From assembly GCF_021730435.1 (NCBI RefSeq), contig NZ_JABWGX010000008.1, forward strand, positions 1 through 64,000: 64,000 nucleotides of DNA. Direction: 5' to 3'. Position numbers and translations under genes: made by a program. Under the pieces are notes generated by a model that searched no databases, was not told where the DNA came from, and worked only from the letters and a program-made list of their open reading frames with translations. The stretch is from Xanthobacter agilis (lineage in GTDB: Bacteria; Pseudomonadota; Alphaproteobacteria; Rhizobiales; Xanthobacteraceae). Below, piece after piece: positions 1 through 64,000 of this stretch (positions are counted from its first letter, which is position 1; each line of letters begins with the position of its first letter).

Positions 1-1
1 G

Positions 2-130
2 CCGGGCGACAACGTGTCCATGGACGTGGCGCTGATCGTTCCGATCGCCATGGAAGAAAAGCTGCGCTTCGCCATCCGCGAGGGTGGCCGCACGGTTGGC
101 GCCGGTGTCGTCGCCTCCATCATCGAGTGA
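2..130 (+). CDS. tuf: Elongation factor Tu, C-terminal end (partial)
   Basis: Only the last 42 codons are present; the gene begins outside the window. The translated end contains [17 protein letters not shown], the near-invariant C-terminal strand of EF-Tu domain 3, which carries aminoacyl-tRNA to the ribosome as a GTP complex. The stop is TGA at 128-130. It lies directly upstream of rpsJ, the usual str-S10 arrangement, so it is probably cotranscribed with the ribosomal cluster. There is no sign of a frameshift. Identity is secure because the motif is diagnostic. Confidence 0.96.
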
Positions 131-149
131 GCTAAACGAAAAGAAACGG

Positions 150-189
150 GGGCACGTCGCGCGGCGCGATGCGCGCGGTGCGCGTGCCC
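150..189 (+). promoter_or_regulatory. Hairpin in tuf-rpsJ spacer
   Basis: GGGCACG at 150-156 can pair with CGTGCCC at 183-189, and the GC-rich stretch between them can extend the stem. It sits in the 82-base gap between tuf and rpsJ. There is no uridine run of terminator quality, only TTCATT. It may be an attenuator or processing site at the head of the S10 operon; this is inference from the fold only. Confidence 0.35.
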
Positions 190-212
190 TTCATTCCCGG
201 AGCCTTTGAGCC

Positions 213-521
213 ATGAACGGCCAGAACATTCGAATTCGCCTGAAGGCGTTCGATCACCGCATCCTCGATGCGTCGACGCGAGAGATCGTCGCCACGGCCA
301 AGCGCACGGGTGCGCAGGTGCGCGGCCCGATTCCGCTGCCGACGCGGATCGAGAAGTTCACCGTCAATCGCTCTCCGCACATCGACAAGAAGTCGCGCGA
401 GCAGTTTGAGATGCGTACTCACAAGCGGTTGCTCGATATCGTCGATCCGACGCCCCAGACGGTGGACGCGCTGATGAAGCTCGACCTCGCCGCCGGCGTT
501 GACGTCGAAATCAAGCTCTGA
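213..521 (+). CDS. rpsJ: 30S ribosomal protein S10
   Basis: 102 residues, the normal size for bacterial S10. The N-terminus [19 protein letters not shown] and the loop [10 protein letters not shown] are typical of the family. S10 sits in the head of the small subunit and, with NusB, also takes part in transcription antitermination. It is the first gene of the S10 operon here; the ATG at 213 follows a GGAG motif near 199. The downstream gene rplC starts 23 bases after the stop, consistent with cotranscription. Confidence 0.98.
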
Positions 522-544
522 ACGAGAGGCGAGGAGACACGACC

Positions 545-1276
545 ATGCGGTCAGGCGTCATCGCCCAGAAGGTCGGCATGACCCGCATCTTCACGGATGC
601 CGGTGAACATGTTCCGGTCACTGTGCTGAAAGTCGAGAGCTGCCAGGTGGTTGCCCACCGTACGCTCGATCAGAACGGTTATGTTGCGGTCCAGCTTGGT
701 GCTGGCCGTCGCAAGCCGAAGAATGTGACCCGCGCTGAGCGTGGTCACTTTGCGGTGGCTCAGGTTGAGCCCAAGCGGAAGATGGCGGAATTCCGGGTTC
801 CGGAAGAAGCGCTGATCCCGGTGGGCGCTGAGATCACTGTGGACCACTTCGTGGTGGGCCAGTACGTGGATGTGACCGGTACCACCATTGGTAAGGGTTA
901 CGCCGGCGGCATGAAACGGCATAACTTCGGTGGTCTGCGTGCCACCCACGGCGTGTCGATCTCGCATCGTTCGATCGGTTCGACCGGTGGCCGTCAGGAC
1001 CCCGGCAAGACCTTTAAGAACAAGAAGATGCCGGGCCACATGGGTGACGTGACCGTCACCACGCAGAATCTGAAGGTCGTGATGACCGACGTCGAGCGCG
1101 GCTTGATCGCCGTCGAAGGCGCGGTCCCCGGTCACGCGGGTGGCTGGATCACCGTGCGTGACGCGGTGAAGAAGCGGCTGCCGGAAGATGCCCCGAAGCC
1201 GGGTGCGTTCAAGATCGCGACCGCGGCCGAGGCTGCTGCTCCTGCGGCTGAAGCCACCAATGAGGAGGGCGCGTGA
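545..1276 (+). CDS. rplC: 50S ribosomal protein L3
   Basis: 243 residues, about 30 longer than E. coli L3 because of an alanine-rich C-terminal tail ([13 protein letters not shown]) that is common in alphaproteobacteria. The core contains [16 protein letters not shown] and the glycine-rich loop around residues 118-160 that reaches toward the peptidyl transferase centre. A GAGGAG ribosome-binding site precedes the ATG. The stop TGA overlaps the rplD start in an ATGA junction, suggesting translational coupling. Confidence 0.98.
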
Positions 1277-1896
1277 TGGAACTCACCGTCAAGACGCTCG
1301 ACGGCGCCGACGCCGGCTCCGTGACGCTGTCGGACGAGATCTTCGGTCTCGAGCCGCGCGCGGACATTCTGCACCGCATGGTGACGTGGCAGCTGGCGCG
1401 TCGCCAGGCGGGCACGCACCGCACCAAGGGACGTTCGGAAATCAACCGCACGTCCAAGAAGATGTACAAGCAGAAGGGCACTGGTAATGCCCGTCACGGT
1501 GCGGCGTCTGCGCCGCAGTTTCGTGGCGGCGGCCGCGCCTTCGGTCCGGTGGTGCGTTCGCACGCCATCGAGTTGCCGAAGAAGGTCCGTGCCCTCGCGC
1601 TGAAGCATGCTCTGTCGTCGAAGCTGAAGGCGGAGCAGATCGTGGTGGTCGACAGTGTGTCGCTCGCCGATCCGAAGACCAAGGCCTTGAAGGACCGTTT
1701 CGCGCAGCTCGGCTGGGCGTCGGTGCTCATCGTGGACGGGGCCCAGGTGGAGCAGAACGTGGCGCTGGCCGCCCGTAACCTGCCCTACGTGGATGTGCTC
1801 CCGGTCCAGGGCATCAACGTCTACGACATCCTGCGTCGCGACACGCTGGTGCTGACGAAGGCCGCCGTGGATGCGCTGGAGGCGCGCTTCAAATGA
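1276..1896 (+). CDS. rplD: 50S ribosomal protein L4
   Basis: 206 residues from ATG 1276, which overlaps the rplC stop; an in-frame GTG one codon upstream is less likely since the family begins MEL. The conserved extended loop RQKGTG-type segment is present as [12 protein letters not shown] (about residues 60-75), which lines the peptide exit tunnel. In enterobacteria L4 also represses its own operon; whether it does so here cannot be seen. The stop overlaps the rplW ATG. Confidence 0.97.
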
Positions 1897-2201
1897 GTTC
1901 CGCGCGCAATATCGAGCCGCGTCATTACGACGTGATCGTCTCGCCGGTCATCACCGAAAAGGCGACGATCCAGAGCGAGCAGAACAAGGTCGTCTTCAAG
2001 GTGGCGAAAACCGCCACCAAGCCGGCGATCAAGGAAGCGGTGGAAAAGCTCTTCGACGTCAAGGTCAAGAGCGTCAACACCCTGGTCCGTAAGGGCAAGG
2101 TGAAGGTCTTCCGCGGCCGCAAGGGCGTTCAGAGCGACGTCAAGAAAGCGGTCGTGACCCTCGAAGAGGGCCAGAAGATCGATATCACCACGGGCCTCTG
2201 A
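1893..2201 (+). CDS. rplW: 50S ribosomal protein L23
   Basis: 102 residues. Contains [13 protein letters not shown] near the N-terminus and the [18 protein letters not shown] segment typical of L23. The protein lies at the tunnel exit and is the docking site of trigger factor and SRP. Its ATG at 1893 overlaps the rplD stop by four bases, so it is probably translationally coupled to rplD. Confidence 0.98.
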
Positions 2202-2227
2202 AGAGCTGAGGGGAACGGGAAAAGACC

Positions 2228-3061
2228 ATGGCGCTGAAGCATTTCAAGCCGGTCACGCCGAGCCTTCGCCAGCTCGTGATCGTGGACCGCTCCGGGCTCT
2301 ACAAGGGCAAGCCGGTGAAGACCCTGACCGAGGGCAAGAGTTCCTCGGGCGGACGTAACAATAACGGTCGCATCACCGTCCGCTTCCGCGGCGGCGGCCA
2401 CAAGCAGACTTACCGCTTGGTGGACTTCAAGCGCACCAAGCGCGGCGTGCCGGCGACCGTTGAGCGGCTCGAGTACGACCCGAATCGCACGGCGTTCATC
2501 GCCCTCATCAAGTATGAGGACGGCGAGCTGGCTTATATCCTGGCGCCGCAGCGCCTGTCGGTTGGCGATCAGGTGATCGCCGGGCCGCAGGTGGACGTGA
2601 AGCCGGGTAATGCCGGGCCTCTCTCTTCGCTTCCGGTTGGCACCATCGTGCACAATGTGGAGCTGAAGCAGGGCAAGGGCGGGCAGATCGCCCGGTCCGC
2701 CGGCAGCTACGCGCAGATCGTTGGTCGCGATCAGGGTTATGTGATCGTGCGTCTGAATTCGGGTGAGCAGCGGCTCGTCCACGGCGCGTGCTTCGCGACC
2801 GTTGGTGCGGTGTCGAACCCGGATCACATGAACACCTCGATGGGCAAAGCCGGTCGTAACCGGTGGCTCGGGCAGCGACCGCATAACCGCGGTGTCGTCA
2901 TGAACCCGGTGGATCATCCCCACGGCGGCGGTGAAGGCCGCACCTCGGGTGGCCGTCATCCGGTGACGCCCTGGGGTATTCCTACCAAGGGTAAGAAGAC
3001 CCGCAACAACAAGGCGACGGACCGGTTCATCGTGTCCAGCCGTCACAAGCGGAAGAAGTGA
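2228..3061 (+). CDS. rplB: 50S ribosomal protein L2
   Basis: 277 residues, standard length. Shows [20 protein letters not shown] near the N-terminus and the C-terminal [12 protein letters not shown] block whose histidine is implicated in peptidyl transferase activity. The C-terminus is basic. A GAGGGGA motif about 10 bases upstream serves as the ribosome-binding site. It is followed 11 bases later by rpsS, so it stays within the S10 operon. Confidence 0.98.
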
Positions 3062-3072
3062 GGGCCTGACAG

Positions 3073-3351
3073 ATGACTAGGTCGGTTTGGAAAGGCCCGT
3101 TCGTCGACGGCTACCTGCTCAAGAAGGCGGATGCCGCTCAGGGTTCGGGTCGCAGGGACGTGATCAAGATTTGGAGCCGGCGCTCCACCATCCTGCCCCA
3201 ATTCGTGGGCTTAACCTTCGGCGTCTACAACGGGCAGAAGCATGTGCCGGTGTCCGTCTCCGAAGACATGATCGGTCACAAGTTCGGTGAGTTCGCCCCC
3301 ACGCGGACCTACTACGGACACGCGGCCGACAAGAAGTCGAAGCGGCGGTGA
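3073..3351 (+). CDS. rpsS: 30S ribosomal protein S19
   Basis: 92 residues starting [16 protein letters not shown], a canonical S19 opening, and ending in [11 protein letters not shown]19 binds S13 and 16S rRNA in the small-subunit head. It lies 11 bases after rplB and 6 bases before rplV. Nothing unusual is seen. Confidence 0.98.
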
Positions 3352-3357
3352 TCGGTC

Positions 3358-3738
3358 ATGAGTAAGCAGGCAAAGCCCCGCGCGCTCGCGGACAACGAAG
3401 CCAAGGCTGTGGCGCGCAATCTGCGCGTCTCGCCGCAGAAGCTGAACCTTGTCGCGGGCCTGATCCGCGGCAAGAAGGTGGCGACGGCGCTCGCCGATCT
3501 CGAGTTCTCTCACAAGCGGATCGCCCGCGACGTGAAGAAGTGCCTTGAGAGCGCGATCGCCAATGCCGAGAACAACCACGAGCTCGACGTGGACGACCTG
3601 ATCGTCGCCGAAGCGCATGTGGGCAAGGGATTGGTGATGAAGCGGTTCTCGCCGCGAGCGCGTGGTCGCGCCTCGCGCATCGAGAAGCCCTTCTCCCACA
3701 TCACCATCGTGGTGCGGGAAGTCGAGGAGCGGGCCTGA
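3358..3738 (+). CDS. rplV: 50S ribosomal protein L22
   Basis: 126 residues. Contains [20 protein letters not shown] and the beta-hairpin [19 protein letters not shown], whose tip lines the nascent-peptide tunnel and is where macrolide-resistance changes occur in the family. The stop TGA at 3736-3738 overlaps the rpsC ATG at 3738 (TGATG), indicating tight coupling. Confidence 0.98.
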
Positions 3739-4496
3739 TGGGTCAGAAGGTCAATCCGGTCGGGCTCCGGCTCGGCATCAACCGCACTTGGGACTCGCGC
3801 TGGTTCGCCAACAAGGGCGAATACGGCCAGCTCCTGCACGAGGACATCAAGATCCGCGAGATGCTGTTCAAGCAGCTCAAGCAGGCCGCGGTGTCCAAGG
3901 TGGTGATCGAGCGTCCGCACAAGAAGTGCCGCGTGACCATCTACTCGGGTCGTCCGGGTGTGGTGATCGGCAAGAAGGGCGCGGACATCGACAAGCTGCG
4001 CAAGAAGGTCTCCGAGATGACCAACTCGGAAGTCTTCATCAACATCGTCGAGATCCGGAAGCCGGAGATCGATGCGCGGCTGGTGGCGGAATCCATCGCC
4101 CAGCAGCTCGAGCGCCGCGTGGCGTTCCGGCGCGCCATGAAGCGCGCTGTGCAATCCGCGATGCGTCTTGGTGCCGAAGGCATCCGTATCAACTGCTCCG
4201 GCCGTCTGGGTGGAGCGGAGATCGCGCGTCTCGAATGGTATCGCGAGGGTCGCGTTCCGCTGCATACGCTGCGTGCGGATGTGGACTATGGAACCGCCAC
4301 GGCGTTCACCACCTACGGCACCTGCGGTGTCAAGGTGTGGATCTTCAAGGGCGAGATCCTCGAGCATGATCCGATGGCGCAGGATAAGCGTCAGGCCGAG
4401 CAGGAAGCCGGTCCGTCCTCGCGTCCCCAGCGGCGTGAGCGTGGTGACCGTGAGCGTGGCGATCGCGGCGACCGCGATCGCGGCTCCCGCGCGTGA
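3738..4496 (+). CDS. rpsC: 30S ribosomal protein S3
   Basis: 252 residues, around 20 longer than E. coli S3. The KH-domain motif [13 protein letters not shown] (about residues 75-87) is intact; S3 lines the mRNA entry channel and has helicase-associated activity. The extra length is an Arg/Asp/Gly-rich C-terminal tail made of near-repeats of RERGD and RGDRDRG, likely disordered. Such tails are common in Rhizobiales. rplP follows after 29 bases. Confidence 0.98.
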
Positions 4497-4525
4497 CGGC
4501 TGGCGAGAGAGAAGGCGATTAAGCC

Positions 4526-4939
4526 ATGCTGCAACCCAAGCGCACCAAGTTCCGCAAGCAGTTCAAGGGACGCATTCACGGCGTCGCCAAGGGCGGTACG
4601 GAACTGAACTTCGGCGAGTTCGGCCTGAAGGCCGTCGAGCCGGAGCGTGTCACCGCCCGCCAGATCGAGGCGGCCCGTCGTGCCCTCACCCGCCACATGA
4701 AGCGTGCGGGTCGGGTGTGGATCCGGGTATTCCCGGATGTGCCCGTGTCTGCTAAGCCCACCGAAGTGCGTATGGGTAAGGGCAAGGGCGCTCCGGAATA
4801 CTGGGCGGCCAAGATCAAGCCTGGCCGCATCATGTTCGAGATCGATGGCGTGAGTGTTGAGCTCGCCCGCGAGGCTCTGACGCTCGCGGCGGCCAAGCTG
4901 CCCATCAAGACGCGCTTCATCCAGCGCATCGCCGAGTAA
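4526..4939 (+). CDS. rplP: 50S ribosomal protein L16
   Basis: 137 residues beginning [19 protein letters not shown]. The segment [20 protein letters not shown] is the conserved core that touches A-site tRNA and 5S/23S rRNA. An in-frame ATG at 4526 is preceded by GAGAGAGAAGG. It is 10 bases ahead of rpmC. Confidence 0.98.
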
Positions 4940-4949
4940 GGAGAGGCTC

Positions 4950-5159
4950 ATGAAAGCCGAGGACGTTCGGGCCCTCAGCCCCGATCAGCTCGCGGATGAG
5001 CTGCTGAAGCTGAAGAAGGAACAGTTCAACCTGCGCTTCCAGAAGGCGACGGGTCAGCTGGAAAACACTGCACGGAGCAAGCAGGTCCGCCGCGATATCG
5101 CGCGGGTCAAGACCGTGCAGACTCAGAAGAGCGCCGGCGCGGCGCAGAAGGCGAAGTGA
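4950..5159 (+). CDS. rpmC: 50S ribosomal protein L29
   Basis: 69 residues, the expected small helical-hairpin protein. Contains [18 protein letters not shown] and the [16 protein letters not shown] segment that identifies L29, which sits next to L23 at the tunnel exit. AGGAGAG precedes the ATG. The C-terminal tail is alanine/lysine-rich. rpsQ begins 7 bases after the stop. Confidence 0.97.
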
Positions 5160-5166
5160 GGAAGCG

Positions 5167-5415
5167 ATGCCGAAGCGCGTGCTCCAGGGCGTCGTGGTGA
5201 GCGACAAGACCGACAAGACCGTGGTGGTCCGGGTGGAGCGCCGCTTCACCCATCCGCTGCTCAAGAAGACCGTTCGTCGGTCCAAAAAGTATCATGCCCA
5301 TGACGAGGCGAATGCCTGGAAGGTGGGGGATACTGTGTGGATCGAGGAGCATCGGCCCCTGTCCAAGCTGAAGAACTGGATCGTGATCCAGGGTGAGAAG
5401 CGGGCCGAGGTCTGA
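5167..5415 (+). CDS. rpsQ: 30S ribosomal protein S17
   Basis: 82 residues, OB-fold protein of the small-subunit body. [20 protein letters not shown] and [17 protein letters not shown] are family signatures. It is followed by a 196-base gap before rplN, the longest spacer in this part of the cluster and the usual boundary between the S10 and spc operons. Confidence 0.98.
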
Positions 5416-5424
5416 TACAGAGAA

Positions 5425-5462
5425 CTTTCTCACCCGGGTGATTCGGCCCGGGTGGGGGAAAG
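5425..5462 (+). promoter_or_regulatory. Long hairpin between rpsQ and rplN
   Basis: CACCCGGG at 5431-5438 pairs perfectly with CCCGGGTG at 5447-5454; CTTTC (5425-5429) and GAAAG (5458-5462) extend the stem across a small bulge. The loop is 8 bases. No uridine run follows, so it is not a standard intrinsic terminator. The rest of the 5463-5611 spacer contains no ORF that resembles a gene and probably holds the spc operon promoter or leader. Confidence 0.45.
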
Positions 5463-5611
5463 CTCCGATGCTGGGTCCGTCGCGCTGTCTTTCGGGGAGC
5501 GTGAGAGGAGACCGCATTGCGGCGATCCGTGTTTCGATGAGCGGGCACGGAGAACAAGGGTTAGGCAAAGCCGGGTGACCGGCGGCGCCGGATGACGAGA
5601 ACAGGTGCGTC

Positions 5612-5980
5612 ATGATCCAGATGCAGACCAATCTCGACGTGGCGGACAATTCCGGTGCGCGTCGCGTCATGTGCATCAAGGTGCTTGGCGGCTCGAAGCG
5701 GAAGTATGCCCACGTGGGCGACATCATCGTGGTGTCGATCAAGGAAGCCATTCCGCGCGGCCGTGTGAAGAAGGGCGACGTGATGAAGGCCGTGGTGGTG
5801 CGTACCGCCAAGGACATCCGTCGGGTGGACGGCTCCGTGATCCGCTTCGACCGCAATGCGGCGGTGCTGATCAACAACAACAAGGAGCCGGTGGGCACGC
5901 GTATCTTCGGACCGGTTCCGCGCGAGCTGCGCTCCAAGAACCACATGAAGATCATCTCGCTGGCGCCGGAGGTGCTGTGA
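5612..5980 (+). CDS. rplN: 50S ribosomal protein L14
   Basis: 122 residues, exactly the usual length. Opens [20 protein letters not shown] and contains [21 protein letters not shown]14 forms an intersubunit bridge with 16S rRNA. First gene of the spc operon. The stop TGA overlaps the rplX ATG (TGATG at 5978-5982). Confidence 0.98.
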
Positions 5981-6297
5981 TGGCCGCGAAGATCAAGAAA
6001 GGCGACAAGGTCGTCGTCCTCGCCGGCCGCGACAAGGGCCGCACCGGCGAGGTCATTCAGGTGATGCCGAAGGAAGAGCGCGCGCTCGTCCGTGGCATTA
6101 ACATTGTCAAGCGCCATCAGCGCCAGACGGCGAACCAAGAGGGCGGCATCATCCCCAAGGAGGGGCCGATCCACCTGTCGAACATCGCCGTTGCCGATCC
6201 GAAGGACGGCAAGCCGGTTCGCGTCGGCTTCCAGGTGCTGGAAGACGGGAGCAAGGTCCGTGTGGCCAAGCGTTCCGGGGAGAAGATCGATGGCTGA
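5980..6297 (+). CDS. rplX: 50S ribosomal protein L24
   Basis: 105 residues, KOW-domain protein that initiates 50S assembly. [20 protein letters not shown] carries the KOW motif, and the [15 protein letters not shown] segment is typical. The start ATG 5980 overlaps the rplN stop. Its own 3' end overlaps rplE by eight bases (rplE ATG at 6290), so these three genes are translationally linked. Confidence 0.97.
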
Positions 6298-6844
6298 GGC
6301 TTATACTCCGCGGCTGCGCGGCCACTATGATTCCGTGGTGCGGCCGAAGCTGATCGAGCAGTTTGGCTACAAGAATCCCATGGAAGTGCCGACGATCGAA
6401 AAGATCGTCATCAACATGGGTGTTGGTGAAGCCACTGCCGACACCAAGAAGGCCACCACCGCTGCGGCCGATCTGGCGATGATCGCCGGTCAGAAGCCGG
6501 TGTTGACCCGCGCCCGCAAGGCGATTTCGAACTTCAAGCTGCGCGAGAACCAGCCGGTTGGCGCGAAGGTCACTCTTCGCAAGGTGCGCATGTACGAGTT
6601 CCTGGACCGGCTCGTGAACATGGCTCTGCCGCGTGTGCGAGATTTCCGGGGCCTCAACCCCAAGAGCTTCGATGGCCGCGGCAACTATGCCATGGGCGTC
6701 AAGGAGCACATCGTGTTCCCCGAGATCAACTACGACCGCGTCGAGCAGATCTGGGGTATGGACATCATCGTGTGCACGACCGCGAAGACGGATGACGAAG
6801 CCCGGGCTCTGCTCAAGGCGTTCAACTTCCCCTTCCGCCAGTGA
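6290..6844 (+). CDS. rplE: 50S ribosomal protein L5
   Basis: 184 residues from ATG 6290 ([17 protein letters not shown]). The frame is open about 200 bases further upstream but that extension lies inside rplX and is not protein-like for L5, so the internal ATG is chosen. The family blocks [16 protein letters not shown] and [19 protein letters not shown] are present. L5 binds 5S rRNA and contacts S13 in the head. Confidence 0.97.
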
Positions 6845-6853
6845 TCGATTAGA

Positions 6854-6962
6854 AGGGGCGCTTCGATTCGGCGCGCCCCTGTCGTCTCCACCGTGGCGAC
6901 GATGCAAGAAGTGACTGTTTCGAATGCTTTTCCGGCCGTGAGGGGGCGATGACGCGCCCTCA
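6854..6962 (+). promoter_or_regulatory. Two hairpins in rplE-rpsN spacer
   Basis: AGGGGCGC (6854-6861) pairs with GCGCCCCT (6873-6880), and TGAGGG at 6939 pairs with CCCTCA ending 6962 around an ATGA loop. Both lie in a 141-base spacer that interrupts otherwise tightly packed spc genes. Neither is followed by a T run. In E. coli S8 represses translation at the rplE start; whether these hairpins have a comparable role is unknown. Confidence 0.35.
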
Positions 6963-6985
6963 GACGCGGAGAACAGGAGCAAGAG

Positions 6986-7291
6986 ATGGCGAAGAAGAGC
7001 GCGATCGAGACGAACGAGCGCCGTCGCAAGCTGGCCGCGGGCCAGGCGGCGAAGCGCACGCGTCTGAAGGCGATCGTGAATGACAAGACTCTGCCCATCG
7101 AGGAGCGCTTTCAGGCGACCTTGAAGCTGGCGCAGATGCCGCGCAACGGCGCGAAGATCCGGATTCGCAATCGATGCGAAGTGACGGGTCGGCCGCGGGC
7201 GTTTTATCGGAAGCTCAAGATGAGCCGTATTGCGCTGCGTGAGCTTGGCAACCAGGGGATGGTTCCCGGTCTCGTGAAGTCGAGCTGGTGA
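6986..7291 (+). CDS. rpsN: 30S ribosomal protein S14 (zinc-free type)
   Basis: 101 residues beginning [17 protein letters not shown]. It is the long C-minus form: the CxxC pairs of the zinc-binding S14 paralogue are absent and only one cysteine ([11 protein letters not shown]) remains. The C-terminus [11 protein letters not shown] is strongly conserved. A GGAGCAAGAG sequence precedes the ATG. rpsH follows after 10 bases. Confidence 0.98.
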
Positions 7292-7301
7292 GGAGGATCG
7301 C

Positions 7302-7700
7302 ATGTCTGTGAATGATCCTATCGGCGATCTGATCACCCGCATTCGCAATGCCCAGATGCGGCGCAAGGAGAAGACCTCCTCACCCGGCTCCCGGCTGCGG
7401 GCTTCGGTGCTCGAGGTGCTGCGCGACGAGGGCTACATCCGTGGCTACGTCACCACCGACCAGGGCAATGGTCGCAGCGAGTTCGAAATCGAGCTCAAGT
7501 ATTTCGACGGCGCCCCGGCGATCCGCGAGATTGCGCGGGTGTCGAAGCCTGGTCGTCGCGTGTATGCGTCGGTGAAGAATCTGCCCCGCGTGGCTAACGG
7601 TCTCGGCATTGCGGTTGTCTCCACGCCCCAGGGCGTGATGGCCGACCACGAAGCCCGCGACAAGAACGTTGGCGGCGAAGTGCTCTGCACCGTGTTCTGA
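7302..7700 (+). CDS. rpsH: 30S ribosomal protein S8
   Basis: 132 residues. [18 protein letters not shown] and the C-terminal GEVLCTVF are the classical S8 ends; [14 protein letters not shown] is the conserved central loop. AGGAGG stands 6 bases before the ATG. In E. coli S8 is the autogenous repressor of the spc operon. The protein binds helix 21 of 16S rRNA. Confidence 0.98.
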
Positions 7701-7716
7701 GGCGAAGGAGGATAGA

Positions 7717-8250
7717 ATGTCGAAGATCGGCAAGCTTCCCGTCGCCATTCCGGCCGGCGTGACCGCCACGCTGGACGGCCAGACGGTGAAGGTGAAGGGT
7801 CCGAAGGGCGCGCTTGAAGTGACCCTGGTGGACGAGATCGTGGCGAAGATCGAGGGTTCCGAGATCCAGCTGGCGATGAACGGCGAGACCAATCGGCACA
7901 GGGCCATGTGGGGCATGTCCCGCACGCTGGTGGCGAATTTGGTGGAAGGCGTGACCAAGGGCTTCGAAAAGAAGCTCGAGATCACGGGCGTAGGCTACAA
8001 GGCGGCCGTTCAGGGTAAGAACCTGAACCTGTCCTTGGGTTATTCCCACGACGTGATCTTTGCGATTCCGGAAGGAATTCAGATCGTCACGCCGAAGCCC
8101 ACCGAAGTTCTCGTGTCGGGCATCAACCGTCAGCAGGTCGGGCAGGTCGCTGCCGAGATCCGCGAATTCCGCGGCCCCGAGCCCTATAAGGGCAAGGGCG
8201 TCAAGTACGCGGGTGAGTTCATCTTCCGCAAGGAAGGCAAGAAGAAGTAA
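7717..8250 (+). CDS. rplF: 50S ribosomal protein L6
   Basis: 177 residues from ATG 7717 ([15 protein letters not shown]), preceded by AAGGAGG. The frame is open for 16 codons upstream but these overlap rpsH. L6 has two similar domains; the C-terminal motif [17 protein letters not shown] is diagnostic. It lies at the base of the L7/L12 stalk near the GTPase centre. Confidence 0.98.
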
Positions 8251-8262
8251 CGGAGGCGAACC

Positions 8263-8625
8263 ATGGCTAAGGATTTGGAGGCGCTGGCGCGCCGCAAGGC
8301 CAAGGTGCGCCGCGCCATCCGCGCCGCTGCGAACGGGCGTCCGCGCCTGTCGGTGCACCGCACCTCGCAGCACATTTATGCGCAGATCATCGACGATGCG
8401 AATGGCGAAACCCTCGCCGCTGCGTCGAGCCTGGAGAAGGAGCTGCGCTCCTCTCTCAAGACCGGCGCGGACACCGAAGCGGCCAAGACGATCGGCAAGC
8501 TGGTGGCCGAGCGGGCGCTGGCGAAGGGCGTGACCACGGTCGTGTTTGATCGTGGTGCATTCATCTTTCACGGGCGCGTCAAGGCGCTCGCTGAGGGCGC
8601 CCGCGAAGGCGGCCTTCAGTTCTGA
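8263..8625 (+). CDS. rplR: 50S ribosomal protein L18
   Basis: 120 residues. Contains [19 protein letters not shown] and the C-terminal [20 protein letters not shown], both standard for L18, which binds 5S rRNA with L5. The ATG follows CGGAGGCG. It is 15 bases from rpsE. The usual family variant of the late motif is YHGRV; here it is FHGRV, a conservative change. Confidence 0.98.
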
Positions 8626-8640
8626 CGCGAGGACGTTAAT

Positions 8641-9198
8641 ATGGCCCGTGAACGGGAACAGCGCCATGAGCGCGAGGATCGCGACAACACGTTTGTGGAC
8701 AAGCTGGTCCACATCAATCGTGTCGCGAAGGTGGTGAAGGGTGGTCGTCGTTTCGGCTTCGCAGCTCTGGTCGTCGTTGGCGATCAGAAGGGGCGGGTCG
8801 GCTTTGGGCACGGCAAGGCCCGCGAAGTGCCGGAGGCGATCCGCAAGGCCACGGAAAGCGCAAAGCGCGCGCTGATCCGGGTGCCGCTGCGCGAAGGTCG
8901 CACGCTGCATCACGACGTGCATGGCCACCATGGGGCCGGCAAGGTGGTGTTGCGGGCGGCTCCGGCCGGTACCGGCATCATCGCCGGTGGCCCCATGCGC
9001 GCCGTGTTCGAGACGCTGGGCATGCACGACGTGGTGGCGAAGTCCTTCGGGTCTTCGAACCCGTACAACATGGTCCGCGCAACGTTCGACGCGCTTAAGA
9101 ACCAGGACAGCCCGCGCTCGGTTGCTGCCCGGCGCGGCCTCAAGGTGTCGCAGCTTCAGTCCCGCCGCCGCGTCGAAGACGCGGAAGCGACGGACTGA
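8641..9198 (+). CDS. rpsE: 30S ribosomal protein S5
   Basis: 185 residues. The dsRNA-binding-like N-terminal domain ([20 protein letters not shown]) and the C-terminal [15 protein letters not shown] block are intact. S5 helps control decoding fidelity and mRNA unwinding. The 33-base gap to rpmD is normal. Confidence 0.98.
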
Positions 9199-9231
9199 GC
9201 GGCGCGAACCGAAAACTAGGAGCGCGCCATT

Positions 9232-9420
9232 ATGAGCGAAAAGACCATCACCGTGGAGCAGATCGGCTCGCCGATCCGCCGCCCGTTCGACCAGGAAGCG
9301 ACCTTGAAAGGTCTCAGGTTGAACAAGCGGCATCGTCGCTCCACTCTCCAGGATACGCCGGCCGTTCGCGGTATGATCGCGAAGGTCGCCCACCTCGTCC
9401 GTGTGGTCGAGGGGGAGTGA
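9232..9420 (+). CDS. rpmD: 50S ribosomal protein L30
   Basis: 62 residues, the standard small L30. [20 protein letters not shown] and [19 protein letters not shown] match the family. L30 lies between rpsE and rplO, its fixed place in the spc operon. It is preceded by AGGAGCG. Confidence 0.97.
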
Positions 9421-9431
9421 GGAGCTGAACG

Positions 9432-9917
9432 ATGAAGCTCGATGAGATCCGGGACAACCCGGGTGCCCGCAAGGGCCGGATCCGCGTCGGTCGCGGTATC
9501 GGCTCCGGCAAGGGCAAGACTGGCGGTCGCGGTGTCAAGGGTCAGAAGTCCCGGACCGGCGTGGCCGTTAAGGGATTTGAAGGTGGCCAGATGCCGCTGC
9601 ATCGGCGTCTGCCGAAGCGTGGCTTCCACAACATCTTCCGCCTCGACTACAACGAGGTGTCGATCGGCCGCATTCAGGCGGCGATCGACGAGGGGAAGCT
9701 GAACGCGGCGGAGCCGATCACCGTTTCGGTGCTGGTCGCGGCTGGTCTCCTGCGTCGTCTGAAGGACGGTGTTCGGGTGCTTGGCGGCGGTGAGCTGAAG
9801 TCGCCCGTGACGCTTGAGGTGGCTTATGCCACGGCGTCGGTGACGGCGGCGGTGGAAGCCGCCGGTGGGAAGTTGATCCTTCTCGCCGCGCCGACGGTGG
9901 CCGCCGAAGCGGTCTGA
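9432..9917 (+). CDS. rplO: 50S ribosomal protein L15
   Basis: 161 residues. [20 protein letters not shown] and the glycine-rich [19 protein letters not shown] segment identify L15, an early-to-late assembly protein with a long extended N-terminus. It ends six bases before an intrinsic terminator, which makes it the last gene of the main spc transcript. Confidence 0.98.
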
Positions 9918-9922
9918 ATATG

Positions 9923-9950
9923 AACGGCCGGGTGGAAGCCCGGCCGTTTT
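9923..9950 (+). terminator. Intrinsic terminator after rplO
   Basis: AACGGCCGGG (9923-9932) pairs with CCCGGCCGTT (9939-9948) over a 6-base loop and ends in TTTT. It separates the ribosomal spc genes from secY-adk, so either secY has its own promoter in 9951-10109 or this acts as a partial attenuator lowering secY expression. The rest of that spacer holds no recognisable gene. Confidence 0.8.
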
Positions 9951-10109
9951 GGTGCGCGGCGCGGCATCTCGTGCAGCCTTTCGCCCTTGGCAGCCCGGCC
10001 CCGCGCCGGGTATGTGCATTTTTGGGCGTTGCGCCGGCGCCGCCTTGGCACCGCAAAACCCGCCCATATATCAGGGCTGCCCTCAGGGCGGCGTCCAGCG
10101 GAGCAAGGC

Positions 10110-11444
10110 ATGGTCTCGGCGGCGGAACAACTCGCGGCGAACCTCAATTTTGGCGCCCTCGGCAAGGCCGATGAGCTGAAAAAGCGCATCTGGTTCACGC
10201 TCGGTGCACTCATCGTCTATCGGCTCGGTACGTATATCCCGATGCCGGGAATCAATCCCGACGCGCTGGCGGACGTGTTCAAGAACGCGCAGCAGGGCAT
10301 CATCGGGCTGTTCAACATGTTCTCGGGCGGCGCCGTTGAGCGCATGGCCATCTTCGCCCTGAACATCATGCCCTACATCTCGGCCTCCATCATCATCCAG
10401 CTCCTGACCAGCGTGTCTCCTACGCTCGAAGCGCTGAAGAAGGAGGGGGAGGCGGGCCGCAAGCAGCTCAATCAGTACACCCGTTATCTCACCGTGGTGC
10501 TGGCTCTGTTTCAGGCCTACGGGATTTCCGTGGGCCTTGAAGGGTCGGGCGCAGTGGTGGCGGATCCGGGTTGGTTCTTCCGCATATCCACCGTCATCAC
10601 CCTGACGGGCGGCACGATGTTCCTGATGTGGCTGGGAGAGCAGATCACCTCGCGGGGCATCGGCAACGGAACCTCGCTCATCATTTTCGGCGGCATCGTC
10701 GCGGAATTGCCGGGTGCGTTCGTGCGCACCTTGGAACTTGGGCGCGAGGGCGCGATTTCCACGCTCGCGATTCTCAGCGTGCTGGTCATGGCCGTGGTGG
10801 TGATCGCGTTCATCGTGTTCATGGAGCGCGCCCAGCGGCGGTTGCTCATCCAGTACCCCAAGCGCCAGGTGGGGAACCGGATTTATGAGGGGCAGTCCTC
10901 GCATCTGCCGTTGAAATTGAACACGTCCGGCGTCATCCCGCCGATTTTCGCGTCTTCGCTGCTGCTCATTCCGACCACCATCGCGAGCTTCACTCAAGGG
11001 GCGGGGCCGGAGTGGCTGCAGACCATCACCACCTTCCTGGGGCATGGCCGGCCTCTGTATATGGCGCTTTATGTCGCGCTTATCGTGTTCTTCTGCTTCT
11101 TCTACACGGCAATCGTGTTCAATCCGGTGGAGACGGCCGACAATTTGAAGAAGCATGGGGGCTTCATTCCGGGCATCCGTCCGGGCGAGCGCACTGCGGA
11201 GTACATCGATTATGTGCTGACGCGCATCACGGTGGTGGGCGCCGCCTACATCGCCGCGGTTTGCCTCTTCCCCGAACTGCTGATTTCCTATGCGGCAGTT
11301 CCGTTCTATTTCGGCGGAACGTCGCTCTTGATTGTTGTCAGTGTGACGATGGACACTGTGTCGCAAATTCAAGGCCACCTGCTCGCCCATCAGTACGAAG
11401 GACTGGTCAAGAAGGCGAAGCTGCGTGGGGGGAGGAGGAAGTGA
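10110..11444 (+). CDS. secY: Protein translocase channel SecY
   Basis: 444 residues from ATG 10110 ([17 protein letters not shown]), the start used by Rhizobiales SecY; the longer open frame upstream runs through the spacer and terminator. About ten hydrophobic transmembrane segments are visible, starting at [18 protein letters not shown], with the plug-region [20 protein letters not shown] and the cytosolic loop [17 protein letters not shown]. SecY forms the protein-conducting channel with SecE and SecG. Its stop overlaps the adk ATG. Confidence 0.97.
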
Positions 11445-12031
11445 TGAGGCTTGTTCTGCTCGGCCCGCCCGGTGCGGGGAAGGGGACCCAGGCGCAGCGT
11501 CTGGTGAATCGCCACGGGATCGTTCAGCTCTCCACCGGCGATATGCTGCGCGCCGCAGTGGCGGCGGAAACGCCTGTCGGGCTCAAGGCGAAGGCGGTGA
11601 TGGAAGCCGGCGGGCTAGTGTCTGACGAGATCGTGATCGGCATCATTGCGGATCGCCTGGCGCAGCCAGACGCCAAGAACGGTTTCATTCTCGACGGGTT
11701 CCCGCGTACGGTGGCGCAGGCCGAAGAGCTGGACCGCATGTTGACCGAGAAGGGCATCAAGCTCGATGCGGTCATCGAATTGGTGGTGGATCAAGGGAAG
11801 CTGGTGGACCGGATCGTCAACCGCGCGGCCGAGCATCGCGCCAAGGGCGAGCCGGTACGCAAGGACGACGATCCGGAGGTCTTCAAAAGCCGGCTTGAAG
11901 CCTATAATCGCGACACCGCCGTGGTGGCGCCCTATTACAAGGCGCGGGGGCAGCTCAAGCAGATCGACGGCATGATGGAGATCGATTCGGTCACCGCCGC
12001 GATCGACGGGGTTCTGCGTCAGGCCGCTTGA
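11444..12031 (+). CDS. adk: Adenylate kinase (short LID)
   Basis: 195 residues. The P-loop [10 protein letters not shown] is at residues 8-17, the AMP site [10 protein letters not shown] follows, and [15 protein letters not shown] is present. It interconverts ATP + AMP and 2 ADP. The LID between residues 125 and 150 is short (no zinc-binding cysteines), making this the compact form found in many alphaproteobacteria rather than the 214-residue long form. Overlap with secY by one ATGA junction shows cotranslation. Confidence 0.97.
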
Positions 12032-12052
12032 AACTGATGTGGTTGAGAGTTG

Positions 12053-12086
12053 AAGGCCCCTTCGCCCGCGCGGAGGGGCCTTTTCT
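12053..12086 (+). terminator. Intrinsic terminator after adk
   Basis: AAGGCCCCT (12053-12061) pairs with AGGGGCCTT (12074-12082), loop 12 bases, followed by TTTTCTT. It ends the secY-adk transcript. The remaining spacer to rpsM (12087-12364) has no gene-like ORF and must contain the alpha-operon promoter. Confidence 0.85.
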
Positions 12087-12364
12087 TCGGGCGGATAAGC
12101 GGACAGGCGGAAGGGGCCGCGCGGGACGATGTCACGCGAGAATTCCGGGGCAAGGTTCGGGGATTTGACTCTTTCGTTAATTCCCGCTATGGCCACTCTC
12201 TCGCTTCGGAAGTTGGTGCCATTCGGTCCGCCCGGAAGGGTCGGTCCGCGTGGTGCCTTTGTCCTATTCGTAGCGTATTCGTCTCCGCAGGGGCCGGCCT
12301 CCACCGGACGCGGAGCTACCCCTTTCGCTGGCGCGGCATGCGCTGGTGCTACATGGAGAGAGCA

Positions 12365-12733
12365 GTGGCTCGTATTGCAGGCGTCAACATCCCGACCAAC
12401 AAGCGCGTGATCATTGCGCTCCAGTATATCCACGGGATCGGCTCCAAGAAGGCCGAGGAGATCGTGGAGAAGGTGGGTATCCCGGCGGAACGCCGCGTGA
12501 ACCAGCTCACCGACCAGGAAGTGCTTCAGATCCGCGAGGCGATCGACCGCGATTATATCGTCGAAGGCGATCTGCGCCGGGAAGTCGCCATGAACATCAA
12601 GCGGCTGATGGACCTCGGCTGCTATCGGGGCCTGCGCCATCGTCGCGGCCTTCCGGTGCGTGGTCAGCGGACCCACACCAACGCGCGGACCCGTAAGGGG
12701 CCGGCCAAGGCCATCGCCGGCAAGAAGAAGTGA
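12365..12733 (+). CDS. rpsM: 30S ribosomal protein S13
   Basis: 122 residues if translation starts at GTG 12365 ([15 protein letters not shown]), the universal S13 beginning; GGAGA at 12356-12360 is well placed for it. An in-frame ATG at 12353 would add four residues and lacks a better site. The frame is open farther upstream but not S13-like. [20 protein letters not shown] is the conserved C-terminal region that contacts tRNA and 23S rRNA bridges. Confidence 0.95.
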
Positions 12734-12758
12734 TCGGCCGCAAGGCTGGATGAGGGGG

Positions 12759-12777
12759 AGGCCGGCGATGCCGGCCT
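12759..12777 (+). promoter_or_regulatory. Hairpin between rpsM and rpsK
   Basis: AGGCCGGC (12759-12766) pairs with GCCGGCCT (12770-12777) around a 3-base loop; TGTCCTGTTT follows, which is a poor T tract. It lies in a 121-base gap inside the alpha operon. It could attenuate transcription or be an RNA-processing hairpin. Confidence 0.35.
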
Positions 12778-12854
12778 TGTCCTGTTTCCCGGCCCCGGAA
12801 GGGGTCATCCCGAGCGCCTGGTGTTACGGGCGCGTCTGAAGGATCTAGAAGAGT

Positions 12855-13244
12855 ATGGCCAAGGAAGCTACACGCGTTCGTCGCCGCGAGCGCAAGAACA
12901 TCGCGTCGGGCGTCGCCCATGTGAACGCGTCGTTCAACAACACCATGATCACCATCACCGACGCGCAGGGCAACACGATCTCCTGGTCGTCCGCCGGTGC
13001 CATGGGCTTCAAGGGCTCGCGCAAGTCCACGCCGTATGCGGCGCAGGTGGCCGCCGAGGACGCGGCCCGCAAGGCCTCGGAGCACGGCATGCGCACTCTT
13101 GAGGTGGAAGTGTCGGGTCCCGGTTCGGGACGTGAGTCGGCGCTGCGGGCACTGCAGGCGGCGGGCTTCCTCGTCACCTCGATCCGCGACGTGACCCCCA
13201 TTCCGCACAACGGTTGCCGTCCGCGCAAGCGTCGCCGCGTCTGA
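12855..13244 (+). CDS. rpsK: 30S ribosomal protein S11
   Basis: 129 residues. [20 protein letters not shown] and the C-terminal [18 protein letters not shown] are canonical. S11 lines the E-site platform region of the small subunit. It is followed by a 135-base gap before rpoA which contains only a weak GCAGG/CCTGC hairpin and TTTGTTT, and no further gene. Confidence 0.98.
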
Positions 13245-13379
13245 TCCGCTCTTGGTTCCGCGGGCAGGTGCCTGCGGTTTGTTTGCCCGGTTTCTCCTCC
13301 CCGATCGGGACGGGTCTGCACCTCCGGATGAGGTCTTAAAACCCCGGCAGCCGTGACAGCCCGGCGAGAAAGCAAGGTG

Positions 13380-14402
13380 ATGCAAGTGATTCAGAAGAAC
13401 TGGCAAGAGCTGATCAAGCCCGAGAAGCTGCAGGTGATTGCCGGCAGCGACCCGAAGCGTCTCGCCACCGTGGTCGCGGAGCCGCTGGAACGCGGCTTCG
13501 GCATGACGCTCGGCAATGCGCTGCGTCGCATTCTGCTGTCGTCGCTGCAGGGCGCGGCTGTGACGTCCATCCACATCGACGGGGTGCTGCACGAGTTTTC
13601 GTCCATCCCTGGCGTGCGTGAGGATGTCACCGACATCATTCTCAACGTGAAGGATGTCGCCATCAAGATGCAGGGCGATGGCCCCAAGCGCATGGTGGCG
13701 AAGAAGACCGGTCCCGGCGTGCTCCATGCCGGCGACATCCAGACCGTGGGCGACATCCAGGTGCTGAACCCGAACCTCGCCATCTGCACCCTCGACGAGG
13801 GCGCGGAACTGCGGATCGAGTTCACCGTGGACACGGGCAAGGGCTATGTCGCGGCGGATCGCAACCGGCCGGAAGATGCGCCGATCGGCCTGATCCCGAT
13901 CGACAGCCTCTACTCGCCGGTGCGCAAGGTCTCCTACAAGGTCGAGAACACCCGCGAGGGCCAGATTCTCGACTATGACAAGCTGACCATGCAGATCGAG
14001 ACCGATGGCTCGATCTCGCCGGAGGACGCGCTCGCCTATGCGGCTCGCATCCTTCAGGATCAGTTGGAGATCTTCGTCAACTTCGAAGAGCCCAAGCGCG
14101 AGAGCGAAGCCACCGCGATCCAGACCCTGCCGTTCTCTCCGGCGCTGCTGAAGAAGGTGGACGAGCTCGAGCTCTCCGTCCGCTCGGCGAACTGCCTGAA
14201 GAACGACAATATCGTCTACATCGGCGACCTGATCCAGAAGAGCGAGACGGAGATGCTCCGCACGCCGAATTTCGGCCGCAAGTCGCTCAACGAGATCAAG
14301 GAAGTGCTCGCCTCCCTCGGTCTGCACCTGGGCATGGAAGTGCCCGGCTGGCCGCCCGAGAATATCGAAGAGCTCGCGAAGCGCTTCGAGGAACACTACT
14401 GA
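13380..14402 (+). CDS. rpoA: RNA polymerase alpha subunit
   Basis: 340 residues from ATG 13380 ([12 protein letters not shown]). Alternatives are GTG 13386, which has a slightly better-spaced AGGTG, and upstream GTGs that look less family-like. The N-terminal domain contains [20 protein letters not shown], the dimer and assembly region; the C-terminal domain has the helix-hairpin-helix [21 protein letters not shown], which binds UP elements and activators. It lies between rpsK and rplQ as usual. Confidence 0.97.
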
Positions 14403-14469
14403 ACCCATAAGCGGCTCGAGCCGCGCAACCTTTCGGCTCGCCGCCGTCATCTTTCAGGAGTCCGCCGTC

Positions 14470-14895
14470 ATGCGTCACGGCAAGGTACATCGCAAATTCA
14501 ACCGCACCGCCGAGCATCGCAAGGCGATGTTCTCGAATCTCGCGGGCGCGCTCATCACCCATGAGCAGATCGTCACCACCCTGCCGAAGGCCAAGGACCT
14601 GCGTCCCGTGGTCGAGAAGCTGGTGACGCTTGCCCGGCGCGGCGATCTGCACGCGCGTCGTCAGGCCATCGCGGAGCTGCGCGACCAGGCGATCGTGAAG
14701 AAGCTCTTCGACGTGCTCGCGCCGCGGTATGCGGGGCGTCCGGGTGGCTATACCCGCATCATCAAGGCGGGCTTCCGCTACGGCGACAACACGGCGGTGG
14801 CCGTGATCGAGTTCGTCGAGCGTGACGAGAGCGCCAAGGGTGCCGCCGATCGGGCCCGCGCCGAGGCGGCCGCCGGGGCAGCCGAAGCGGCGTGA
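14470..14895 (+). CDS. rplQ: 50S ribosomal protein L17
   Basis: 141 residues, with an alanine-rich C-terminal tail beyond the ~120-residue core. [20 protein letters not shown] and the [19 protein letters not shown] segment are diagnostic. TTTCAGGAG stands before the ATG. It is the last gene of the alpha operon and is followed directly by a strong terminator. The 67-base rpoA-rplQ spacer holds a perfect 14-base palindrome at about 14410. Confidence 0.98.
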
Positions 14896-14917
14896 GCCTC
14901 TTCGCGCAGGACATTGA

Positions 14918-14948
14918 AAAAGGGCGGTCCTCGGGCCGCCCTTTTTTT
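14918..14948 (+). terminator. Intrinsic terminator after rplQ
   Basis: AAAAGGGCGG (14918-14927) pairs with CCGCCCTTTT (14936-14945), with an 8-base loop and a run of seven T. This is a textbook terminator and marks the end of the ribosomal cluster. Confidence 0.92.
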
Positions 14949-15020
14949 CATTCAGAGGTGGGGTGCGCGAATCCGTTGGGTTCGGCAGAGGCGCGGGTTA
15001 GCTGCAGGAAGGGTGAGCGA

Positions 15021-16484
15021 ATGGCGAGACGATTTTCGTGCGGTCTTTTTTCCCGCGCTCTTTTTTCCCGCGCTCTTGTGCTGTCCGCGATGCTGGTCGT
15101 CGCGGTCTTGGGCGCAGGGCCTGCGGTCGCCCAGGCGCCGCGGGTTCCCGCCTCGCAGGCCGAGGTGAAGCTCTCGTTTGCCCCGATCGTGGCGCGCACG
15201 GCGCCTGCGGTTGTGAATGTCTATGCGCTGAAGACGGCGCAGCAGCGCGTCAACCCGATCTTCGACGATCCCTTCTTCCGCCGCTTCTTCGGCGGTCCCG
15301 GCGGCTCACCGGGCCTGGGCGCGCCCGACCGGATGCAGCGCTCGCTGGGGTCCGGGGTCATCGTCGATCCGTCGGGGATCGTGGTGACCAACTACCATGT
15401 GATCGAGGGGGCGGACGAAATCCGCGTCGCCCTCAACGATAAGCGGGAATATGAGGCGCAGGTTCTGCTGCGCGATCAGCGCACGGACCTCGCCATCCTG
15501 CGGCTCAAGCTGGAGACCAAGGAGACCTTCGCCTCTCTGGAGCTTGGCAATTCGGACGAACTGGCGGTCGGGGATCTGGTGCTCGCCATCGGCGACCCCT
15601 TCGGCGTGGGGCAGACGGTGACGCAAGGCATCGTGTCGGCCGTGGCGCGGACCCAGGTCGGGGTTTCGGACTACCAATTCTTCATCCAGACCGATGCCGC
15701 CATCAATCCCGGCAATTCCGGAGGCGCATTGGTGGATATGGCGGGCCGGCTGGTGGGCATCAACACAGCCATCTATTCGCGCTCGGGCGGGTCCATCGGC
15801 ATCGGCTTCGCCATTCCGGTGAACATGGTGCGGGTGGTACTGGATCAGGCGAAGTCGGGCGGCAAGGCGGTGCGGCGGCCGTGGCTCGGCGCCAAGCTGC
15901 AGCGGGTCACGCCGGACATCGCCGACAGCCTTGGCCTGCCCCGTCCGGCCGGCGCCCTGGTGCGCGAGGTGACGGCGGGCAGCCCGGCGGCGAGCGCCGG
16001 GCTGAAAGTGGGCGACCTTATCCTCGCGGTGGAAGGGCAGGGGATCGAGGATCCCGAATCCCTCAACTACCGGCTGGCGACGCGGCCCATCGGCAGCCGC
16101 GCGGCGCTCGGGCTCAACCGGGGCGGGCGTAACGAGAGCGTGGTGGTGGTGCTGGAGAGTGCTCCGGAGACGCCGCCGCGTGAGGCGGTCCAGTTGCGCG
16201 CGCGCTCGCCTTTCGGCGGGGCCACGATTGTCAATCTTTCGCCGGCGGTCGCCGAGGAACTGCGGGTGGATGGGGCCGCGAGCGGCGTGGTGATCGCCGA
16301 GATTGCGGACGGCACGCCAGCGGCGCAGGCGGGCTTCAAGCCAGGGGATGTGATCGTGGAGGTGAATGGTGAGAAGATCGCCCGCACCCGCGAGCTCGAT
16401 ACCCTGACGCAGGCGCCCATGCGCGCATGGCGCATTGTGGTCATTCGAGGCGGGCGCGCCATCTCGGCGCTGCTGCCGGGCTGA
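15021..16484 (+). CDS. Do-like periplasmic serine protease (DegP/HtrA family)
   Basis: 487 residues from ATG 15021, preceded by GGAAGGG; an open frame further upstream crosses the rplQ terminator and is discarded. A signal peptide (hydrophobic core to about residue 37, AVA cleavage) exports it. The trypsin-like domain has His126 (NYHVIEG), Asp156 (RTDLAIL) and Ser233 (NPGNSGG), a complete triad, followed by two PDZ domains (about 290-380 and 395-485). It should degrade or refold misfolded periplasmic proteins. The signal peptide carries a duplicated five-residue block, LFSRA, from a 15-bp DNA repeat at 15046-15075. rarA follows after 9 bases. Confidence 0.93.
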   Translation: MARRFSCGLFSRALFSRALVLSAMLVVAVLGAGPAVAQAPRVPASQAEVKLSFAPIVARTAPAVVNVYALKTAQQRVNPIFDDPFFRRFFGGPGGSPGLGAPDRMQRSLGSGVIVDPSGIVVTNYHVIEGADEIRVALNDKREYEAQVLLRDQRTDLAILRLKLETKETFASLELGNSDELAVGDLVLAIGDPFGVGQTVTQGIVSAVARTQVGVSDYQFFIQTDAAINPGNSGGALVDMAGRLVGINTAIYSRSGGSIGIGFAIPVNMVRVVLDQAKSGGKAVRRPWLGAKLQRVTPDIADSLGLPRPAGALVREVTAGSPAASAGLKVGDLILAVEGQGIEDPESLNYRLATRPIGSRAALGLNRGGRNESVVVVLESAPETPPREAVQLRARSPFGGATIVNLSPAVAEELRVDGAASGVVIAEIADGTPAAQAGFKPGDVIVEVNGEKIARTRELDTLTQAPMRAWRIVVIRGGRAISALLPG

Positions 16485-16493
16485 GGCGGCAAG

Positions 16494-17816
16494 ATGAGCG
16501 ACTTGTTCGAGGCGGCGGGCGTTGGCGGCGGCGCGAGCGAGGGCGGCACCCGCCCGCTCGCGGACCGGCTGCGCCCCACCAGCGTTGCCGAGGTGGTGGG
16601 GCAGGACCATCTGGTGGGGCCTGACGGCGTCCTTACCCGCATGCTGGAGGGGCGGTCGCTGGGCTCGCTCATCCTGTGGGGACCGCCGGGCACGGGCAAG
16701 ACCACGGTGGCGCGGCTTCTGGCGTCGGCGACCGATCTGCACTTCGAGCAGATTTCCGCGATCTTCTCCGGTGTCGCGGACCTGAAGAAGGTGTTCGAGC
16801 AGGCGCGGGCGCGGCGGCGGGGCGGCGGGTCCACCTTGCTGTTCGTGGACGAGATTCATCGCTTCAACCGCGCGCAGCAGGACTCGTTCCTGCCGGTGAT
16901 GGAGGATGGCACCGTCACGCTGGTGGGGGCGACCACGGAAAACCCCTCGTTCGAGCTCAACGCGGCCTTGCTGTCGCGGGCGCGGGTGCTCGTGTTCCGA
17001 CCTCTGGACGGGGAGGCCGTCGGCCGCCTGCTCACCCGCGCCGAGGAGGTGGAGGGAAAGCCGCTGCCTTTGACGGACGAGGCACGCCTGGCTTTGGTCA
17101 ACATGGCGGATGGGGATGGCCGGGCCTCCCTCACCCTGGCGGAGGAAGTGTGGCGGGCGGCGCGGCCGGGCGAGGTGTTCGACGTGGCCGGCCTTGCGGA
17201 GGTGGTGCAGCGCCGCGCGCCCATCTACGACAAGAGCGAGGACGGGCATTACAACCTCATCTCCGCCCTGCATAAATCAGTGCGCGGCTCGGACCCCGAC
17301 GCGGCGCTGTATTATCTCGCGCGGATGCTGGATGCGGGGGAAAGCCCGCTGTTCCTGGCGCGGCGCATCGTGCGCATGGCCATCGAGGATGTGGGCAATG
17401 CCGATCCGCAGGCCCTGGTGGTGGCCAATGCCGCCAAGGATGCGTTCGATTTCCTGGGCTCGCCGGAGGGGGAACTGGCGCTGGCCCAGGCGATCGTCTA
17501 TGTGGCCACCGCGCCCAAGTCCAACGCTGTCTATTCCGCCTACAAGGCGGCGATGAGGCTCGCCAAGGAGGCCGGATCGCTGACCCCGCCGAAGCACATT
17601 CTAAACGCGCCCACCAAGCTGATGAAGCGCGAGGGCTACGGCTCCGGCTACCGATATGATCACGACGAGCCGGATGCGTTCTCGGGCCAGAACTATTTCC
17701 CCGAGGCCCTGGGCCGGCAGAGCCTTTACCACCCGGTGGAACGCGGGTTCGAGCGCGAGATCAAGAAGCGCATGGACTATTGGGCCCGCCTGCGTGCCGA
17801 GCGTGGGGAAAGCTAA
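16494..17816 (+). CDS. rarA: Replication-associated recombination ATPase RarA (MgsA)
   Basis: 440 residues, normal length. AAA+ motifs: Walker A GPPGTGKTT at residues 63-71, Walker B LLFVDEIHRF, sensor-1 region VGATTENPSFELNAALLSR, and the C-terminal tetramerisation region with GNADPQAL and AMRLAKEAGSLTPPKHI. RarA acts at stalled replication forks and in RecA/RecF-related repair. It is close behind the Do-like protease, a pairing often seen in alphaproteobacteria; the two may share a transcript. Confidence 0.96.
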   Translation: MSDLFEAAGVGGGASEGGTRPLADRLRPTSVAEVVGQDHLVGPDGVLTRMLEGRSLGSLILWGPPGTGKTTVARLLASATDLHFEQISAIFSGVADLKKVFEQARARRRGGGSTLLFVDEIHRFNRAQQDSFLPVMEDGTVTLVGATTENPSFELNAALLSRARVLVFRPLDGEAVGRLLTRAEEVEGKPLPLTDEARLALVNMADGDGRASLTLAEEVWRAARPGEVFDVAGLAEVVQRRAPIYDKSEDGHYNLISALHKSVRGSDPDAALYYLARMLDAGESPLFLARRIVRMAIEDVGNADPQALVVANAAKDAFDFLGSPEGELALAQAIVYVATAPKSNAVYSAYKAAMRLAKEAGSLTPPKHILNAPTKLMKREGYGSGYRYDHDEPDAFSGQNYFPEALGRQSLYHPVERGFEREIKKRMDYWARLRAERGES

Positions 17817-17975
17817 AGCCCTCTCCCGTCGAAGAGATCGAGGGTCTCGGCAACACGGCGAGACGCGAACATGCCCGAGGTCGCGCGCCGGCTCCACATG
17901 GTGCGGCCCCGTGGGTGCAAGGCGCCCCCGCGCCTCGTCGCCGTCATCTGCCGCGCGTCCGATCACGCAATGCGT

Positions 17976-18051
17976 GTTCATTTGAACGTCATGGAACTGA
18001 CGTGGCGCCTTCAATGAACCTGACTACGGTGCGCCACAAGTTCGAATGAAC
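17976..18051. promoter_or_regulatory. GlpR-like operator repeats upstream of the DeoR-type gene
   Basis: Two perfect GTTC-N4-GAAC palindromes stand at 17976-17987 (GTTCATTTGAAC) and 18040-18051 (GTTCGAATGAAC), with a weaker TTCAATGAA at 18010-18018. They are centred 64 bases apart, about six helical turns, and the second ends 17 bases before the regulator's ATG. The core resembles the TTCG/CGAA half-sites of enterobacterial GlpR operators. They likely bind the DeoR-family protein for autoregulation. The rest of 17817-18067 shows no gene. Confidence 0.55.
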
Positions 18052-18067
18052 AGTGTGACGGGGCCGA

Positions 18068-18856
18068 ATGAACATCACGACGCGGCAGCAGGACATTATC
18101 GATCTCGCGCGCCAGGACGGCTTTTTGAGCGTCGAGACGCTGGCGGAGCATTTCAGCGTGACCCCGCAGACCATCCGGCGGGATATCAACATGTTGTGTG
18201 ACGCCAATCTGCTGCGCCGGCGGCGTGGGGGCGCGGAATATATGGAGGCGCCCCGCCTCAACCTGCCCTACGATTCGCGCCGTATCATCCATCCGCTCGC
18301 CAAGCAGGCCATTGGCGCCGCGGTGGCGCGCCTTATTCCCAACGGCGCCTCGGTTTCGTTCGGCATCGGCACCACGCCGGAGTTCGTCGCCCTCGCCATG
18401 CAGGGCCACGAGGACCTCACTGTCGTCACCAACAACCTCAACGTCACCATGGCGCTGAGCAGGACGCCCTCGAACCGGATCATCCTGCCGGGCGGGGCTG
18501 TACGTCTGCCCGACCGCGACCTGCTCGGTCCCCATGTGGAAGAGATGTACCGCAATTATCGGGTGGATTTCGGCGTCTTCGGGGTCGGCGGCATCGAGCC
18601 GGACGGCACCTTCGTGGATTTCGACCGGGCCGAGGTACTCGCCCGCGCGGCCATGCGCGAGAGCTGCCGGGTCTCAATCCTGGTGGCGGACATCAGCAAG
18701 TTCGGGCGGCCGGCGCCGGCGCGGGGCGGTCATCTCGCCGACGTGGACATGGTGGTGCTCGACACGGCGCCGCCCCCCGCGTTCGCCGCGCTGTTCGATG
18801 GGGACGGCCGCGGCGGGCGCCTGCGCATTGCGTCCGGCACGGGAGCGGGCACATGA
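18068..18856 (+). CDS. DeoR-family transcriptional regulator (GlpR-like)
   Basis: 262 residues. The N-terminal winged helix contains RQQDIIDLARQDGFLSVETL and the DeoR signature FSVTPQTIRRDINMLCD; the C-terminal DeoRC domain (about 80-235) has VSFGIGTTPEFVALAM and IILPGGAVR, the sugar-phosphate-sensing fold related to ribose-5-phosphate isomerase. The stop overlaps the ATP-binding subunit gene, so it probably controls the importer that follows. The likely effector is a phosphorylated polyol or sugar, glycerol-3-phosphate being the first candidate by analogy. Confidence 0.9.
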   Translation: MNITTRQQDIIDLARQDGFLSVETLAEHFSVTPQTIRRDINMLCDANLLRRRRGGAEYMEAPRLNLPYDSRRIIHPLAKQAIGAAVARLIPNGASVSFGIGTTPEFVALAMQGHEDLTVVTNNLNVTMALSRTPSNRIILPGGAVRLPDRDLLGPHVEEMYRNYRVDFGVFGVGGIEPDGTFVDFDRAEVLARAAMRESCRVSILVADISKFGRPAPARGGHLADVDMVVLDTAPPPAFAALFDGDGRGGRLRIASGTGAGT

Positions 18857-19920
18857 CGGCGCGCGCCGAGAGCTTCGTCCGCCTGGATCAGGTCACGCGC
18901 GCCTTTCCCGGCGGTGGCGGGGTCAGCGACCTTTCCATCACCATTCCACGTGGCAGCTTCACGGTGCTGCTCGGACCCTCGGGGTGCGGCAAGTCCACCA
19001 CCCTGCGGCTCATCGCCGGGCTGGAGACACCGGACCAGGGGCGGATCGAGATCGATGGCCGCGAGGTGACGGCGCTGGCGCCCTCGGCGCGGGGGCTGTC
19101 GGTGGTGTTCCAATCCTATGCGCTGTTTCCGCACCTCTCGGTGGCGGAAAACATCGTGTTCGGGCTCAAGGTGCGCCGGGTGCCGAAGGTGGAGCGTACC
19201 CGCAAGCTGAAGGAAGCGCTGGCGTTGACCGGGCTCGAAGGTCTCGATGATCGCAAGCCGGCCGAACTCTCCGGTGGCCAGCGCCAGCGGGTGGCGCTGG
19301 CTCGCGCCATCGTTGCCGACCACCCGTTGTGTCTGATGGACGAGCCGCTGTCCAACCTCGACGCCAAGCTGCGCCACGGGGTACGGCAGGAGATCCGCGC
19401 CTTGCAGCGCCGGCTCGGGATGACGGTGATCTATGTCACCCACGACCAGACCGAGGCCATGGGCATGGCCGATCACGTCATCCTCATGCGCGCGGGGCGG
19501 ATCGAGCAGCAGGGCGCGCCGGTCGCGCTCTATGAAGAGCCGGCGACGGCCTTTGCCGCGAGCTTCATCGGCACCCCGCCCATGACCCTGGTGCCGGCGG
19601 CGGCCGTTTCGATCCTGGCGCCGGCGGGCTACGTGCAGGAGCGCCTGACGGCCGGCGTGCGTAGTGAGGCCGTGCGGCTGCTGCCGACGGGCGTGGGTCC
19701 GCTTCCGGCGACGGTGGTGGCGAGCGAGTTTCTGGGCGCCGAAACCTTCGTTTATCTGCGCCTTGCCGGTGGCGAGACGCTGACCGCGCGCATTCCCGGC
19801 CGCGCGGAACCGGTGCCGGGCGCGGCGGTGTCCGTCCGTTGGCCGGAAGAGGCCACCCACTGGTTCGATTGCGAGACCGGCCGGCGGATCGCGATTCCGC
19901 ACATGGCAGAGGGATCATAG
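18853..19920 (+). CDS. ABC transporter ATP-binding protein, UgpC/MalK type
   Basis: 355 residues. Walker [13 protein letters not shown], signature ELSGGQRQRVALARA, Walker B CLMDEPLSNLDAK and the switch histidine in VIYVTHDQTEAMGMA are all present, followed by a C-terminal TOBE/OB-like regulatory region (about 240-350). It energises the adjacent importer. The ATG overlaps the stop of the DeoR-type gene by four bases. Confidence 0.93.
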   Translation: MTARAESFVRLDQVTRAFPGGGGVSDLSITIPRGSFTVLLGPSGCGKSTTLRLIAGLETPDQGRIEIDGREVTALAPSARGLSVVFQSYALFPHLSVAENIVFGLKVRRVPKVERTRKLKEALALTGLEGLDDRKPAELSGGQRQRVALARAIVADHPLCLMDEPLSNLDAKLRHGVRQEIRALQRRLGMTVIYVTHDQTEAMGMADHVILMRAGRIEQQGAPVALYEEPATAFAASFIGTPPMTLVPAAAVSILAPAGYVQERLTAGVRSEAVRLLPTGVGPLPATVVASEFLGAETFVYLRLAGGETLTARIPGRAEPVPGAAVSVRWPEEATHWFDCETGRRIAIPHMAEGS

Positions 19921-19987
19921 TGCGCCACCGGCTGAACTTTTCCCATTCACCCGTCCGCGTTTGCTCCAAGGCTAGAAGGACACGACC

Positions 19988-21256
19988 ATGAGACGCTTTT
20001 TCACCGCCACCGCCCTGGCGGCGGGACTGCTCGCGGCCACCGCCGCCTCGGCCTTCGCGAAGACCGAGCTAACCATGTACTATCCGATTTCCGTCGGCGG
20101 GCCGCTGACGAAAGTCATCGATGGGATGATCGAGGGATTCGAGAAGGAGAATCCGGAGATCGACGTGAAGGCCGTCTATGCGGGCAATTATGACGACACC
20201 CGCGTGCGCGTTCTTTCGGCTCTGAAGAGCGGCCAGCCGGCGCAGCTTTCGGTGCTGTTCTCCATTGACGCTTATGACCTGATCGAACAGGACCTCATCG
20301 TCCCCTTCGATGATGTGGTGAAGTCCGACGCGGAAAAGGCCTGGTTGAACGGCTTCTATCCGGCGCTGATGGCCAATGGTCGCATCGAGGGCAAGACCTG
20401 GGGCGTGCCGTTCCAGCGCTCCACCATCGTCATGTATTACAACAAGGACATGTTCAAGGAAGCAGGGCTCGACCCCGAGGTGCCGCCCAAGACCTGGGAC
20501 GAGATGGTGGCGGTGGGCAAAAAACTCACCAAGGAGGGGCGCTATGGCCTCATGGTGCCGTCCACCGGTTATCCCTATTGGATGTTTCAGTGCTTCGCCA
20601 TCCAGAACGGCAAGGAACTGATGAGCGCGGATGGCGCTAGCGTCCATTTCGATGATCCTGCGGTCATCGAGGCGCTCGACTTCTGGAAGTCCTTGTCCGT
20701 TGAGCAGAAAATCTCCCCCACGGGGCTTGTGGAGTGGGGCACCCTGCGCCAGGCCTTCGTGCAGGGCCAGACCGCGATGATGTGGCACACCACCGGCAAC
20801 CTCACGGCGGTGAAGAAGGAAGCGAAGTTCGATTTCGGCGTGGCCGAGCTGCCGGCCCACAAGCGCCCCGGTTCGCCCACCGGCGGCGGCAACTTCTACC
20901 TGTTCAAGAGCGCTTCCGAGGTCGAGCGCAAGGCGGCGCTGAAGCTCATCCGCTACATGACCGCGCCGGAGCGGGCGGCCGAATGGTCCATTGCCACCGG
21001 CTATGTGGGTGTGAGCCCGGCGGCCTATGAGACCGAGCAGCTCAAGGCTTATGGCAAGGCGTTCCCCCAGGCCCTCGTTGCCCGCGACCAGCTCAAGGTT
21101 GCCATCGCCGAGTTCTCCACCTGGGATACCGCCCGCGTGCGCGAGGCGCTCAACAACGCCATCCAGGCGGCGTTGACCGGCACCAAGACTCCGGCCGAGG
21201 CCCTGAAGGAAGCTCAGGCCACCGCCGACCAACTGCTCAAGCCGTTCAAGCACTGA
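19988..21256 (+). CDS. Extracellular solute-binding protein, family 1 (UgpB-like)
   Basis: 422 residues with a signal peptide (MRRFFTATALAAGLL; cleavage near residue 24 at AFA). Mature protein has the family-1 binding-protein fold; YYNKDMFKEAGLDPEVPPKT and the C-terminal GTKTPAEALKEAQ are very like UgpB, the sn-glycerol-3-phosphate receptor. The neighbours support this, but substrate identity is inference; oligosaccharides or other polyol phosphates are possible. It lies 67 bases downstream of the ATPase gene. Confidence 0.88.
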   Translation: MRRFFTATALAAGLLAATAASAFAKTELTMYYPISVGGPLTKVIDGMIEGFEKENPEIDVKAVYAGNYDDTRVRVLSALKSGQPAQLSVLFSIDAYDLIEQDLIVPFDDVVKSDAEKAWLNGFYPALMANGRIEGKTWGVPFQRSTIVMYYNKDMFKEAGLDPEVPPKTWDEMVAVGKKLTKEGRYGLMVPSTGYPYWMFQCFAIQNGKELMSADGASVHFDDPAVIEALDFWKSLSVEQKISPTGLVEWGTLRQAFVQGQTAMMWHTTGNLTAVKKEAKFDFGVAELPAHKRPGSPTGGGNFYLFKSASEVERKAALKLIRYMTAPERAAEWSIATGYVGVSPAAYETEQLKAYGKAFPQALVARDQLKVAIAEFSTWDTARVREALNNAIQAALTGTKTPAEALKEAQATADQLLKPFKH

Positions 21257-21310
21257 CCGGCGGCCCGTGAACCGGGGGAGGGCGGGCCGGAAGGCGCGTC
21301 CTCCGCTCCT

Positions 21311-22237
21311 GTGAAGAAAAGCGTCATGCCCCGATCCCGCGCCCTTGATCCGATCGCGCAGCGCCAGCGCCGCCTTCATGCCCTTTATGGCTGGATGCTG
21401 CTGACGCCGGCGCTCCTCCTTTTGACGTTGTTCGCCTTCCTGCCGGCGGCCGCCACGCTCTGGGGGAGCTTCTTTTCGCGCGGGACGCCGCGCCGGCCGG
21501 CGGTGTTCAACGGCCTCGAGAATTACGCCGATCTGTTCGCCGATCCCACCTTCTGGACCGTGATCGGCAACACCCTTCTGTATGCGGCGGTGACGATCCC
21601 GGTCTCCATCGCCCTGGCGCTGCTGATGGCGCTGTGGGCTGATGGGCGGATGCCGCTGCGCGGCTTCGTGCGCGGCGCCTATTTCACGCCCACTGTGCTG
21701 CCCATGGTGGCGGCGGCGAACCTGTGGCTGTTCTTCTACACGCCGGGTCTCGGGGTGATCGACGCCTTCACCGGCCTCTTCGGTCTGCCGCCGGTGAACT
21801 GGCTGGGCCAGCCGCAGACGGCGCTGTGGGCGGTCATCGTCGTGACGGTATGGAAGGAGGCGGGCTTCTTCATGATCTTCTATCTCGCCGCGCTCCAGAC
21901 CATCCCGCCGGACCTGCGCGAAGCCGCGCGGGTGGAGGGGGCGGGGCGTTTCACCTATCTGCGGCGGGTGTTGCTGCCGCTGCTGATGCCCACGACCGCC
22001 TTCATTTTCATCAACGCGCTCATCAATTCAGTGAAGTTGATCGATCAGCTTTTCATCCTCACCAAGGGCGGGCCGAACAACGCCACCAAGCTCGCCCTCT
22101 ACTGGGTGTGGGAGATGGCCTTTTCCTATTTCGACCGGCCCCATGCCGCCGCCATGACCGTGCTGTTGCTGCTGGTGCTCGGGGTTGTGGCCATCCTCCA
22201 TTTCACCGTGTTCGACAAGCGGATCCACTACCGATGA
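21311..22237 (+). CDS. ABC transporter permease, UgpA-like
   Basis: 308 residues from GTG 21311; ATG 21326 (MPRSRALDP) would remove five residues and is an equal choice. Six hydrophobic segments are visible, and the cytoplasmic EAA loop appears as DLREAARVEGAGRFTYLRRVLLP (EAA then G at the canonical spacing). It forms the channel with the downstream permease. The stop overlaps the next gene's ATG. Confidence 0.9.
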   Translation: MKKSVMPRSRALDPIAQRQRRLHALYGWMLLTPALLLLTLFAFLPAAATLWGSFFSRGTPRRPAVFNGLENYADLFADPTFWTVIGNTLLYAAVTIPVSIALALLMALWADGRMPLRGFVRGAYFTPTVLPMVAAANLWLFFYTPGLGVIDAFTGLFGLPPVNWLGQPQTALWAVIVVTVWKEAGFFMIFYLAALQTIPPDLREAARVEGAGRFTYLRRVLLPLLMPTTAFIFINALINSVKLIDQLFILTKGGPNNATKLALYWVWEMAFSYFDRPHAAAMTVLLLLVLGVVAILHFTVFDKRIHYR

Positions 22238-23067
22238 TCTCTTCGCTGCTGGTTCGGCCGATCCGCTGGAGCACGGCGCTGGACGCCGCCGGGGCTTGGC
22301 TGCTCGCGCTGGTGTGGATCGCGCCACTGCTGTTCGCCGTCTGGGCCTCGCTCCGGGCGCCGGGCGAGGCACTGGACTTCTCACTCAGCCGCCCCTTTAC
22401 ACTCGACAATTATCGGGCAGCCTGGGTTGCCGCCCCCTGGCCCACCTACATGCTCAATACCTTGATGCTGGTGACCTTCACTCTGGCCGGGCAGCTGGTG
22501 CTGTGCACCCTCGCCGGGTTCGCCTTCGCGCGGTTCCGGTTTCGCGGGCGCGAGGTGCTGTTCGTGCTGGTGCTGCTCCAGCTCTTCATTCTGCCCGAGG
22601 TGCTGATCGTGGAGAATTACGCCATGGTTTCGCGCCTGGCCTTGCTCGACACCATCGCAGGCATGGGCCTGCCCTATGTCGCCAGCGCCTTCGGCATCTT
22701 TCTGCTGCGGCAGGCGTTCAGATCGGTGCCGGTGGAGCTGGAGGAAGCGGCGCGGGTGGAGGGATGCTCCTGGCTCGGGGTGCTGTGGCGGGTCTATGTG
22801 CCGGTGACGCGGCCGGTCTATCTCGCCTATGCGCTGGTTTCGGTGGCGACCCACTGGAACAATTTCCTGTGGCCGCTGATCGTGACCAATTCTCCCGACA
22901 CCCGGCCGCTGACAGTGGGGCTCTCCCTGTTCGGCGCGCCCGAGAGCGGGGTGAATATCTCCATTATCAGCGCCGCGACACTCATGGTGGTGGCGCCGCT
23001 GTTGCTGGCCTTTCTCATTTTCCAGCGGCAGTTCATCCAGTCCTTCCTGCGGGCCGGCATCCGCTGA
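22234..23067 (+). CDS. ABC transporter permease, UgpE-like
   Basis: 277 residues from ATG 22234, which overlaps the upstream stop (ATGA); the frame is open far upstream but only through the antisense of function in the other permease. Six transmembrane helices and the EAA loop VELEEAARVEGCSWLGVLWR identify it as an inner-membrane importer subunit. It is the last gene of the regulator-ATPase-receptor-permease-permease operon. It faces the lrp-type gene tail to tail. Confidence 0.9.
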   Translation: MISSLLVRPIRWSTALDAAGAWLLALVWIAPLLFAVWASLRAPGEALDFSLSRPFTLDNYRAAWVAAPWPTYMLNTLMLVTFTLAGQLVLCTLAGFAFARFRFRGREVLFVLVLLQLFILPEVLIVENYAMVSRLALLDTIAGMGLPYVASAFGIFLLRQAFRSVPVELEEAARVEGCSWLGVLWRVYVPVTRPVYLAYALVSVATHWNNFLWPLIVTNSPDTRPLTVGLSLFGAPESGVNISIISAATLMVVAPLLLAFLIFQRQFIQSFLRAGIR

Positions 23068-23094
23068 GAGGACTGACGGGCGGCCCAGCCTCTG

Positions 23095-23577
23095 CTACAG
23101 GCGCTGGAAACCGGCTTCCAGCGGTACCGCCGGGGCGTTCTTCACCTGTTTCAGGGTGAGGGCGGTCTTCACGTTGCGTACGTTCGGCGTGGCGGTGATT
23201 TCCAGGACGAAATTCTGGAAGGTGCGCAGGTCCGGCGCCACGCACAGCATCATGAAGTCCACGTCGCCGGAGAGCATCCAGGCGGTGCGCACCAGCGGCC
23301 ACTGATCGATGCGCTCCTGGAAGGCGGCAAGATCCGTGTCCGCCTGGCTGATGAGGTGCACCATGGCGAAGGCCATCAGGTCGTAACCGAGGCGCTTCTC
23401 ATCCAGGAGGGCGCGATAGCCCTGGATGATGCCGTCTTCCTCCAGCGCCCGCACCCGGCGCAGGCACGGCGGGGCGGAAATGCCCACCCGGCGCGACAGC
23501 TCCACGTTCGTCATGCGCCCGTCGCGCTGGAGCTCGTCGAGGATCTTCCAGTCGACAGCATCAAGGCGAACGGTCAA
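23095..23577 (-). CDS. Lrp/AsnC-family transcriptional regulator
   Basis: 160 residues. N-terminal helix-turn-helix: LDAVDWKILDELQRDGRMTN and LSRRVGISAPPCLRRVRALE. The C-terminal RAM/ligand-binding domain contains GDVDFMMLCVAPDL. Proteins of this type bind amino acids and form dimers to octamers on DNA. It is divergently transcribed from trxB, an arrangement conserved in many Rhizobiales, so it may regulate trxB or itself through the palindromes in between. Confidence 0.92.
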   Translation of the reverse strand: MTVRLDAVDWKILDELQRDGRMTNVELSRRVGISAPPCLRRVRALEEDGIIQGYRALLDEKRLGYDLMAFAMVHLISQADTDLAAFQERIDQWPLVRTAWMLSGDVDFMMLCVAPDLRTFQNFVLEITATPNVRNVKTALTLKQVKNAPAVPLEAGFQRL

Positions 23578-23650
23578 GGCGCACTCCCGGGGGGCAAAGG
23601 CGCCGATGTTCGGCGCACCGGCACCTTAGTGCGCGATTGCGGCAACGCAA

Positions 23651-23702
23651 CGAAATAATCTTTCGCCATGTTGCCCGTGCACAATGGTCACGAAAGGTGA
23701 CC
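23651..23702. promoter_or_regulatory. Two palindromes in the lrp-trxB divergent promoter region
   Basis: CGAAATAATCTTTCG (23651-23665) is a perfect 5-5-5 inverted repeat with an AT-rich centre, in keeping with Lrp-type boxes; GGTCAC/GTGACC flank five bases at 23686-23702. Both lie in the 273-base divergent spacer, closer to the lrp-type gene. Binding is inferred from symmetry only. Confidence 0.45.
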
Positions 23703-23850
23703 CTGGGTCCTGGGGCGACGCCTTGTGGCGATGCGGTAGAGCCCCTACATTTGCGCATAGCTTACGCTGTGCTTGGGCATGGCCGCGATCACCGCGCCGC
23801 CCACAGCCTTGGCGTCTTCGCCCTGGCGGGCAGAGAGCTTCGAGGACGTT

Positions 23851-24807
23851 ATGAGTGTCCAGCATACCAAGGTCGTCATCATCGGGTCGGGTCCGGCGGG
23901 CTTCACCGCCGCCATCTATGCCGCTCGCGCCATGCTCAAGCCGGTGCTGTTCGAAGGCATCCAGCCCGGCGGGCAACTGACCATCACCACCGAGGTGGAG
24001 AACTATCCCGGCTTCGCCGAGCCCATCCAGGGTCCCTGGCTGATGGAGCAGATGCGCGCCCAGGCCGAGCATGTGGGCACCACCCTCGTGGCCGACCATG
24101 TGGCGAGCCTTGATCTGTCGCAGCGGCCGTTCAAGCTCGTCACCGAGTCGGGCGTGACCTACGCGGCGGATGTGGTGATCCTCGCCACCGGCGCCCAGGC
24201 GCGCTGGCTGGGGCTGGACTCGGAACACTCCTATCGCGGGTTCGGCGTCTCCGCCTGCGCCACCTGCGACGGCTTCTTCTATCGCGGCAAGAACGTGGTG
24301 GTCGTGGGCGGTGGCAACACCGCCGTGGAGGAAGCGCTGTTCCTCACCAATTTCGCCGCCAAGGTCACGCTCGTGCACCGGCGCGAGGGCTTCCGGGCGG
24401 AACGCATCCTGCAGGATCGCCTGTTTGCCAATCCCAAGGTGGATGTGATCTGGAACGTTGAGGTGGCCGAGGTGCTGGGGGCCGACGAGCCGCCCCATGT
24501 CACCGGCGTGGCGCTGCGCGACGTGCGCAGCGGCGAGACGCGGCAGATCGCGACGGATGGGGTGTTCGTTGCCATCGGCCACGCCCCGGCGACCGATCTC
24601 GTGAAGGACCAGCTCAAGCTGAAGCCCTCCGGCTATGTGTGGACGGCGCCCGATTCCACCGCCACCTCGGTGCCGGGGGTGTTCGCGGCCGGCGATGTCG
24701 CGGACGACGTGTTTCGGCAGGCGGTCACCGCCGCCGGGCGCGGCTGCATGGCGGCCCTGGAGGCGGAGCGCTTTTTGGCCCACGCCGTGGCCGAGGCCGC
24801 TGAATAA
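23851..24807 (+). CDS. trxB: Thioredoxin-disulfide reductase
   Basis: 318 residues from ATG 23851 (MSVQHTKVVIIGSG), preceded by GAGGA; an in-frame ATG 78 bases upstream would add unrelated sequence. FAD motif GSGPAGFTAAIYAARA, redox-active CATC in SACATCDGFF, NADPH-binding GGGNTAVEEALFL and the C-terminal FAAGDVADDVFRQ are all intact. It transfers electrons from NADPH to thioredoxin. A terminator follows immediately. Confidence 0.97.
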   Translation: MSVQHTKVVIIGSGPAGFTAAIYAARAMLKPVLFEGIQPGGQLTITTEVENYPGFAEPIQGPWLMEQMRAQAEHVGTTLVADHVASLDLSQRPFKLVTESGVTYAADVVILATGAQARWLGLDSEHSYRGFGVSACATCDGFFYRGKNVVVVGGGNTAVEEALFLTNFAAKVTLVHRREGFRAERILQDRLFANPKVDVIWNVEVAEVLGADEPPHVTGVALRDVRSGETRQIATDGVFVAIGHAPATDLVKDQLKLKPSGYVWTAPDSTATSVPGVFAAGDVADDVFRQAVTAAGRGCMAALEAERFLAHAVAEAAE

Positions 24808-24815
24808 CGACCAGG

Positions 24816-24842
24816 GCGCCGCCATAGGGCGGCGCTTTTTTA
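24816..24842 (+). terminator. Intrinsic terminator after trxB
   Basis: GCGCCGCC (24816-24823) and GGCGGCGC (24828-24835) form an 8-bp stem with ATAG loop, followed by TTTTTTA. It isolates trxB from lsrB, which therefore needs a promoter in 24843-24935. Confidence 0.9.
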
Positions 24843-24935
24843 TGCGGGGAGCGACGGGCTCCGCGGTTCGGCTCCGTCAACCAACGAAAACGCAGGCATC
24901 CTGCCACCGCAGGTGCCGCACAATCCGGGGCCCCC

Positions 24936-25826
24936 ATGGACTGGGACAAGCTGAAGGTCTTCCACGTCGCCGCCGAAGCGGGTTCGTTCACCCATGCGGG
25001 TGAAACCCTGGGGCTCTCGCAATCGGCCGTGAGCCGCCAGGTGTCGGCGCTGGAGGCCGAGCTGAAGGTGCCCCTGTTCCACCGCCACGCGCGGGGGCTC
25101 ATTCTCACCGAGCAGGGCGAGTTGCTCTACCGCACCGCCCACGAGGTGTTCCTGAAGCTGGAATCGGCGCGGGCGCAATTGTCCGACAGCCGCGAGAAGC
25201 CAAACGGCGAATTGCGGGTCACCACCACCGTGGGCCTTGGCACCCATTGGCTGACGGCGCGGGTGGGCGAGTTCGTCGAGCTGTACCCAGACATCCGCAT
25301 TCAGCTCATCCTGACCGACGAGGAACTGGATCTGGCCATGCGCGAGGCGGACGTGGCCATTCGCATGCGCCAGCCGGTGCAGCCGGATCTGGTGCAGCGC
25401 AAGCTGTTCACCGTGCATTTCCACGCCTATGCCTCGGTCGATTATCTGAAGCGGCATGGCCACCCCCGCACCGTGGATGAACTCGACAAGCATCGCATCC
25501 TGCTGCTTGGGGGGCCGATCCCCTCCTATTTCCAGGGTCTGAACTGGCTGGAGCACGCCGGGCGCGACGGCACCCAGCCGCGCATCCCGGCGTTCGAGGT
25601 GAACAGCGTGCTGGGGCTGAAGCGCGCGGTGGAGCGGGGCGTGGGCATCGGCACCCTGCCGGACTATCTGACCGACGATGCCACCTCCCTTGTGCAGCTC
25701 TTCACCGACCGCGAGACGCCGAAGCTGGAGGCCTATTTCACCTATGCCCAGGAAATGCGCTCCGTGGCGCGCATCCAGGTGTTTCGTGACTTCCTGATCT
25801 CGAAGGCACAGCGTTGGAACTATTAA
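24936..25826 (+). CDS. lsrB: LysR-type regulator LsrB/VtlR
   Basis: 296 residues. N-terminal helix-turn-helix DWDKLKVFHVAAEAGSFTHA and LSQSAVSRQVSALEAEL; C-terminal effector-binding domain follows. The opening MDWDKLK, the LFHRHARGLILTEQG block, and position directly after trxB match LsrB of Sinorhizobium and VtlR of Brucella/Agrobacterium, regulators of redox stress, envelope and host interaction that control small RNAs of the AbcR type. Identification is from memory of the family and synteny, not from an alignment. Confidence 0.85.
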   Translation: MDWDKLKVFHVAAEAGSFTHAGETLGLSQSAVSRQVSALEAELKVPLFHRHARGLILTEQGELLYRTAHEVFLKLESARAQLSDSREKPNGELRVTTTVGLGTHWLTARVGEFVELYPDIRIQLILTDEELDLAMREADVAIRMRQPVQPDLVQRKLFTVHFHAYASVDYLKRHGHPRTVDELDKHRILLLGGPIPSYFQGLNWLEHAGRDGTQPRIPAFEVNSVLGLKRAVERGVGIGTLPDYLTDDATSLVQLFTDRETPKLEAYFTYAQEMRSVARIQVFRDFLISKAQRWNY

Positions 25827-25911
25827 AATTTTTCACTAGCATGACGGTTTCCGCAGGGCTGTGGCCACAAGCTCGGCGTCAAGCGCATGCCTGATATGCG
25901 GTCATTTGGCG

Positions 25912-25940
25912 TTGCAATATGCCTAAGCTGCGTGCACTTT
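25912..25940 (+). promoter_or_regulatory. Candidate sigma-70 promoter for a small RNA
   Basis: TTGCAA (25912-25917), a 17-base spacer and CACTTT (25935-25940) form a moderate match to a housekeeping promoter. Transcription would begin near 25947. It lies between lsrB and the terminator at 26017, with no ORF between. Confidence 0.35.
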
Positions 25941-25946
25941 GCTCAA

Positions 25947-26047
25947 GCGCTGATCGCATCGTGATTGATGCTTCAGCTGTTCCCCTCTGGAAGGTTCGCC
26001 GCTCTGCGGCGATACTTGCCGGGTCCGTCACTGGGCCCGGCATTTTT
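25947..26047 (+). ncRNA. Candidate trans-acting sRNA downstream of lsrB (AbcR-like layout)
   Basis: About 100 nt ending in a strong intrinsic terminator: TGCCGGGTCC (26017-26026) pairs with GGGCCCGGCA (26033-26042), followed by TTTTTC. Before it stand two small hairpins, TTCC/GGAA around a pyrimidine loop near 25980-25992 and TCGCCG/CGGCGA around CTCTG near 25997-26013. Unpaired CCCTCT and CTCTG could pair with ribosome-binding sites. There is no ORF or upstream gene close enough to need this terminator except lsrB, 190 bases away. Alternatively it is the lsrB 3' UTR. Confidence 0.45.
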
Positions 26048-26149
26048 CTTTTGGCGCCCAGCCTGCGCGCGTCCGGTAATATGTTATAGGTCTGCGGCAT
26101 ACCGCTGGCGCCGCGGCTCCGGGCGCCGATCTCGCATGGGGGTGGTTCA

Positions 26150-26668
26150 ATGGCACTGCTGAAGCGTGGATTGGCTGGTGAACCGGTCAGGATCCTGCAA
26201 TCGAAGCTCGGCCTGGCAGCCGACGGCCAGTTCGGCCCCGCGACGGAACAGGCTCTGAAGGCCTATCAGACCGCCCACGGCCTGGAGGCGGACGGCATTG
26301 CCGGGCCGGATACCTTCTTGGCCCTGGATCTGCCGGAACTGATCCTGCTGGCCGTGGGCAGCCGCGGCGAGGCGGTGAAGAAGCTTCAGGCCGCGCTGGG
26401 GGTCGCCGCCGACGGCGTGTTCGGGGCGGGCACAGAGACTGCGCTGAAGGCGTTTCAGACGAAGAACGGGCTCGATGTGGACGGCATGGCCGGTCCCGTG
26501 ACGCTCCAGAAGATATCGGCCTTTGCCGCGATCATTACGCCCGCGGTGGTGGAGAAGGCCTTGTCGGGACCGGAAGTGCCGAGCGCGGATTCCAAGCCGG
26601 CCGCCGCCGAACTCGCCAAAGCCCCGCATAAGAGCCTCTGGCAGACCATCACGAGCTTCTTTTCCTGA
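26150..26668 (+). CDS. Two-repeat peptidoglycan-binding protein
   Basis: 172 residues with two PG_binding_1 repeats: residues 5-60 (GEPVRILQSKLGLAADGQFG) and 70-125 (GEAVKKLQAALGVAADGVFG), each with the QxxLG-xADGxFG pattern. The rest is an Ala/Lys/Pro-rich tail ending in TITSFFS. No signal peptide or catalytic domain is seen, so either export is non-classical or it acts as a partner for another enzyme. The next gene encodes a cell-wall dipeptidase-like enzyme. GGGGGTGG lies before the ATG. Confidence 0.85.
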   Translation: MALLKRGLAGEPVRILQSKLGLAADGQFGPATEQALKAYQTAHGLEADGIAGPDTFLALDLPELILLAVGSRGEAVKKLQAALGVAADGVFGAGTETALKAFQTKNGLDVDGMAGPVTLQKISAFAAIITPAVVEKALSGPEVPSADSKPAAAELAKAPHKSLWQTITSFFS

Positions 26669-26748
26669 GGTCGGTTCCGCGCCCCCGCGCGGTTGCGGCT
26701 TGCCGCGAGGGTGCGGGGGGCTAAACTGACTTCATCCTCGGATGGGGC

Positions 26749-27459
26749 ATGCGACGCCGTTCCATGAATACCTTTGCGAAACCTGCCGCCGTCGTGCTCG
26801 GCCTTGCCGGGCTGGTGGCTCCCGCCGTCGGCGTCGCGGCTCCGGCGGCGCGCCCTGAGGTGTTTGTGGACGTCAAGGATCTGCTGCCGGATGTGGTGCT
26901 CGATGTGCGCTATGCCGGCAGCCGCAATTTCGTGGGCGCGCCGGTGGATGGCTATGGCGCGGCGCGCTGTCTTCTCACCCGGCCGGCGGCCGAGGCCCTC
27001 GCCGGCGTGGCGCGGGACGCGCAGGCCCGGGGCCTCAAGCTGAAGCTGTTCGACTGCTACCGGCCGGCGCGGGCGGTTGCCCATTTCGCGCGGTGGGCGG
27101 CCGACCTGTCCGATACGCGCACCAAGGCCACCTATTATCCCGACCTCGACAAGGGGCAGTTGTTCGCCCTCGGCTACATTGCCGCGCGCTCGGGCCATTC
27201 GCGCGGGTCCACCCTCGACCTCACAATGGTAGAGGCCGAGACCGGTGCCGAGCTGGACATGGGCACGCCGTTCGATCTCTTCAGCACCCTGTCGTGGCCC
27301 GATTCGGATGCGGTGACGGCGGAGCAGAAAGCCAATCGCCGGCTGCTCGCGCGGCTCATGGCCGAACACCGCTTCAAGCCATTTGCCCAGGAATGGTGGC
27401 ATTTTACGCTCGCGGACGAGCCATTTCCCGCCACCTACTTCGATTTTCCGATCGAGTGA
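26749..27459 (+). CDS. D-Ala-D-Ala dipeptidase family protein (VanX/DdpX-like)
   Basis: 236 residues from ATG 26749; ATG 26764 (MNTFAKPAAVV) would still keep the signal peptide (cleavage near GVAA). Zinc-site motifs of peptidase family M15D are present: SGHSRGSTLDLT supplies the SxHxxGxxxD ligands and EWWHF the catalytic Glu and third ligand. The substrate of the family is free D-Ala-D-Ala in DdpX or murein peptides. Export suggests periplasmic wall recycling rather than vancomycin resistance; no vanHA-type genes are near. Confidence 0.87.
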   Translation: MRRRSMNTFAKPAAVVLGLAGLVAPAVGVAAPAARPEVFVDVKDLLPDVVLDVRYAGSRNFVGAPVDGYGAARCLLTRPAAEALAGVARDAQARGLKLKLFDCYRPARAVAHFARWAADLSDTRTKATYYPDLDKGQLFALGYIAARSGHSRGSTLDLTMVEAETGAELDMGTPFDLFSTLSWPDSDAVTAEQKANRRLLARLMAEHRFKPFAQEWWHFTLADEPFPATYFDFPIE

Positions 27460-27595
27460 GGCGGAGCCGCGATGAAAGCGACACAAATTCGCCGTCGCGT
27501 CGCCATGAAGGGCTAACGACCGGCGAAATGTCACGGTAATGTGGCAACGCCCCGTTAGGGAAGGGTGAACCTTTCCATTGCCAGGACGTCTGCCC

Positions 27596-30500
27596 ATGCC
27601 TGCGCTGCGCGCCTCCGTCAGCCCCTTGGTTCTCGTCCTGCTGTGCTGCGGCCTGTGCGCGTCGGCGCGCGCCGGGTCCTTCACCGTGCCGCCGGCCGCC
27701 GGCCCGCAGGAGGTTTCGGGAACCGATACCGGCAGCGTGGCAACCGGCGCGACCCTCGACGGCGGGGCCGATGCCGCCATCACCTGGAGCGCGCCCGCCA
27801 CCGATGCCGGCATCTCCATCGTCAATGACGGAACCATCACCTCTGGCGGTCGCGCCATCGATTCGGCGTCCGATGTCACCGGCATCCTGTCCCTGGTGAA
27901 CACCGGCATCGTGGCTTCCACCGACGATGCCTTGCGCATCAAAGGCAGCTTCGCCGCAGGCACCCTGGAGGTGACGAACGAAGGCGTCGTCCGCTCCGCC
28001 GAGGGGCAGGCCATCGACCTTGACGCGGCGAGTGACGCCACCGCCTCCGTCTATCTGGTCAATTCCGGCACGGTCGCATCCGGCGGCAGCGATGCGGTGC
28101 GCCTGGGTGGCGGCAGCATCCTCATCCTCAATTCGGGGACCATCGAGACCACCGCTGCCGGCAAGCGGGCGATCAAGATGGACACGCCCGGCAATCTGGA
28201 CAGCCTCGCCGCCCTCACCATCCTCAACGAGGCCGGGGGCATCATCTCTGGCACCGACGACGGCATCAAGATCTCGTCCGAGAGCCTCAGCAGCGCGGCC
28301 ACGCTCATCTCCATCAGCAACGGCGGCATCATCCGCTCCACCGTGGACGGGCAGGCGATCGACCTTGGCGGCATCGCCACCAAAGACACCATCATCACCA
28401 TCAACAATGACGAGACTGGCCTCATCACCGCCGCGGACGACGACGCCATCCAGGGCGCCAACGGCATGGAGGTCTACAATTCCGGGACGATCCGCTCGTC
28501 TTACGCGGCGGGTACCGCGGACACACAGAACAATTCCGCCATCAAGATCGACGGGGAAGAGGTGGCGGGCGGCATGCGCGCCGTCATCGTCAATGAAGCC
28601 ACCGGCACCATTTCCGGCGCCTACCACGGCATCAAGGCCTCAGGCTCCGAGGATGTGGTGGAGGTGGTCAATTATGGAATGATCGAGGGGCGCAACGGGT
28701 CCGGCGTGAATTCCAACGGCACCGGCGTGGTGCTCAACTACGGCAAGATCACCGGCACGTTTGATCCGGCCGCCAGTTTCGGCGACGGGGACGGGGTGGA
28801 TTTCGATCGTGCCGGGGCCATCTTCAATTACGGCACCATCGCCGGCCTCGGCTCCAAGGGCACCAAGCCGGGCGAGACTTCGCCCAGCACCAGCGAGGGC
28901 ATCGCCATTGGCGGCGGCAGCATCGTCAATGGTGATGCGGAGACGCCGACGGCCCTCATTTCCGGCGCCAACAACGGCATTCTGGCCGACGACAGCAATG
29001 GCGGGGATGTCTTCAGCGCTCTGTCGGTGATCAATTCCGGCACCATCCGTGGCGAGGACGGCTTCGGCATTCGGATCGTCAACACGGCGGGCACCTTCGG
29101 CAACACCATCGTCAATTACGGCACCATCTCCGGCACCACCTTTGCCGTGGCCATGGGCGATGGCGACGACCTGTTCGTCTATGAGGCCGGTTCCAAAGTG
29201 GTGGGCGCGGTGAAGGCCGAGGGTGGGCGCGACACCTTCCGCCTGGGCGAGCTGGATGGGGCCTTCGATCTCTCGCTCCTCGGCGACGGTGCCACCTACC
29301 AGGGCTTTGAGCGCCTGACGCTCGCTACCGGATCGAGCTGGATCGTCACCGGCAGCAGCGATTTCGCGGGCGCCACCAGGGTTCTGGGCGCGACCCTGCT
29401 GCTGGGGGATGCCGCCCTTGCGGGCTCCGCCGTGGCGGTGGCGCGCGATGGCGACAGCGGTCTTTCCGGTTATCTTCTCGGCACGGGGACCATCGGCGCG
29501 CTTGCAGTGGGGAACGGCGGCGTGGTCGTGCCCGGCTCCGCAGGGGTGTCCGGGACCCTCTCCGTGGTGGGCGATGTCCGCTTTGGAGCCGGCTCCACCT
29601 ATCAGGTTCATGTGTCCACCGCCGGCACCGTTGACTTGATCGATGCGGGCGGCGGCGCGAGCATCGACGGTGGCGCGCGGGTGGTGCTGGACACGGCCTC
29701 CACCGCCCTGGACTGGGGCACCGCTTATGTGGTCCTCAGCGCGGACGGCGGAGTGAGCGGCAATTTCGGCGCTGTTTCCGGCGGTGCCGATTACCTGTTC
29801 CTTACGCCGGTTCTCGGCGCCGATGCGACCGACATCTATCTGACCCTGGAGCGCAACGGCACCGCTTTTTCCCGCTATGCGGTGACGTCCAACCAACGGG
29901 CCGTGGCGCTGTCGCTCGATCTTTACGGCAGGGTGGCGACCGCCGGCAGCTCCGCGCTCTATGACACGCTGGTCGAGCAAACCTCCCCTGCCACCATGCG
30001 CACCGCCTTCACCCAGCTTGCGGGCGACATCCATGCCAGCATCGGCAGCGCGCTCTTCAATGAAAATGCGCTGGTCAACGACACCCTGCTCGGTCGCGCG
30101 CGGCAGGCGGGCTATGCCGGCAGCACCGGGGCGGTGGCGGCTCTGGGCTTCGGGGGGCCAGCGAGCGCCTATGTGGAGCCGGCACCGGTCGCGGCCGGGC
30201 CCTTCAAGGCGGTGCCGGCCACGGCGCGGCCGTCCGGCCCGGTGTTGACCGCCTGGGCCCAGGGCTATGGCCAATGGGTGGATTCGAATGCCGGTCCGGT
30301 GGACGCCAGCACCCGGCTCGGCGGTGCCCTGGTGGGGCTCGACGCCACCGATGGCAGCCTCGTCTACGGCTTTGCGGTGGGCTATTCGTCCAGCTCCACG
30401 TCATCGGGCAACGCCTCGGCCGATGCGGACACGGCCCGGATCGCCGGCTATGCGGGGGCGAGCCTGGAGGCCTGGAAGCTGCGGCTGGGCGCCGACATAG

Positions 30501-31051
30501 GGTGGAGCACCCTGTCCACATCCCGTGCCGTGGCCCTCACGGGGGAGCAGCCGCAGGCGGACTATGACGGCACGTCCGCCAATCTGTTCGGCGAAGTGGG
30601 CTACACGCTGGGCTTCGGCGCAGTGGCGCTGGAGCCGTTCGCCGGGATAGCCTGGAGCTATGCGGACCTCGGCAGCTTCACCGAAACCGGAGCGCCCGTC
30701 TCCGGCCTCAGCTCCGGCGGCACGAGCCTGAGCACGCCCTATTCCACCCTTGGCCTGCGCGCGGCCGGCAGCTTCGCGGTGGCGGAGGGCGCACGCCTGA
30801 CGCCCTATGCCTCCGCCGGCTGGCGCCACGCTTTCGGCGATGTCACGCCGACCGAGAGCCTGACCTTGGTGAGCACCGGCACCGCCTTCACCAGCGAGGG
30901 GGTGCCACTGGCCACCGACAGCATGGTGGTGACCGGCGGTTTCGATCTCGGCCTGATGACCGGCATCACCCTCGGCCTCGCCTATGACGGCAGCTTCGGC
31001 GACGGCGTCACCTCTAACGCGGGTCGGGGCGTGGTGTCTGTGAAGTTCTAG
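27596..31051 (+). CDS. Autotransporter (type Va) with beta-solenoid passenger
   Basis: 1151 residues from ATG 27596; a TTG at 27578 in frame is less likely. A signal peptide ends near residue 26 (ASARA). Residues 35-500 are a run of about 20-residue imperfect repeats built on NSGTI / NEGVV / NYGTI, typical of a right-handed beta-helix. The stretch 590-740 resembles the junction region. Residues about 880-1151 form an autotransporter beta-domain (WAQGYGQWVDSN; VGYSSS; ending GVVSVKF with the terminal Phe recognised by BAM). Likely surface adhesin or biofilm factor; no protease or lipase motif seen. The TAG stop is the first base triplet of a dispersed repeat. Confidence 0.92.
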   Translation: MPALRASVSPLVLVLLCCGLCASARAGSFTVPPAAGPQEVSGTDTGSVATGATLDGGADAAITWSAPATDAGISIVNDGTITSGGRAIDSASDVTGILSLVNTGIVASTDDALRIKGSFAAGTLEVTNEGVVRSAEGQAIDLDAASDATASVYLVNSGTVASGGSDAVRLGGGSILILNSGTIETTAAGKRAIKMDTPGNLDSLAALTILNEAGGIISGTDDGIKISSESLSSAATLISISNGGIIRSTVDGQAIDLGGIATKDTIITINNDETGLITAADDDAIQGANGMEVYNSGTIRSSYAAGTADTQNNSAIKIDGEEVAGGMRAVIVNEATGTISGAYHGIKASGSEDVVEVVNYGMIEGRNGSGVNSNGTGVVLNYGKITGTFDPAASFGDGDGVDFDRAGAIFNYGTIAGLGSKGTKPGETSPSTSEGIAIGGGSIVNGDAETPTALISGANNGILADDSNGGDVFSALSVINSGTIRGEDGFGIRIVNTAGTFGNTIVNYGTISGTTFAVAMGDGDDLFVYEAGSKVVGAVKAEGGRDTFRLGELDGAFDLSLLGDGATYQGFERLTLATGSSWIVTGSSDFAGATRVLGATLLLGDAALAGSAVAVARDGDSGLSGYLLGTGTIGALAVGNGGVVVPGSAGVSGTLSVVGDVRFGAGSTYQVHVSTAGTVDLIDAGGGASIDGGARVVLDTASTALDWGTAYVVLSADGGVSGNFGAVSGGADYLFLTPVLGADATDIYLTLERNGTAFSRYAVTSNQRAVALSLDLYGRVATAGSSALYDTLVEQTSPATMRTAFTQLAGDIHASIGSALFNENALVNDTLLGRARQAGYAGSTGAVAALGFGGPASAYVEPAPVAAGPFKAVPATARPSGPVLTAWAQGYGQWVDSNAGPVDASTRLGGALVGLDATDGSLVYGFAVGYSSSSTSSGNASADADTARIAGYAGASLEAWKLRLGADIGWSTLSTSRAVALTGEQPQADYDGTSANLFGEVGYTLGFGAVALEPFAGIAWSYADLGSFTETGAPVSGLSSGGTSLSTPYSTLGLRAAGSFAVAEGARLTPYASAGWRHAFGDVTPTESLTLVSTGTAFTSEGVPLATDSMVVTGGFDLGLMTGITLGLAYDGSFGDGVTSNAGRGVVSVKF

Positions 31052-31150
31052 AGCGGTTGCCGTTCGCGCGGGCGCACGTCATCCGCTCTAGGTTAGAGTA
31101 TTCACGCATTCTCTTCACGCAAGCCGGAATCCATTTCGCTTGAAAATGCT
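31049..31150. repeat. Dispersed intergenic palindrome, copy A
   Basis: Two nested inverted repeats: TAGAGCGG (31049-31056) with CCGCTCTA (31083-31090), and GCATTCTC (31106-31113) with GAAAATGC (31142-31149) enclosing a core CTTCACGC-AAGCCGG-ATCCATTTCG. The TAG overlaps the autotransporter stop. Related copies lie at 38546 and 56283. The core recalls intergenic palindromes common in Rhizobiales. Confidence 0.75.
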
Positions 31151-31170
31151 CGAATGGATGCGGCTTTCGA

Positions 31171-32475
31171 TTAGCCTCTACCGGTGTCGGTCTCTTCCAT
31201 CTGCACCTGCTTCAGCTTCTTGATGCCAAGCAGATGGAGCGCCGCGTTTTCATAGAAGGTCTCGCTTACGCCTTGCCGAACCTTGCGCAGGAAGTAGTGC
31301 TCGAAACCGACTTTGGCCGCATGGACCCAGGCGCCTTGCGCGGACCAATTGACGTTGCGCGGCGGAATCTGGGGCTGCGCGACGAATGCGATGCCACCGT
31401 CGCCGAAATCGGCAAGACACACGGCGTTCCAAGTGGCGACGGCGCGGGGCTCGGCCCCGCGCAGCAGAGCGGCGATGTTGGCCGCGGTGGCCGTCACCAT
31501 GGATTCGATCATGAAGCCGGTCTTGGGCACGCCCACGGGCAAGGGCGTCTTCCCCACCGGCGGAATGGCCACGCCCACACCGACGGCGAAGATGTTGGGG
31601 AAGGCTGCATTGCGTTGATGCTTGTCCACCAGGACGAAGCCGCGCGGATTGGTCAGCCCGGCGATGCCGGAAATCGCCGGTACGCCGCGAAAAGCGGGAA
31701 GGATCATGGAAAAGGCGAAGGGCAGGTCGTGGGTGGCCTTGAGGCTGCCGTCGTCCGCGACTTCATCCACCCGAATGAGGTCCTTTTCGACCTTGGTGAT
31801 GCGTGCGTTCGTGATCCACTTGATGTGGTGCTCCCGCAGCGCGCTCTCCAACAGGCCCTTGGTGTCCCCGACCCCGTCCAGACCGAGATGCCCCACATAG
31901 GGCTCGGGGGTCACGAAGGTCATGGGCACAAGGTCGCGGGTTCTGGCCTTGCGCAAGGCCGCATCCAGGATGAAGGCGAACTCATAGGCTGGCCCGAAGC
32001 ACGAGGCCCCCGGCGCCGCACCGATCACCACGGGCCCCGGCGCCTTCACCAGCGCGTCATATGCCACACGGGCCTTGGCCGCGTGATCGGTGAGGCAGAC
32101 CGAGTGCGTATGCCCCTCCGGCCCGAGGCCGTCCACCTCGTCGAAGGCGAGGTCGGGGCCGGTGGCTACCACGAGGTAGTCATAGTCAAGCACCATCCCG
32201 TCGTTGAGTTCGATCCGGTTCTCCTCGGGAAAGAGGCGTCGCGCACCCTGGGGATATAGGGGGATTTTCTTGCTGGCGAATATTTTTGAAAGATCCACGC
32301 AGATCTCTTCCGGCCGGCGCCATCCTACCGCGACCCACGGATTGGATGGAACAAAGCTATAGAGACTTCCTTTATTGACAACGATGACTTCATGGCTTGC
32401 GCTGATATTCTGTTTCAGCTCATAGGCCATGATGACGCCGCCGAGACCTGCGCCGAGTACGACAATCCGCGCCAT
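31171..32475 (-). CDS. sqr: Sulfide:quinone oxidoreductase (type I-like)
   Basis: 434 residues. FAD-binding GAGLGG at residues 8-13. Cysteines at 127 (HSVCLTD), 159 (PGASCFGPAYEF) and 353 (AVCLADFG) occupy exactly the numbers of the three redox cysteines of Rhodobacter capsulatus SQR, so all catalytic residues are present. The C-terminal hydrophobic/amphipathic helices anchor it to the membrane. It oxidises sulfide to polysulfide and reduces quinone, giving lithotrophic electrons or detoxification. GAGGAGG precedes the ATG. It lies downstream of the H4MPT-type operon but after an AT-rich spacer, so is probably transcribed separately. Confidence 0.93.
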   Translation of the reverse strand: MARIVVLGAGLGGVIMAYELKQNISASHEVIVVNKGSLYSFVPSNPWVAVGWRRPEEICVDLSKIFASKKIPLYPQGARRLFPEENRIELNDGMVLDYDYLVVATGPDLAFDEVDGLGPEGHTHSVCLTDHAAKARVAYDALVKAPGPVVIGAAPGASCFGPAYEFAFILDAALRKARTRDLVPMTFVTPEPYVGHLGLDGVGDTKGLLESALREHHIKWITNARITKVEKDLIRVDEVADDGSLKATHDLPFAFSMILPAFRGVPAISGIAGLTNPRGFVLVDKHQRNAAFPNIFAVGVGVAIPPVGKTPLPVGVPKTGFMIESMVTATAANIAALLRGAEPRAVATWNAVCLADFGDGGIAFVAQPQIPPRNVNWSAQGAWVHAAKVGFEHYFLRKVRQGVSETFYENAALHLLGIKKLKQVQMEETDTGRG

Positions 32476-32603
32476 TATGTTTCCTCCTCATTGATTGTTG
32501 ATTTTATTTTTATGGCTTGGTTGCACCGTTCCACCGGGATGCCGAAAGCCGCTTGGCCAAAGGCATTTGGCGAGGCGATCTGGTGCGGCGCCGAGCTTGT
32601 CGG

Positions 32604-32870
32604 ACATTAACATTCAAATATATTAAATTCAATAACTGTAATGTATGTGCCGAAGCGATCCATGCCTTGCCCGCCCGCGCGACAGGGAAGGTGTGGGTAT
32701 GAAATGGGCGGTGTGCGGATATGACGCCAAGATCCCGCGCGAGAGATACATGAACATTTTGATAATATTTTAACGTATGTCAATTAAATACTATTAAAAC
32801 TAATACATAGTACAGTATTTTGAAATATTATATTTTCGACATGATCGTATTGTGGATCAGATGCAATTTA
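32604..32870. other. AT-rich island upstream of sqr
   Basis: Two blocks, 32604-32650 and 32748-32870, are strikingly AT-rich (runs such as TTAAATTCAATAA and ACTATTAAAACTAAT) in a strongly GC-rich chromosome, separated by ordinary GC-rich sequence. On the minus strand a TTGACA occurs at 32783-32778 but no good -10 at 17 bases. It sits 130-390 bases upstream of sqr and just after the CitG-like stop. No ORF is convincing. It may be a regulated promoter region or silencer-binding DNA. Confidence 0.6.
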
Positions 32871-33701
32871 ATTGCCGAGAAGCGCCGCGAAAATACTGGC
32901 CACGGTCAGGTCTGCGGTGGTGCCGGGGTTGAGCCCTCGGCCCTTCAGGCTCGCGTCGAACGCCAAGAGCCGGGCCTGCCGATCGGCGGGTGCTGCGCCG
33001 ACGATCGCCGCGCGCACCTCTTGCGCCTCGCGCCGCACGCCTTCGGCCGCCGGCACGCCGAACTTGCGGACGATGTGGCTGTCCGCAAAGGCGCTCAGCA
33101 GGGCGAGATACGCGTTCTCCACGCCGTGCGGGGCACACGGATCGGGGTCGAGGGCGGGCACGGCGATGTCGAACAGGTCCGCGAAGCCGGTCACATATTG
33201 CTGGGCGATCCGGTCCCGCGCGGCCGCGAGGGCCATGGCGGCGCGCAGATCGATGGAGGCCGGCGCGCGCACATCCGCCGCATCGGTGCTGCCCAGGCCG
33301 CCGGGATTGGCGGCGGCGATGGCACGAAACGCCTCTCCCGCATCGGCAATCGTGAGGCCGTCGAGCACCGATGCCAGCCGGGCGCGCAGCGGCTGCCGAT
33401 CGGGCATGAACGCCGCCGCGATCAGCGGCGCACAGAGCAGGATAATGCCGAGATTGGTGTTGCAGCCGGCAGCGGCCAGGGAGGCGTCCACGGCGCGGCG
33501 AATGCGCTGGCCGACGCCGAGGTCGGGGGTGGCGATGACGGCGGCCGCGGCTTCCGCCGCCTGCTCGAAGTGGTGGACATCCATGCCGTGGCCCGGCGCG
33601 AACACATGCACATTGCCGGGCTTCAGGGCGTGAAGCTCGGCCCGGCATGCGGCCAGGAAGCGGGATGAGGCCAGGAAGCGGGCGGCGATGGGGTCCGGCA
33701 T
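32868..33701 (-). CDS. CitG-like protein (triphosphoribosyl-dephospho-CoA synthase family), probable H4MPT-cluster gene
   Basis: 277 residues. KPGNVHVFAPGHGMDVHHFE at 27-46 and NTNLGIILLCAPL at 81-93 are the conserved blocks of the CitG/MdcB family, which moves a ribosyl-phosphate unit. No citrate lyase or malonate decarboxylase genes are nearby. Homologues lie in the tetrahydromethanopterin clusters of methylotrophs, fitting the neighbour mptG. It is the last gene of the HIT-mptG-ATP-grasp operon, 11 bases after the ATP-grasp stop. A role in pterin-ribosyl chemistry is inferred from context. Confidence 0.8.
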   Translation of the reverse strand: MPDPIAARFLASSRFLAACRAELHALKPGNVHVFAPGHGMDVHHFEQAAEAAAAVIATPDLGVGQRIRRAVDASLAAAGCNTNLGIILLCAPLIAAAFMPDRQPLRARLASVLDGLTIADAGEAFRAIAAANPGGLGSTDAADVRAPASIDLRAAMALAAARDRIAQQYVTGFADLFDIAVPALDPDPCAPHGVENAYLALLSAFADSHIVRKFGVPAAEGVRREAQEVRAAIVGAAPADRQARLLAFDASLKGRGLNPGTTADLTVASIFAALLGN

Positions 33702-33712
33702 CAGGCTCGCGT

Positions 33713-34849
33713 TCAGGCGGCAGGCTCAGCCGTGGTGGCGAAGCCGAATTGGCCGCGCAGTTCCCGGGTCAAGGTCTCAAGCCGCGCGCGGGCGCTCTCC
33801 AGGCTCGGCCCGCTGGCGCGCACGGTGCAAACGGGCGCCCCACGGGGAATGGCCGCGCCGGCCGCCGGCCGATCCGCCACATGGGCGGGCAGGGCGTCGG
33901 CGGGCACCAGCAGGTCGTCTTCCGCATAGAGCACCTGCGCCGCGTGAACCTCGGTCGGCGAGGGCACGCTCGCCGGCAGGCGCCCGCCGCACGCCGCAAG
34001 ATGCAGGCCCAGCAGGGGCGGCAGCGGATCCACGTCGAAAATGTCGAGGGTGGCGCCCAGGCGGGGGTTCACTTCCACCAGGAACCAGCCGTCGTCGCTG
34101 ACGACGAAGTCCATGGACACGAGGCCCACCAGCCCGCAGGCGAGGGCGATGCGGATCGCCCCGTCGCGCATGGCCTCGCCCTGGGCTTCGGGCAGCGCCA
34201 CCGGCCCCGCCACGCCGCCGTAGCGAAACGGATGGTCCGGATCACCGTCGCGCCACTGGTGCGAGGCGCCGACCACGATCGCCCTGCGTCCGGCGGCGAG
34301 CAGGAGCAGGGAATAGGCCTCCCCCTTGACCTCGCGTTGCAGGTAATAGCCGGCCTCGGGGGCCGAGAGATCGCCGGCCGCGCGGCGGCGGATATGGCCG
34401 CCGCCAGCGCCGCCGATCTTCTTGGCGATCACGCCTGCGGCGCCAAAGGTGTCCGGCGCGGGCGCCTCGATGGTCACGTCGGGAAAGGGGATGCCGAGAT
34501 GGGCGCACAGGCCCGCGAGGGCGAGCGGGTCCTTCAGCACGCGCACCGTTTCGGGCGAGTTGCCGAGAATGGGATTGCGCGCTGCGATCCGTGCCATGAG
34601 GTCCGGCTCGTCCTCCAGTCCGCCGCCCAGCACCACCGGCAGGCCGGCGGGGGCAAGGCTGGTGAGGGCCTGAATCAGGTCGTCGCCATCGAAGGCGTAG
34701 CCGTTGCGCTTGTGCACCCGCACGCACCGCGCGGCATGGGCACAGGTGTCGAGATCGGCGAACAGGTCGAGCGCCAGGGCGGCGAACCCGGCGCGGGCGG
34801 CGCTGGCGGCCAGGGGCCGCGCGGAAAGGGCGATGAGTGCGAGATCCAT
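33713..34849 (-). CDS. ATP-grasp family protein of the H4MPT cluster
   Basis: 378 residues from ATG 34849 (MDLALIALSARP); a longer frame upstream would overlap mptG and is not protein-like. The ATP-grasp core spans about 110-300: GVIAKKIGGAGGGHIRR is the nucleotide-binding loop and WFLVEVNPRLGATLDIF holds the metal-binding Glu and Asn. The enzyme should join a carboxylate to an amine or thiol via acyl-phosphate. ATP-grasp genes of this sort accompany mch/fae/mptG in methylotrophs; their exact step is not settled. Confidence 0.82.
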   Translation of the reverse strand: MDLALIALSARPLAASAARAGFAALALDLFADLDTCAHAARCVRVHKRNGYAFDGDDLIQALTSLAPAGLPVVLGGGLEDEPDLMARIAARNPILGNSPETVRVLKDPLALAGLCAHLGIPFPDVTIEAPAPDTFGAAGVIAKKIGGAGGGHIRRRAAGDLSAPEAGYYLQREVKGEAYSLLLLAAGRRAIVVGASHQWRDGDPDHPFRYGGVAGPVALPEAQGEAMRDGAIRIALACGLVGLVSMDFVVSDDGWFLVEVNPRLGATLDIFDVDPLPPLLGLHLAACGGRLPASVPSPTEVHAAQVLYAEDDLLVPADALPAHVADRPAAGAAIPRGAPVCTVRASGPSLESARARLETLTRELRGQFGFATTAEPAA

Positions 34850-34974
34850 GCTTGGTCGGCCTGCCTGTTCGTGAACCCGCCGCTGGCTTGGGCCCGGATG
34901 TGCCCGGGGATGGTTCTTCACATGGTCCAAGACCGGCCGGCATTGCGCCCGGTCGCGAAGTTCGTGGCGAGCGG

Positions 34975-35967
34975 TCAGATGGGGCGCGCCCCGTGTGCCT
35001 GGATTTCGGCGCCGCGATTGTTTCCTGCCACGCAATCGAATGACAGGTTTGTGGACGATGCGAAGCGCTGGCGCAAGGCCTGCACCAGCGCTTCAGCCTG
35101 GGCCGGCTGGCCCACGATGGCGAAGCCGGTGGGTCCCCACGAGCTTTGGCCGACTCCGGGCACGCCCTGGCTTTCGACGAAGGCGATGGCTTCCGCCACA
35201 TCGGGGCTGCAGAAGCGCCCGCCGCCTTGGGCGACGGCATAGTGATCCCCGAGGGCCCGCTGCCACTCGCCGATGGCGCTGCCGAAGGCCATCACATCAT
35301 CCTCGGCCAGTGCCGGCAGGGCCTTGAGCAGCATCAGGTGGCACAGATGCGCCGCCAGCGCCGCGGGGAACGGCGGCAATTCGGCCATGGCGCGGGTCTC
35401 CACATCGCCGCTGAGGCCCTCGCGGCTCGCGTCGAACGCCAGGATCACCCGCCAGCTCGGCGGCAGCGGCAGCCGCGACAGCAGCGGCGGCGGCGCCAAC
35501 CGCGGACCCGCGGTCGGCTTGCCGCCGTCCAGGATGACACCGCCCTGGGTGAAGGCCTCAAGACCGATGGCGGACCTGAGACCGCGGCCCAGCAGCGTCG
35601 CGACCGCGCGCGCATCGAGATCCTGCCCGGACAGCCGCGCCACCGCGACCCCCACGGCAAGACCGAGCTGGGTTCCGGAGCCGAGGCCGCCATGGGGCGG
35701 CAATGCCGAATCGATCGTGATCGCGAAGGGGGTCGCAACCCCAAGGGCCGCGCGCACGCAATTGCGCGCCCAGGCGGCGCGCTGGGCATCGGGGCCGGTT
35801 GCGCTGTCGCTTTCCGCGCGGGCGACGGTGACGGTGGTGACCGGCCGGTCGAGCGTGATGCCGAGGCTGCCGAAGCGGCGGCCAAGGGCGCCACCCAGGT
35901 CGAGAAAGCCCAGATGCAGCCGCGCCGGCGCCCGAATGGTCAGCGCGGCATCACCTGAAGCGCTCAC
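34975..35967 (-). CDS. mptG: Beta-ribofuranosylaminobenzene 5'-phosphate synthase
   Basis: 330 residues, GHMP-kinase superfamily. Opens with APARLHLGFLDLGGALGR and carries the glycine-rich PPHGGLGSGTQLGLAVG (about 89-105). It condenses p-hydroxybenzoate or p-aminobenzoate with PRPP, the first committed step of (dephospho)tetrahydromethanopterin synthesis, here used for formaldehyde or formate C1 metabolism. C-terminal GQSSWGPTGFAIV is typical. Its ATG overlaps the HIT gene stop (ATGA). Four genes on the same strand make one operon. Confidence 0.9.
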   Translation of the reverse strand: MSASGDAALTIRAPARLHLGFLDLGGALGRRFGSLGITLDRPVTTVTVARAESDSATGPDAQRAAWARNCVRAALGVATPFAITIDSALPPHGGLGSGTQLGLAVGVAVARLSGQDLDARAVATLLGRGLRSAIGLEAFTQGGVILDGGKPTAGPRLAPPPLLSRLPLPPSWRVILAFDASREGLSGDVETRAMAELPPFPAALAAHLCHLMLLKALPALAEDDVMAFGSAIGEWQRALGDHYAVAQGGGRFCSPDVAEAIAFVESQGVPGVGQSSWGPTGFAIVGQPAQAEALVQALRQRFASSTNLSFDCVAGNNRGAEIQAHGARPI

Positions 35968-36398
35968 TGGCCCAGGGCGGCGCGCAGAAGCGCCGCGTGC
36001 TCGGCCAGGATCTCGGGCTTTTCCATGGCGCTGGCCGGCGGCTTCATGGGCACGCCAAGGTGACGCGGGATGATATGCACATGCAGATGGAACACCACCT
36101 GCCCGCCGGCTTCCTCGTTGAATTGTTGGATGGTCACGCCATCCGCCTGGAATGCCGCCTTGCCGGCGATGGCGATCGTCTTGGCGATTTTGTGCACATA
36201 GGCGAGGTCCTCGGGGTCGATGTCGAGGATGTTGCGGGCGGGCGTCTTGGGAATCACCAGCGTATGGCCGGGGCAGCGGGGCATGATGTCGAGGAAGGCC
36301 AGTGCCCGGTCGTCCTCATAGACCTTGTGCGCCGGCAATTCGCCGCGAAGAATCTTGGCGAAGATGTTGCTGGGATCATATGCCGGCGCATGGGACAT
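35964..36398 (-). CDS. HIT-family nucleotide hydrolase/transferase
   Basis: 144 residues. The histidine triad is HLHVHIIPRH (His104, His106, His108 region) and the upstream FLDIMPRCPGHTLVIPK is the conserved HIT core. Such enzymes hydrolyse AMP from phosphoramidates or adenylylated intermediates. It overlaps mptG by four bases, so it is very likely translated with that operon. An AMP-leaving intermediate in dH4MPT synthesis is a possible substrate; HIT proteins are also often unlinked housekeeping enzymes, so this remains inference. Confidence 0.87.
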   Translation of the reverse strand: MSHAPAYDPSNIFAKILRGELPAHKVYEDDRALAFLDIMPRCPGHTLVIPKTPARNILDIDPEDLAYVHKIAKTIAIAGKAAFQADGVTIQQFNEEAGGQVVFHLHVHIIPRHLGVPMKPPASAMEKPEILAEHAALLRAALGQ

Positions 36399-36545
36399 AT
36401 CGGCCTTCCTCCTGTTTCGCGAAGGACATTGCAGGGGCGCGCCGAGGGGTCAAGGGGCACGGCGGGCTTATCGCCCCGGAAGGGGCCATGCCCTTGCGTC
36501 CGCGTAAACAGGCGACACGTCCGGCCCCAGCCGGCCCCTGCCGGC

Positions 36546-37541
<996 letters not shown>

Positions 37542-37666
37542 GGCCGTCACCCTCCGTGTGGCCTCGAAAGAGCCTATCATGGAGGTTGTTCCATCGTGCC
37601 ATTATGACAATCGGCCCTACGTCGCCATTTGTCTGTGCAGCAGTGCGATCTCAAGGCGGAACGATT

Positions 37667-38494
37667 TCAGTTCTGGCCTTGGCTTTGGCTCTGAACGGCC
37701 CGCGTCGGAACGCGGCCGTCCTGCGCGCAGACGCTTTCGCGGCACTCGAAGCCGGTGCTGCGCATGGGCGCGACGCCGAACGCATCGAGTCCGACCGCGA
37801 GCCGCACATAATTTTCCGTGGTGCACAGATTGCGGCCCGGATCGAATGCCACCCAGCCGATTTCGGGCACATAGGCTTCCGCCCAGTGCCGGGCGGTGCC
37901 CTCGTCATCCTCGGCGAGGTATCCGGAGATGTGGCGGGCGGGACTCCCGAGATGCCGCGCCGCCGCGGTGAACAGGTGGGCAAGCCCGCCCGGACACGAC
38001 GCCTTGGCGACGAGGGCGTCGTGGGCCGACATGGGCATGATGGTGGGCGTGGGTTCAATCTCGGCCACGGTCTCGTGCAGGTGCACCATCAAGGCATGGA
38101 GGCGGCTCAGGGGATCCGGGGAGGCGTCCTTCACGCTGTCGGCGAAGGTGATCACCGCCTCCGTGGGGTGGGCGAGGGACGTTTCGCGCAGGTAAAGCGC
38201 CGGCGGAAACGGCTCCACCGTTCCGCGCACGATCCCGGTGGTGTCGAATGTCTCCACCTCGCCCTCGGCGACCACGGTCACGTGGTCGGTGGGTCCGTCC
38301 ACGCTGAAGGCGTGGCAGAGATTGCCGAAGGCGTCCTCCAGGGGGTGGAGGCGGCCATCACTGTTGAGGTCAAGGGTCCAGCGCTGAATGAACTGGCCCT
38401 CGTGGGGGCGGGGCGTGAGGCGCACCGTGACCGACAAATTGCGGCTGCCGGGCGCGAAGCGCTGGGTGATCTCGTGGCGGATGCGGACACGCAT
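37667..38494 (-). CDS. Transglutaminase-like protein of the alpha-E/ATP-grasp operon
   Basis: 275 residues. An N-terminal beta domain (about 1-110, transglutaminase N-terminal type) is followed by the catalytic core with Cys in ASCPGGLAHLFTAAARHLG, His in RHWAEAYVPEIGW and Asp in WVAFDPGRN, a full papain-like triad. It is third in the order circularly permuted ATP-grasp, alpha-E, transglutaminase on the minus strand. The trio is widespread and probably makes or processes an amide-linked peptide; the product is unknown. The C-terminal tail is Gln/Ser-rich. Confidence 0.87.
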   Translation of the reverse strand: MRVRIRHEITQRFAPGSRNLSVTVRLTPRPHEGQFIQRWTLDLNSDGRLHPLEDAFGNLCHAFSVDGPTDHVTVVAEGEVETFDTTGIVRGTVEPFPPALYLRETSLAHPTEAVITFADSVKDASPDPLSRLHALMVHLHETVAEIEPTPTIMPMSAHDALVAKASCPGGLAHLFTAAARHLGSPARHISGYLAEDDEGTARHWAEAYVPEIGWVAFDPGRNLCTTENYVRLAVGLDAFGVAPMRSTGFECRESVCAQDGRVPTRAVQSQSQGQN

Positions 38495-38545
38495 GGGCGG
38501 ACCCTGAAGATTGCCGAACTGAAAGAACTGGAGCGAATTTTGTTC

Positions 38546-38632
38546 GCCTGAGCGGAACGTTATTCGCTCTCACCTTTTGCATCTCCGCATCTTCTTTACG
38601 CGAAACAGGCTCCGTTTCGCATGGACGATGCC
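38546..38632. repeat. Dispersed intergenic palindrome, copy B
   Basis: GCATCTTC (38587-38594) pairs with GACGATGC (38624-38631) with one mismatch, around CTTCTTTACGCGAAACAGG-TCCGTTTCGC. Upstream lies AGCG/CGCT symmetry near 38551-38569. It occupies the 180-base spacer between the alpha-E and transglutaminase genes, so it lies inside that operon. It is a diverged relative of copies A and C. Confidence 0.6.
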
Positions 38633-38674
38633 TTGACGCTGAACACATCAGCGAAAAATGCGCGGATCCGCCCC

Positions 38675-39625
38675 TCAGGTGAGATACTGCTCCTTGATCT
38701 CCGCGCCCAGCTTGTTGTTGTCGGAAATGAAGCCCGAGATGAACTCGTGCAGGCCGGTCTGGAAGATGTCCTCGATGTTGCGGTTGGTGAGCCGCGCCAG
38801 CATGGACCGGGCCAGCCGCTGGGAGGGGCCCTGCCGCCCGTAGGCGGAGGCGATGTCGTCCAGGTTGCGCGCGAGATTGTCGTAGCAGGCGGCCAGCGAA
38901 CGCGGCATCTGCCGGTTCAGGATCAGGAGGTCCGCCACCAGCCAGGGCTTGACGCTGTCCCGATACACCCAGTGGAAGGCGGTGAGCGCCGACACCGAGC
39001 GCAGGATGGACGCCCATTGGAAATAATCGAGCGGGCCGCCCACATGCTCTTTCTCCGGCAGCAGCACATGATATTTCACGTCGAGGATGCGGGCGGTATT
39101 GTCCGAGCGCTCGAGCTGGGCGCCGCAGCGGGAGAACCAATACGCGTCGTTGCGCAGCATGGTGCGGAAGGTGGCGCCATCGAAGCGCAGCGAGGTTTCC
39201 TTCACAAACGCCAGGAAACGCGAAAGCTCGTCGCGGGTTAGCGCCCGGTTGGGGAAATTGCGCAGCTCGATCCAGGCGGTGTTGATGACCTCCCACATCT
39301 CGGAGGTCAGCGCCGTGCGCACGGAGCGCGCGTTGGTGCGGGCCACCTCGAAGCAATTGCGGATGGAGGAGGGGTTTTCCGCCTCGAACGCGAGGAACGA
39401 GACCACCTGTTCCTCCTTGGCCTCCTCCAGGGGTCCGTAGCGTTCGGTGAACAGGTCGGAGACGCCGGCGGTGAGCACCGCCGATCCCCATTCGTTGGTG
39501 GAGCCGCCATAGGTCACAGGCGTGTAGGCGAGCCGCTGCGAGACGTCCAGGATGCGCGCGAGGCAGTCGGCGCGTTCGACGTATCGGCTGAGCCAGTAGA
39601 GATTGTCAGCGGTGCGGGAGAGCAT
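38675..39625 (-). CDS. Alpha-E domain protein (DUF403)
   Basis: 316 residues from ATG 39625 (MLSRTADNLYWLSRYVERAD), the family's invariant beginning; a longer frame upstream is not conserved-looking. It is almost wholly alpha-helical. The block DAYWFSRCGAQLERSDNTAR is a second copy of the N-terminal ERAD-type helix. Function is unknown, but it always travels with the circularly permuted ATP-grasp protein and a transglutaminase, here 129 bases after the former. Confidence 0.9.
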   Translation of the reverse strand: MLSRTADNLYWLSRYVERADCLARILDVSQRLAYTPVTYGGSTNEWGSAVLTAGVSDLFTERYGPLEEAKEEQVVSFLAFEAENPSSIRNCFEVARTNARSVRTALTSEMWEVINTAWIELRNFPNRALTRDELSRFLAFVKETSLRFDGATFRTMLRNDAYWFSRCGAQLERSDNTARILDVKYHVLLPEKEHVGGPLDYFQWASILRSVSALTAFHWVYRDSVKPWLVADLLILNRQMPRSLAACYDNLARNLDDIASAYGRQGPSQRLARSMLARLTNRNIEDIFQTGLHEFISGFISDNNKLGAEIKEQYLT

Positions 39626-39754
39626 GGAGAACCCATCCGGAGGAGGAAGAGACGGGGGCGTCGTGGCAGGGCGCCCGCCGGCGATGTGTTCGAAGGTCAC
39701 TTGCGGCGCTGGGATATCGCGCCGCGACCTCAAGTCATGCGTCGAAAATCTAAA

Positions 39755-41170
39755 TCACGCGTCGAGCACCCATGTGTCCTTGGTGCCGCCGCCCTGGCTC
39801 GAATTGACCACGAGGGAGCCCTCCTTCATGGCCACGCGGGTCAGGCCGCCGGGCACGATGCGCACCTTGTCGGAACCGGACAGAATGAAGGGCCGCAGGT
39901 CCACATGGCGCGGCGCGATGCCCTGCTCCACCAGCGTCGGGCAGGTGGACAAGGCGAGTGTCGGCTGGGCAATGAAATTGCCGGGATCGGCGATGAGCTT
40001 CTCGCGGAATTTCTCGATCTGCGCCTTGTCGGCGGCCGGGCCCACCAGCATGCCGTAGCCGCCGGAGCCGTGCACTTCCTTCACCACCAGCTCGGGCAGG
40101 TGCTCCAGCACATATTTCAGGTGGTCCGCCTCGCGGCAGCGCCAGGTGGGCACGTTCGGCAGCAACGGCTCCTCGCCCAGATAGAAGCGAATGATCTCCG
40201 GCATGTAGGAATAGACCGCCTTGTCGTCGGCGACGCCGGTTCCTACCGCATTGGTGAGGGTGACGTTGCCGGCCTGATAGGCGCTCATGAGGCCGGGCAC
40301 GCCCAGCACGCTGTCGGGGCGGAAGGCGAGGGGGTCCAGGAAGTCGTCGTCGAGCCGGCGGTAGATCACATCCACCCGCTTCGGCCCCTCGGTGGTGCGC
40401 ATGAAGACGATGCCGTCCTTCACGAACAGATCGCGGCCTTCCACCAGGTCCACGCCCAGCTTATCGGCCAGGAAGGAGTGTTCGTAATAAGCGGAATTGT
40501 AGATGCCGGGGGTGAGGATCACCACATTGGGCTCATGCCCGCCATGGGGCGAGAGCGAGCGCAGGGTGGCCAGCAGGTCGTCGGCGTAGTTCTCCACCGG
40601 CGCGACCTTGTGCATGGAGAACAGCTCGGGGAACAGGCGCAGCATGATCTCCCGGTTCTCCAGCATGTAGGAGACGCCGGACGGCGTGCGCGCGTTGTCT
40701 TCAAGCACATAGAAGGTGTCGGGGTCGGTGCGGACGATATCGATGCCGGCGATGTGCACATAAAGATCATGCGGCACGCGCTGGCCGTTCATCTCCGGCC
40801 GGAACGCCGGGTTCTTGTAGACGAGGTCTTCGGGAACCACGCCGGCCTTCAGCACTTCCCGCTTCGAATAGACGTCGCGGATATACATGTTGAGGGCCTT
40901 CACCCGCTGCTCGAGGCCCTTCGACAGGCGCCCCCACTCATCCTTGGTGAGGATGCGCGGCACGATGTCGAACGGGATCAGGCGCTCCTGGGCGTTCTGC
41001 TCCCCATAGACGGCGAAGGTGATTCCGATCCGCCGAAAGATGTATTCCGCTTCCTTGCGGCGGTGGTCGAGCACGTCCTGCGGGACGGTGCTGAGCCACT
41101 GCTTCAGCGTCTCGTAGGCCGGTCTCACATGCCCATTGGTGCTGGACATCTCGTCGAACGCTTGCCGCAT
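39755..41170 (-). CDS. Circularly permuted ATP-grasp protein (DUF404/DUF407)
   Basis: 471 residues from ATG 41170 (GGAGTG upstream); a GTG at 41182 would add four residues. Contains RILTKDEWGRLSKGLEQRVK, DIVRTDPDTFYVLEDNARTPSGVSY-type block (about 155-180) and VKEVHGSGGYGMLVGPA near the C-terminus, the glycine-rich ATP-grasp loop displaced by the permutation. It should catalyse ATP-dependent peptide or amide ligation. First gene of the three-gene unit with alpha-E and transglutaminase proteins. Confidence 0.9.
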   Translation of the reverse strand: MRQAFDEMSSTNGHVRPAYETLKQWLSTVPQDVLDHRRKEAEYIFRRIGITFAVYGEQNAQERLIPFDIVPRILTKDEWGRLSKGLEQRVKALNMYIRDVYSKREVLKAGVVPEDLVYKNPAFRPEMNGQRVPHDLYVHIAGIDIVRTDPDTFYVLEDNARTPSGVSYMLENREIMLRLFPELFSMHKVAPVENYADDLLATLRSLSPHGGHEPNVVILTPGIYNSAYYEHSFLADKLGVDLVEGRDLFVKDGIVFMRTTEGPKRVDVIYRRLDDDFLDPLAFRPDSVLGVPGLMSAYQAGNVTLTNAVGTGVADDKAVYSYMPEIIRFYLGEEPLLPNVPTWRCREADHLKYVLEHLPELVVKEVHGSGGYGMLVGPAADKAQIEKFREKLIADPGNFIAQPTLALSTCPTLVEQGIAPRHVDLRPFILSGSDKVRIVPGGLTRVAMKEGSLVVNSSQGGGTKDTWVLDA

Positions 41171-41340
41171 TGGGACTGTCACTCCACGTCCGCTGGTCTC
41201 AGATTCAGAACGCTACAAACATCGTGCCAAAGAAGTGATAAAGGGGAAAGGCTTCCTGGCTGCGACGCTCTCGCTTTATAGGTGGGTGCGATTTAGGCAG
41301 ATCTGGTGAAGGTGCCGCTGGAAAGGGCAGGTGATGCGTC

Positions 41341-42099
41341 ATGAGTGAGGCAGACGGCGCGCAAATGGTCAGCGCAGGATTGGTCGTCATTGGCGACGAG
41401 GTCCTTTCTGGCCGGACCAAGGACAAAAACATCGGCCACATCGCCGAACGGCTGACCGAGATCGGCATCGATCTGCGGGAGGTGCGCATCGTGCCCGATG
41501 TGGAGGAGGACATTGTCGCCGCGGTCAACGCGCTGCGTCATCGCTTCACCTATGTCTTCACCACCGGTGGCATCGGCCCCACCCACGACGATATCACGGC
41601 CGATTCGATCGCCAAGGCTTTCGGAGTCAGCATAGACATAGATCCGCGCGCCCGCGCCATGCTGCTCGAATATATTGCGGAGAAGGATCTCAACGACGCA
41701 CGATTGCGCATGGCGCGGATCCCGGCCGGGGCCTCCCTGGTGGTCAATGCGGTGTCCAAGGCGCCGGGATTCCGGATCGGCAATGTGATCGTGATGGCCG
41801 GCGTGCCCCGCATCATGCAGGCGATGCTGGAGGCGGTGCTGCCCGAGCTGGACAAAGGCCGCCCGATGCTCTCGCAGACCGTCCTCGCGGACGCCAAGGA
41901 GGGAGACATCGCCGCGCCGCTGGCGGAGATCGCTAAGCGTCATCCAGATACCATCATCGGATCCTATCCGTTCCGCGACGAGGATGGGCGCTTCAAGACT
42001 CATCTGGTGGTGCGCGCACGGGAGCAGGCTTTGGTCGGCGCCGTGGCGGACGAGGTGCGGGAGATGGTGCAGGGCGTCCAGAAGCTCCTTGGCTCCTGA
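41341..42099 (+). CDS. CinA-type molybdopterin-binding domain protein
   Basis: 252 residues. VVIGDEVLSGRTKDKNIGHI and FTTGGIGPTHDDITADSIA are the two conserved motifs of the MoaB/MogA-like (CinA N-terminal) domain. The C-terminal amidohydrolase half of full-length CinA is missing, so this is the single-domain form common in alphaproteobacteria. Roles suggested for the family include pyridine nucleotide or ADP-ribose turnover; molybdenum-cofactor work is not shown. It diverges from the ATP-grasp operon. Confidence 0.88.
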   Translation: MSEADGAQMVSAGLVVIGDEVLSGRTKDKNIGHIAERLTEIGIDLREVRIVPDVEEDIVAAVNALRHRFTYVFTTGGIGPTHDDITADSIAKAFGVSIDIDPRARAMLLEYIAEKDLNDARLRMARIPAGASLVVNAVSKAPGFRIGNVIVMAGVPRIMQAMLEAVLPELDKGRPMLSQTVLADAKEGDIAAPLAEIAKRHPDTIIGSYPFRDEDGRFKTHLVVRAREQALVGAVADEVREMVQGVQKLLGS

Positions 42100-42276
42100 T
42101 CGGAGACGCCGGTTCTCGGAGGAGCCTGCTGGCGCCTTTACATGGCAAGATGCGCCCAAAGTCGAGGGCGGCAATTGGCCGCCGCCTCGCTCGCGGAAGC
42201 GTGACCTTATGGTGGTATTCCCGCATTGGAATATTTGTAGGGTGTGGCCTCCTGCGAATCCGCATTGGAGCCGAAG

Positions 42277-42711
42277 ATGCGTCTTTCCGTGACCGCCGCT
42301 GTCGTGGCCGGGCTTGTCGCCGCCACCGCCGCTTATGCCCAGACCAATGTCCTCCAGCAGCGCCGCGCTGCGATGAAGGAGATTGGGGAGCAGACGGACA
42401 TCGGCGCCTCGATCCTGAAGGGCAAGGTGCCGTTCAGCACCGAAAAGGCTACGCTGATCTTCCAGACCTACAAGGATAAGATGGTCGGCCTCGAGAAGCT
42501 GTTCCCGCCCGGTTCCGACACGGGCGAGACCAAGGCCACCGCAGCGGTGTGGACCGATCGCGCCGGCTTCGACGCGGCGATCGTCAAGTTCAATCAGGCG
42601 GTGGCCGACAATGCCGCCAAGGGCGTGGTCGACGAAGCCGGCTTCAAGGTGGCTTTCGCCGCCGTGGCCGAGAATTGCCGCGCCTGCCACCAGACCTTCA
42701 AGTCTCGCTGA
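42277..42711 (+). CDS. Cytochrome c' (class II c-type cytochrome)
   Basis: 144 residues from ATG 42277, with GGAG upstream; an in-frame GTG at 42244 would spoil the signal peptide (MRLSVTAAVVAGL, cleavage near residue 21 AYA). The haem-binding CRACH is at 134-138, at the C-terminus as in the four-helix-bundle class. The fifth ligand is His138. Cytochromes c' bind NO and protect against nitrosative stress. A convergent cytochrome b561 gene lies beyond the shared terminator. 42100-42276 shows no gene. Confidence 0.93.
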   Translation: MRLSVTAAVVAGLVAATAAYAQTNVLQQRRAAMKEIGEQTDIGASILKGKVPFSTEKATLIFQTYKDKMVGLEKLFPPGSDTGETKATAAVWTDRAGFDAAIVKFNQAVADNAAKGVVDEAGFKVAFAAVAENCRACHQTFKSR

Positions 42712-42745
42712 TCGGGGCTGGTTCCCGTCGCAGTCTCGTGACCCC

Positions 42746-42781
42746 GCCGGGCGTTCCCTTGGGAGCGCCCGGCTTGTTTTT
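42746..42781. terminator. Terminator between cytochrome c' and cytochrome b561 genes
   Basis: GCCGGGCGTTCCC (42746-42758) pairs with GGGAGCGCCCGGC (42761-42773) with a single G-T pair; CTTGTTTTT follows on the + strand. On the minus strand the stem could also end the b561 transcript, although the T run there is poor. Confidence 0.85.
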
Positions 42782-42795
42782 GCGGGCCCGCGCCG

Positions 42796-43524
42796 TCAGC
42801 CAAGTCGGGTGATGGCGAACACGGCTGCCGCCGCGATGGCCGCCAGGACCAGCGCGAGCGGCAAGGGGGCGAGGCGGGGCGCGGGAATGCCAGGGGGCAA
42901 GCGCTTCCAGCCGGTGATCATGGGCCGCACCAGATCCTGTCGCAGCAGCACCGCATAGGCGATGATGGCCGCGACGTGCAGCGCCACCGCGATCACGATC
43001 AGATCGAACGAAAGGCCGTGCAGCACGGTGATCTGGTCGCTCACCTCGCCGCTCACCAGATCGGCGAGGGGGCCGCCCGTGAACAGGCCGTCATTGGAAA
43101 ACAGGCCCGATACAGTCTGGAACAGCAGCAGCGCCAGCAGCGCCAGCACCATATAAGCACCGGCGGCGTTATGGCCGGTCTCGGGCTCGCCCTCGCGCTT
43201 CATCACATGGCGCAGGTGGGCGATGGCGGCGCCGGGCGCGCGCACGAACGCGGAGAAGCGGGAGGTTTCGCTCCCCGCGAGCCCCCATAGAATGCGGAAC
43301 CCCACCAGGGTGAGGATGGCGTAGCCGGCATAGAAATGCCAGTCGATCCATCCGTTGCGCGCGGTCACATAGGACGTGACGACCAGCGCCACGAGCGCCC
43401 AATGGAACAGCCGCGTGGGCGCATCCCAGACCTTGATCCAGCGCCAGGCGCCGGTTTTGGTGCTGCGGGCGTCGGCTGTGGCCGACGGGCTGGGCGCGGC
43501 GTCGCGCAGCAGCGTTTCGGTCAT
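42796..43524 (-). CDS. Cytochrome b561 family membrane protein
   Basis: 242 residues from ATG 43524; the open frame runs far upstream but without b561 character. Starts its domain with IKVWDAPTRLFHWALVALVV, the conserved haem-ligand His helix; further His lies in WIDWHFYAGYAILTLVGFRI, and HGLSFDLIVIAVALHVAAII provides the distal pair. Four or five transmembrane helices. It is a di-haem electron carrier typically passing quinol electrons to periplasmic cytochromes such as cytochrome c', its convergent neighbour. Confidence 0.92.
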   Translation of the reverse strand: MTETLLRDAAPSPSATADARSTKTGAWRWIKVWDAPTRLFHWALVALVVTSYVTARNGWIDWHFYAGYAILTLVGFRILWGLAGSETSRFSAFVRAPGAAIAHLRHVMKREGEPETGHNAAGAYMVLALLALLLFQTVSGLFSNDGLFTGGPLADLVSGEVSDQITVLHGLSFDLIVIAVALHVAAIIAYAVLLRQDLVRPMITGWKRLPPGIPAPRLAPLPLALVLAAIAAAAVFAITRLG

Positions 43525-43773
43525 CGATTGCCTCTCATGGCCGTGGGACGCGCCCAGACCTGGGCGCGCACGGGTTCCATCTTTACCGGCGCGGGCGCCG
43601 CGAGAGAAGGCGAGCGTGTCAAAACGGGGCGGGCCGGCGCGACTTTTCATGTTCGCGCGGGTGCGAAAGGGATAAAGTGGCGGCATGGTCACGCGCCGTT
43701 TCGGGGCGTGCAAGACGCGGGTCGTGCGCGGATTTTGCATCGCGGTGCCGCGTATTTTGATTGTGAGATTGCC

Positions 43774-44154
43774 ATGACCGAGATTGCCGACGATGGCGCC
43801 GCCGCGCAGGCGGGCGCACCCACGGATCAGGAGACCCAGGCGCCGGAGCAGTTCCAGGTTCCGCCGGATGCCATCGCCCGTTGGGCGGCTCTGGAAGAAG
43901 GAGTGCCCCTGAAGATCACCCTGACGCGCGAGGATCTTGACCATCTGCTGCTCGGCCTGAGAAGCCTTGCCATCGGCCAGAGCGAGCTGGTGACCGCGCT
44001 GACCGGGCATATCAATCAGGATGCGCAGGCCAGCGCCCGCGCGCTGTTGACCGCCGACCAGATGTGCGTCGCCGCCTACAATCGCATCAATGCGTTCATC
44101 ACGGTGCTGATGATGGCTGCGACCCCAAAGGGCGAGAGCCCCGACCAACCCTAG
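43774..44154 (+). CDS. Conserved-looking hypothetical protein
   Basis: 126 residues from ATG 43774; the frame is open upstream but that part overlaps cytochrome b561 antisense. The first 35 residues are Ala/Gln/Pro-rich and acidic, then a likely helical domain VPLKITLTREDLDHLLLGLR and a final helix with MCVAAYNRINAFITVLMMA. No known motif, no signal peptide. Codon use matches its neighbours. Function unknown. It lies upstream of the globin gene, in the same direction, 380 bases away. Confidence 0.6.
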   Translation: MTEIADDGAAAQAGAPTDQETQAPEQFQVPPDAIARWAALEEGVPLKITLTREDLDHLLLGLRSLAIGQSELVTALTGHINQDAQASARALLTADQMCVAAYNRINAFITVLMMAATPKGESPDQP

Positions 44155-44335
44155 TTGCCGTGCCCGGCCGCCGGCTCGAATGGTGAATTCTTCATCGTGC
44201 ATAAAATTCGGGCGCAAGGGGTGTCGCCGGAGTCTTGTGCGCGGCAGGGGGGTCTTCTAGGGTCGTTATATAATTTTCATGCAAGACGCTGGCTGCCGCG
44301 CCATCGGGTGGGCATTCGGCGGGAAGGGTTATTCC

Positions 44336-44506
44336 ATGGCCTCCCACAAGGGCGATGTGCCTCTACCTGTGCGTTTCGTGCCGGGCACGGCGGTGCGCGT
44401 GCGCCCGCCGTGGCAGACGACCGCGAAGGCGGTTGCGCGCTCCAGGGCGGGCATCCGCCTGGTGGCGTCCAATACGCCCGACTGCAAGGATGAGACCAAG
44501 GATTGA
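44336..44506 (+). CDS. Small basic protein upstream of the globin gene (tentative)
   Basis: 56 residues, MASHKGDVPLPVRFVPGTAV to the stop at 44506, 30 bases before the globin start. GAAGGG stands 8 bases before its ATG, and a perfect TATAAT at 44269-44274 lies upstream, though without a good -35 element. It is Arg/Lys-rich in the middle and contains one Cys. No known domain. Its spacing suggests a two-gene transcript with the globin. The spacer 44155-44335 otherwise holds only that promoter element. Confidence 0.45.
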   Translation: MASHKGDVPLPVRFVPGTAVRVRPPWQTTAKAVARSRAGIRLVASNTPDCKDETKD

Positions 44507-44536
44507 GGGCGCTTCCGGCGCCGGAGGGTGGACCCC

Positions 44537-45406
44537 ATGACCATCTCGACCACGGCCCCGTCGGCCGTTCCTCACGCAGGCCCCGCGCTCCATCTGCCGG
44601 CGGCCAACGCGGCAACGGCGGATTTCGCTGGCGTGGCCTTCGTCGGCGCGCCCCATGCGCCGGCGCGACCGGGCATCTTCATCCTCACGCGGGCCATCGG
44701 CGGCTTTGCCTATCCGGCCTATGTGGGTGAAGGCGACGACATGGCCGCGGCCGAAGCCGCCGCGCGGGCCTTGTGGCCGGTGGAGGCCGCGCTGATCGAC
44801 GGCGTCTTCCACATGGAGCGCGCCAATGCGCGTCTGCGGGCCCATACCCTGCGCGACCTGATCGCCAAATATGATCCGCCGCTGAACACGGTCGGGCGCA
44901 AGGGCCCGGCGTCACCTGAGATCGCGGCGATCATTCCCGATCGGGCCGAGGGCTGGCCGGAGGGCGCGCGCGAGCAGCTCGCCACTCAGATCCACGCCAC
45001 CGAGGCGGACCTCGAACGCTTGGTGAAGGAGTTCTACGCGTCGGCGGGGGCCGATCCGGTGCTGGGGCCGGTCTTCACCCGCGCCATTCCCGATTGGGAC
45101 GAGCATTACCGCATCGTGCAGAATTTCTGGTCGCGCGCGCTGCTGGGCACCAGCCGCTATACTGGAAATCCCTTCTCCGCCCACATCATGCTCCAGCTCA
45201 AGCCAGAACATTTCACGCGCTGGGTGGATCTCTTCAAGGCCACCGCCCGCAAGGTGCTGGAACCGGCGGCGGCGGACCGCGCCATTGCCAAGGTGGAGCA
45301 CATGAGCACCTGCTTCCAGGCCGGATTGTTCCTGCCGAGCCTCGATGCGCCCGCCAATGCCCCGGTGGTGGGGCATCACGGGATGGCCGGCGCGCCCCCG
45401 CGCTGA
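44537..45406 (+). CDS. Group III truncated haemoglobin with N-terminal GIY-YIG-like domain
   Basis: 289 residues from ATG 44537 with GGAGGG upstream. Residues about 160-270 are a class III truncated globin: LVKEFYASAGADPVLGPVF, IVQNFWSRALLGTSRYTGNP and EHFTRWVDLF with His225 as proximal haem ligand. Normal TrHb3 is about 130-150 residues, so the first 145 are extra. That region has GIF (46-48), YPAYVGEGDDM (YVG 62-64) and LIAKYDPPLN (108-117), in the order and spacing of GIY-YIG nucleases, but the catalytic Glu before LI is not there. It may be a DNA-binding or vestigial domain. The domain call is my own reading. Confidence 0.75.
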   Translation: MTISTTAPSAVPHAGPALHLPAANAATADFAGVAFVGAPHAPARPGIFILTRAIGGFAYPAYVGEGDDMAAAEAAARALWPVEAALIDGVFHMERANARLRAHTLRDLIAKYDPPLNTVGRKGPASPEIAAIIPDRAEGWPEGAREQLATQIHATEADLERLVKEFYASAGADPVLGPVFTRAIPDWDEHYRIVQNFWSRALLGTSRYTGNPFSAHIMLQLKPEHFTRWVDLFKATARKVLEPAAADRAIAKVEHMSTCFQAGLFLPSLDAPANAPVVGHHGMAGAPPR

Positions 45407-45442
45407 CGGCGCACCACGGAACGGGCTTCAACCTGGACGGCG

Positions 45443-45468
45443 GCGCCGGCGCGAGAGATCGCCGGCGC
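45443..45468. terminator. GC-rich hairpin between convergent globin and Sel1 genes
   Basis: GCGCCGGCG (45443-45451) pairs with CGCCGGCGC (45460-45468) around an 8-base loop. No T run on either side. It is the only strong structure in the 90-base convergent gap. Confidence 0.4.
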
Positions 45469-45496
45469 TCGGTCGCGTTCCGGGAGGGGAGCAGAT

Positions 45497-46456
45497 TCAG
45501 GGGGCGGGTGTCGGGCCTTCTTCGGCCATGGAGACGCGGCGTTCGGCTGCGGCCTCTTCCTCGGGGCTCAGGGTCGCGCGCACCGCATCGAAGAAGCGGT
45601 CCGCGAGCGGGCTGTTCCCGGCTTTTGCACGCAGCAGCCAGGCGAATGCGGCGACGCGATCACGCGGCACGCCCGCGCCGAGGTGATGGGCCGCCCCCAG
45701 CAGGGCCTGCCCGTCGGGATCTCCGGCTTCCGCGGCCTTGCGCCACCAGTTTGCCGCCTCGCTATCGTCAGGCGCGGTGGGCGCCGCGCTCACGGCGTCG
45801 AGGTGGGCCATGAGGCCGAGGCGCGTCATGGCCGAGCCGATCCCCTGGGCGGCCGCGGCCGTGGCCCAGCGCTTTGATTCGGCCGGATCGGACGGCACGC
45901 TGGTGCCTTCGAACAGAAGGAAGCTCAGCATCTCCTGAGCGGGAGCATCCCCTGCCTCGGAGGCAAGGCGGTAAAGCTCCAGGGCACGGGTGGTATCCTG
46001 TGCACCGCCAAGGCCCTTCAGGCACAGGCGTGCGAGGTTGCGCTGGCCGACCGGATCGCCGGAATCGGCCGACAACTCCAGCCATTCCCGCGCCAGTTCA
46101 AGGTTTTGCTCGACCCCCAGGCCGTCGATGAAGCAGGCGCCGATGTTGTTTTGTGCGCGGCCGTGCCCTTCGCGCGCCAGCGGCTCCCAAATGGAAAGGG
46201 CAGTATCGTAGTCGCCCTTCTGCGCGGCCACGAGGGCGCTGCGCATTTCCTCCTCGGCGGGCGGCCAGGGTGGTGGCGGCGCGGGGATCTCCAGGGCTGG
46301 CACGGGCTCGGCGGCGGAAGCGGTGGTGGTCGCCTCGGCAGGGGGCAGGGCAGGTTCGACGCCCTCAGGGGCGGTGGAACGGTCGGGCATCGGGCGATCC
46401 TCGGGGGTCTGGGCTTCGTCGGCGCCCTTGCCTTTCAGGCGGTCGAGCCAGCTCAT
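45497..46456 (-). CDS. Sel1-repeat protein
   Basis: 319 residues from ATG 46456 (MSWLDRLKGKGADE), with AGGAG upstream. After a low-complexity Pro/Ala region (20-75), at least four Sel1-like repeats run from about 75 to 290, for example YDTALSIWEPLAREGHGRAQ, LAREWLELSADSGDPVGQR and AANWWRKAAEAGDPDGQALL. These pair of helices make protein-binding superhelices. No signal peptide, so probably cytoplasmic. The partner is unknown. Confidence 0.88.
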   Translation of the reverse strand: MSWLDRLKGKGADEAQTPEDRPMPDRSTAPEGVEPALPPAEATTTASAAEPVPALEIPAPPPPWPPAEEEMRSALVAAQKGDYDTALSIWEPLAREGHGRAQNNIGACFIDGLGVEQNLELAREWLELSADSGDPVGQRNLARLCLKGLGGAQDTTRALELYRLASEAGDAPAQEMLSFLLFEGTSVPSDPAESKRWATAAAAQGIGSAMTRLGLMAHLDAVSAAPTAPDDSEAANWWRKAAEAGDPDGQALLGAAHHLGAGVPRDRVAAFAWLLRAKAGNSPLADRFFDAVRATLSPEEEAAAERRVSMAEEGPTPAP

Positions 46457-46827
46457 GGGGTGTCTCCTGCGGCGGCGGAAGCGGCACCGCGACGGGGGAC
46501 GCAGGGGGAAGGGGCCGGTGCGGCGGCGAGGCCCTTCGGCGCGCGCGCTCCGCCCGGGACACCGTGATGGTATCCCGTTTTCGGCCAACGGGCGGGAACG
46601 CGCGTCATGGGGTCCTCTCGCGTTACAAACCGGAGCGGGGCGCGGCCACTCGGGACGGCGACTCCCCGGCGATGGTCAATCTGGCGGCCGGCCGCCTGGG
46701 AGAGGTGGCCACCGCACGCATGCGCCGCGCCGCTCGCGGTGGGAGGTTCCGCGAATCAGCCCCAGCGACATCCGTGTCCAATTGTCTCTGTCGCGAATGA
46801 AATAATCGTTGTCTTCAAGGGCCAAAA
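46457..46827. other. 371-base spacer without a recognisable gene
   Basis: The region between the Sel1 gene start and the kinase gene stop has overlapping GC-rich open frames in several phases but none with a ribosome-binding site and protein-like composition. A TTGTCT near 46784 and an AT-richer patch (ATGAAATAATCGTTG, 46796-46810) stand out. It should hold the Sel1 promoter on the minus strand. Confidence 0.5.
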
Positions 46828-48447
46828 TCAACCGGCGGCGAGGCGGCGCCAGTCGATAGACCCGAGATCGTAGGCCTGCTGCTGGCGTGCCACGTCGGCG
46901 TCGGCGTCGGAGGCATCGGCGCGCCTCGTCAGGCGGCGTTCCACCCGCTCGACCCGCACCGACAAGGGCGCCTCCAGCCAAAGGCCGTAAAACGGGACCC
47001 CGATGGCGTGGGCGAGAGCCTCAGCGTCGGCGCGTTCGTCCGGACGGGCGTGCACGGCGTCCATGATGACGCTCTGCCCGGTGGCGAGGGTCCGGGCGGC
47101 GAGCTGGCGCAGGCGCCCATACACCTGCGCGGTCACCTGCGGTGCATAGGCGGCTTCGGGAAGGGGGGCGTTCTCGGGCACCCCGAAGAGGCGCTTGCGT
47201 TCGACATCGCTGCGCAGCACCACGGCGCCGGGCGCGCGGCCGATGAAGGGGCCCCAGCGCAGGGCGCGGGTGGTCTTACCCGTTCCCGAGAGGCCCCCGA
47301 TGGCAACAAGGCCGCGCGCTTGCGAAAAGAGGCCGGTCGGCGGTGTTCCGGCAAAGTCCGTGGTGACCTCGGGCGGCAGCGGTCGGGGCTCGGGCGGCGC
47401 CGGCTCCGGGGCGAGAAACAGGCGCGCGGTTTGGAACAGGCGGCGGATGCGGCGCGCGGCGTGCTCCCGCTCCTGGCCCGCAAGATGGGCGAGCCCGGCG
47501 GCCTCGACCTTGGCCCGGATGGCGGCGCGAAGGGACAGAAAGAAAGGTAATGCGGCGAGGCCGTCCAGGGCATCGTCCTGCTGCTGCGCCCACAGATAGC
47601 GGTTGAGCACGCCATTGGCCGGCGCGAACAGGCCCCGCTGCCACAGGTCCATCACCAGGAAAGCCAGATCGTAGAGCACGTCGCAGATGGCGATGTCGTC
47701 GTTGAACTCGATGGCGTCGAACAACACCGGCGCGCCGCGCAGAAGCACGATGTTGGCGAGGTGAAGGTCTCCGTGGCAGCGTCGCACGAAACCTAGATCG
47801 GCGCGCGCGCGCAGCAGGGGCGTGAGCCGGTCCAGCTCCCGTTCCGCCATGGAAGCGAGGGCGGAGACTTGGTCCGGCGGAAACAGATCCGGTTGGCCGG
47901 CGAACACGACCCGGTTGTCCGCAAGGTAGCTCGCGAGGGAGGGCACCACGTCGTGATCGCGCCGCACCGGCGCCCGGTCGTGGGCGTGTGCCACCGCGGC
48001 GGCAAGTGCCGTCAGCAGCGGACGGTCGAGACTCTGGCGCGATGCGACCTGGTCCAGGGTGTCGGCGGGATCGAAGCGATGCATCTTCACCGCATACTCC
48101 ACCACCTCCCCGGCGCCGCCGAGGGCGTAGCCGTCGCCATCGCGGGTGATGGGGACCACCCCGATATAAAGCTCCGGCGCATTCGCACCGCTGATGGCAA
48201 TCTCGGCGGCGCAGGCGGCCTTGCGCTTCTCCAGGGTCGAGAAGTCCATGAACGGGAAATAGACGGCGCGCTTCACCTTGTAGGCGAACGGGCCCGCCAG
48301 GAACACGGCGGCGCCGTGGGTGTCGATGCGGCGCACCTTTTCACCGGGCGGCAGGTGATGGCTCGCGGGATCGGACAGGAAGCGGAACACCGGGTTCTGG
48401 TCCGCGACCACGTGGTCATTCCGGGCGGCTGGCGATACGGGGCTCAA
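46828..48447 (-). CDS. Fused aminoglycoside-phosphotransferase-like / P-loop kinase protein
   Basis: 539 residues from TTG 48447, selected because GGAGG stands five bases upstream; no in-frame ATG precedes the domain start (NPVFRFLSDPASH). The N-terminal half is a protein-kinase-like phosphotransferase: GFVRRCHGDLHLANIVLL is the catalytic loop and LFDAIEFNDDIAICDVLYD the metal site. The C-terminal half is an ATPase with P-loop AIGGLSGTGKTTRAL and an AAA_33/zeta-like layout. Such fusions are widespread; the substrate is not known. It follows the HMA_2-like gene by 29 bases in an operon. Confidence 0.85.
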   Translation of the reverse strand: MSPVSPAARNDHVVADQNPVFRFLSDPASHHLPPGEKVRRIDTHGAAVFLAGPFAYKVKRAVYFPFMDFSTLEKRKAACAAEIAISGANAPELYIGVVPITRDGDGYALGGAGEVVEYAVKMHRFDPADTLDQVASRQSLDRPLLTALAAAVAHAHDRAPVRRDHDVVPSLASYLADNRVVFAGQPDLFPPDQVSALASMAERELDRLTPLLRARADLGFVRRCHGDLHLANIVLLRGAPVLFDAIEFNDDIAICDVLYDLAFLVMDLWQRGLFAPANGVLNRYLWAQQQDDALDGLAALPFFLSLRAAIRAKVEAAGLAHLAGQEREHAARRIRRLFQTARLFLAPEPAPPEPRPLPPEVTTDFAGTPPTGLFSQARGLVAIGGLSGTGKTTRALRWGPFIGRAPGAVVLRSDVERKRLFGVPENAPLPEAAYAPQVTAQVYGRLRQLAARTLATGQSVIMDAVHARPDERADAEALAHAIGVPFYGLWLEAPLSVRVERVERRLTRRADASDADADVARQQQAYDLGSIDWRRLAAG

Positions 48448-48476
48448 GGCCGCCTCCGGGTGAGAATGGCGCGGGC

Positions 48477-48935
48477 TCAGCGCTCCTGCGCCTTGGTGTG
48501 GAGCAAGGCCAAGGTGAGCGCCTGACTGAACAGGGTCGCGGCGGGGCCGGCGAGATTGCCGCGCACCAGTTGCACAATCCCCCCCGCCATCAGCCCGAGG
48601 AATGCGGCGTTGGTGAGGTCCATGCGTCCAGCGCTGGCGGCGGAGATCCTGGCATCGAGACGCCCGACCGCTGCGGCCATCGTGGCGATGGGAACGCGTG
48701 TCGCGTGGCACGCCAGCGTCAGGCCGACATGGTCCAGCGCTGCCGAGATCTCCGCCCAGGGGTCGCGATGGGTCAGAATGAGGCTGTTGCCGCGGATCGC
48801 CACGGTGACGCCGTCCAGCTCCTCAAGGCGCGCCGCGCATGACCGAAGAACCTCGGCGTCCGTCTGCCCCAGGGGAACAAGGCGCGTGCGCCCTGGCAGG
48901 GCGTGGGCGATGCGCATGGGAATGCGGTCGGGCAT
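48477..48935 (-). CDS. HMA_2-like small protein
   Basis: 152 residues. RIAHALPGRTRLVPLGQTDA and LEELDGVTVAIRGNSLILTH resemble the ferredoxin-like HMA_2 fold, without the CxxC metal site of true heavy-metal-associated domains. The C-terminal third is hydrophobic (AAFLGLMAGGIVQLVRG and TLFSQALTLALLH) and may associate with the membrane. It starts six bases after the DUF5132-like stop. HMA_2 and DUF5132 proteins commonly pair, but their job is unknown. Confidence 0.65.
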   Translation of the reverse strand: MPDRIPMRIAHALPGRTRLVPLGQTDAEVLRSCAARLEELDGVTVAIRGNSLILTHRDPWAEISAALDHVGLTLACHATRVPIATMAAAVGRLDARISAASAGRMDLTNAAFLGLMAGGIVQLVRGNLAGPAATLFSQALTLALLHTKAQER

Positions 48936-48941
48936 GATCCC

Positions 48942-49790
48942 TTAGCTCTCCGCATCCGGCTTCACGGGCGGCTCGACAGCGGCCACTTCGGCAGCAGCCG
49001 GAGCCGGTGTCGCCTTCGTGCGCTTCGGCCTGACCCGCTTGGGAGATGCCGGAGCGCTCGCCTTGCTGTCCGCTGCTTTGCTCTTGGTGGCACTCTTCGT
49101 GGCGCTCTTGGCCGTCCGGGCGGCCTTCGGGCGGGGGACCGGAGTCGGCGCGCTCTCGAGTGGTGCCTCGCTTTCGGGGGCGGGCGTTGCCGGCGCGGAC
49201 TTGACCCTGCGGGCGGAAGGCTTGGCGGGGGTGGTGCTGTCGTCCTTGGCTGCGGCGCCGCGGCTGCGCGCGGGCTTCGCCGCCGGGGCAGAGGCCGCGG
49301 GAGCAGGTGCGCGCGCGGCGACGCGGCGCGTGCCGCGGGAGCGGCGGGTGGTGCCGCGCAGCACGGCTTCCGTTGCGCGCGCGGGCGGCGGGGCGGGAAG
49401 ATCCTCGTGCCCCGTGGCGTCCTCGGCCTGCGCGGCCCCATCGCCGGGAGGCGTCTCCTTCCACAGGCCCTTGGCCGTGTACTCGGCGAGGTTTTCGGCG
49501 CCGCGCCGGGCGGTGGTCGCCGCGGCAGTGACGGCAGCCGCCACCTTGCCGGCGGCCGCGCGGACGCCGCTGGCGGCTTCCCCCACCAGTTCCTTCACCT
49601 CGTCGGAGGTCTTGGTCAGGGCCTCGGTCGCCGCTTCATGGCTGGCCTTGCCGGCCTCCGCCGCGCCCTTCGCAGCCCCTTTGGCGGCGGGCTGAGCCGC
49701 CCGCAGCAGGCGCGGGCCGGCGGCGACAGCGCCGGCACCGAGGGCCAGACCCAGTAGAAAACCGCCACGCAGGAGGAAAAAGGGAACCAT
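48942..49790 (-). CDS. DUF5132-like protein with histone-H1-like tail
   Basis: 282 residues from ATG 49790 (MVPFFLLRGGFLLGLALGAG); ATG 49841 would add 17 Arg-containing residues and is possible. A single hydrophobic segment is followed by RPLLRAAQ-AAKGAAKGAA and KTSDEVKELVGEA, similar to DUF5132, and then by about 180 residues rich in Ala, Lys, Pro and Arg (KSATKSATKSK), resembling H1-like or PhaF-type nucleoid-binding tails. Repetitive composition limits certainty. First gene of the operon with the HMA_2-like and kinase genes. Confidence 0.65.
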   Translation of the reverse strand: MVPFFLLRGGFLLGLALGAGAVAAGPRLLRAAQPAAKGAAKGAAEAGKASHEAATEALTKTSDEVKELVGEAASGVRAAAGKVAAAVTAAATTARRGAENLAEYTAKGLWKETPPGDGAAQAEDATGHEDLPAPPPARATEAVLRGTTRRSRGTRRVAARAPAPAASAPAAKPARSRGAAAKDDSTTPAKPSARRVKSAPATPAPESEAPLESAPTPVPRPKAARTAKSATKSATKSKAADSKASAPASPKRVRPKRTKATPAPAAAEVAAVEPPVKPDAES

Positions 49791-49966
49791 TCTGAACGAC
49801 CTTGTGATCCGTGCCCGCATCACCGCCGACGCCGACGGCATCCCAGGAGCGCCCCGACACCACTGCGCGTGCTGCAGAAAGCACGTTCGCGCAAGACACT
49901 AGAATGTTTCCCGGCCGGTAGGGAACCCGCAAAACGCTCTAAAGTGACCGCGCTGAAAGGATCGGC

Positions 49967-49998
49967 GCGGCGGAGCCGGAGCGTTCGGCTCCGCCGCG
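49967..49998. terminator. Strong hairpin downstream of the alcohol dehydrogenase gene
   Basis: CGCGGCGGAGCCG (49967-49979) and CGGCTCCGCCGCG (49986-49998) form a perfect 13-bp stem with a 6-base loop, eight bases past the dehydrogenase stop on the minus strand. There is no U tract, so it may stop the transcript with Rho or stabilise the 3' end. Confidence 0.5.
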
Positions 49999-50005
49999 GG
50001 TTCCG

Positions 50006-51133
50006 CTATGGCGTGATGGCGACCTTCAGCACGCCGTCCCGCTGGTGGGAGAACAGGTCGTAGGCGGCTTCGATATCGTCCAGCTTGAACCGGTGCGTGA
50101 CGAGGGCGCGGGCATCCACCCGCCCGGAGGCCACCACGTCCATGAGCCGGCGCATGCGCTCCTTGCCGCCGGGACACAGGGAGTTGACGATGCTGGTGTC
50201 GCCGAGGCCGGCGTAATAGGCGTCGAGCGGGATCTTCAGGTCGGTCGAATAGACCCCGAGGGACGACAGGGTTCCACCCGGCCGCAGGACGCGCAAGGCG
50301 GCCTCGAACGTCTCCTGGCGGCCCAGTGCCTCGATCGAAACGTCCACGCCGCGCCCGTCGGTCAGGCGCAGGATTTCCTCCACCGGGTCCACCTTGGAGA
50401 AGTCCACCACCTCGTCGGCGCCCATGGCGCGGGCGACCTCAAGGCGCGCCGGCACCCGGTCCACGGCGATGATCCGGGTGGCGCCCATCAGCCGCGCGCC
50501 CGCGGTGGCGCACAGGCCGATGGGCCCCTGCGCAAACACCGCCACCGTGTCGCCGATCTGGATCTTGCCGTGCTCGGCGCCGGAGAAGCCGGTGGACATG
50601 ATATCCGGGCACATGAGCACCTGCTCGTCGGAGAGCAGTTCCGGCACCGGGGCGAGATTGGCCATGGCGTCGGGCACCAGCAGATATTCGGCCTGGGCGC
50701 CATCAATGGTGTTGCCGAAGCGCCAGCCGCCCATGGGCTTGAAGCCGTGCTTCATGCGCGGGCCGTCCTGGGAACCGCAGCCGCACAGGCAGGCGTTGGA
50801 ATAGCCGGAGGGCGTGATAGCACCGGCGATGACGCGCTGGCCCTCCTCAAACCCTTCCACCGCCGAGCCCAGCTTCTCGATGATGCCCACCGGTTCGTGG
50901 CCGATGGTGAGGCCCCTGGCCACCGGATACTCGCCCTTGAGGATGTGCACGTCGGTGCCGCAAATGGTGGTGGTGGTGATGCGGATCAGCGCGTCGAGCG
51001 GTCCGACATCGGGGATGGGCTTTTCGTCGAGCACGATGCGGTTGTTCTCGACAAAGATCGCCGCCTTCATCTTCGGCCGCTGGGGGGATGGGCGTTTCGA
51101 TGCGGCGACCGGCTGCTCAAGGATGTCCGACAT
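50006..51133 (-). CDS. Zinc-dependent secondary-type alcohol dehydrogenase
   Basis: 375 residues from ATG 51133 (AGGGAG upstream). MDR family: catalytic zinc ligands in TTICGTDVHILKGEYP (Cys58 region) and GHEPVGIIEKLG (His-Glu), NAD(P) motif FAQGPIGLCATAGARLMG. The block GWRFGNTIDGAQAEY and CPDIMSTGFSGAEHG, and SLCPGGKERMRRLM, follow the Thermoanaerobacter and Clostridium secondary alcohol dehydrogenases, so 2-propanol/acetone-like substrates are plausible. The first 21 residues are an extension; the core starts MKAAIFVENN. Confidence 0.88.
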   Translation of the reverse strand: MSDILEQPVAASKRPSPQRPKMKAAIFVENNRIVLDEKPIPDVGPLDALIRITTTTICGTDVHILKGEYPVARGLTIGHEPVGIIEKLGSAVEGFEEGQRVIAGAITPSGYSNACLCGCGSQDGPRMKHGFKPMGGWRFGNTIDGAQAEYLLVPDAMANLAPVPELLSDEQVLMCPDIMSTGFSGAEHGKIQIGDTVAVFAQGPIGLCATAGARLMGATRIIAVDRVPARLEVARAMGADEVVDFSKVDPVEEILRLTDGRGVDVSIEALGRQETFEAALRVLRPGGTLSSLGVYSTDLKIPLDAYYAGLGDTSIVNSLCPGGKERMRRLMDVVASGRVDARALVTHRFKLDDIEAAYDLFSHQRDGVLKVAITP

Positions 51134-51263
51134 GGCCTTCACGCTCCCTTTCGTTGTATTGACCATACGTCCGCTGCCGGACGGTGCATTGACACCGGTC
51201 AACGGTGCGGCACCGATTGCGTCTGCCCGGAAACGCGGAAGAAGGTCGCGCGTTCCCGCATGC

Positions 51264-52145
51264 TCACGCTGGTGAAGCGGAGATCGCGGCGATTTCCTCC
51301 ACCGCCACCTCGAAGGTGATGCACACCGGATTGGCTCCGGAAAGCCAGCCCTCGGCGCGCACGCCCGAAAGGCCGACGAGGGCGATGTCGAGCTCCGCGG
51401 CAAGGACGCCGGCCGCATCGGGCGCGATTCGTCCCTCCCGAACGAACAGTTCGGTGGCCGCGTCGTCCACGGCCGGGGCAGCCTTGAAGCGCGCGCCGAT
51501 CAGGCTGCCGATGCTGCCGCGCACGCGTCCCGCCGCAAAGCCGTGCCGCTGGCACAGGGCCACCAGCGCCTCGCCGATGTCGATGTTCGGCCGCACCCGC
51601 GCGAAGGCGATGCGCCGGCCGGGTTCAGGCGCCCGCAGGGCGTGGGGCGTGAACAGCGTGAACGCGGTTTCGGGATCGAAATCGGCGGTCACGGCGACGT
51701 CGGCGGTGCCGTAGGCGCGGGCCGTGATGGGCGCGTCGATGCGCGTGTCGTGGGGCATCACATGGCCACCGCGCCGGTGGCCGTCCGGCTCCCGCCAGAA
51801 GGCGTGACAATGGGCGAAGGGGGCGCCCTCCCTGCGGCCGAAAGTGAGGCATCCGGCTTCGATGGGGCAAGACCGCTCCGGGGTGACGGGCGCGCTGTAC
51901 CAGGCGGCGTGGAGGCCGTCGGTGGCCGCCGCCGGCATGACATAGGTGAAGGGGAAAAAGGCGCCGCCGGACATCTCGACCTGAGCGGCGCTGAAGCCGG
52001 CCGCCAGCAGGGGGCCGGTCACGGCGGCATTGAGGGTCAGGCCCGGCTCCAGGATGAAATCGAGGACGGTCAGGCGCCCCACCGCGCTCACCACCCGTTC
52101 GTTCGGCGCCGGCCCCGGCTGTTGCAAATATCGCCCCGCCGTCAT
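51264..52145 (-). CDS. Tandem PPC-domain protein (DUF296)
   Basis: 293 residues from ATG 52145, with GGAGG 7 bases upstream. It contains the prokaryotic form of the plants-and-prokaryotes-conserved domain: APFAHCHAFWREPDGHRRGG followed by HVMPHDTRIDAPI supplies the His cluster that binds zinc in this fold, and the second half (about 180-285) repeats the pattern less well with RVRGSIGSLIGARF. No DNA-binding AT-hook. Function in bacteria is unknown. It sits between the dehydrogenase and KamA-like genes, same strand. Confidence 0.78.
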   Translation of the reverse strand: MTAGRYLQQPGPAPNERVVSAVGRLTVLDFILEPGLTLNAAVTGPLLAAGFSAAQVEMSGGAFFPFTYVMPAAATDGLHAAWYSAPVTPERSCPIEAGCLTFGRREGAPFAHCHAFWREPDGHRRGGHVMPHDTRIDAPITARAYGTADVAVTADFDPETAFTLFTPHALRAPEPGRRIAFARVRPNIDIGEALVALCQRHGFAAGRVRGSIGSLIGARFKAAPAVDDAATELFVREGRIAPDAAGVLAAELDIALVGLSGVRAEGWLSGANPVCITFEVAVEEIAAISASPA

Positions 52146-52213
52146 CCGCGTTCCTCCCGCTTTTGCCCGGTTATACGCGTCCGGGCGGCAGGCGTCGCGG
52201 CTCGGCGCGGGTC

Positions 52214-53338
52214 TCAGGCCGCTCCATCCTCGGGCGGATAGAGGTGGACGCCGCCGCAATTGTCGGTGACGCGGAAGCGGGCGCCCAAGGACGTGTCGCC
52301 GGCGTTGGAGGCGTCTTCCAGATGGTCGGGCAGCAGCGGCACCTTGCCGGCGCCGCCGGGAATGTCGAGCACATAAGTGGGTAGCGCGAGGCCGGAGAGC
52401 CGCCCCCGCAAGGCTCGCATCAGCGCCTGTCCCTCGCGGATGGAGAGGCGGAAATGGCCGGTGCCCGGCGCAAGGTCCGGATGATGCAGGTAATAGGGCT
52501 TCACGCGGCATTCCACGAGCGCGCGGAACAGGGCATCGAGCGTGTCCACATCGTCGTTTACCCCACGCAGCAGCACCGTTTGCGACACCAGCGGCACGCC
52601 GGCATCGGCCATGCGGGCGAGGGCGGCGCGGGCGTCCGGGGTCAGCTCGCGGGCGTGGTTGGCGTGCACCGCCACATAAGAGGCAAGGCCCGGCGCCTTC
52701 AATGCCTGCACGAAGTCGGGGCTCACCCGGTCCGGGGCGGCAATGGGCACGCGGGTGTGGAAGCGCACGACCTTCACATGGGGAATGGCGGACAGGCGAC
52801 CCACCACCTCCGCCATGCGGCGCGCGGACAGCATGAAAGGATCGCCGCCGGTGAGAATCACTTCCCAGATCTCGGGATGGTTGGCCAGATAGGCGAAGGC
52901 GGCATCCAGCGCCGCCGGCGACAGCATCGCCTCGGCCCCCGGCCCCACCATTTCCCGGCGGAAGCAGAAGCGGCAATAGACGGCGCACACGGCAACGATC
53001 TTCAACAGCGCCCGGTCCGGATAGCGATGCACGACGCCCGGCACCGGCGCGTGGGCGTCGTCGCCGATGGGGTCGGCGCGCTCCTCGGGGCGGACATCGA
53101 GTTCACACGGGTCGGGCACGAATTGCCGGGCGATCGGGTCGGCGTTATCCGCCGGGTCGATGAGGCTGGCCAGGGGCGCCGTGACCGCGACCGCGTAGCG
53201 CCGCGCCACGGCTTCGACATCCGTTGCCGCCGCGACGAGGCCGGCCTCCGCCAGCTCCTGCGGCGTGCGCAGGGTGGCCGGGTGCAGCGGCTGGACGGCG
53301 GCGGGGGGCGAGGCGGGGCGGGCAGTTATTCGCGGCAT
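52214..53338 (-). CDS. KamA-like radical SAM aminomutase
   Basis: 374 residues from ATG 53338. The 4Fe-4S cluster cysteines CxxxCxxC lie at 118-125 (CAVYCRFCFRR), GGDPFMLS is the SAM-binding GGE-like region, and DIPGGAGKVPL holds the PLP lysine. It lacks the long C-terminal extension of clostridial KamA and is nearest in size to the lysine 2,3-aminomutase-like proteins of alphaproteobacteria and EpmB. No epmA or efp lies nearby. The most likely substrate is lysine, free or on EF-P. Confidence 0.87.
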   Translation of the reverse strand: MPRITARPASPPAAVQPLHPATLRTPQELAEAGLVAAATDVEAVARRYAVAVTAPLASLIDPADNADPIARQFVPDPCELDVRPEERADPIGDDAHAPVPGVVHRYPDRALLKIVAVCAVYCRFCFRREMVGPGAEAMLSPAALDAAFAYLANHPEIWEVILTGGDPFMLSARRMAEVVGRLSAIPHVKVVRFHTRVPIAAPDRVSPDFVQALKAPGLASYVAVHANHARELTPDARAALARMADAGVPLVSQTVLLRGVNDDVDTLDALFRALVECRVKPYYLHHPDLAPGTGHFRLSIREGQALMRALRGRLSGLALPTYVLDIPGGAGKVPLLPDHLEDASNAGDTSLGARFRVTDNCGGVHLYPPEDGAA

Positions 53339-53498
53339 GGTATCTTCTCGGGCGGCCCGCGCTCGACCGGAAAGGGCGCGCGGGAACCGGCCGCGGGGGC
53401 TGACAATGGCCGGGCGGCGGGGGCATCTATATAGCCGACACGCGCGCGCGGCCACCTCGGCTCCACCGATCCATGCCCGCCGCCGAAGGAGAGGGGCC

Positions 53499-53822
53499 AT
53501 GTTCGCACGGGAAGACGACGTTCTCGACGCGGCCGAACGCTGGCGGCGGGAGGGGCGGGGGGTCGCCCTCGCCACGGTGCTTGAAACCTGGGGCTCGGCG
53601 CCGCGCCCGGTGGGCAGTCGGCTGGTGATCGACGACGCCGGCAATTTCCTGGGCTCGGTGTCGGGCGGCTGCGTGGAAGGGGCGGTGGTGACCGAGGCGC
53701 TGGATGTGATCGCCTCCGGCGTGCCGAAGCGGATCGACTTCGGTGTCGCCGACGCGGCGGCCTGGACGGTGGGGCTGTCCTGCGGCGGACGTATCTCTGT
53801 CTATGTGGAGCCCGTGGCTTGA
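53499..53822 (+). CDS. XdhC/CoxI-family protein, N-terminal-domain form
   Basis: 107 residues from ATG 53499 (MFAREDDVLDAAERWRREGR), preceded by AAGGAGAGG; the frame is open upstream but crosses the divergent promoter. WGSAPRPVGSRLVIDDAGNF and GSVSGGCVEGAVVTEA are the first XdhC/CoxI domain, ending at LSCGGRISVYVEP. XdhC binds molybdenum cofactor and inserts it into molybdenum hydroxylases. The second half is encoded as a separate gene 121 bases downstream, a known split. Confidence 0.9.
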   Translation: MFAREDDVLDAAERWRREGRGVALATVLETWGSAPRPVGSRLVIDDAGNFLGSVSGGCVEGAVVTEALDVIASGVPKRIDFGVADAAAWTVGLSCGGRISVYVEPVA

Positions 53823-53943
53823 CAATCTGACGTTCCACATCCGCGATTAGCGTTATATCCCACGGGGAAGAAGACTCTTGCGGCGGCTCGGCCGCCGTGC
53901 GATCCAGATCCTCAGGCGGCGGCTGGCCGCGAAGGTTTTTGTG

Positions 53944-54654
53944 ATGCGTCTCGATCTGCTTGCCGCCCTCAATGCCGAACGCGCCGCGCGCCGGGCTTGC
54001 GTGGTGGTGACGGATCTGGCGAGCGGCGCGCAGCGGTTGGTGCGCGCGGCGGAGCTGGACGCGGAACGGGCTCAGGACCCGCTGGCGCCGGCCATGCGGT
54101 CCGCGCTGGCCGAGGGGCGCAGCACGCTGGTGGCGGATGGCTCTTTCCTGGCCGTGGACGTGCCGCCGCCGCGTCTGCTGCTCATCGGCGCGGTGCATAT
54201 TTCCCAGGCGCTGGCGCCCATGGCGCGGATCGCCGGCTTTGACACGACAATCCTGGACCCGCGCACCGCCTTCGCCACGCCGCAGCGCTTTCCCGATGTG
54301 CCGGTGATCGCCGAATGGCCGGACATCGCCCTGCCGTCCTATGGCCTTGATCCGTTCACGGCAGTCGCGGCGCTGACCCACGACCCCAAGGTGGACGACC
54401 CGGCGCTGGAAGCCGCGGTGGCCGCGGGCTGCTTCTATATCGGCGCGCTGGGTTCGCGGCGGACCCATGCGGCGCGGCTTGAGCGGCTGGCGGCGCGGGG
54501 CTTTTCGGCGGAAGCGCTGGCCGACATTCACGCGCCCATCGGGCTCGCCATCGGCGCGGCCAGCCCGCCTGAGATCGCGGTGGCGGTGCTGGCGGAGATC
54601 ATCGCCGCTCTGCGCCGGCCCGCCCTGGCGCGGCTGAAGGGAGCGGCAGCGTGA
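53944..54654 (+). CDS. XdhC-family protein, C-terminal Rossmann-domain form
   Basis: 236 residues from ATG 53944; the in-frame start at 53878 gives an Arg-rich extension and is less likely. Contains PPRLLLIGAVHISQALAPMA, a Rossmann-type P-loop, and GALGSRRTHAARLERL with IGAASPPEIAVAVLAEI near the end, the XdhC C-terminal domain. It should work with the preceding gene product in sulfuration and insertion of the Mo cofactor. Its stop overlaps the GTG of the next gene (GTGA). Confidence 0.9.
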   Translation: MRLDLLAALNAERAARRACVVVTDLASGAQRLVRAAELDAERAQDPLAPAMRSALAEGRSTLVADGSFLAVDVPPPRLLLIGAVHISQALAPMARIAGFDTTILDPRTAFATPQRFPDVPVIAEWPDIALPSYGLDPFTAVAALTHDPKVDDPALEAAVAAGCFYIGALGSRRTHAARLERLAARGFSAEALADIHAPIGLAIGAASPPEIAVAVLAEIIAALRRPALARLKGAAA

Positions 54655-56285
54655 AGTTCGGTTCCCTGCCCCTGGACGGCGCGGAAGGAGCCATCGCCGC
54701 CCATGCGGTCCGGCTCGAGGGGATGGTCATCAAGAAGGGCACGCGACTCGGCGCGGACGAGATCGCTGCGCTGCGCGCGGCGGGCTATCGCGATGTGGTG
54801 GCGGCGCAGCTGGAGGAGGGCGATCTGGTCGAGGACGCGGCGGCCATGATTCTCGCCGATGCCGTCGCCGGTGCCCAGGTACGGGTCGACCGGCCCTTCA
54901 CCGGCCGCTCCAACCTCTACGCCGCATGCGCGGGCGTGCTGCGGGCGCCGCGCGCGGCCATCGATGCCTTCAACGGGGTGGACGAAGCCATCACCCTGGC
55001 GACGCCGCCGGATCTGCGGGCGGTGGCGGAAGGGGAGCTGATCGGCACGGTGAAGGTCATTCCCTATGCGGTGCCGGAGCATCTGGTGGCGAAGGCCGCG
55101 GCGCTGGCGCCGGGGCTCTTGTCGGTGACGCCATTCCGGCTGCGGCGGGTGGCGGTGGTGTTCACGCTGCTGCCGGGCCTGTCGGACAAGGTCACGGCCA
55201 AGACGCTGGCGGTGACGCAGGCCCGGCTCGTGCCCACCGGCGCGCAGATCTGCCACTCGGCCTCCTGCGCCCACGAGGTCGGTCCGCTGCGGAACCTGTT
55301 ACGGGATGTGGTTGCGGAGGGCGCGGAGCTGGTCATCGTGTTCGGCGCGTCGGCCATCGTCGATCGGCGCGATGTGGTGCCCTCCGCATTGGTGGAGGCG
55401 GGGGGGCAGGTGATCCGGCTCGGCATGCCGGTGGACCCCGGCAATCTGCTGCTGCTCGGGCGGCTGGGCGATGTGCCGGTTCTGGGCGCTCCGGGCTGCG
55501 CCCGCAGCCCCAAGGAGAACGGCTTCGACTGGGTCTTGACGCGCCTTCTGGCCGGCATCGAGGTGACCTCGGCCGATATCGCCCGCCTCGGCGCTGGCGG
55601 GCTGCTGGCGGACATCCCCTCCCGGCCGTCTCCGCGTGGCGCAGCGGAAGGGGGGCGGGCCGGTGGCTTCGCTGCGGTGGTGCTGGCGGCCGGGCGCAGC
55701 TCTCGCATGGGCGGCGGCGTCAACAAGCTGCTGGCGCGGGTTGGAGGCGTGCCCGTCATCCGCCGGGTGGTGGAGGCGGTGCTGGGCTCGCGGGCGCGCC
55801 CGGTGCTGGTGGTGACCGGGCATGACAGCGACCGTGTGGCGGAGGCCCTGGAGGGGCTACCGGTGCAACTGGTGCACAATGCGGATTACGGAAGCGGCAT
55901 GGCTTCATCGCTGGCGGCCGGCATTGCGGCGGTCCCGGAGGACGCAAGCGGCGCCCTGGTTGTGCTCGGTGACATGCCGCTGATGCGGGCAACCCTGCTC
56001 GATCGCATCCAGGACGCCTATGCGCCCGAGGAGGGACGCTTCGTCGTGCTCCCGGTGTCGGGGGCGGCGCGGGGCCATCCGGTGCTGTGGTCGCGGCGCT
56101 ATTTTCCGGAACTGATGGCGCTCAAGGGCGACGTGGGCGCCCGTCACCTCTTGGTGCAACACCGTGAGGCGGTGGCGGAGATCGATGCCGACGGTGAAGG
56201 GGCGTTCCTGGACGTTGATACGCCTGAAGCGTTGGCGCGGGCGCTGGCCCTCGCCGCGCCACGCACGGAGGATGCCGGCGGCTAG
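54651..56285 (+). CDS. Molybdopterin-binding / nucleotidyltransferase fusion (MoeA-like plus MobA-like)
   Basis: 544 residues from GTG 54651. Residues about 170-310 are a MoaB/MoeA-like molybdopterin-binding domain (VIVFGASAIVDRRDVVP; GAPGCARSPKENGFDW). Residues about 338-540 are MobA-like: FAAVVLAAGRSSRMGGG nucleotide loop and ALVVLGDMPLMRATLLD metal site, which would make molybdopterin cytosine dinucleotide. This fits the XdhC pair and a CO-dehydrogenase or xanthine-dehydrogenase-type enzyme elsewhere in the genome. The stop TAG is shared with a dispersed repeat. Confidence 0.9.
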   Translation: MKFGSLPLDGAEGAIAAHAVRLEGMVIKKGTRLGADEIAALRAAGYRDVVAAQLEEGDLVEDAAAMILADAVAGAQVRVDRPFTGRSNLYAACAGVLRAPRAAIDAFNGVDEAITLATPPDLRAVAEGELIGTVKVIPYAVPEHLVAKAAALAPGLLSVTPFRLRRVAVVFTLLPGLSDKVTAKTLAVTQARLVPTGAQICHSASCAHEVGPLRNLLRDVVAEGAELVIVFGASAIVDRRDVVPSALVEAGGQVIRLGMPVDPGNLLLLGRLGDVPVLGAPGCARSPKENGFDWVLTRLLAGIEVTSADIARLGAGGLLADIPSRPSPRGAAEGGRAGGFAAVVLAAGRSSRMGGGVNKLLARVGGVPVIRRVVEAVLGSRARPVLVVTGHDSDRVAEALEGLPVQLVHNADYGSGMASSLAAGIAAVPEDASGALVVLGDMPLMRATLLDRIQDAYAPEEGRFVVLPVSGAARGHPVLWSRRYFPELMALKGDVGARHLLVQHREAVAEIDADGEGAFLDVDTPEALARALALAAPRTEDAGG

Positions 56286-56383
56286 AGCGAAAGCCGGTTG
56301 CACTGGCTCGCGTCGTCCACACTCCGTTAGGGGGTTTCGCATTTTCTTCAGCGAACCCGAATCCGCGTCGTTTGAAAAGGCTC
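56283..56383. repeat. Dispersed intergenic palindrome, copy C
   Basis: Begins TAGAGCG at 56283, whose TAG is the stop of the upstream gene, exactly as in copy A. The outer stem GCATTTTC (56339-56346) pairs with GAAAAGGC (56374-56381) with one mismatch around CTTCAGCGAACCCGAATCCGCGTCG. Its left inverted repeat is degenerate. Confidence 0.65.
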
Positions 56384-56391
56384 TCGCGGCC

Positions 56392-58389
56392 TCAGGCGCT
56401 GCGGATGGCCGCGAGGAAATGCTCCACCCGCTGGCGCAGGTCCCGCGCTTCCCGCGACAGGTGGGACGCGGCCTCGAGCACCTGTCCGGCATCCCGGCCG
56501 GTGGCGGTGGCGCCCTGGCGCACATCCACGATATTGCCGCTGACCTCGGCCGTGCCGGCCGCCGCCTGCTGAACGCTGCGGGCGATCTCCTGGGTTGCGG
56601 CGCCCTGCTGGGTCACGGCGTCGGAAATGGCTCCGGAGATGGTGTTGATCTCCTCGATCACCGCGCCGATCTCATGAATTGCGCTCACCGCCGCCTTCGA
56701 TGCCTCCTGGATCGCCCGGATCTGGGCCGAGATGTCCTCGGTGGCGCTGGCGGTTTGACCGGCGAGGGACTTTACCTCCTCCGCGACCACCGCGAACCCC
56801 TTGCCGGCTGTTCCGGCGCGCGCCGCCTCGATCGTCGCGTTGAGGGCCAGAAGGTTGGTCTGGTCGGCGATGGCGTTGATGAGGCTGACGATTTCCGAAA
56901 TTCGTGAGCTCACTGCCACAAGGCTCTGAACCGTGCCGTCGGTGTCCCGCGCGGCGGTGGCGGCGCGCTCCGCGACCGCCCGCGAGGTGTTCATGCGGCT
57001 GGAAATCTCGCCGATGGAGGTGGCAAGCTGCTCGGATGCGGCGGCGACGCTGCGCACGTTGGCGGAGGCCTGTTCGGCCGCGGCAGCGGCCCCCTGGGCG
57101 TTGCGGGCGCCGGTATCGGCGGTGCCAGTCAGGGAGCGCGCCGTCGTCTCCAGCGTCTGGGCGGCGGTGGCGACGAGATCGAGCACACCGGTGATGTCGC
57201 GGTTGAAGGCCGCGACTAGGCCGTCGACGGTTTCGGCGCGCCGGCACTGGGCCTGCGCCGCCGCGTGTGCCTCGGCCTCCAGTTCCGCGCGGGCCGTGGC
57301 GTGTTGCTTGAAGACCTGCATGGCCTGCGCCATGGCGCCGATCTCGTCGCGCCGCGCGAGGTCGGGGACGGCGATGGACAGATCGCCTTGGGCGAGGCCG
57401 TTCATGGCCGTGGTCATGCGCGCCAGCGGGCGGCCGATGGCGCGATGCAGCAACTGGCTGAGCAGCACCGCACAGGCCAGAGCTGCCACCAGCGTGCCCG
57501 CGATCGCCACCATGCGCAGTTCATATAGGCCAGCGAAGGCTTTCTGCGGGTCGATCGCCACCGCCAGGTGCCAGTCAGCGCCCTCCAGCTCCTTCAGCGG
57601 CACGAAGGCGACCAGCATCTCGTGTCCCCCGATGCTGGCGCTGGTGATCTGGGTGGAGATGGGCGGCGCCTTGCCCGAGAACAGGTCGGAGAGGCTTTTG
57701 CCGACCCATTGATCCTGCGGATGCACTTGGATCGCGCCCTTGTCGTCCACCAGGAAAGCGAAGCCCATGCCGCCGAAATCCACAGCGGCGAGATGGGTTT
57801 GCAGGGCCGAGACGAAGAAATCGCCGCCGATGACGCCGACCAGGCCATCCTTGGTGCGCGCCGGTGTGGCGACGGTGATGACCAGCCGGCCGGTGGTGGC
57901 ATCCTTGTAGGGCGGCGTCAGGACAACTTTGCCCGCGCGTTCGGCGGCCTGATACCAGGGGCGCGCGCGGGGGTCGTAGCCAGCCGGCATCGGCTCGGCC
58001 GGAACATGGAGGAACACCCCATCGGGGCGGCCGATGTACACCTCCTTGAACGCCCGCAGCAGCTCCCGATTGTCGATGAGGGAGGCGGCGGCGCCGGGAT
58101 CGGCCGTGATCGCGTCCGCCACCTCCTCGATCAGCATCACCCGTGCCGCGAACCAGTTGGCGACCGAGGTCGCGGCCAGGGCGCCGGCGGTGTCGAGCTT
58201 GGCTTCCACCTCCCGGGTCAGCAGCGCCTGCTGGTGCCTGTCGATGAAGAAGGAGAAGGCGAAGAAGGCGAGCATTACGGCAAGGGAGACGGCCAGGATG
58301 ATGCCGCGCAGCATCCGCTTGCCACCCGCTTCAGCCCCACTCCGCCGCTCACCCAAAGCCGTGATTGGGGAGATGGATAAAGCCGTCAT
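56392..58389 (-). CDS. Methyl-accepting chemotaxis protein with dCache sensor
   Basis: 665 residues. Transmembrane helix at about 27-50, a periplasmic dCache-type sensor (55-300: [33 protein letters not shown]), second helix 298-322, HAMP ([20 protein letters not shown]), then the signalling domain with hairpin tip [20 protein letters not shown]. dCache domains often bind amino acids or other small ligands; the typical amino-acid motif could not be verified by eye. ATG 58314 is an alternative start. No che genes lie near. Confidence 0.9.
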
Positions 58390-58495
58390 GCTGGTCGCTT
58401 TCGTCGGCGTGGAAAATACGCTTCCACTGACCTATGACGCTACCTCGCAACCAAGACCGCCATGTGAAGCCGGCGGCGCCTTGCCGTCGGCGGGG

Positions 58496-58966
58496 CTAGA
58501 AGGGAGCCGCCACCAGATGGCGGGCGGGAAGGTCCAGCCGCTCGCACAGCCACTGGGCGAGGCGCAGGCGATGGCAGCCCTCCACATGGCGCTCGTAGCA
58601 CAGCAGGCACAGCCGCCGCCCGCGCGCCAGGTCCGCCAGCTCCTCAAGGGCGGCCTGGGCCGGAGCGGTCGCAAGATGGGCGTCGTAGATGCGCATCAGC
58701 GTGTCGTGATCGCCGGAGCGGGCGGCCAGGCGACCGTCCTTCGGCGTGCCCAGAGCCTTGAGATGGACATAGGCGATGCCGTGCTCGGCGATGCCGGCGG
58801 CCAGCGCCGTCTTGGAAAACCCCGGCCGGCGTGAGGCCGCCACCGCGCGCACGTCCACCACCAGATCGACCCCGGCACCAGTCAGGGCGTCCTGGAAGGC
58901 GAAGGGCGTGGTCTGCTCATAGCCGATGGTGAAGAGCGCGGTGGGGGTGGTGGCGGGACGGGTCAT
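58496..58966 (-). CDS. DUF488-family protein
   Basis: 156 residues from ATG 58966 (MTRPATTPTALFTIGYEQTT). The family blocks DLVVDVRAVAASRRPGFSK, IAYVHLKALGTPK and the C-terminal LCLLCYERHVEGCHRLRLAQWL with its two cysteines are present. The function of DUF488 is unknown; the end segment CxxC-like C-E-x-C-H pattern suggests metal or nucleotide binding. Good-length member. It lies alone between the chemoreceptor and the metallopeptidase. Confidence 0.85.
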   Translation of the reverse strand: MTRPATTPTALFTIGYEQTTPFAFQDALTGAGVDLVVDVRAVAASRRPGFSKTALAAGIAEHGIAYVHLKALGTPKDGRLAARSGDHDTLMRIYDAHLATAPAQAALEELADLARGRRLCLLCYERHVEGCHRLRLAQWLCERLDLPARHLVAAPF

Positions 58967-59203
58967 CCGTGAATGATGGCGCCTTGCGGCCGCCCCGTCA
59001 CCACAAATGCGGAGCGTGGTCCTGCCGCGTTGCACAAGAGTTGGAGCGTCGCCGTGTGAGATGTGGTGTGTGGGCGGTCCCTGAACAACGATGACGGGCG
59101 AGCCATGAAAGATGGTGTGCGGGCGCCTGTGGAATGGAATTTCAGATGCAAGTGGGCGATATTGGCGCAATCTTTGTTCCGGCGAAGGCGAAGGTGCAGG
59201 ACG

Positions 59204-60334
59204 ATGCGGCTGTTTCGATGCGAGGTCTGCGGCCAGCTTCTCTATTTCGAAAACCGGCGCTGCGAAAAGTGCGGCCATGCCCTCGGTTACCTGCCTGAAC
59301 GTAACAACCTGATGGAGTTGGAGCCCGAGGGCGACGCCTTCCGCGCGGTGGGGGTCGAGAAGCGGCGCTTCCGTTTCTGCGCCAACGCCGCCTATGATGT
59401 CTGCAACTGGCTGGTGCCGGCCGAGCAGGAGGGCGAATACTGCCTCGCCTGCCGCCATAATCGCACCGTGCCGGACTTGACCCATCCACATTATTTGAAG
59501 AAGTGGCAGCGCATCGAGGTGGCCAAACACCGCCTTATCTATTCGCTGTTGCAGCTCAACCTGCCTCTGGAGAGCAATGAGGACCGCGAAGGGGGCCTGT
59601 GCTTCGATTTTCTCGCGGACCCGTCCGAGCAGGATGCGCCGAAGATCATGACAGGCCATGATGAAGGGCTCATCACCATAGCCCTGGCAGAGGCCGACGA
59701 CGCGGAGCGGGAGCAGCGCCGCAATGATCTGGGCGAGCTGTATCGCACCCTGCTCGGGCACTTCCGGCACGAGGTGGGGCATTATTATTGGAACTGCTTG
59801 GTGCGGGATGCGGGGCGCGTTTCGGCGTTCCGCGCGGTGTTCGGTGACGAAAGCGCCGATTATGGGGAGGCCCTCAAAGCCTATTACAAGGCTGGTCCCT
59901 CTGCCGATTGGCAGGTTAACCACGTTTCGGCTTATGCCACCTCCCATCCGTGGGAGGACTTCGCCGAGACATTCAAGCACTACATCCACATCGTTGATAC
60001 GCTGGAGATGGTCGGGGCGTTCGGCATGCGGGTGGCGCCGCGGCTCGATCGCAGCGGCGATCTCAAGTCTCAGGTGGATTTCAACCCGTACCGAGCCTAC
60101 GACATTCAGGACATGGTGGGGGCGTGGCTACCCATCGCGTTCGCGCTCAACAGCCTCAACCGCTGCATGGGCATGGCGGATGCCTACCCCTTCATCCTGA
60201 GCCCCGGTGTGATCGTCAAGCTCGGCTTCGTGCACCATCTGGTGCACCGCGCCGCGCCCGCCGATCCGGTGCGCGCGGCGGTTGCAGAGCGCCGGGAGGC
60301 GGGAGCGCCGCCGACTGCCGCCGCTGTCGGGTGA
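59204..60334 (+). CDS. Zinc-ribbon putative metallopeptidase (zinc_ribbon_6 / DUF2248-type)
   Basis: 376 residues from ATG 59204 (MRLFRCEVCGQLLYFENRRC); the ORF runs upstream without family character. A zinc ribbon is formed by Cys6, Cys9, Cys20 and Cys23; a second Cys set (59, 67, 80, 83) may bind another zinc. The gluzincin motif HEVGHYYW has His189, Glu190 and His193. This family is common in bacteria, sometimes beside the alpha-E/transglutaminase set, and its substrate is unknown. No signal peptide. 58967-59203 shows no gene. Confidence 0.86.
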   Translation: MRLFRCEVCGQLLYFENRRCEKCGHALGYLPERNNLMELEPEGDAFRAVGVEKRRFRFCANAAYDVCNWLVPAEQEGEYCLACRHNRTVPDLTHPHYLKKWQRIEVAKHRLIYSLLQLNLPLESNEDREGGLCFDFLADPSEQDAPKIMTGHDEGLITIALAEADDAEREQRRNDLGELYRTLLGHFRHEVGHYYWNCLVRDAGRVSAFRAVFGDESADYGEALKAYYKAGPSADWQVNHVSAYATSHPWEDFAETFKHYIHIVDTLEMVGAFGMRVAPRLDRSGDLKSQVDFNPYRAYDIQDMVGAWLPIAFALNSLNRCMGMADAYPFILSPGVIVKLGFVHHLVHRAAPADPVRAAVAERREAGAPPTAAAVG

Positions 60335-60389
60335 CGGCCCGCAACGGAAACCTCAACGGGCGGACCGTGGCGCGGCCGCCGCCCCGTTG

Positions 60390-60443
60390 GGACGTCCCTT
60401 GGGGAGCCTCCCTTGGGGAACCTCCCTTGGGGGACGCCCCTTT
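60390..60443. repeat. Imperfect 14-bp tandem repeat after topA
   Basis: A unit like CCTCCCTTGGGGA is repeated three to four times with drift (GACGTCCCTTGGGGA, GCCTCCCTTGGGGA, ACCTCCCTTGGGGG, ACGCCCCTTTGG). Each unit is near-palindromic (CCCTTGGGG) so the stretch can fold into alternative hairpins and could help end topA or metallopeptidase transcription in this convergent gap. Confidence 0.75.
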
Positions 60444-60459
60444 GGCGATGGTCGGGGCC

Positions 60460-63177
60460 TCAATCGGTGGCCGAGGCGCTTTTCGTCTTCTTCGCCGGGG
60501 CCTTGGCGGTGGTCGCCTTTTTCGTAGCGGGCTTCTTCGCGGCCGGCTTCTTGGCTGTCGACGTCTTGGTCGTCGCGCCGTCGAACGGAGCGGCCTCGCC
60601 GTCGTCCCCTGCCGATGCCTTGGCCTTGGCGCCCGCCTTCGCGGTGGTCTTGCGCGGGGCCTTGGCCGGCGTGGTCGCGGCCTTGGCGTCGATGAGCCCC
60701 ACCGCGTCCGCGAGGGTCAGCGCTTCCGGGTCCATGGACTTGGGCAGGGTGGCGTTCACCTTGCCGTGGTTCACATAGGGGCCGAAGCGGCCGGCGCGCA
60801 CGGTGATCGGCCCGCCCAGGGTGGGATGGTCGCCGAGACCGCGGCCGGCCGGGGTGGCGCCGCGCGGGCCGCGACCCTTGGTCTGCTTCTCGGCGATCAG
60901 CGTTACAGCGCGGTTGAGGCCGATGTTGAGCACATCGTCCCCGGTCTCCAGGTTCGCATAGGTGCGCCCGTGCTGCACATAAGGCCCATAGCGGCCGATG
61001 CCGGCCAGGATGGGGTCGCCGTCCTCCGGATGCTTGCCGACCTCGCGCGGCAGCGCCAGGAGCTTCAGGGCGGTGTCGAGATCCACATCGGCGGCCGCCA
61101 GGCCCTTGGGCAGCGACGAGCGCTTGGGCTTCTCGCCGTCCTTGCCCTCGCCGAGCTGGAGGTAGGTGCCGAAGCGGCCCGCGCGCACGGTCACTTCTTC
61201 CCCGCTCTCCGGGTCGAGCCCGATCACGCGCTTGCCGTCGCCCTCCGGGGAGCCGTCCCCGGTGAGGGGCTGGGTGTGGCGGCATTCAGGATAGTTCGAG
61301 CAGCCGATGAAGGCGCCGAACTTGCCCATCTTCAGCGACAGACGCCCGGCTCCGCAGGTGGGGCACAGGCGGGGATCCGAGCCGTCCGCCTTGGGCGGGA
61401 AGATGTGGGCGGTGAGCATCTCGTCGAGGGCATCGAGCACCTGCGAGACGCGCAGCTCCTTGGTGGCGCCGATGGCGGCGTGGAAATCCTTCCAGAAGTC
61501 ACGCAGCACCTGCTTCCAGTCGAGCTGCGCCGCGGAGACCTCGTCCAGCTTTTCTTCCAGGTCGGCGGTGAAATCGTATTCCACATAGCGCTTGAAGAAG
61601 CTCTCGAGGAATGCGGTGACGAGCCGGCCCTTGTCCTCCGGCAGCAGCTTCTTCTTTTCGAGCTTCACATATTCGCGGTCGCGCAGCACCGCGAGCACGG
61701 CGGCGTAGGTGGAGGGGCGGCCGATGCCGAGCTCCTCCATGCGCTTCACGAGCGAGGCTTCCGAATAGCGCGGCGGCGGCTCGGTGAAGTGCTGGGCGGT
61801 TTCGATCCCGCGCTTGTCGAGGCCTTCGCCGGCGCTCATGGCGGGCAGGCGGCGGCCCTCCTCGTCCTCGTCGTCATCGTCCTTGCCCTCGCGATAGAGG
61901 GCCAGGAAGCCATCGAACTTCACCACCGTGCCGGTGGCGGACAGGTCGAGGGTGCGGCCTCCCGCTTTCGCCTCGATGTCGGCGGTGGTGCGCTCCAGCT
62001 CCGCCGATTCCATCTGGCTGGCGATGGTGCGGGTCCAGATGAGTTCGTAGAGCTTGGCCTGCTCGCCGTCGAGATGGCGCGCCGCCTCGCGGGGATGCCG
62101 GCCGGGATCGGTGGGGCGGATGGCCTCGTGGGCTTCCTGGGCGTTCTTGGCCTTCACCGTGTATTTGCGCGGCACGCCGGGCAGATAGCGGGCGCCGAAC
62201 TGCTTGCCGATGGCGCCGCGGGTGGCGGCGATGGCTTCCGGCGCCATGTCCACGCCGTCGGTTCGCATATAGGTGATGAGACCCACTGTTTCGCCGCCCA
62301 CGTCCACGCCCTCATAAAGGCGCTGGGCGATCTGCATGGTGCGCGCCGGGGCCAGGCCGAGCTTGCGGCTCGCCTCCTGCTGCAGGGTCGAGGTGGTGAA
62401 GGGGGGCTGCGGATGCCGTTTCACCGGCTTGGCTTCCACCGAGCGCACCCGGAACGCCGCGCTCTCCAGCGCCGTGCGGAAGGCCTGGGCCTCCTCGGCC
62501 GAGCCCACGGAGAGGCGGGTGATCTTCTTGCCGTCGGCACCGGCCAGGCGCGCCTCGAACTCCTCCGCGCGGGGCGTGGCGAGACGGGCGACGATGGACC
62601 AATACTCCCGCGCGACGAAGGTCTCGATCTCTCGTTCCCGCTCGCAGACCAGACGCAGCGCCACCGACTGCACCCGGCCGGCGGAACGGGCGCCGGGCAG
62701 CTTGCGCCACAGCACCGGCGAGAGCGTGAACCCCACCAGATAATCAAGGGCGCGACGGGCGAGGTAGGCATCCACCAGCGCGACGTCGATGGCGCGCGGC
62801 GCCTTCATGGCGTCGAGCACGGCCTGCTTGGTGATGGCGTTGAAGACGACGCGCTCCACCTTCTGGTGCTTCAGCGCTTTCTTTTGTCGCAGTACCTCCA
62901 GCACATGCCAGGAGATGGCCTCGCCCTCGCGATCCGGGTCGGTGGCGAGGATGAGCGCGTCCGCCCCCTTCACCGCGCTCGCGATCTCGTTGAGCCGTTT
63001 CTGCGCCTTGGGGTCCACTTCCCAAAGCATGTGGAAGTCGGCGTCGGGGTCCACGGACCCGTCCTTCGAGGGCAGGTCCCGCACATGGCCATAGGAGGCG
63101 ATGACCTCATAGCCCGGACCCAGATATTTGTTGATCGTCTTCGCTTTGGCCGGCGATTCGACGATGACGACCTGCAT
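60460..63177 (-). CDS. topA: DNA topoisomerase I
   Basis: 905 residues. Toprim domain MQVVIVESPAKAKTINKYLG with DPDREGEAISWHV acidic cluster; active-site Tyr303 in GLITYMRTDGVDM; gate region SYGHVRDLPSKDGSV; one zinc finger of four cysteines (CPTCGAGRL ... GCSNYPECR) and C-terminal repeated domains VTVRAGRFGTYLQLGEG, GPYVQHGRTYANLETGD, ITVRAGRFGPYVNHGKV. The last 80 residues are Lys/Ala-rich H1-like. It relaxes negative supercoils. dprA lies upstream, the usual Rhizobiales order, interrupted by one small gene on the opposite strand. Confidence 0.96.
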   Translation of the reverse strand: MQVVIVESPAKAKTINKYLGPGYEVIASYGHVRDLPSKDGSVDPDADFHMLWEVDPKAQKRLNEIASAVKGADALILATDPDREGEAISWHVLEVLRQKKALKHQKVERVVFNAITKQAVLDAMKAPRAIDVALVDAYLARRALDYLVGFTLSPVLWRKLPGARSAGRVQSVALRLVCEREREIETFVAREYWSIVARLATPRAEEFEARLAGADGKKITRLSVGSAEEAQAFRTALESAAFRVRSVEAKPVKRHPQPPFTTSTLQQEASRKLGLAPARTMQIAQRLYEGVDVGGETVGLITYMRTDGVDMAPEAIAATRGAIGKQFGARYLPGVPRKYTVKAKNAQEAHEAIRPTDPGRHPREAARHLDGEQAKLYELIWTRTIASQMESAELERTTADIEAKAGGRTLDLSATGTVVKFDGFLALYREGKDDDDEDEEGRRLPAMSAGEGLDKRGIETAQHFTEPPPRYSEASLVKRMEELGIGRPSTYAAVLAVLRDREYVKLEKKKLLPEDKGRLVTAFLESFFKRYVEYDFTADLEEKLDEVSAAQLDWKQVLRDFWKDFHAAIGATKELRVSQVLDALDEMLTAHIFPPKADGSDPRLCPTCGAGRLSLKMGKFGAFIGCSNYPECRHTQPLTGDGSPEGDGKRVIGLDPESGEEVTVRAGRFGTYLQLGEGKDGEKPKRSSLPKGLAAADVDLDTALKLLALPREVGKHPEDGDPILAGIGRYGPYVQHGRTYANLETGDDVLNIGLNRAVTLIAEKQTKGRGPRGATPAGRGLGDHPTLGGPITVRAGRFGPYVNHGKVNATLPKSMDPEALTLADAVGLIDAKAATTPAKAPRKTTAKAGAKAKASAGDDGEAAPFDGATTKTSTAKKPAAKKPATKKATTAKAPAKKTKSASATD

Positions 63178-63555
63178 GACCTAACGTCTCTCTCTGGTCC
63201 GTGGCCCCATTGCGCGGACCTTCGGAGAGCGCCGACGCGAGCCGTTCCCCCACGGGCGGCGGCCGATGCCGCAAGCCCGTCGCGGGTGTCGTCTCGTTGC
63301 GCCGGTAGCTCCCCCCAAGCTGGAACCCTCGGTCGACCGCGCTCGTTTCACAGCGGAAACGGCACCTTGGGCCGGCAAGGTTTCCAAAAGGCGGCTGCAA
63401 GATGGGCACGCCGGCGGCACCTGTCAAATGCCAAGGTCCGTGGCGCGCCCTCCGGCTTCCCTTGCAGAATACAACCGGTGGTATGTTTTAATATGAAAAT
63501 CAATCTTTAAGACGTATTTGCCAACCATTTGAATGGTCGTCGACGGGATCGCTCC
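63178..63555. other. Spacer upstream of topA
   Basis: 378 bases hold the topA promoter on the minus strand and the promoter of the small gene on the plus strand. An AT-rich patch at 63480-63515 (TATGTTTTAATATGAAAATC) follows TTGCAG at 63462, a possible weak promoter. No convincing coding region is seen. Confidence 0.5.
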
Positions 63556-63801
63556 ATGAACAAGACAGCAGGCGACAGGACCTCTGGGGATGTCATGTCC
63601 GGGCCACAGCCGCCCGAGCTGCAGATGGACGACCCCGCATCGGTGGCCGCCTATATTGCGGTGTTGAGCGAGGAGCTGTCGCGGCTGGCGCGCGGCAGCG
63701 GGCTTGTCACACTCTCTTATATCCTCGACATGGCGCGCCTCGAAGCCCGCGCCGTGGTCACGGTGAAGGCGGGGGGTGGGGATGGCGCGACGACGCCCTG
63801 A
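63556..63801 (+). CDS. Small hypothetical protein between topA and dprA
   Basis: 81 residues from ATG 63556 (MNKTAGDRTSGDVMSGPQPP); an in-frame TTG at 63529 is less likely. The middle is helical (PASVAAYIAVLSEELSRLAR; LVTLSYILDMARLEARAVV). No known motif, no signal peptide. Codon use is normal and it is convergent with dprA, with only 14 bases between the stops. Function unknown. Confidence 0.6.
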   Translation: MNKTAGDRTSGDVMSGPQPPELQMDDPASVAAYIAVLSEELSRLARGSGLVTLSYILDMARLEARAVVTVKAGGGDGATTP

Positions 63802-63815
63802 GCCGCCGGGGGCGC

Positions 63816-64000
63816 TCAGCGCAGCGCCACAAGCGCGGGGCCGGGCCGGTCGAGCCGTCCGGCGAGGTCGAGTTCCAGGAGCACGATCTGAACCTCCGCG
63901 ACCGCGCAGCCCGATAGCCGCACCAGATCGTCGATGGCCGTCGGGGCGGGGCCGAGCAGCTCGATGATGCGGGCGCGGGCGTCGGCGGCGGGTTCGGCCG
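63816..64000 (-). CDS. dprA: DNA processing protein DprA, C-terminal end (partial)
   Basis: Only the last 61 codons are in the window; the rest lies beyond 64000. The translation ARIIELLGPAPTAIDDLVRL with CAVAEVQIVLLELDLAGRLD is the winged-helix DprA C-terminal domain that interacts with RecA and ssDNA in natural transformation. Stop TGA at 63818-63816. Its place next to topA is standard in alphaproteobacteria. The call rests on this one domain. Confidence 0.8.
   Translation of the reverse strand, partial: AEPAADARARIIELLGPAPTAIDDLVRLSGCAVAEVQIVLLELDLAGRLDRPGPALVALR

Follow-up and report, generated by a model that had tools for sequence, protein, structure and literature searches.

The locus and its surroundings

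The window, a 64,000-nucleotide stretch of a contig from the soil bacterium Xanthobacter agilis, contains an open reading frame (44537-45406, + strand) that codes for 289 amino acids, with a GGAGG stretch visible in the sequence just 5' of its ATG. The features considered here are as follows.

44336..44506, + strand: small basic open reading frame of 56 amino acids (K+R 10, D+E 5), ending 30 bases before the fusion gene (open reading frame, comparison with relatives)
44537..45406, + strand: fusion gene, predicted pseudo-GIY-YIG domain plus group III truncated haemoglobin, 289 amino acids (open reading frame, profiles, structure models)
44591..44899, + strand: predicted N-terminal GIY-YIG-fold domain, residues ~19-121, with GIF46, YVG62, A72, L105 and PPLN 114-117 (model, Foldseek, profiles)
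44984..45340, + strand: predicted group III truncated haemoglobin domain, residues ~150-268, with Y167 (B10), H190 (E7), H216 (F8) and W229 (G8) (phmmer against PDB, Ctb alignment)

Pfam returned zero matches to the whole 289-residue protein and NCBIfam named neither a globin nor a GIY-YIG family for it, while the C-terminal half matched Pfam Bac_globin at E 0.0033 and 18 bits, under the cut-off of 21. Since neither library names GIY-YIG for this protein and the globin appears only below cut-off, the assignment relies on fold and profile evidence, and because Pfam gives almost nothing, the N-terminal half of the fusion may well be overlooked by annotation pipelines.

Of 11 same-genus genomes, the 7 with the fusion also carry the 56-residue frame, whereas it is not found in the 4 without the fusion. 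The frame has no Pfam match at E 0.01, and a VPGT..R...PW core is common to its relatives. It was not seen by eye upstream of the six homologues outside Xanthobacter, two of which were also missed by search. Among the flanks of ten relatives, only those of L002 are syntenic with the window across several genes, so the pair formed by this frame and the fusion gene stays together in other surroundings in L003, L005 and L008. Genes for a cytochrome c' (PF01322; 42244-42711, + strand) and a cytochrome b561 (PF01292; 42799-44217, - strand) lie at most 2.3 kb upstream of the fusion; they constitute weak evidence for function, because among the compared flanks they are kept in L002 only. The 700 bases preceding the window gene contain no TTG-N8-CAA box (FNR/NnrR type); of 14 upstream stretches examined, 1 carries such a box (L018; the L004 stretch is only 205 bases long). 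The L018 box, TTGATCCGGATCAA, is a perfect FNR-type palindrome 198 bases upstream of its gene.

Fold and haem-pocket evidence for the two domains

Comparisons were made across 14 distinct fused proteins, the window's included, after L012, L014, L015 and L016 had been removed as the same proteins as L002, L003, L005 and L008, and with L011 left out as a remnant. The first-pass annotation had recognized a GIY-YIG domain from GIF at 46, YVG at 62 and LIAKYDPPLN at 108; these motifs lie at exactly those positions in the 289-residue protein and are beyond chance, recurring across the fused set. It had also proposed structure prediction as a check, and the model of the N-terminal domain (pLDDT 94.6) does show a GIY-YIG alpha/beta fold, with UvrC at Foldseek ranks 1-9, none of the matches reaching E 0.001. 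The expectation that the motifs would be conserved in homologues held for the structural positions (G46 in 14/14; residue 48 F in 12 and Y in 2; residue 64 G in 12 and A in 2) and less well for the YIG tyrosine, residue 62 being Y in 7, L in 5, F in 1 and V in 1.

Profile comparisons point in the same direction with varying force. The 14 fused N-domains aligned by hhalign to 10 UvrC domains, chosen by motif pattern from 31 GIY-YIG loci, with P 4e-4 and a probability of only 35%, against P 0.19-0.8 for column-shuffled controls (n = 20). When standalone relatives were left out, the sequence-only UvrC match was not significant (E 0.25). The fused family matched four bridging rows at P 2.4e-11, a value that is partly circular because those rows came from a search with the A2 profile, and UvrC was absent from every profile. 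PF01541 was listed for 0 of 14 N-domains at E up to 10, a range in which HMMER filters drop most matches above ~0.1. Fold, GIY and YIG strands and terminal Asn are common to this domain and the N-terminal GIY-YIG domain of UvrC (PDB 1ycz, 1yd2-1yd6); unlike UvrC, it has neither the catalytic Glu nor the Arg, and the rest of UvrC is absent. Membership of the GIY-YIG fold superfamily is thus supported by the modelled alpha/beta fold and by GIY and YIG strand motifs in the right order.

Nine standalone relatives of the N-domain were kept from 16 matches besides the window's: five strong (L028-L032) and four weak, the latter bearing GIY-YIG motifs and the Glu (L023, L033, L034 and L035). The other seven (L024-L027 and L036-L038) were dropped as unrelated or unclear, and no globin lies in the reading frame of any of the 16. 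The four weak relatives carry both Glu and the helix Arg, whereas L028-L032 have Val and Ala at these two sites. The former belong to one subfamily with the N-domain, sharing an Arg four residues ahead of the Glu site and a PPLN or PTLN end, and differ from the fusion in retaining both catalytic residues and in lacking a globin in their reading frames. Across all 23 proteins (14 fused and 9 standalone), P60, R101 (four residues ahead of the Glu site), P114 and N117 are invariant. Library matches to the Glu-bearing proteins are faint: L033 falls short of the cut-off for Pfam GIY-YIG (E 0.0029) and far short of that for NCBIfam excinuclease Cho (E 1.8e-4); L023 scores 0.065 and 0.16 against Pfam GIY-YIG models and L034 scores 0.17 against Cho, while L035 matches neither. 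The L028-L032 proteins are close N-domain relatives of ~146-149 amino acids from five genomes of one genus and end in DP(I/L)ELIARF. Among the dropped matches, L024 (1393-1839, + strand) is a 149-residue open frame with a PGVFML...VPLVIG stretch (E 5.9e-4) and may be a further relative. A split-gene explanation was rejected; the five genomes of one genus with a standalone N-domain each have their globin match on a different contig. Scanning viral sequences with the A2 profile turned up a single locus (L106), where a match of 29 Pro/Ala-rich residues lies in a 1,397-residue frame; it was dismissed as chance.

The globin assignment made at first pass was borne out at residues ~150-268, where phmmer against PDB matched Ctb, the Campylobacter group III truncated haemoglobin, at 2.8e-11. 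H216, Y167, H190 and W229, which from the alignment to Ctb we take to be positions F8, B10, E7 and G8, are present in 14/14 fused proteins. Ctb (PDB 2ig3) is the closest solved structure found and has the 2/2 globin fold and haem-pocket residues in common with the window globin; its chain is 127 residues long, whereas the window globin is preceded by a 145-residue N-terminal part. The C-terminal domain thus fits a group III truncated haemoglobin, and binding of haem and a diatomic ligand is predicted. An HMxxC motif near its C terminus (H255, C259; 45299-45313) is shared by 14/14 fused proteins, and of 29 standalone globins 2 have it (L072 and L073). The same genome holds another locus that matches the globin domain, at 42% identity (G000:C64:154728-155072, - strand) and, via PF01152, a further truncated globin (G000:C44:94916-95278, + strand). 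The full-length model (pTM 0.54, linker pLDDT <50) gives no confident prediction of how the two domains are placed relative to each other.

Lost catalytic residues, selection and distribution

Known GIY-YIG nucleases require both the catalytic Glu and the first-helix Arg. As the first reading of the sequence had stated, the Glu is absent here: alignment places Leu105 at its position, and across the fused proteins this site is L in 8, A in 5 and V in 1, while the Arg site (residue 72) is A in 12 and D in 2. The terminal Asn, N117, is kept in 14/14, as are R95, R99, R101, R121 and the PPLN motif. Nuclease catalysis has very probably been lost, judging from these alignments. The first reading had also allowed that the domain might be vestigial, against which the substitution rates argue: in 10 pairs hand-picked from 91 possible, dN/dS (Nei-Gojobori) is 0.11-0.30 over residues 29-140 and 0.09-0.25 over the globin, and the N-terminal tail (residues 1-28) is freer in most pairs (0.07-0.73). 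On these ratios, the catalytically dead domain is under purifying selection and is not decaying.

Within the family, 9 of 198 genomes yielded the fusion: the genome that the window comes from, six more of the same genus and two that belong to a different one. Scanning genome contigs with the complete protein sequence returned ten loci, comprising nine fusions (five Xanthobacter, three uncultured Rhodopila and one uncultured Rhizobiales) and the remnant L011. Genomes sampled from the class (n = 385), the order (n = 297) and the phylum (n = 299) yielded no fusion besides the window's own, and the first two of these sets also gave matches without globin; these searches covered samples of each group and aligned only the best 10-13 first-look candidates per genome, so that fusions may be missed. 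Globin-domain matches occur in 166 of the 297 order genomes, and at the best 29 globin loci apart from the window none was accompanied by an N-domain match. Of 172 plasmid records matching the protein, 0 had one place covering 80% of it. The gene is dispensable, since 4 of 11 same-genus genomes have no fusion match and Xanthobacter autotrophicus DSM 432 (L011, ~6001-6108) retains a 3' remnant only, with an internal stretch missing. In the globin tree, a branch with support 93/79, slightly short of the customary double threshold, sets the 14 fused globins apart, and the same split appears in 92% of 200 bootstrap trees; the fused globins adjoin eight standalone ones. This topology fits a single fusion event without proving one.

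A proposed haem protein tethered to a pseudo-nuclease

Both parts of the protein are known, and a description of their union was not found among open-licence PMC papers: none with both 'truncated hemoglobin' and 'GIY-YIG' was recovered, and papers that combine GIY-YIG, globin and fusion seem, from their titles and opening abstract lines, to have no bearing on it. GIY-YIG would accordingly be a new domain partner for truncated haemoglobins. The nearest precedent is plant GRXS16; PDB 2lwf is, we presume, the N-terminal domain of the plastid protein. Work by Hade et al. in 2017 is said to deal with multidomain truncated haemoglobins. GRXS16 carries an N-terminal GIY-YIG domain on a glutaredoxin, and endonuclease activity and mutual negative regulation of the domains are reported in the part of a review available to us (PMC5890173); the window protein differs in having a C-terminal globin and no glutaredoxin, and the plant GIY-YIG domain is reported as active. 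Globin-coupled sensors, as outlined in part of PMC1457004, place an N-terminal 3/3 globin before a C-terminal output domain, whereas the window globin is 2/2 and C-terminal. The available portion of PMC7082302 mentions fusions of truncated haemoglobins with kinase or nitrate reductase domains, again a 2/2 globin combined with another domain, and names no GIY-YIG partner. Portions of two further globin papers (PMC4720485, PMC4648194) contain nothing on fusions.

We propose, with a probability of about one half, that a haem-carrying globin of the group III truncated type is here attached to a GIY-YIG domain which no longer catalyses and serves for binding or docking. The proposal draws on sequence and prediction: two folds, haem-pocket residues, loss of Glu and Arg in 14/14, purifying selection and a tree compatible with one fusion. 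The globin would carry out O2 or NO chemistry, as is thought for standalone relatives. The invariant Arg residues and PPLN suggest a retained putative binding surface, and this former nuclease surface (R95, R99, R101, N117 and R121) would bind a ligand or partner and thereby place or tune the haem domain. Within the genus of the window, the basic 56-residue protein encoded just upstream would be the first candidate partner. With K+R 11 and D+E 13 the N-domain has no net basic charge, which weakens a simple DNA-binding reading. Also counting against the proposal are the dispensability of the gene, the small frame not being seen upstream of homologues outside Xanthobacter, the unconfident domain placement, and the modest UvrC and Foldseek scores given above.

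The ligand state of the truncated haemoglobin might control binding of nucleic acid or a partner by the pseudo-nuclease domain, a gas or redox switch that we regard as a minority prospect. The idea raised at first pass is the nucleic-acid version, in which the globin, through NO, O2 or its redox state, alters binding by the pseudo-nuclease; it is a conjecture and rather unlikely. The nearest folds of the N-domain are nuclease domains, and the mutual regulation reported for the plant glutaredoxin fusion (PMC5890173, in part) offers a parallel. A Bradyrhizobium group III truncated haemoglobin is listed in an nnrR-mutant table with an NnrR-type site (PMC6710368, in the part available), which supports an NO link for this kind of globin, not for the window gene. 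Against a sensor stand the N-domain's charge, the scarcity of TTG-N8-CAA boxes upstream of the fused genes and a domain order opposite to that of globin-coupled sensors (PMC1457004, in part). Similarly doubtful is a purely structural N-domain that binds nothing specific and serves solubility, oligomerization or haem-pocket shielding: the missing catalytic residues would suit it, and the algal truncated haemoglobin THB11 has terminal extensions that reportedly favour oligomer formation (PMC7082302, in part), but R95, R99, R101, R121 and PPLN, invariant in 14/14 and assumed to lie at the surface, would exceed a passive spacer's need. Highly improbable is a nuclease still active through substitute residues under haem control, for which the fold and conserved Asn are kept but both residues needed in known GIY-YIG nucleases are missing in 14/14.

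The docking reading gives the dead enzyme part a job, which it probably has, since some related bacteria retain the fusion. Were the switch real, it would be the bacterial equivalent of the plant protein that unites GIY-YIG with glutaredoxin, with haem in place of thiol. The fusion is a naturally occurring, conserved example of a haem protein linked to a DNA-enzyme fold that has lost its catalytic residues, and its Glu-bearing standalone relatives allow a comparison through which the role of pseudo-nucleases becomes testable at the bench.
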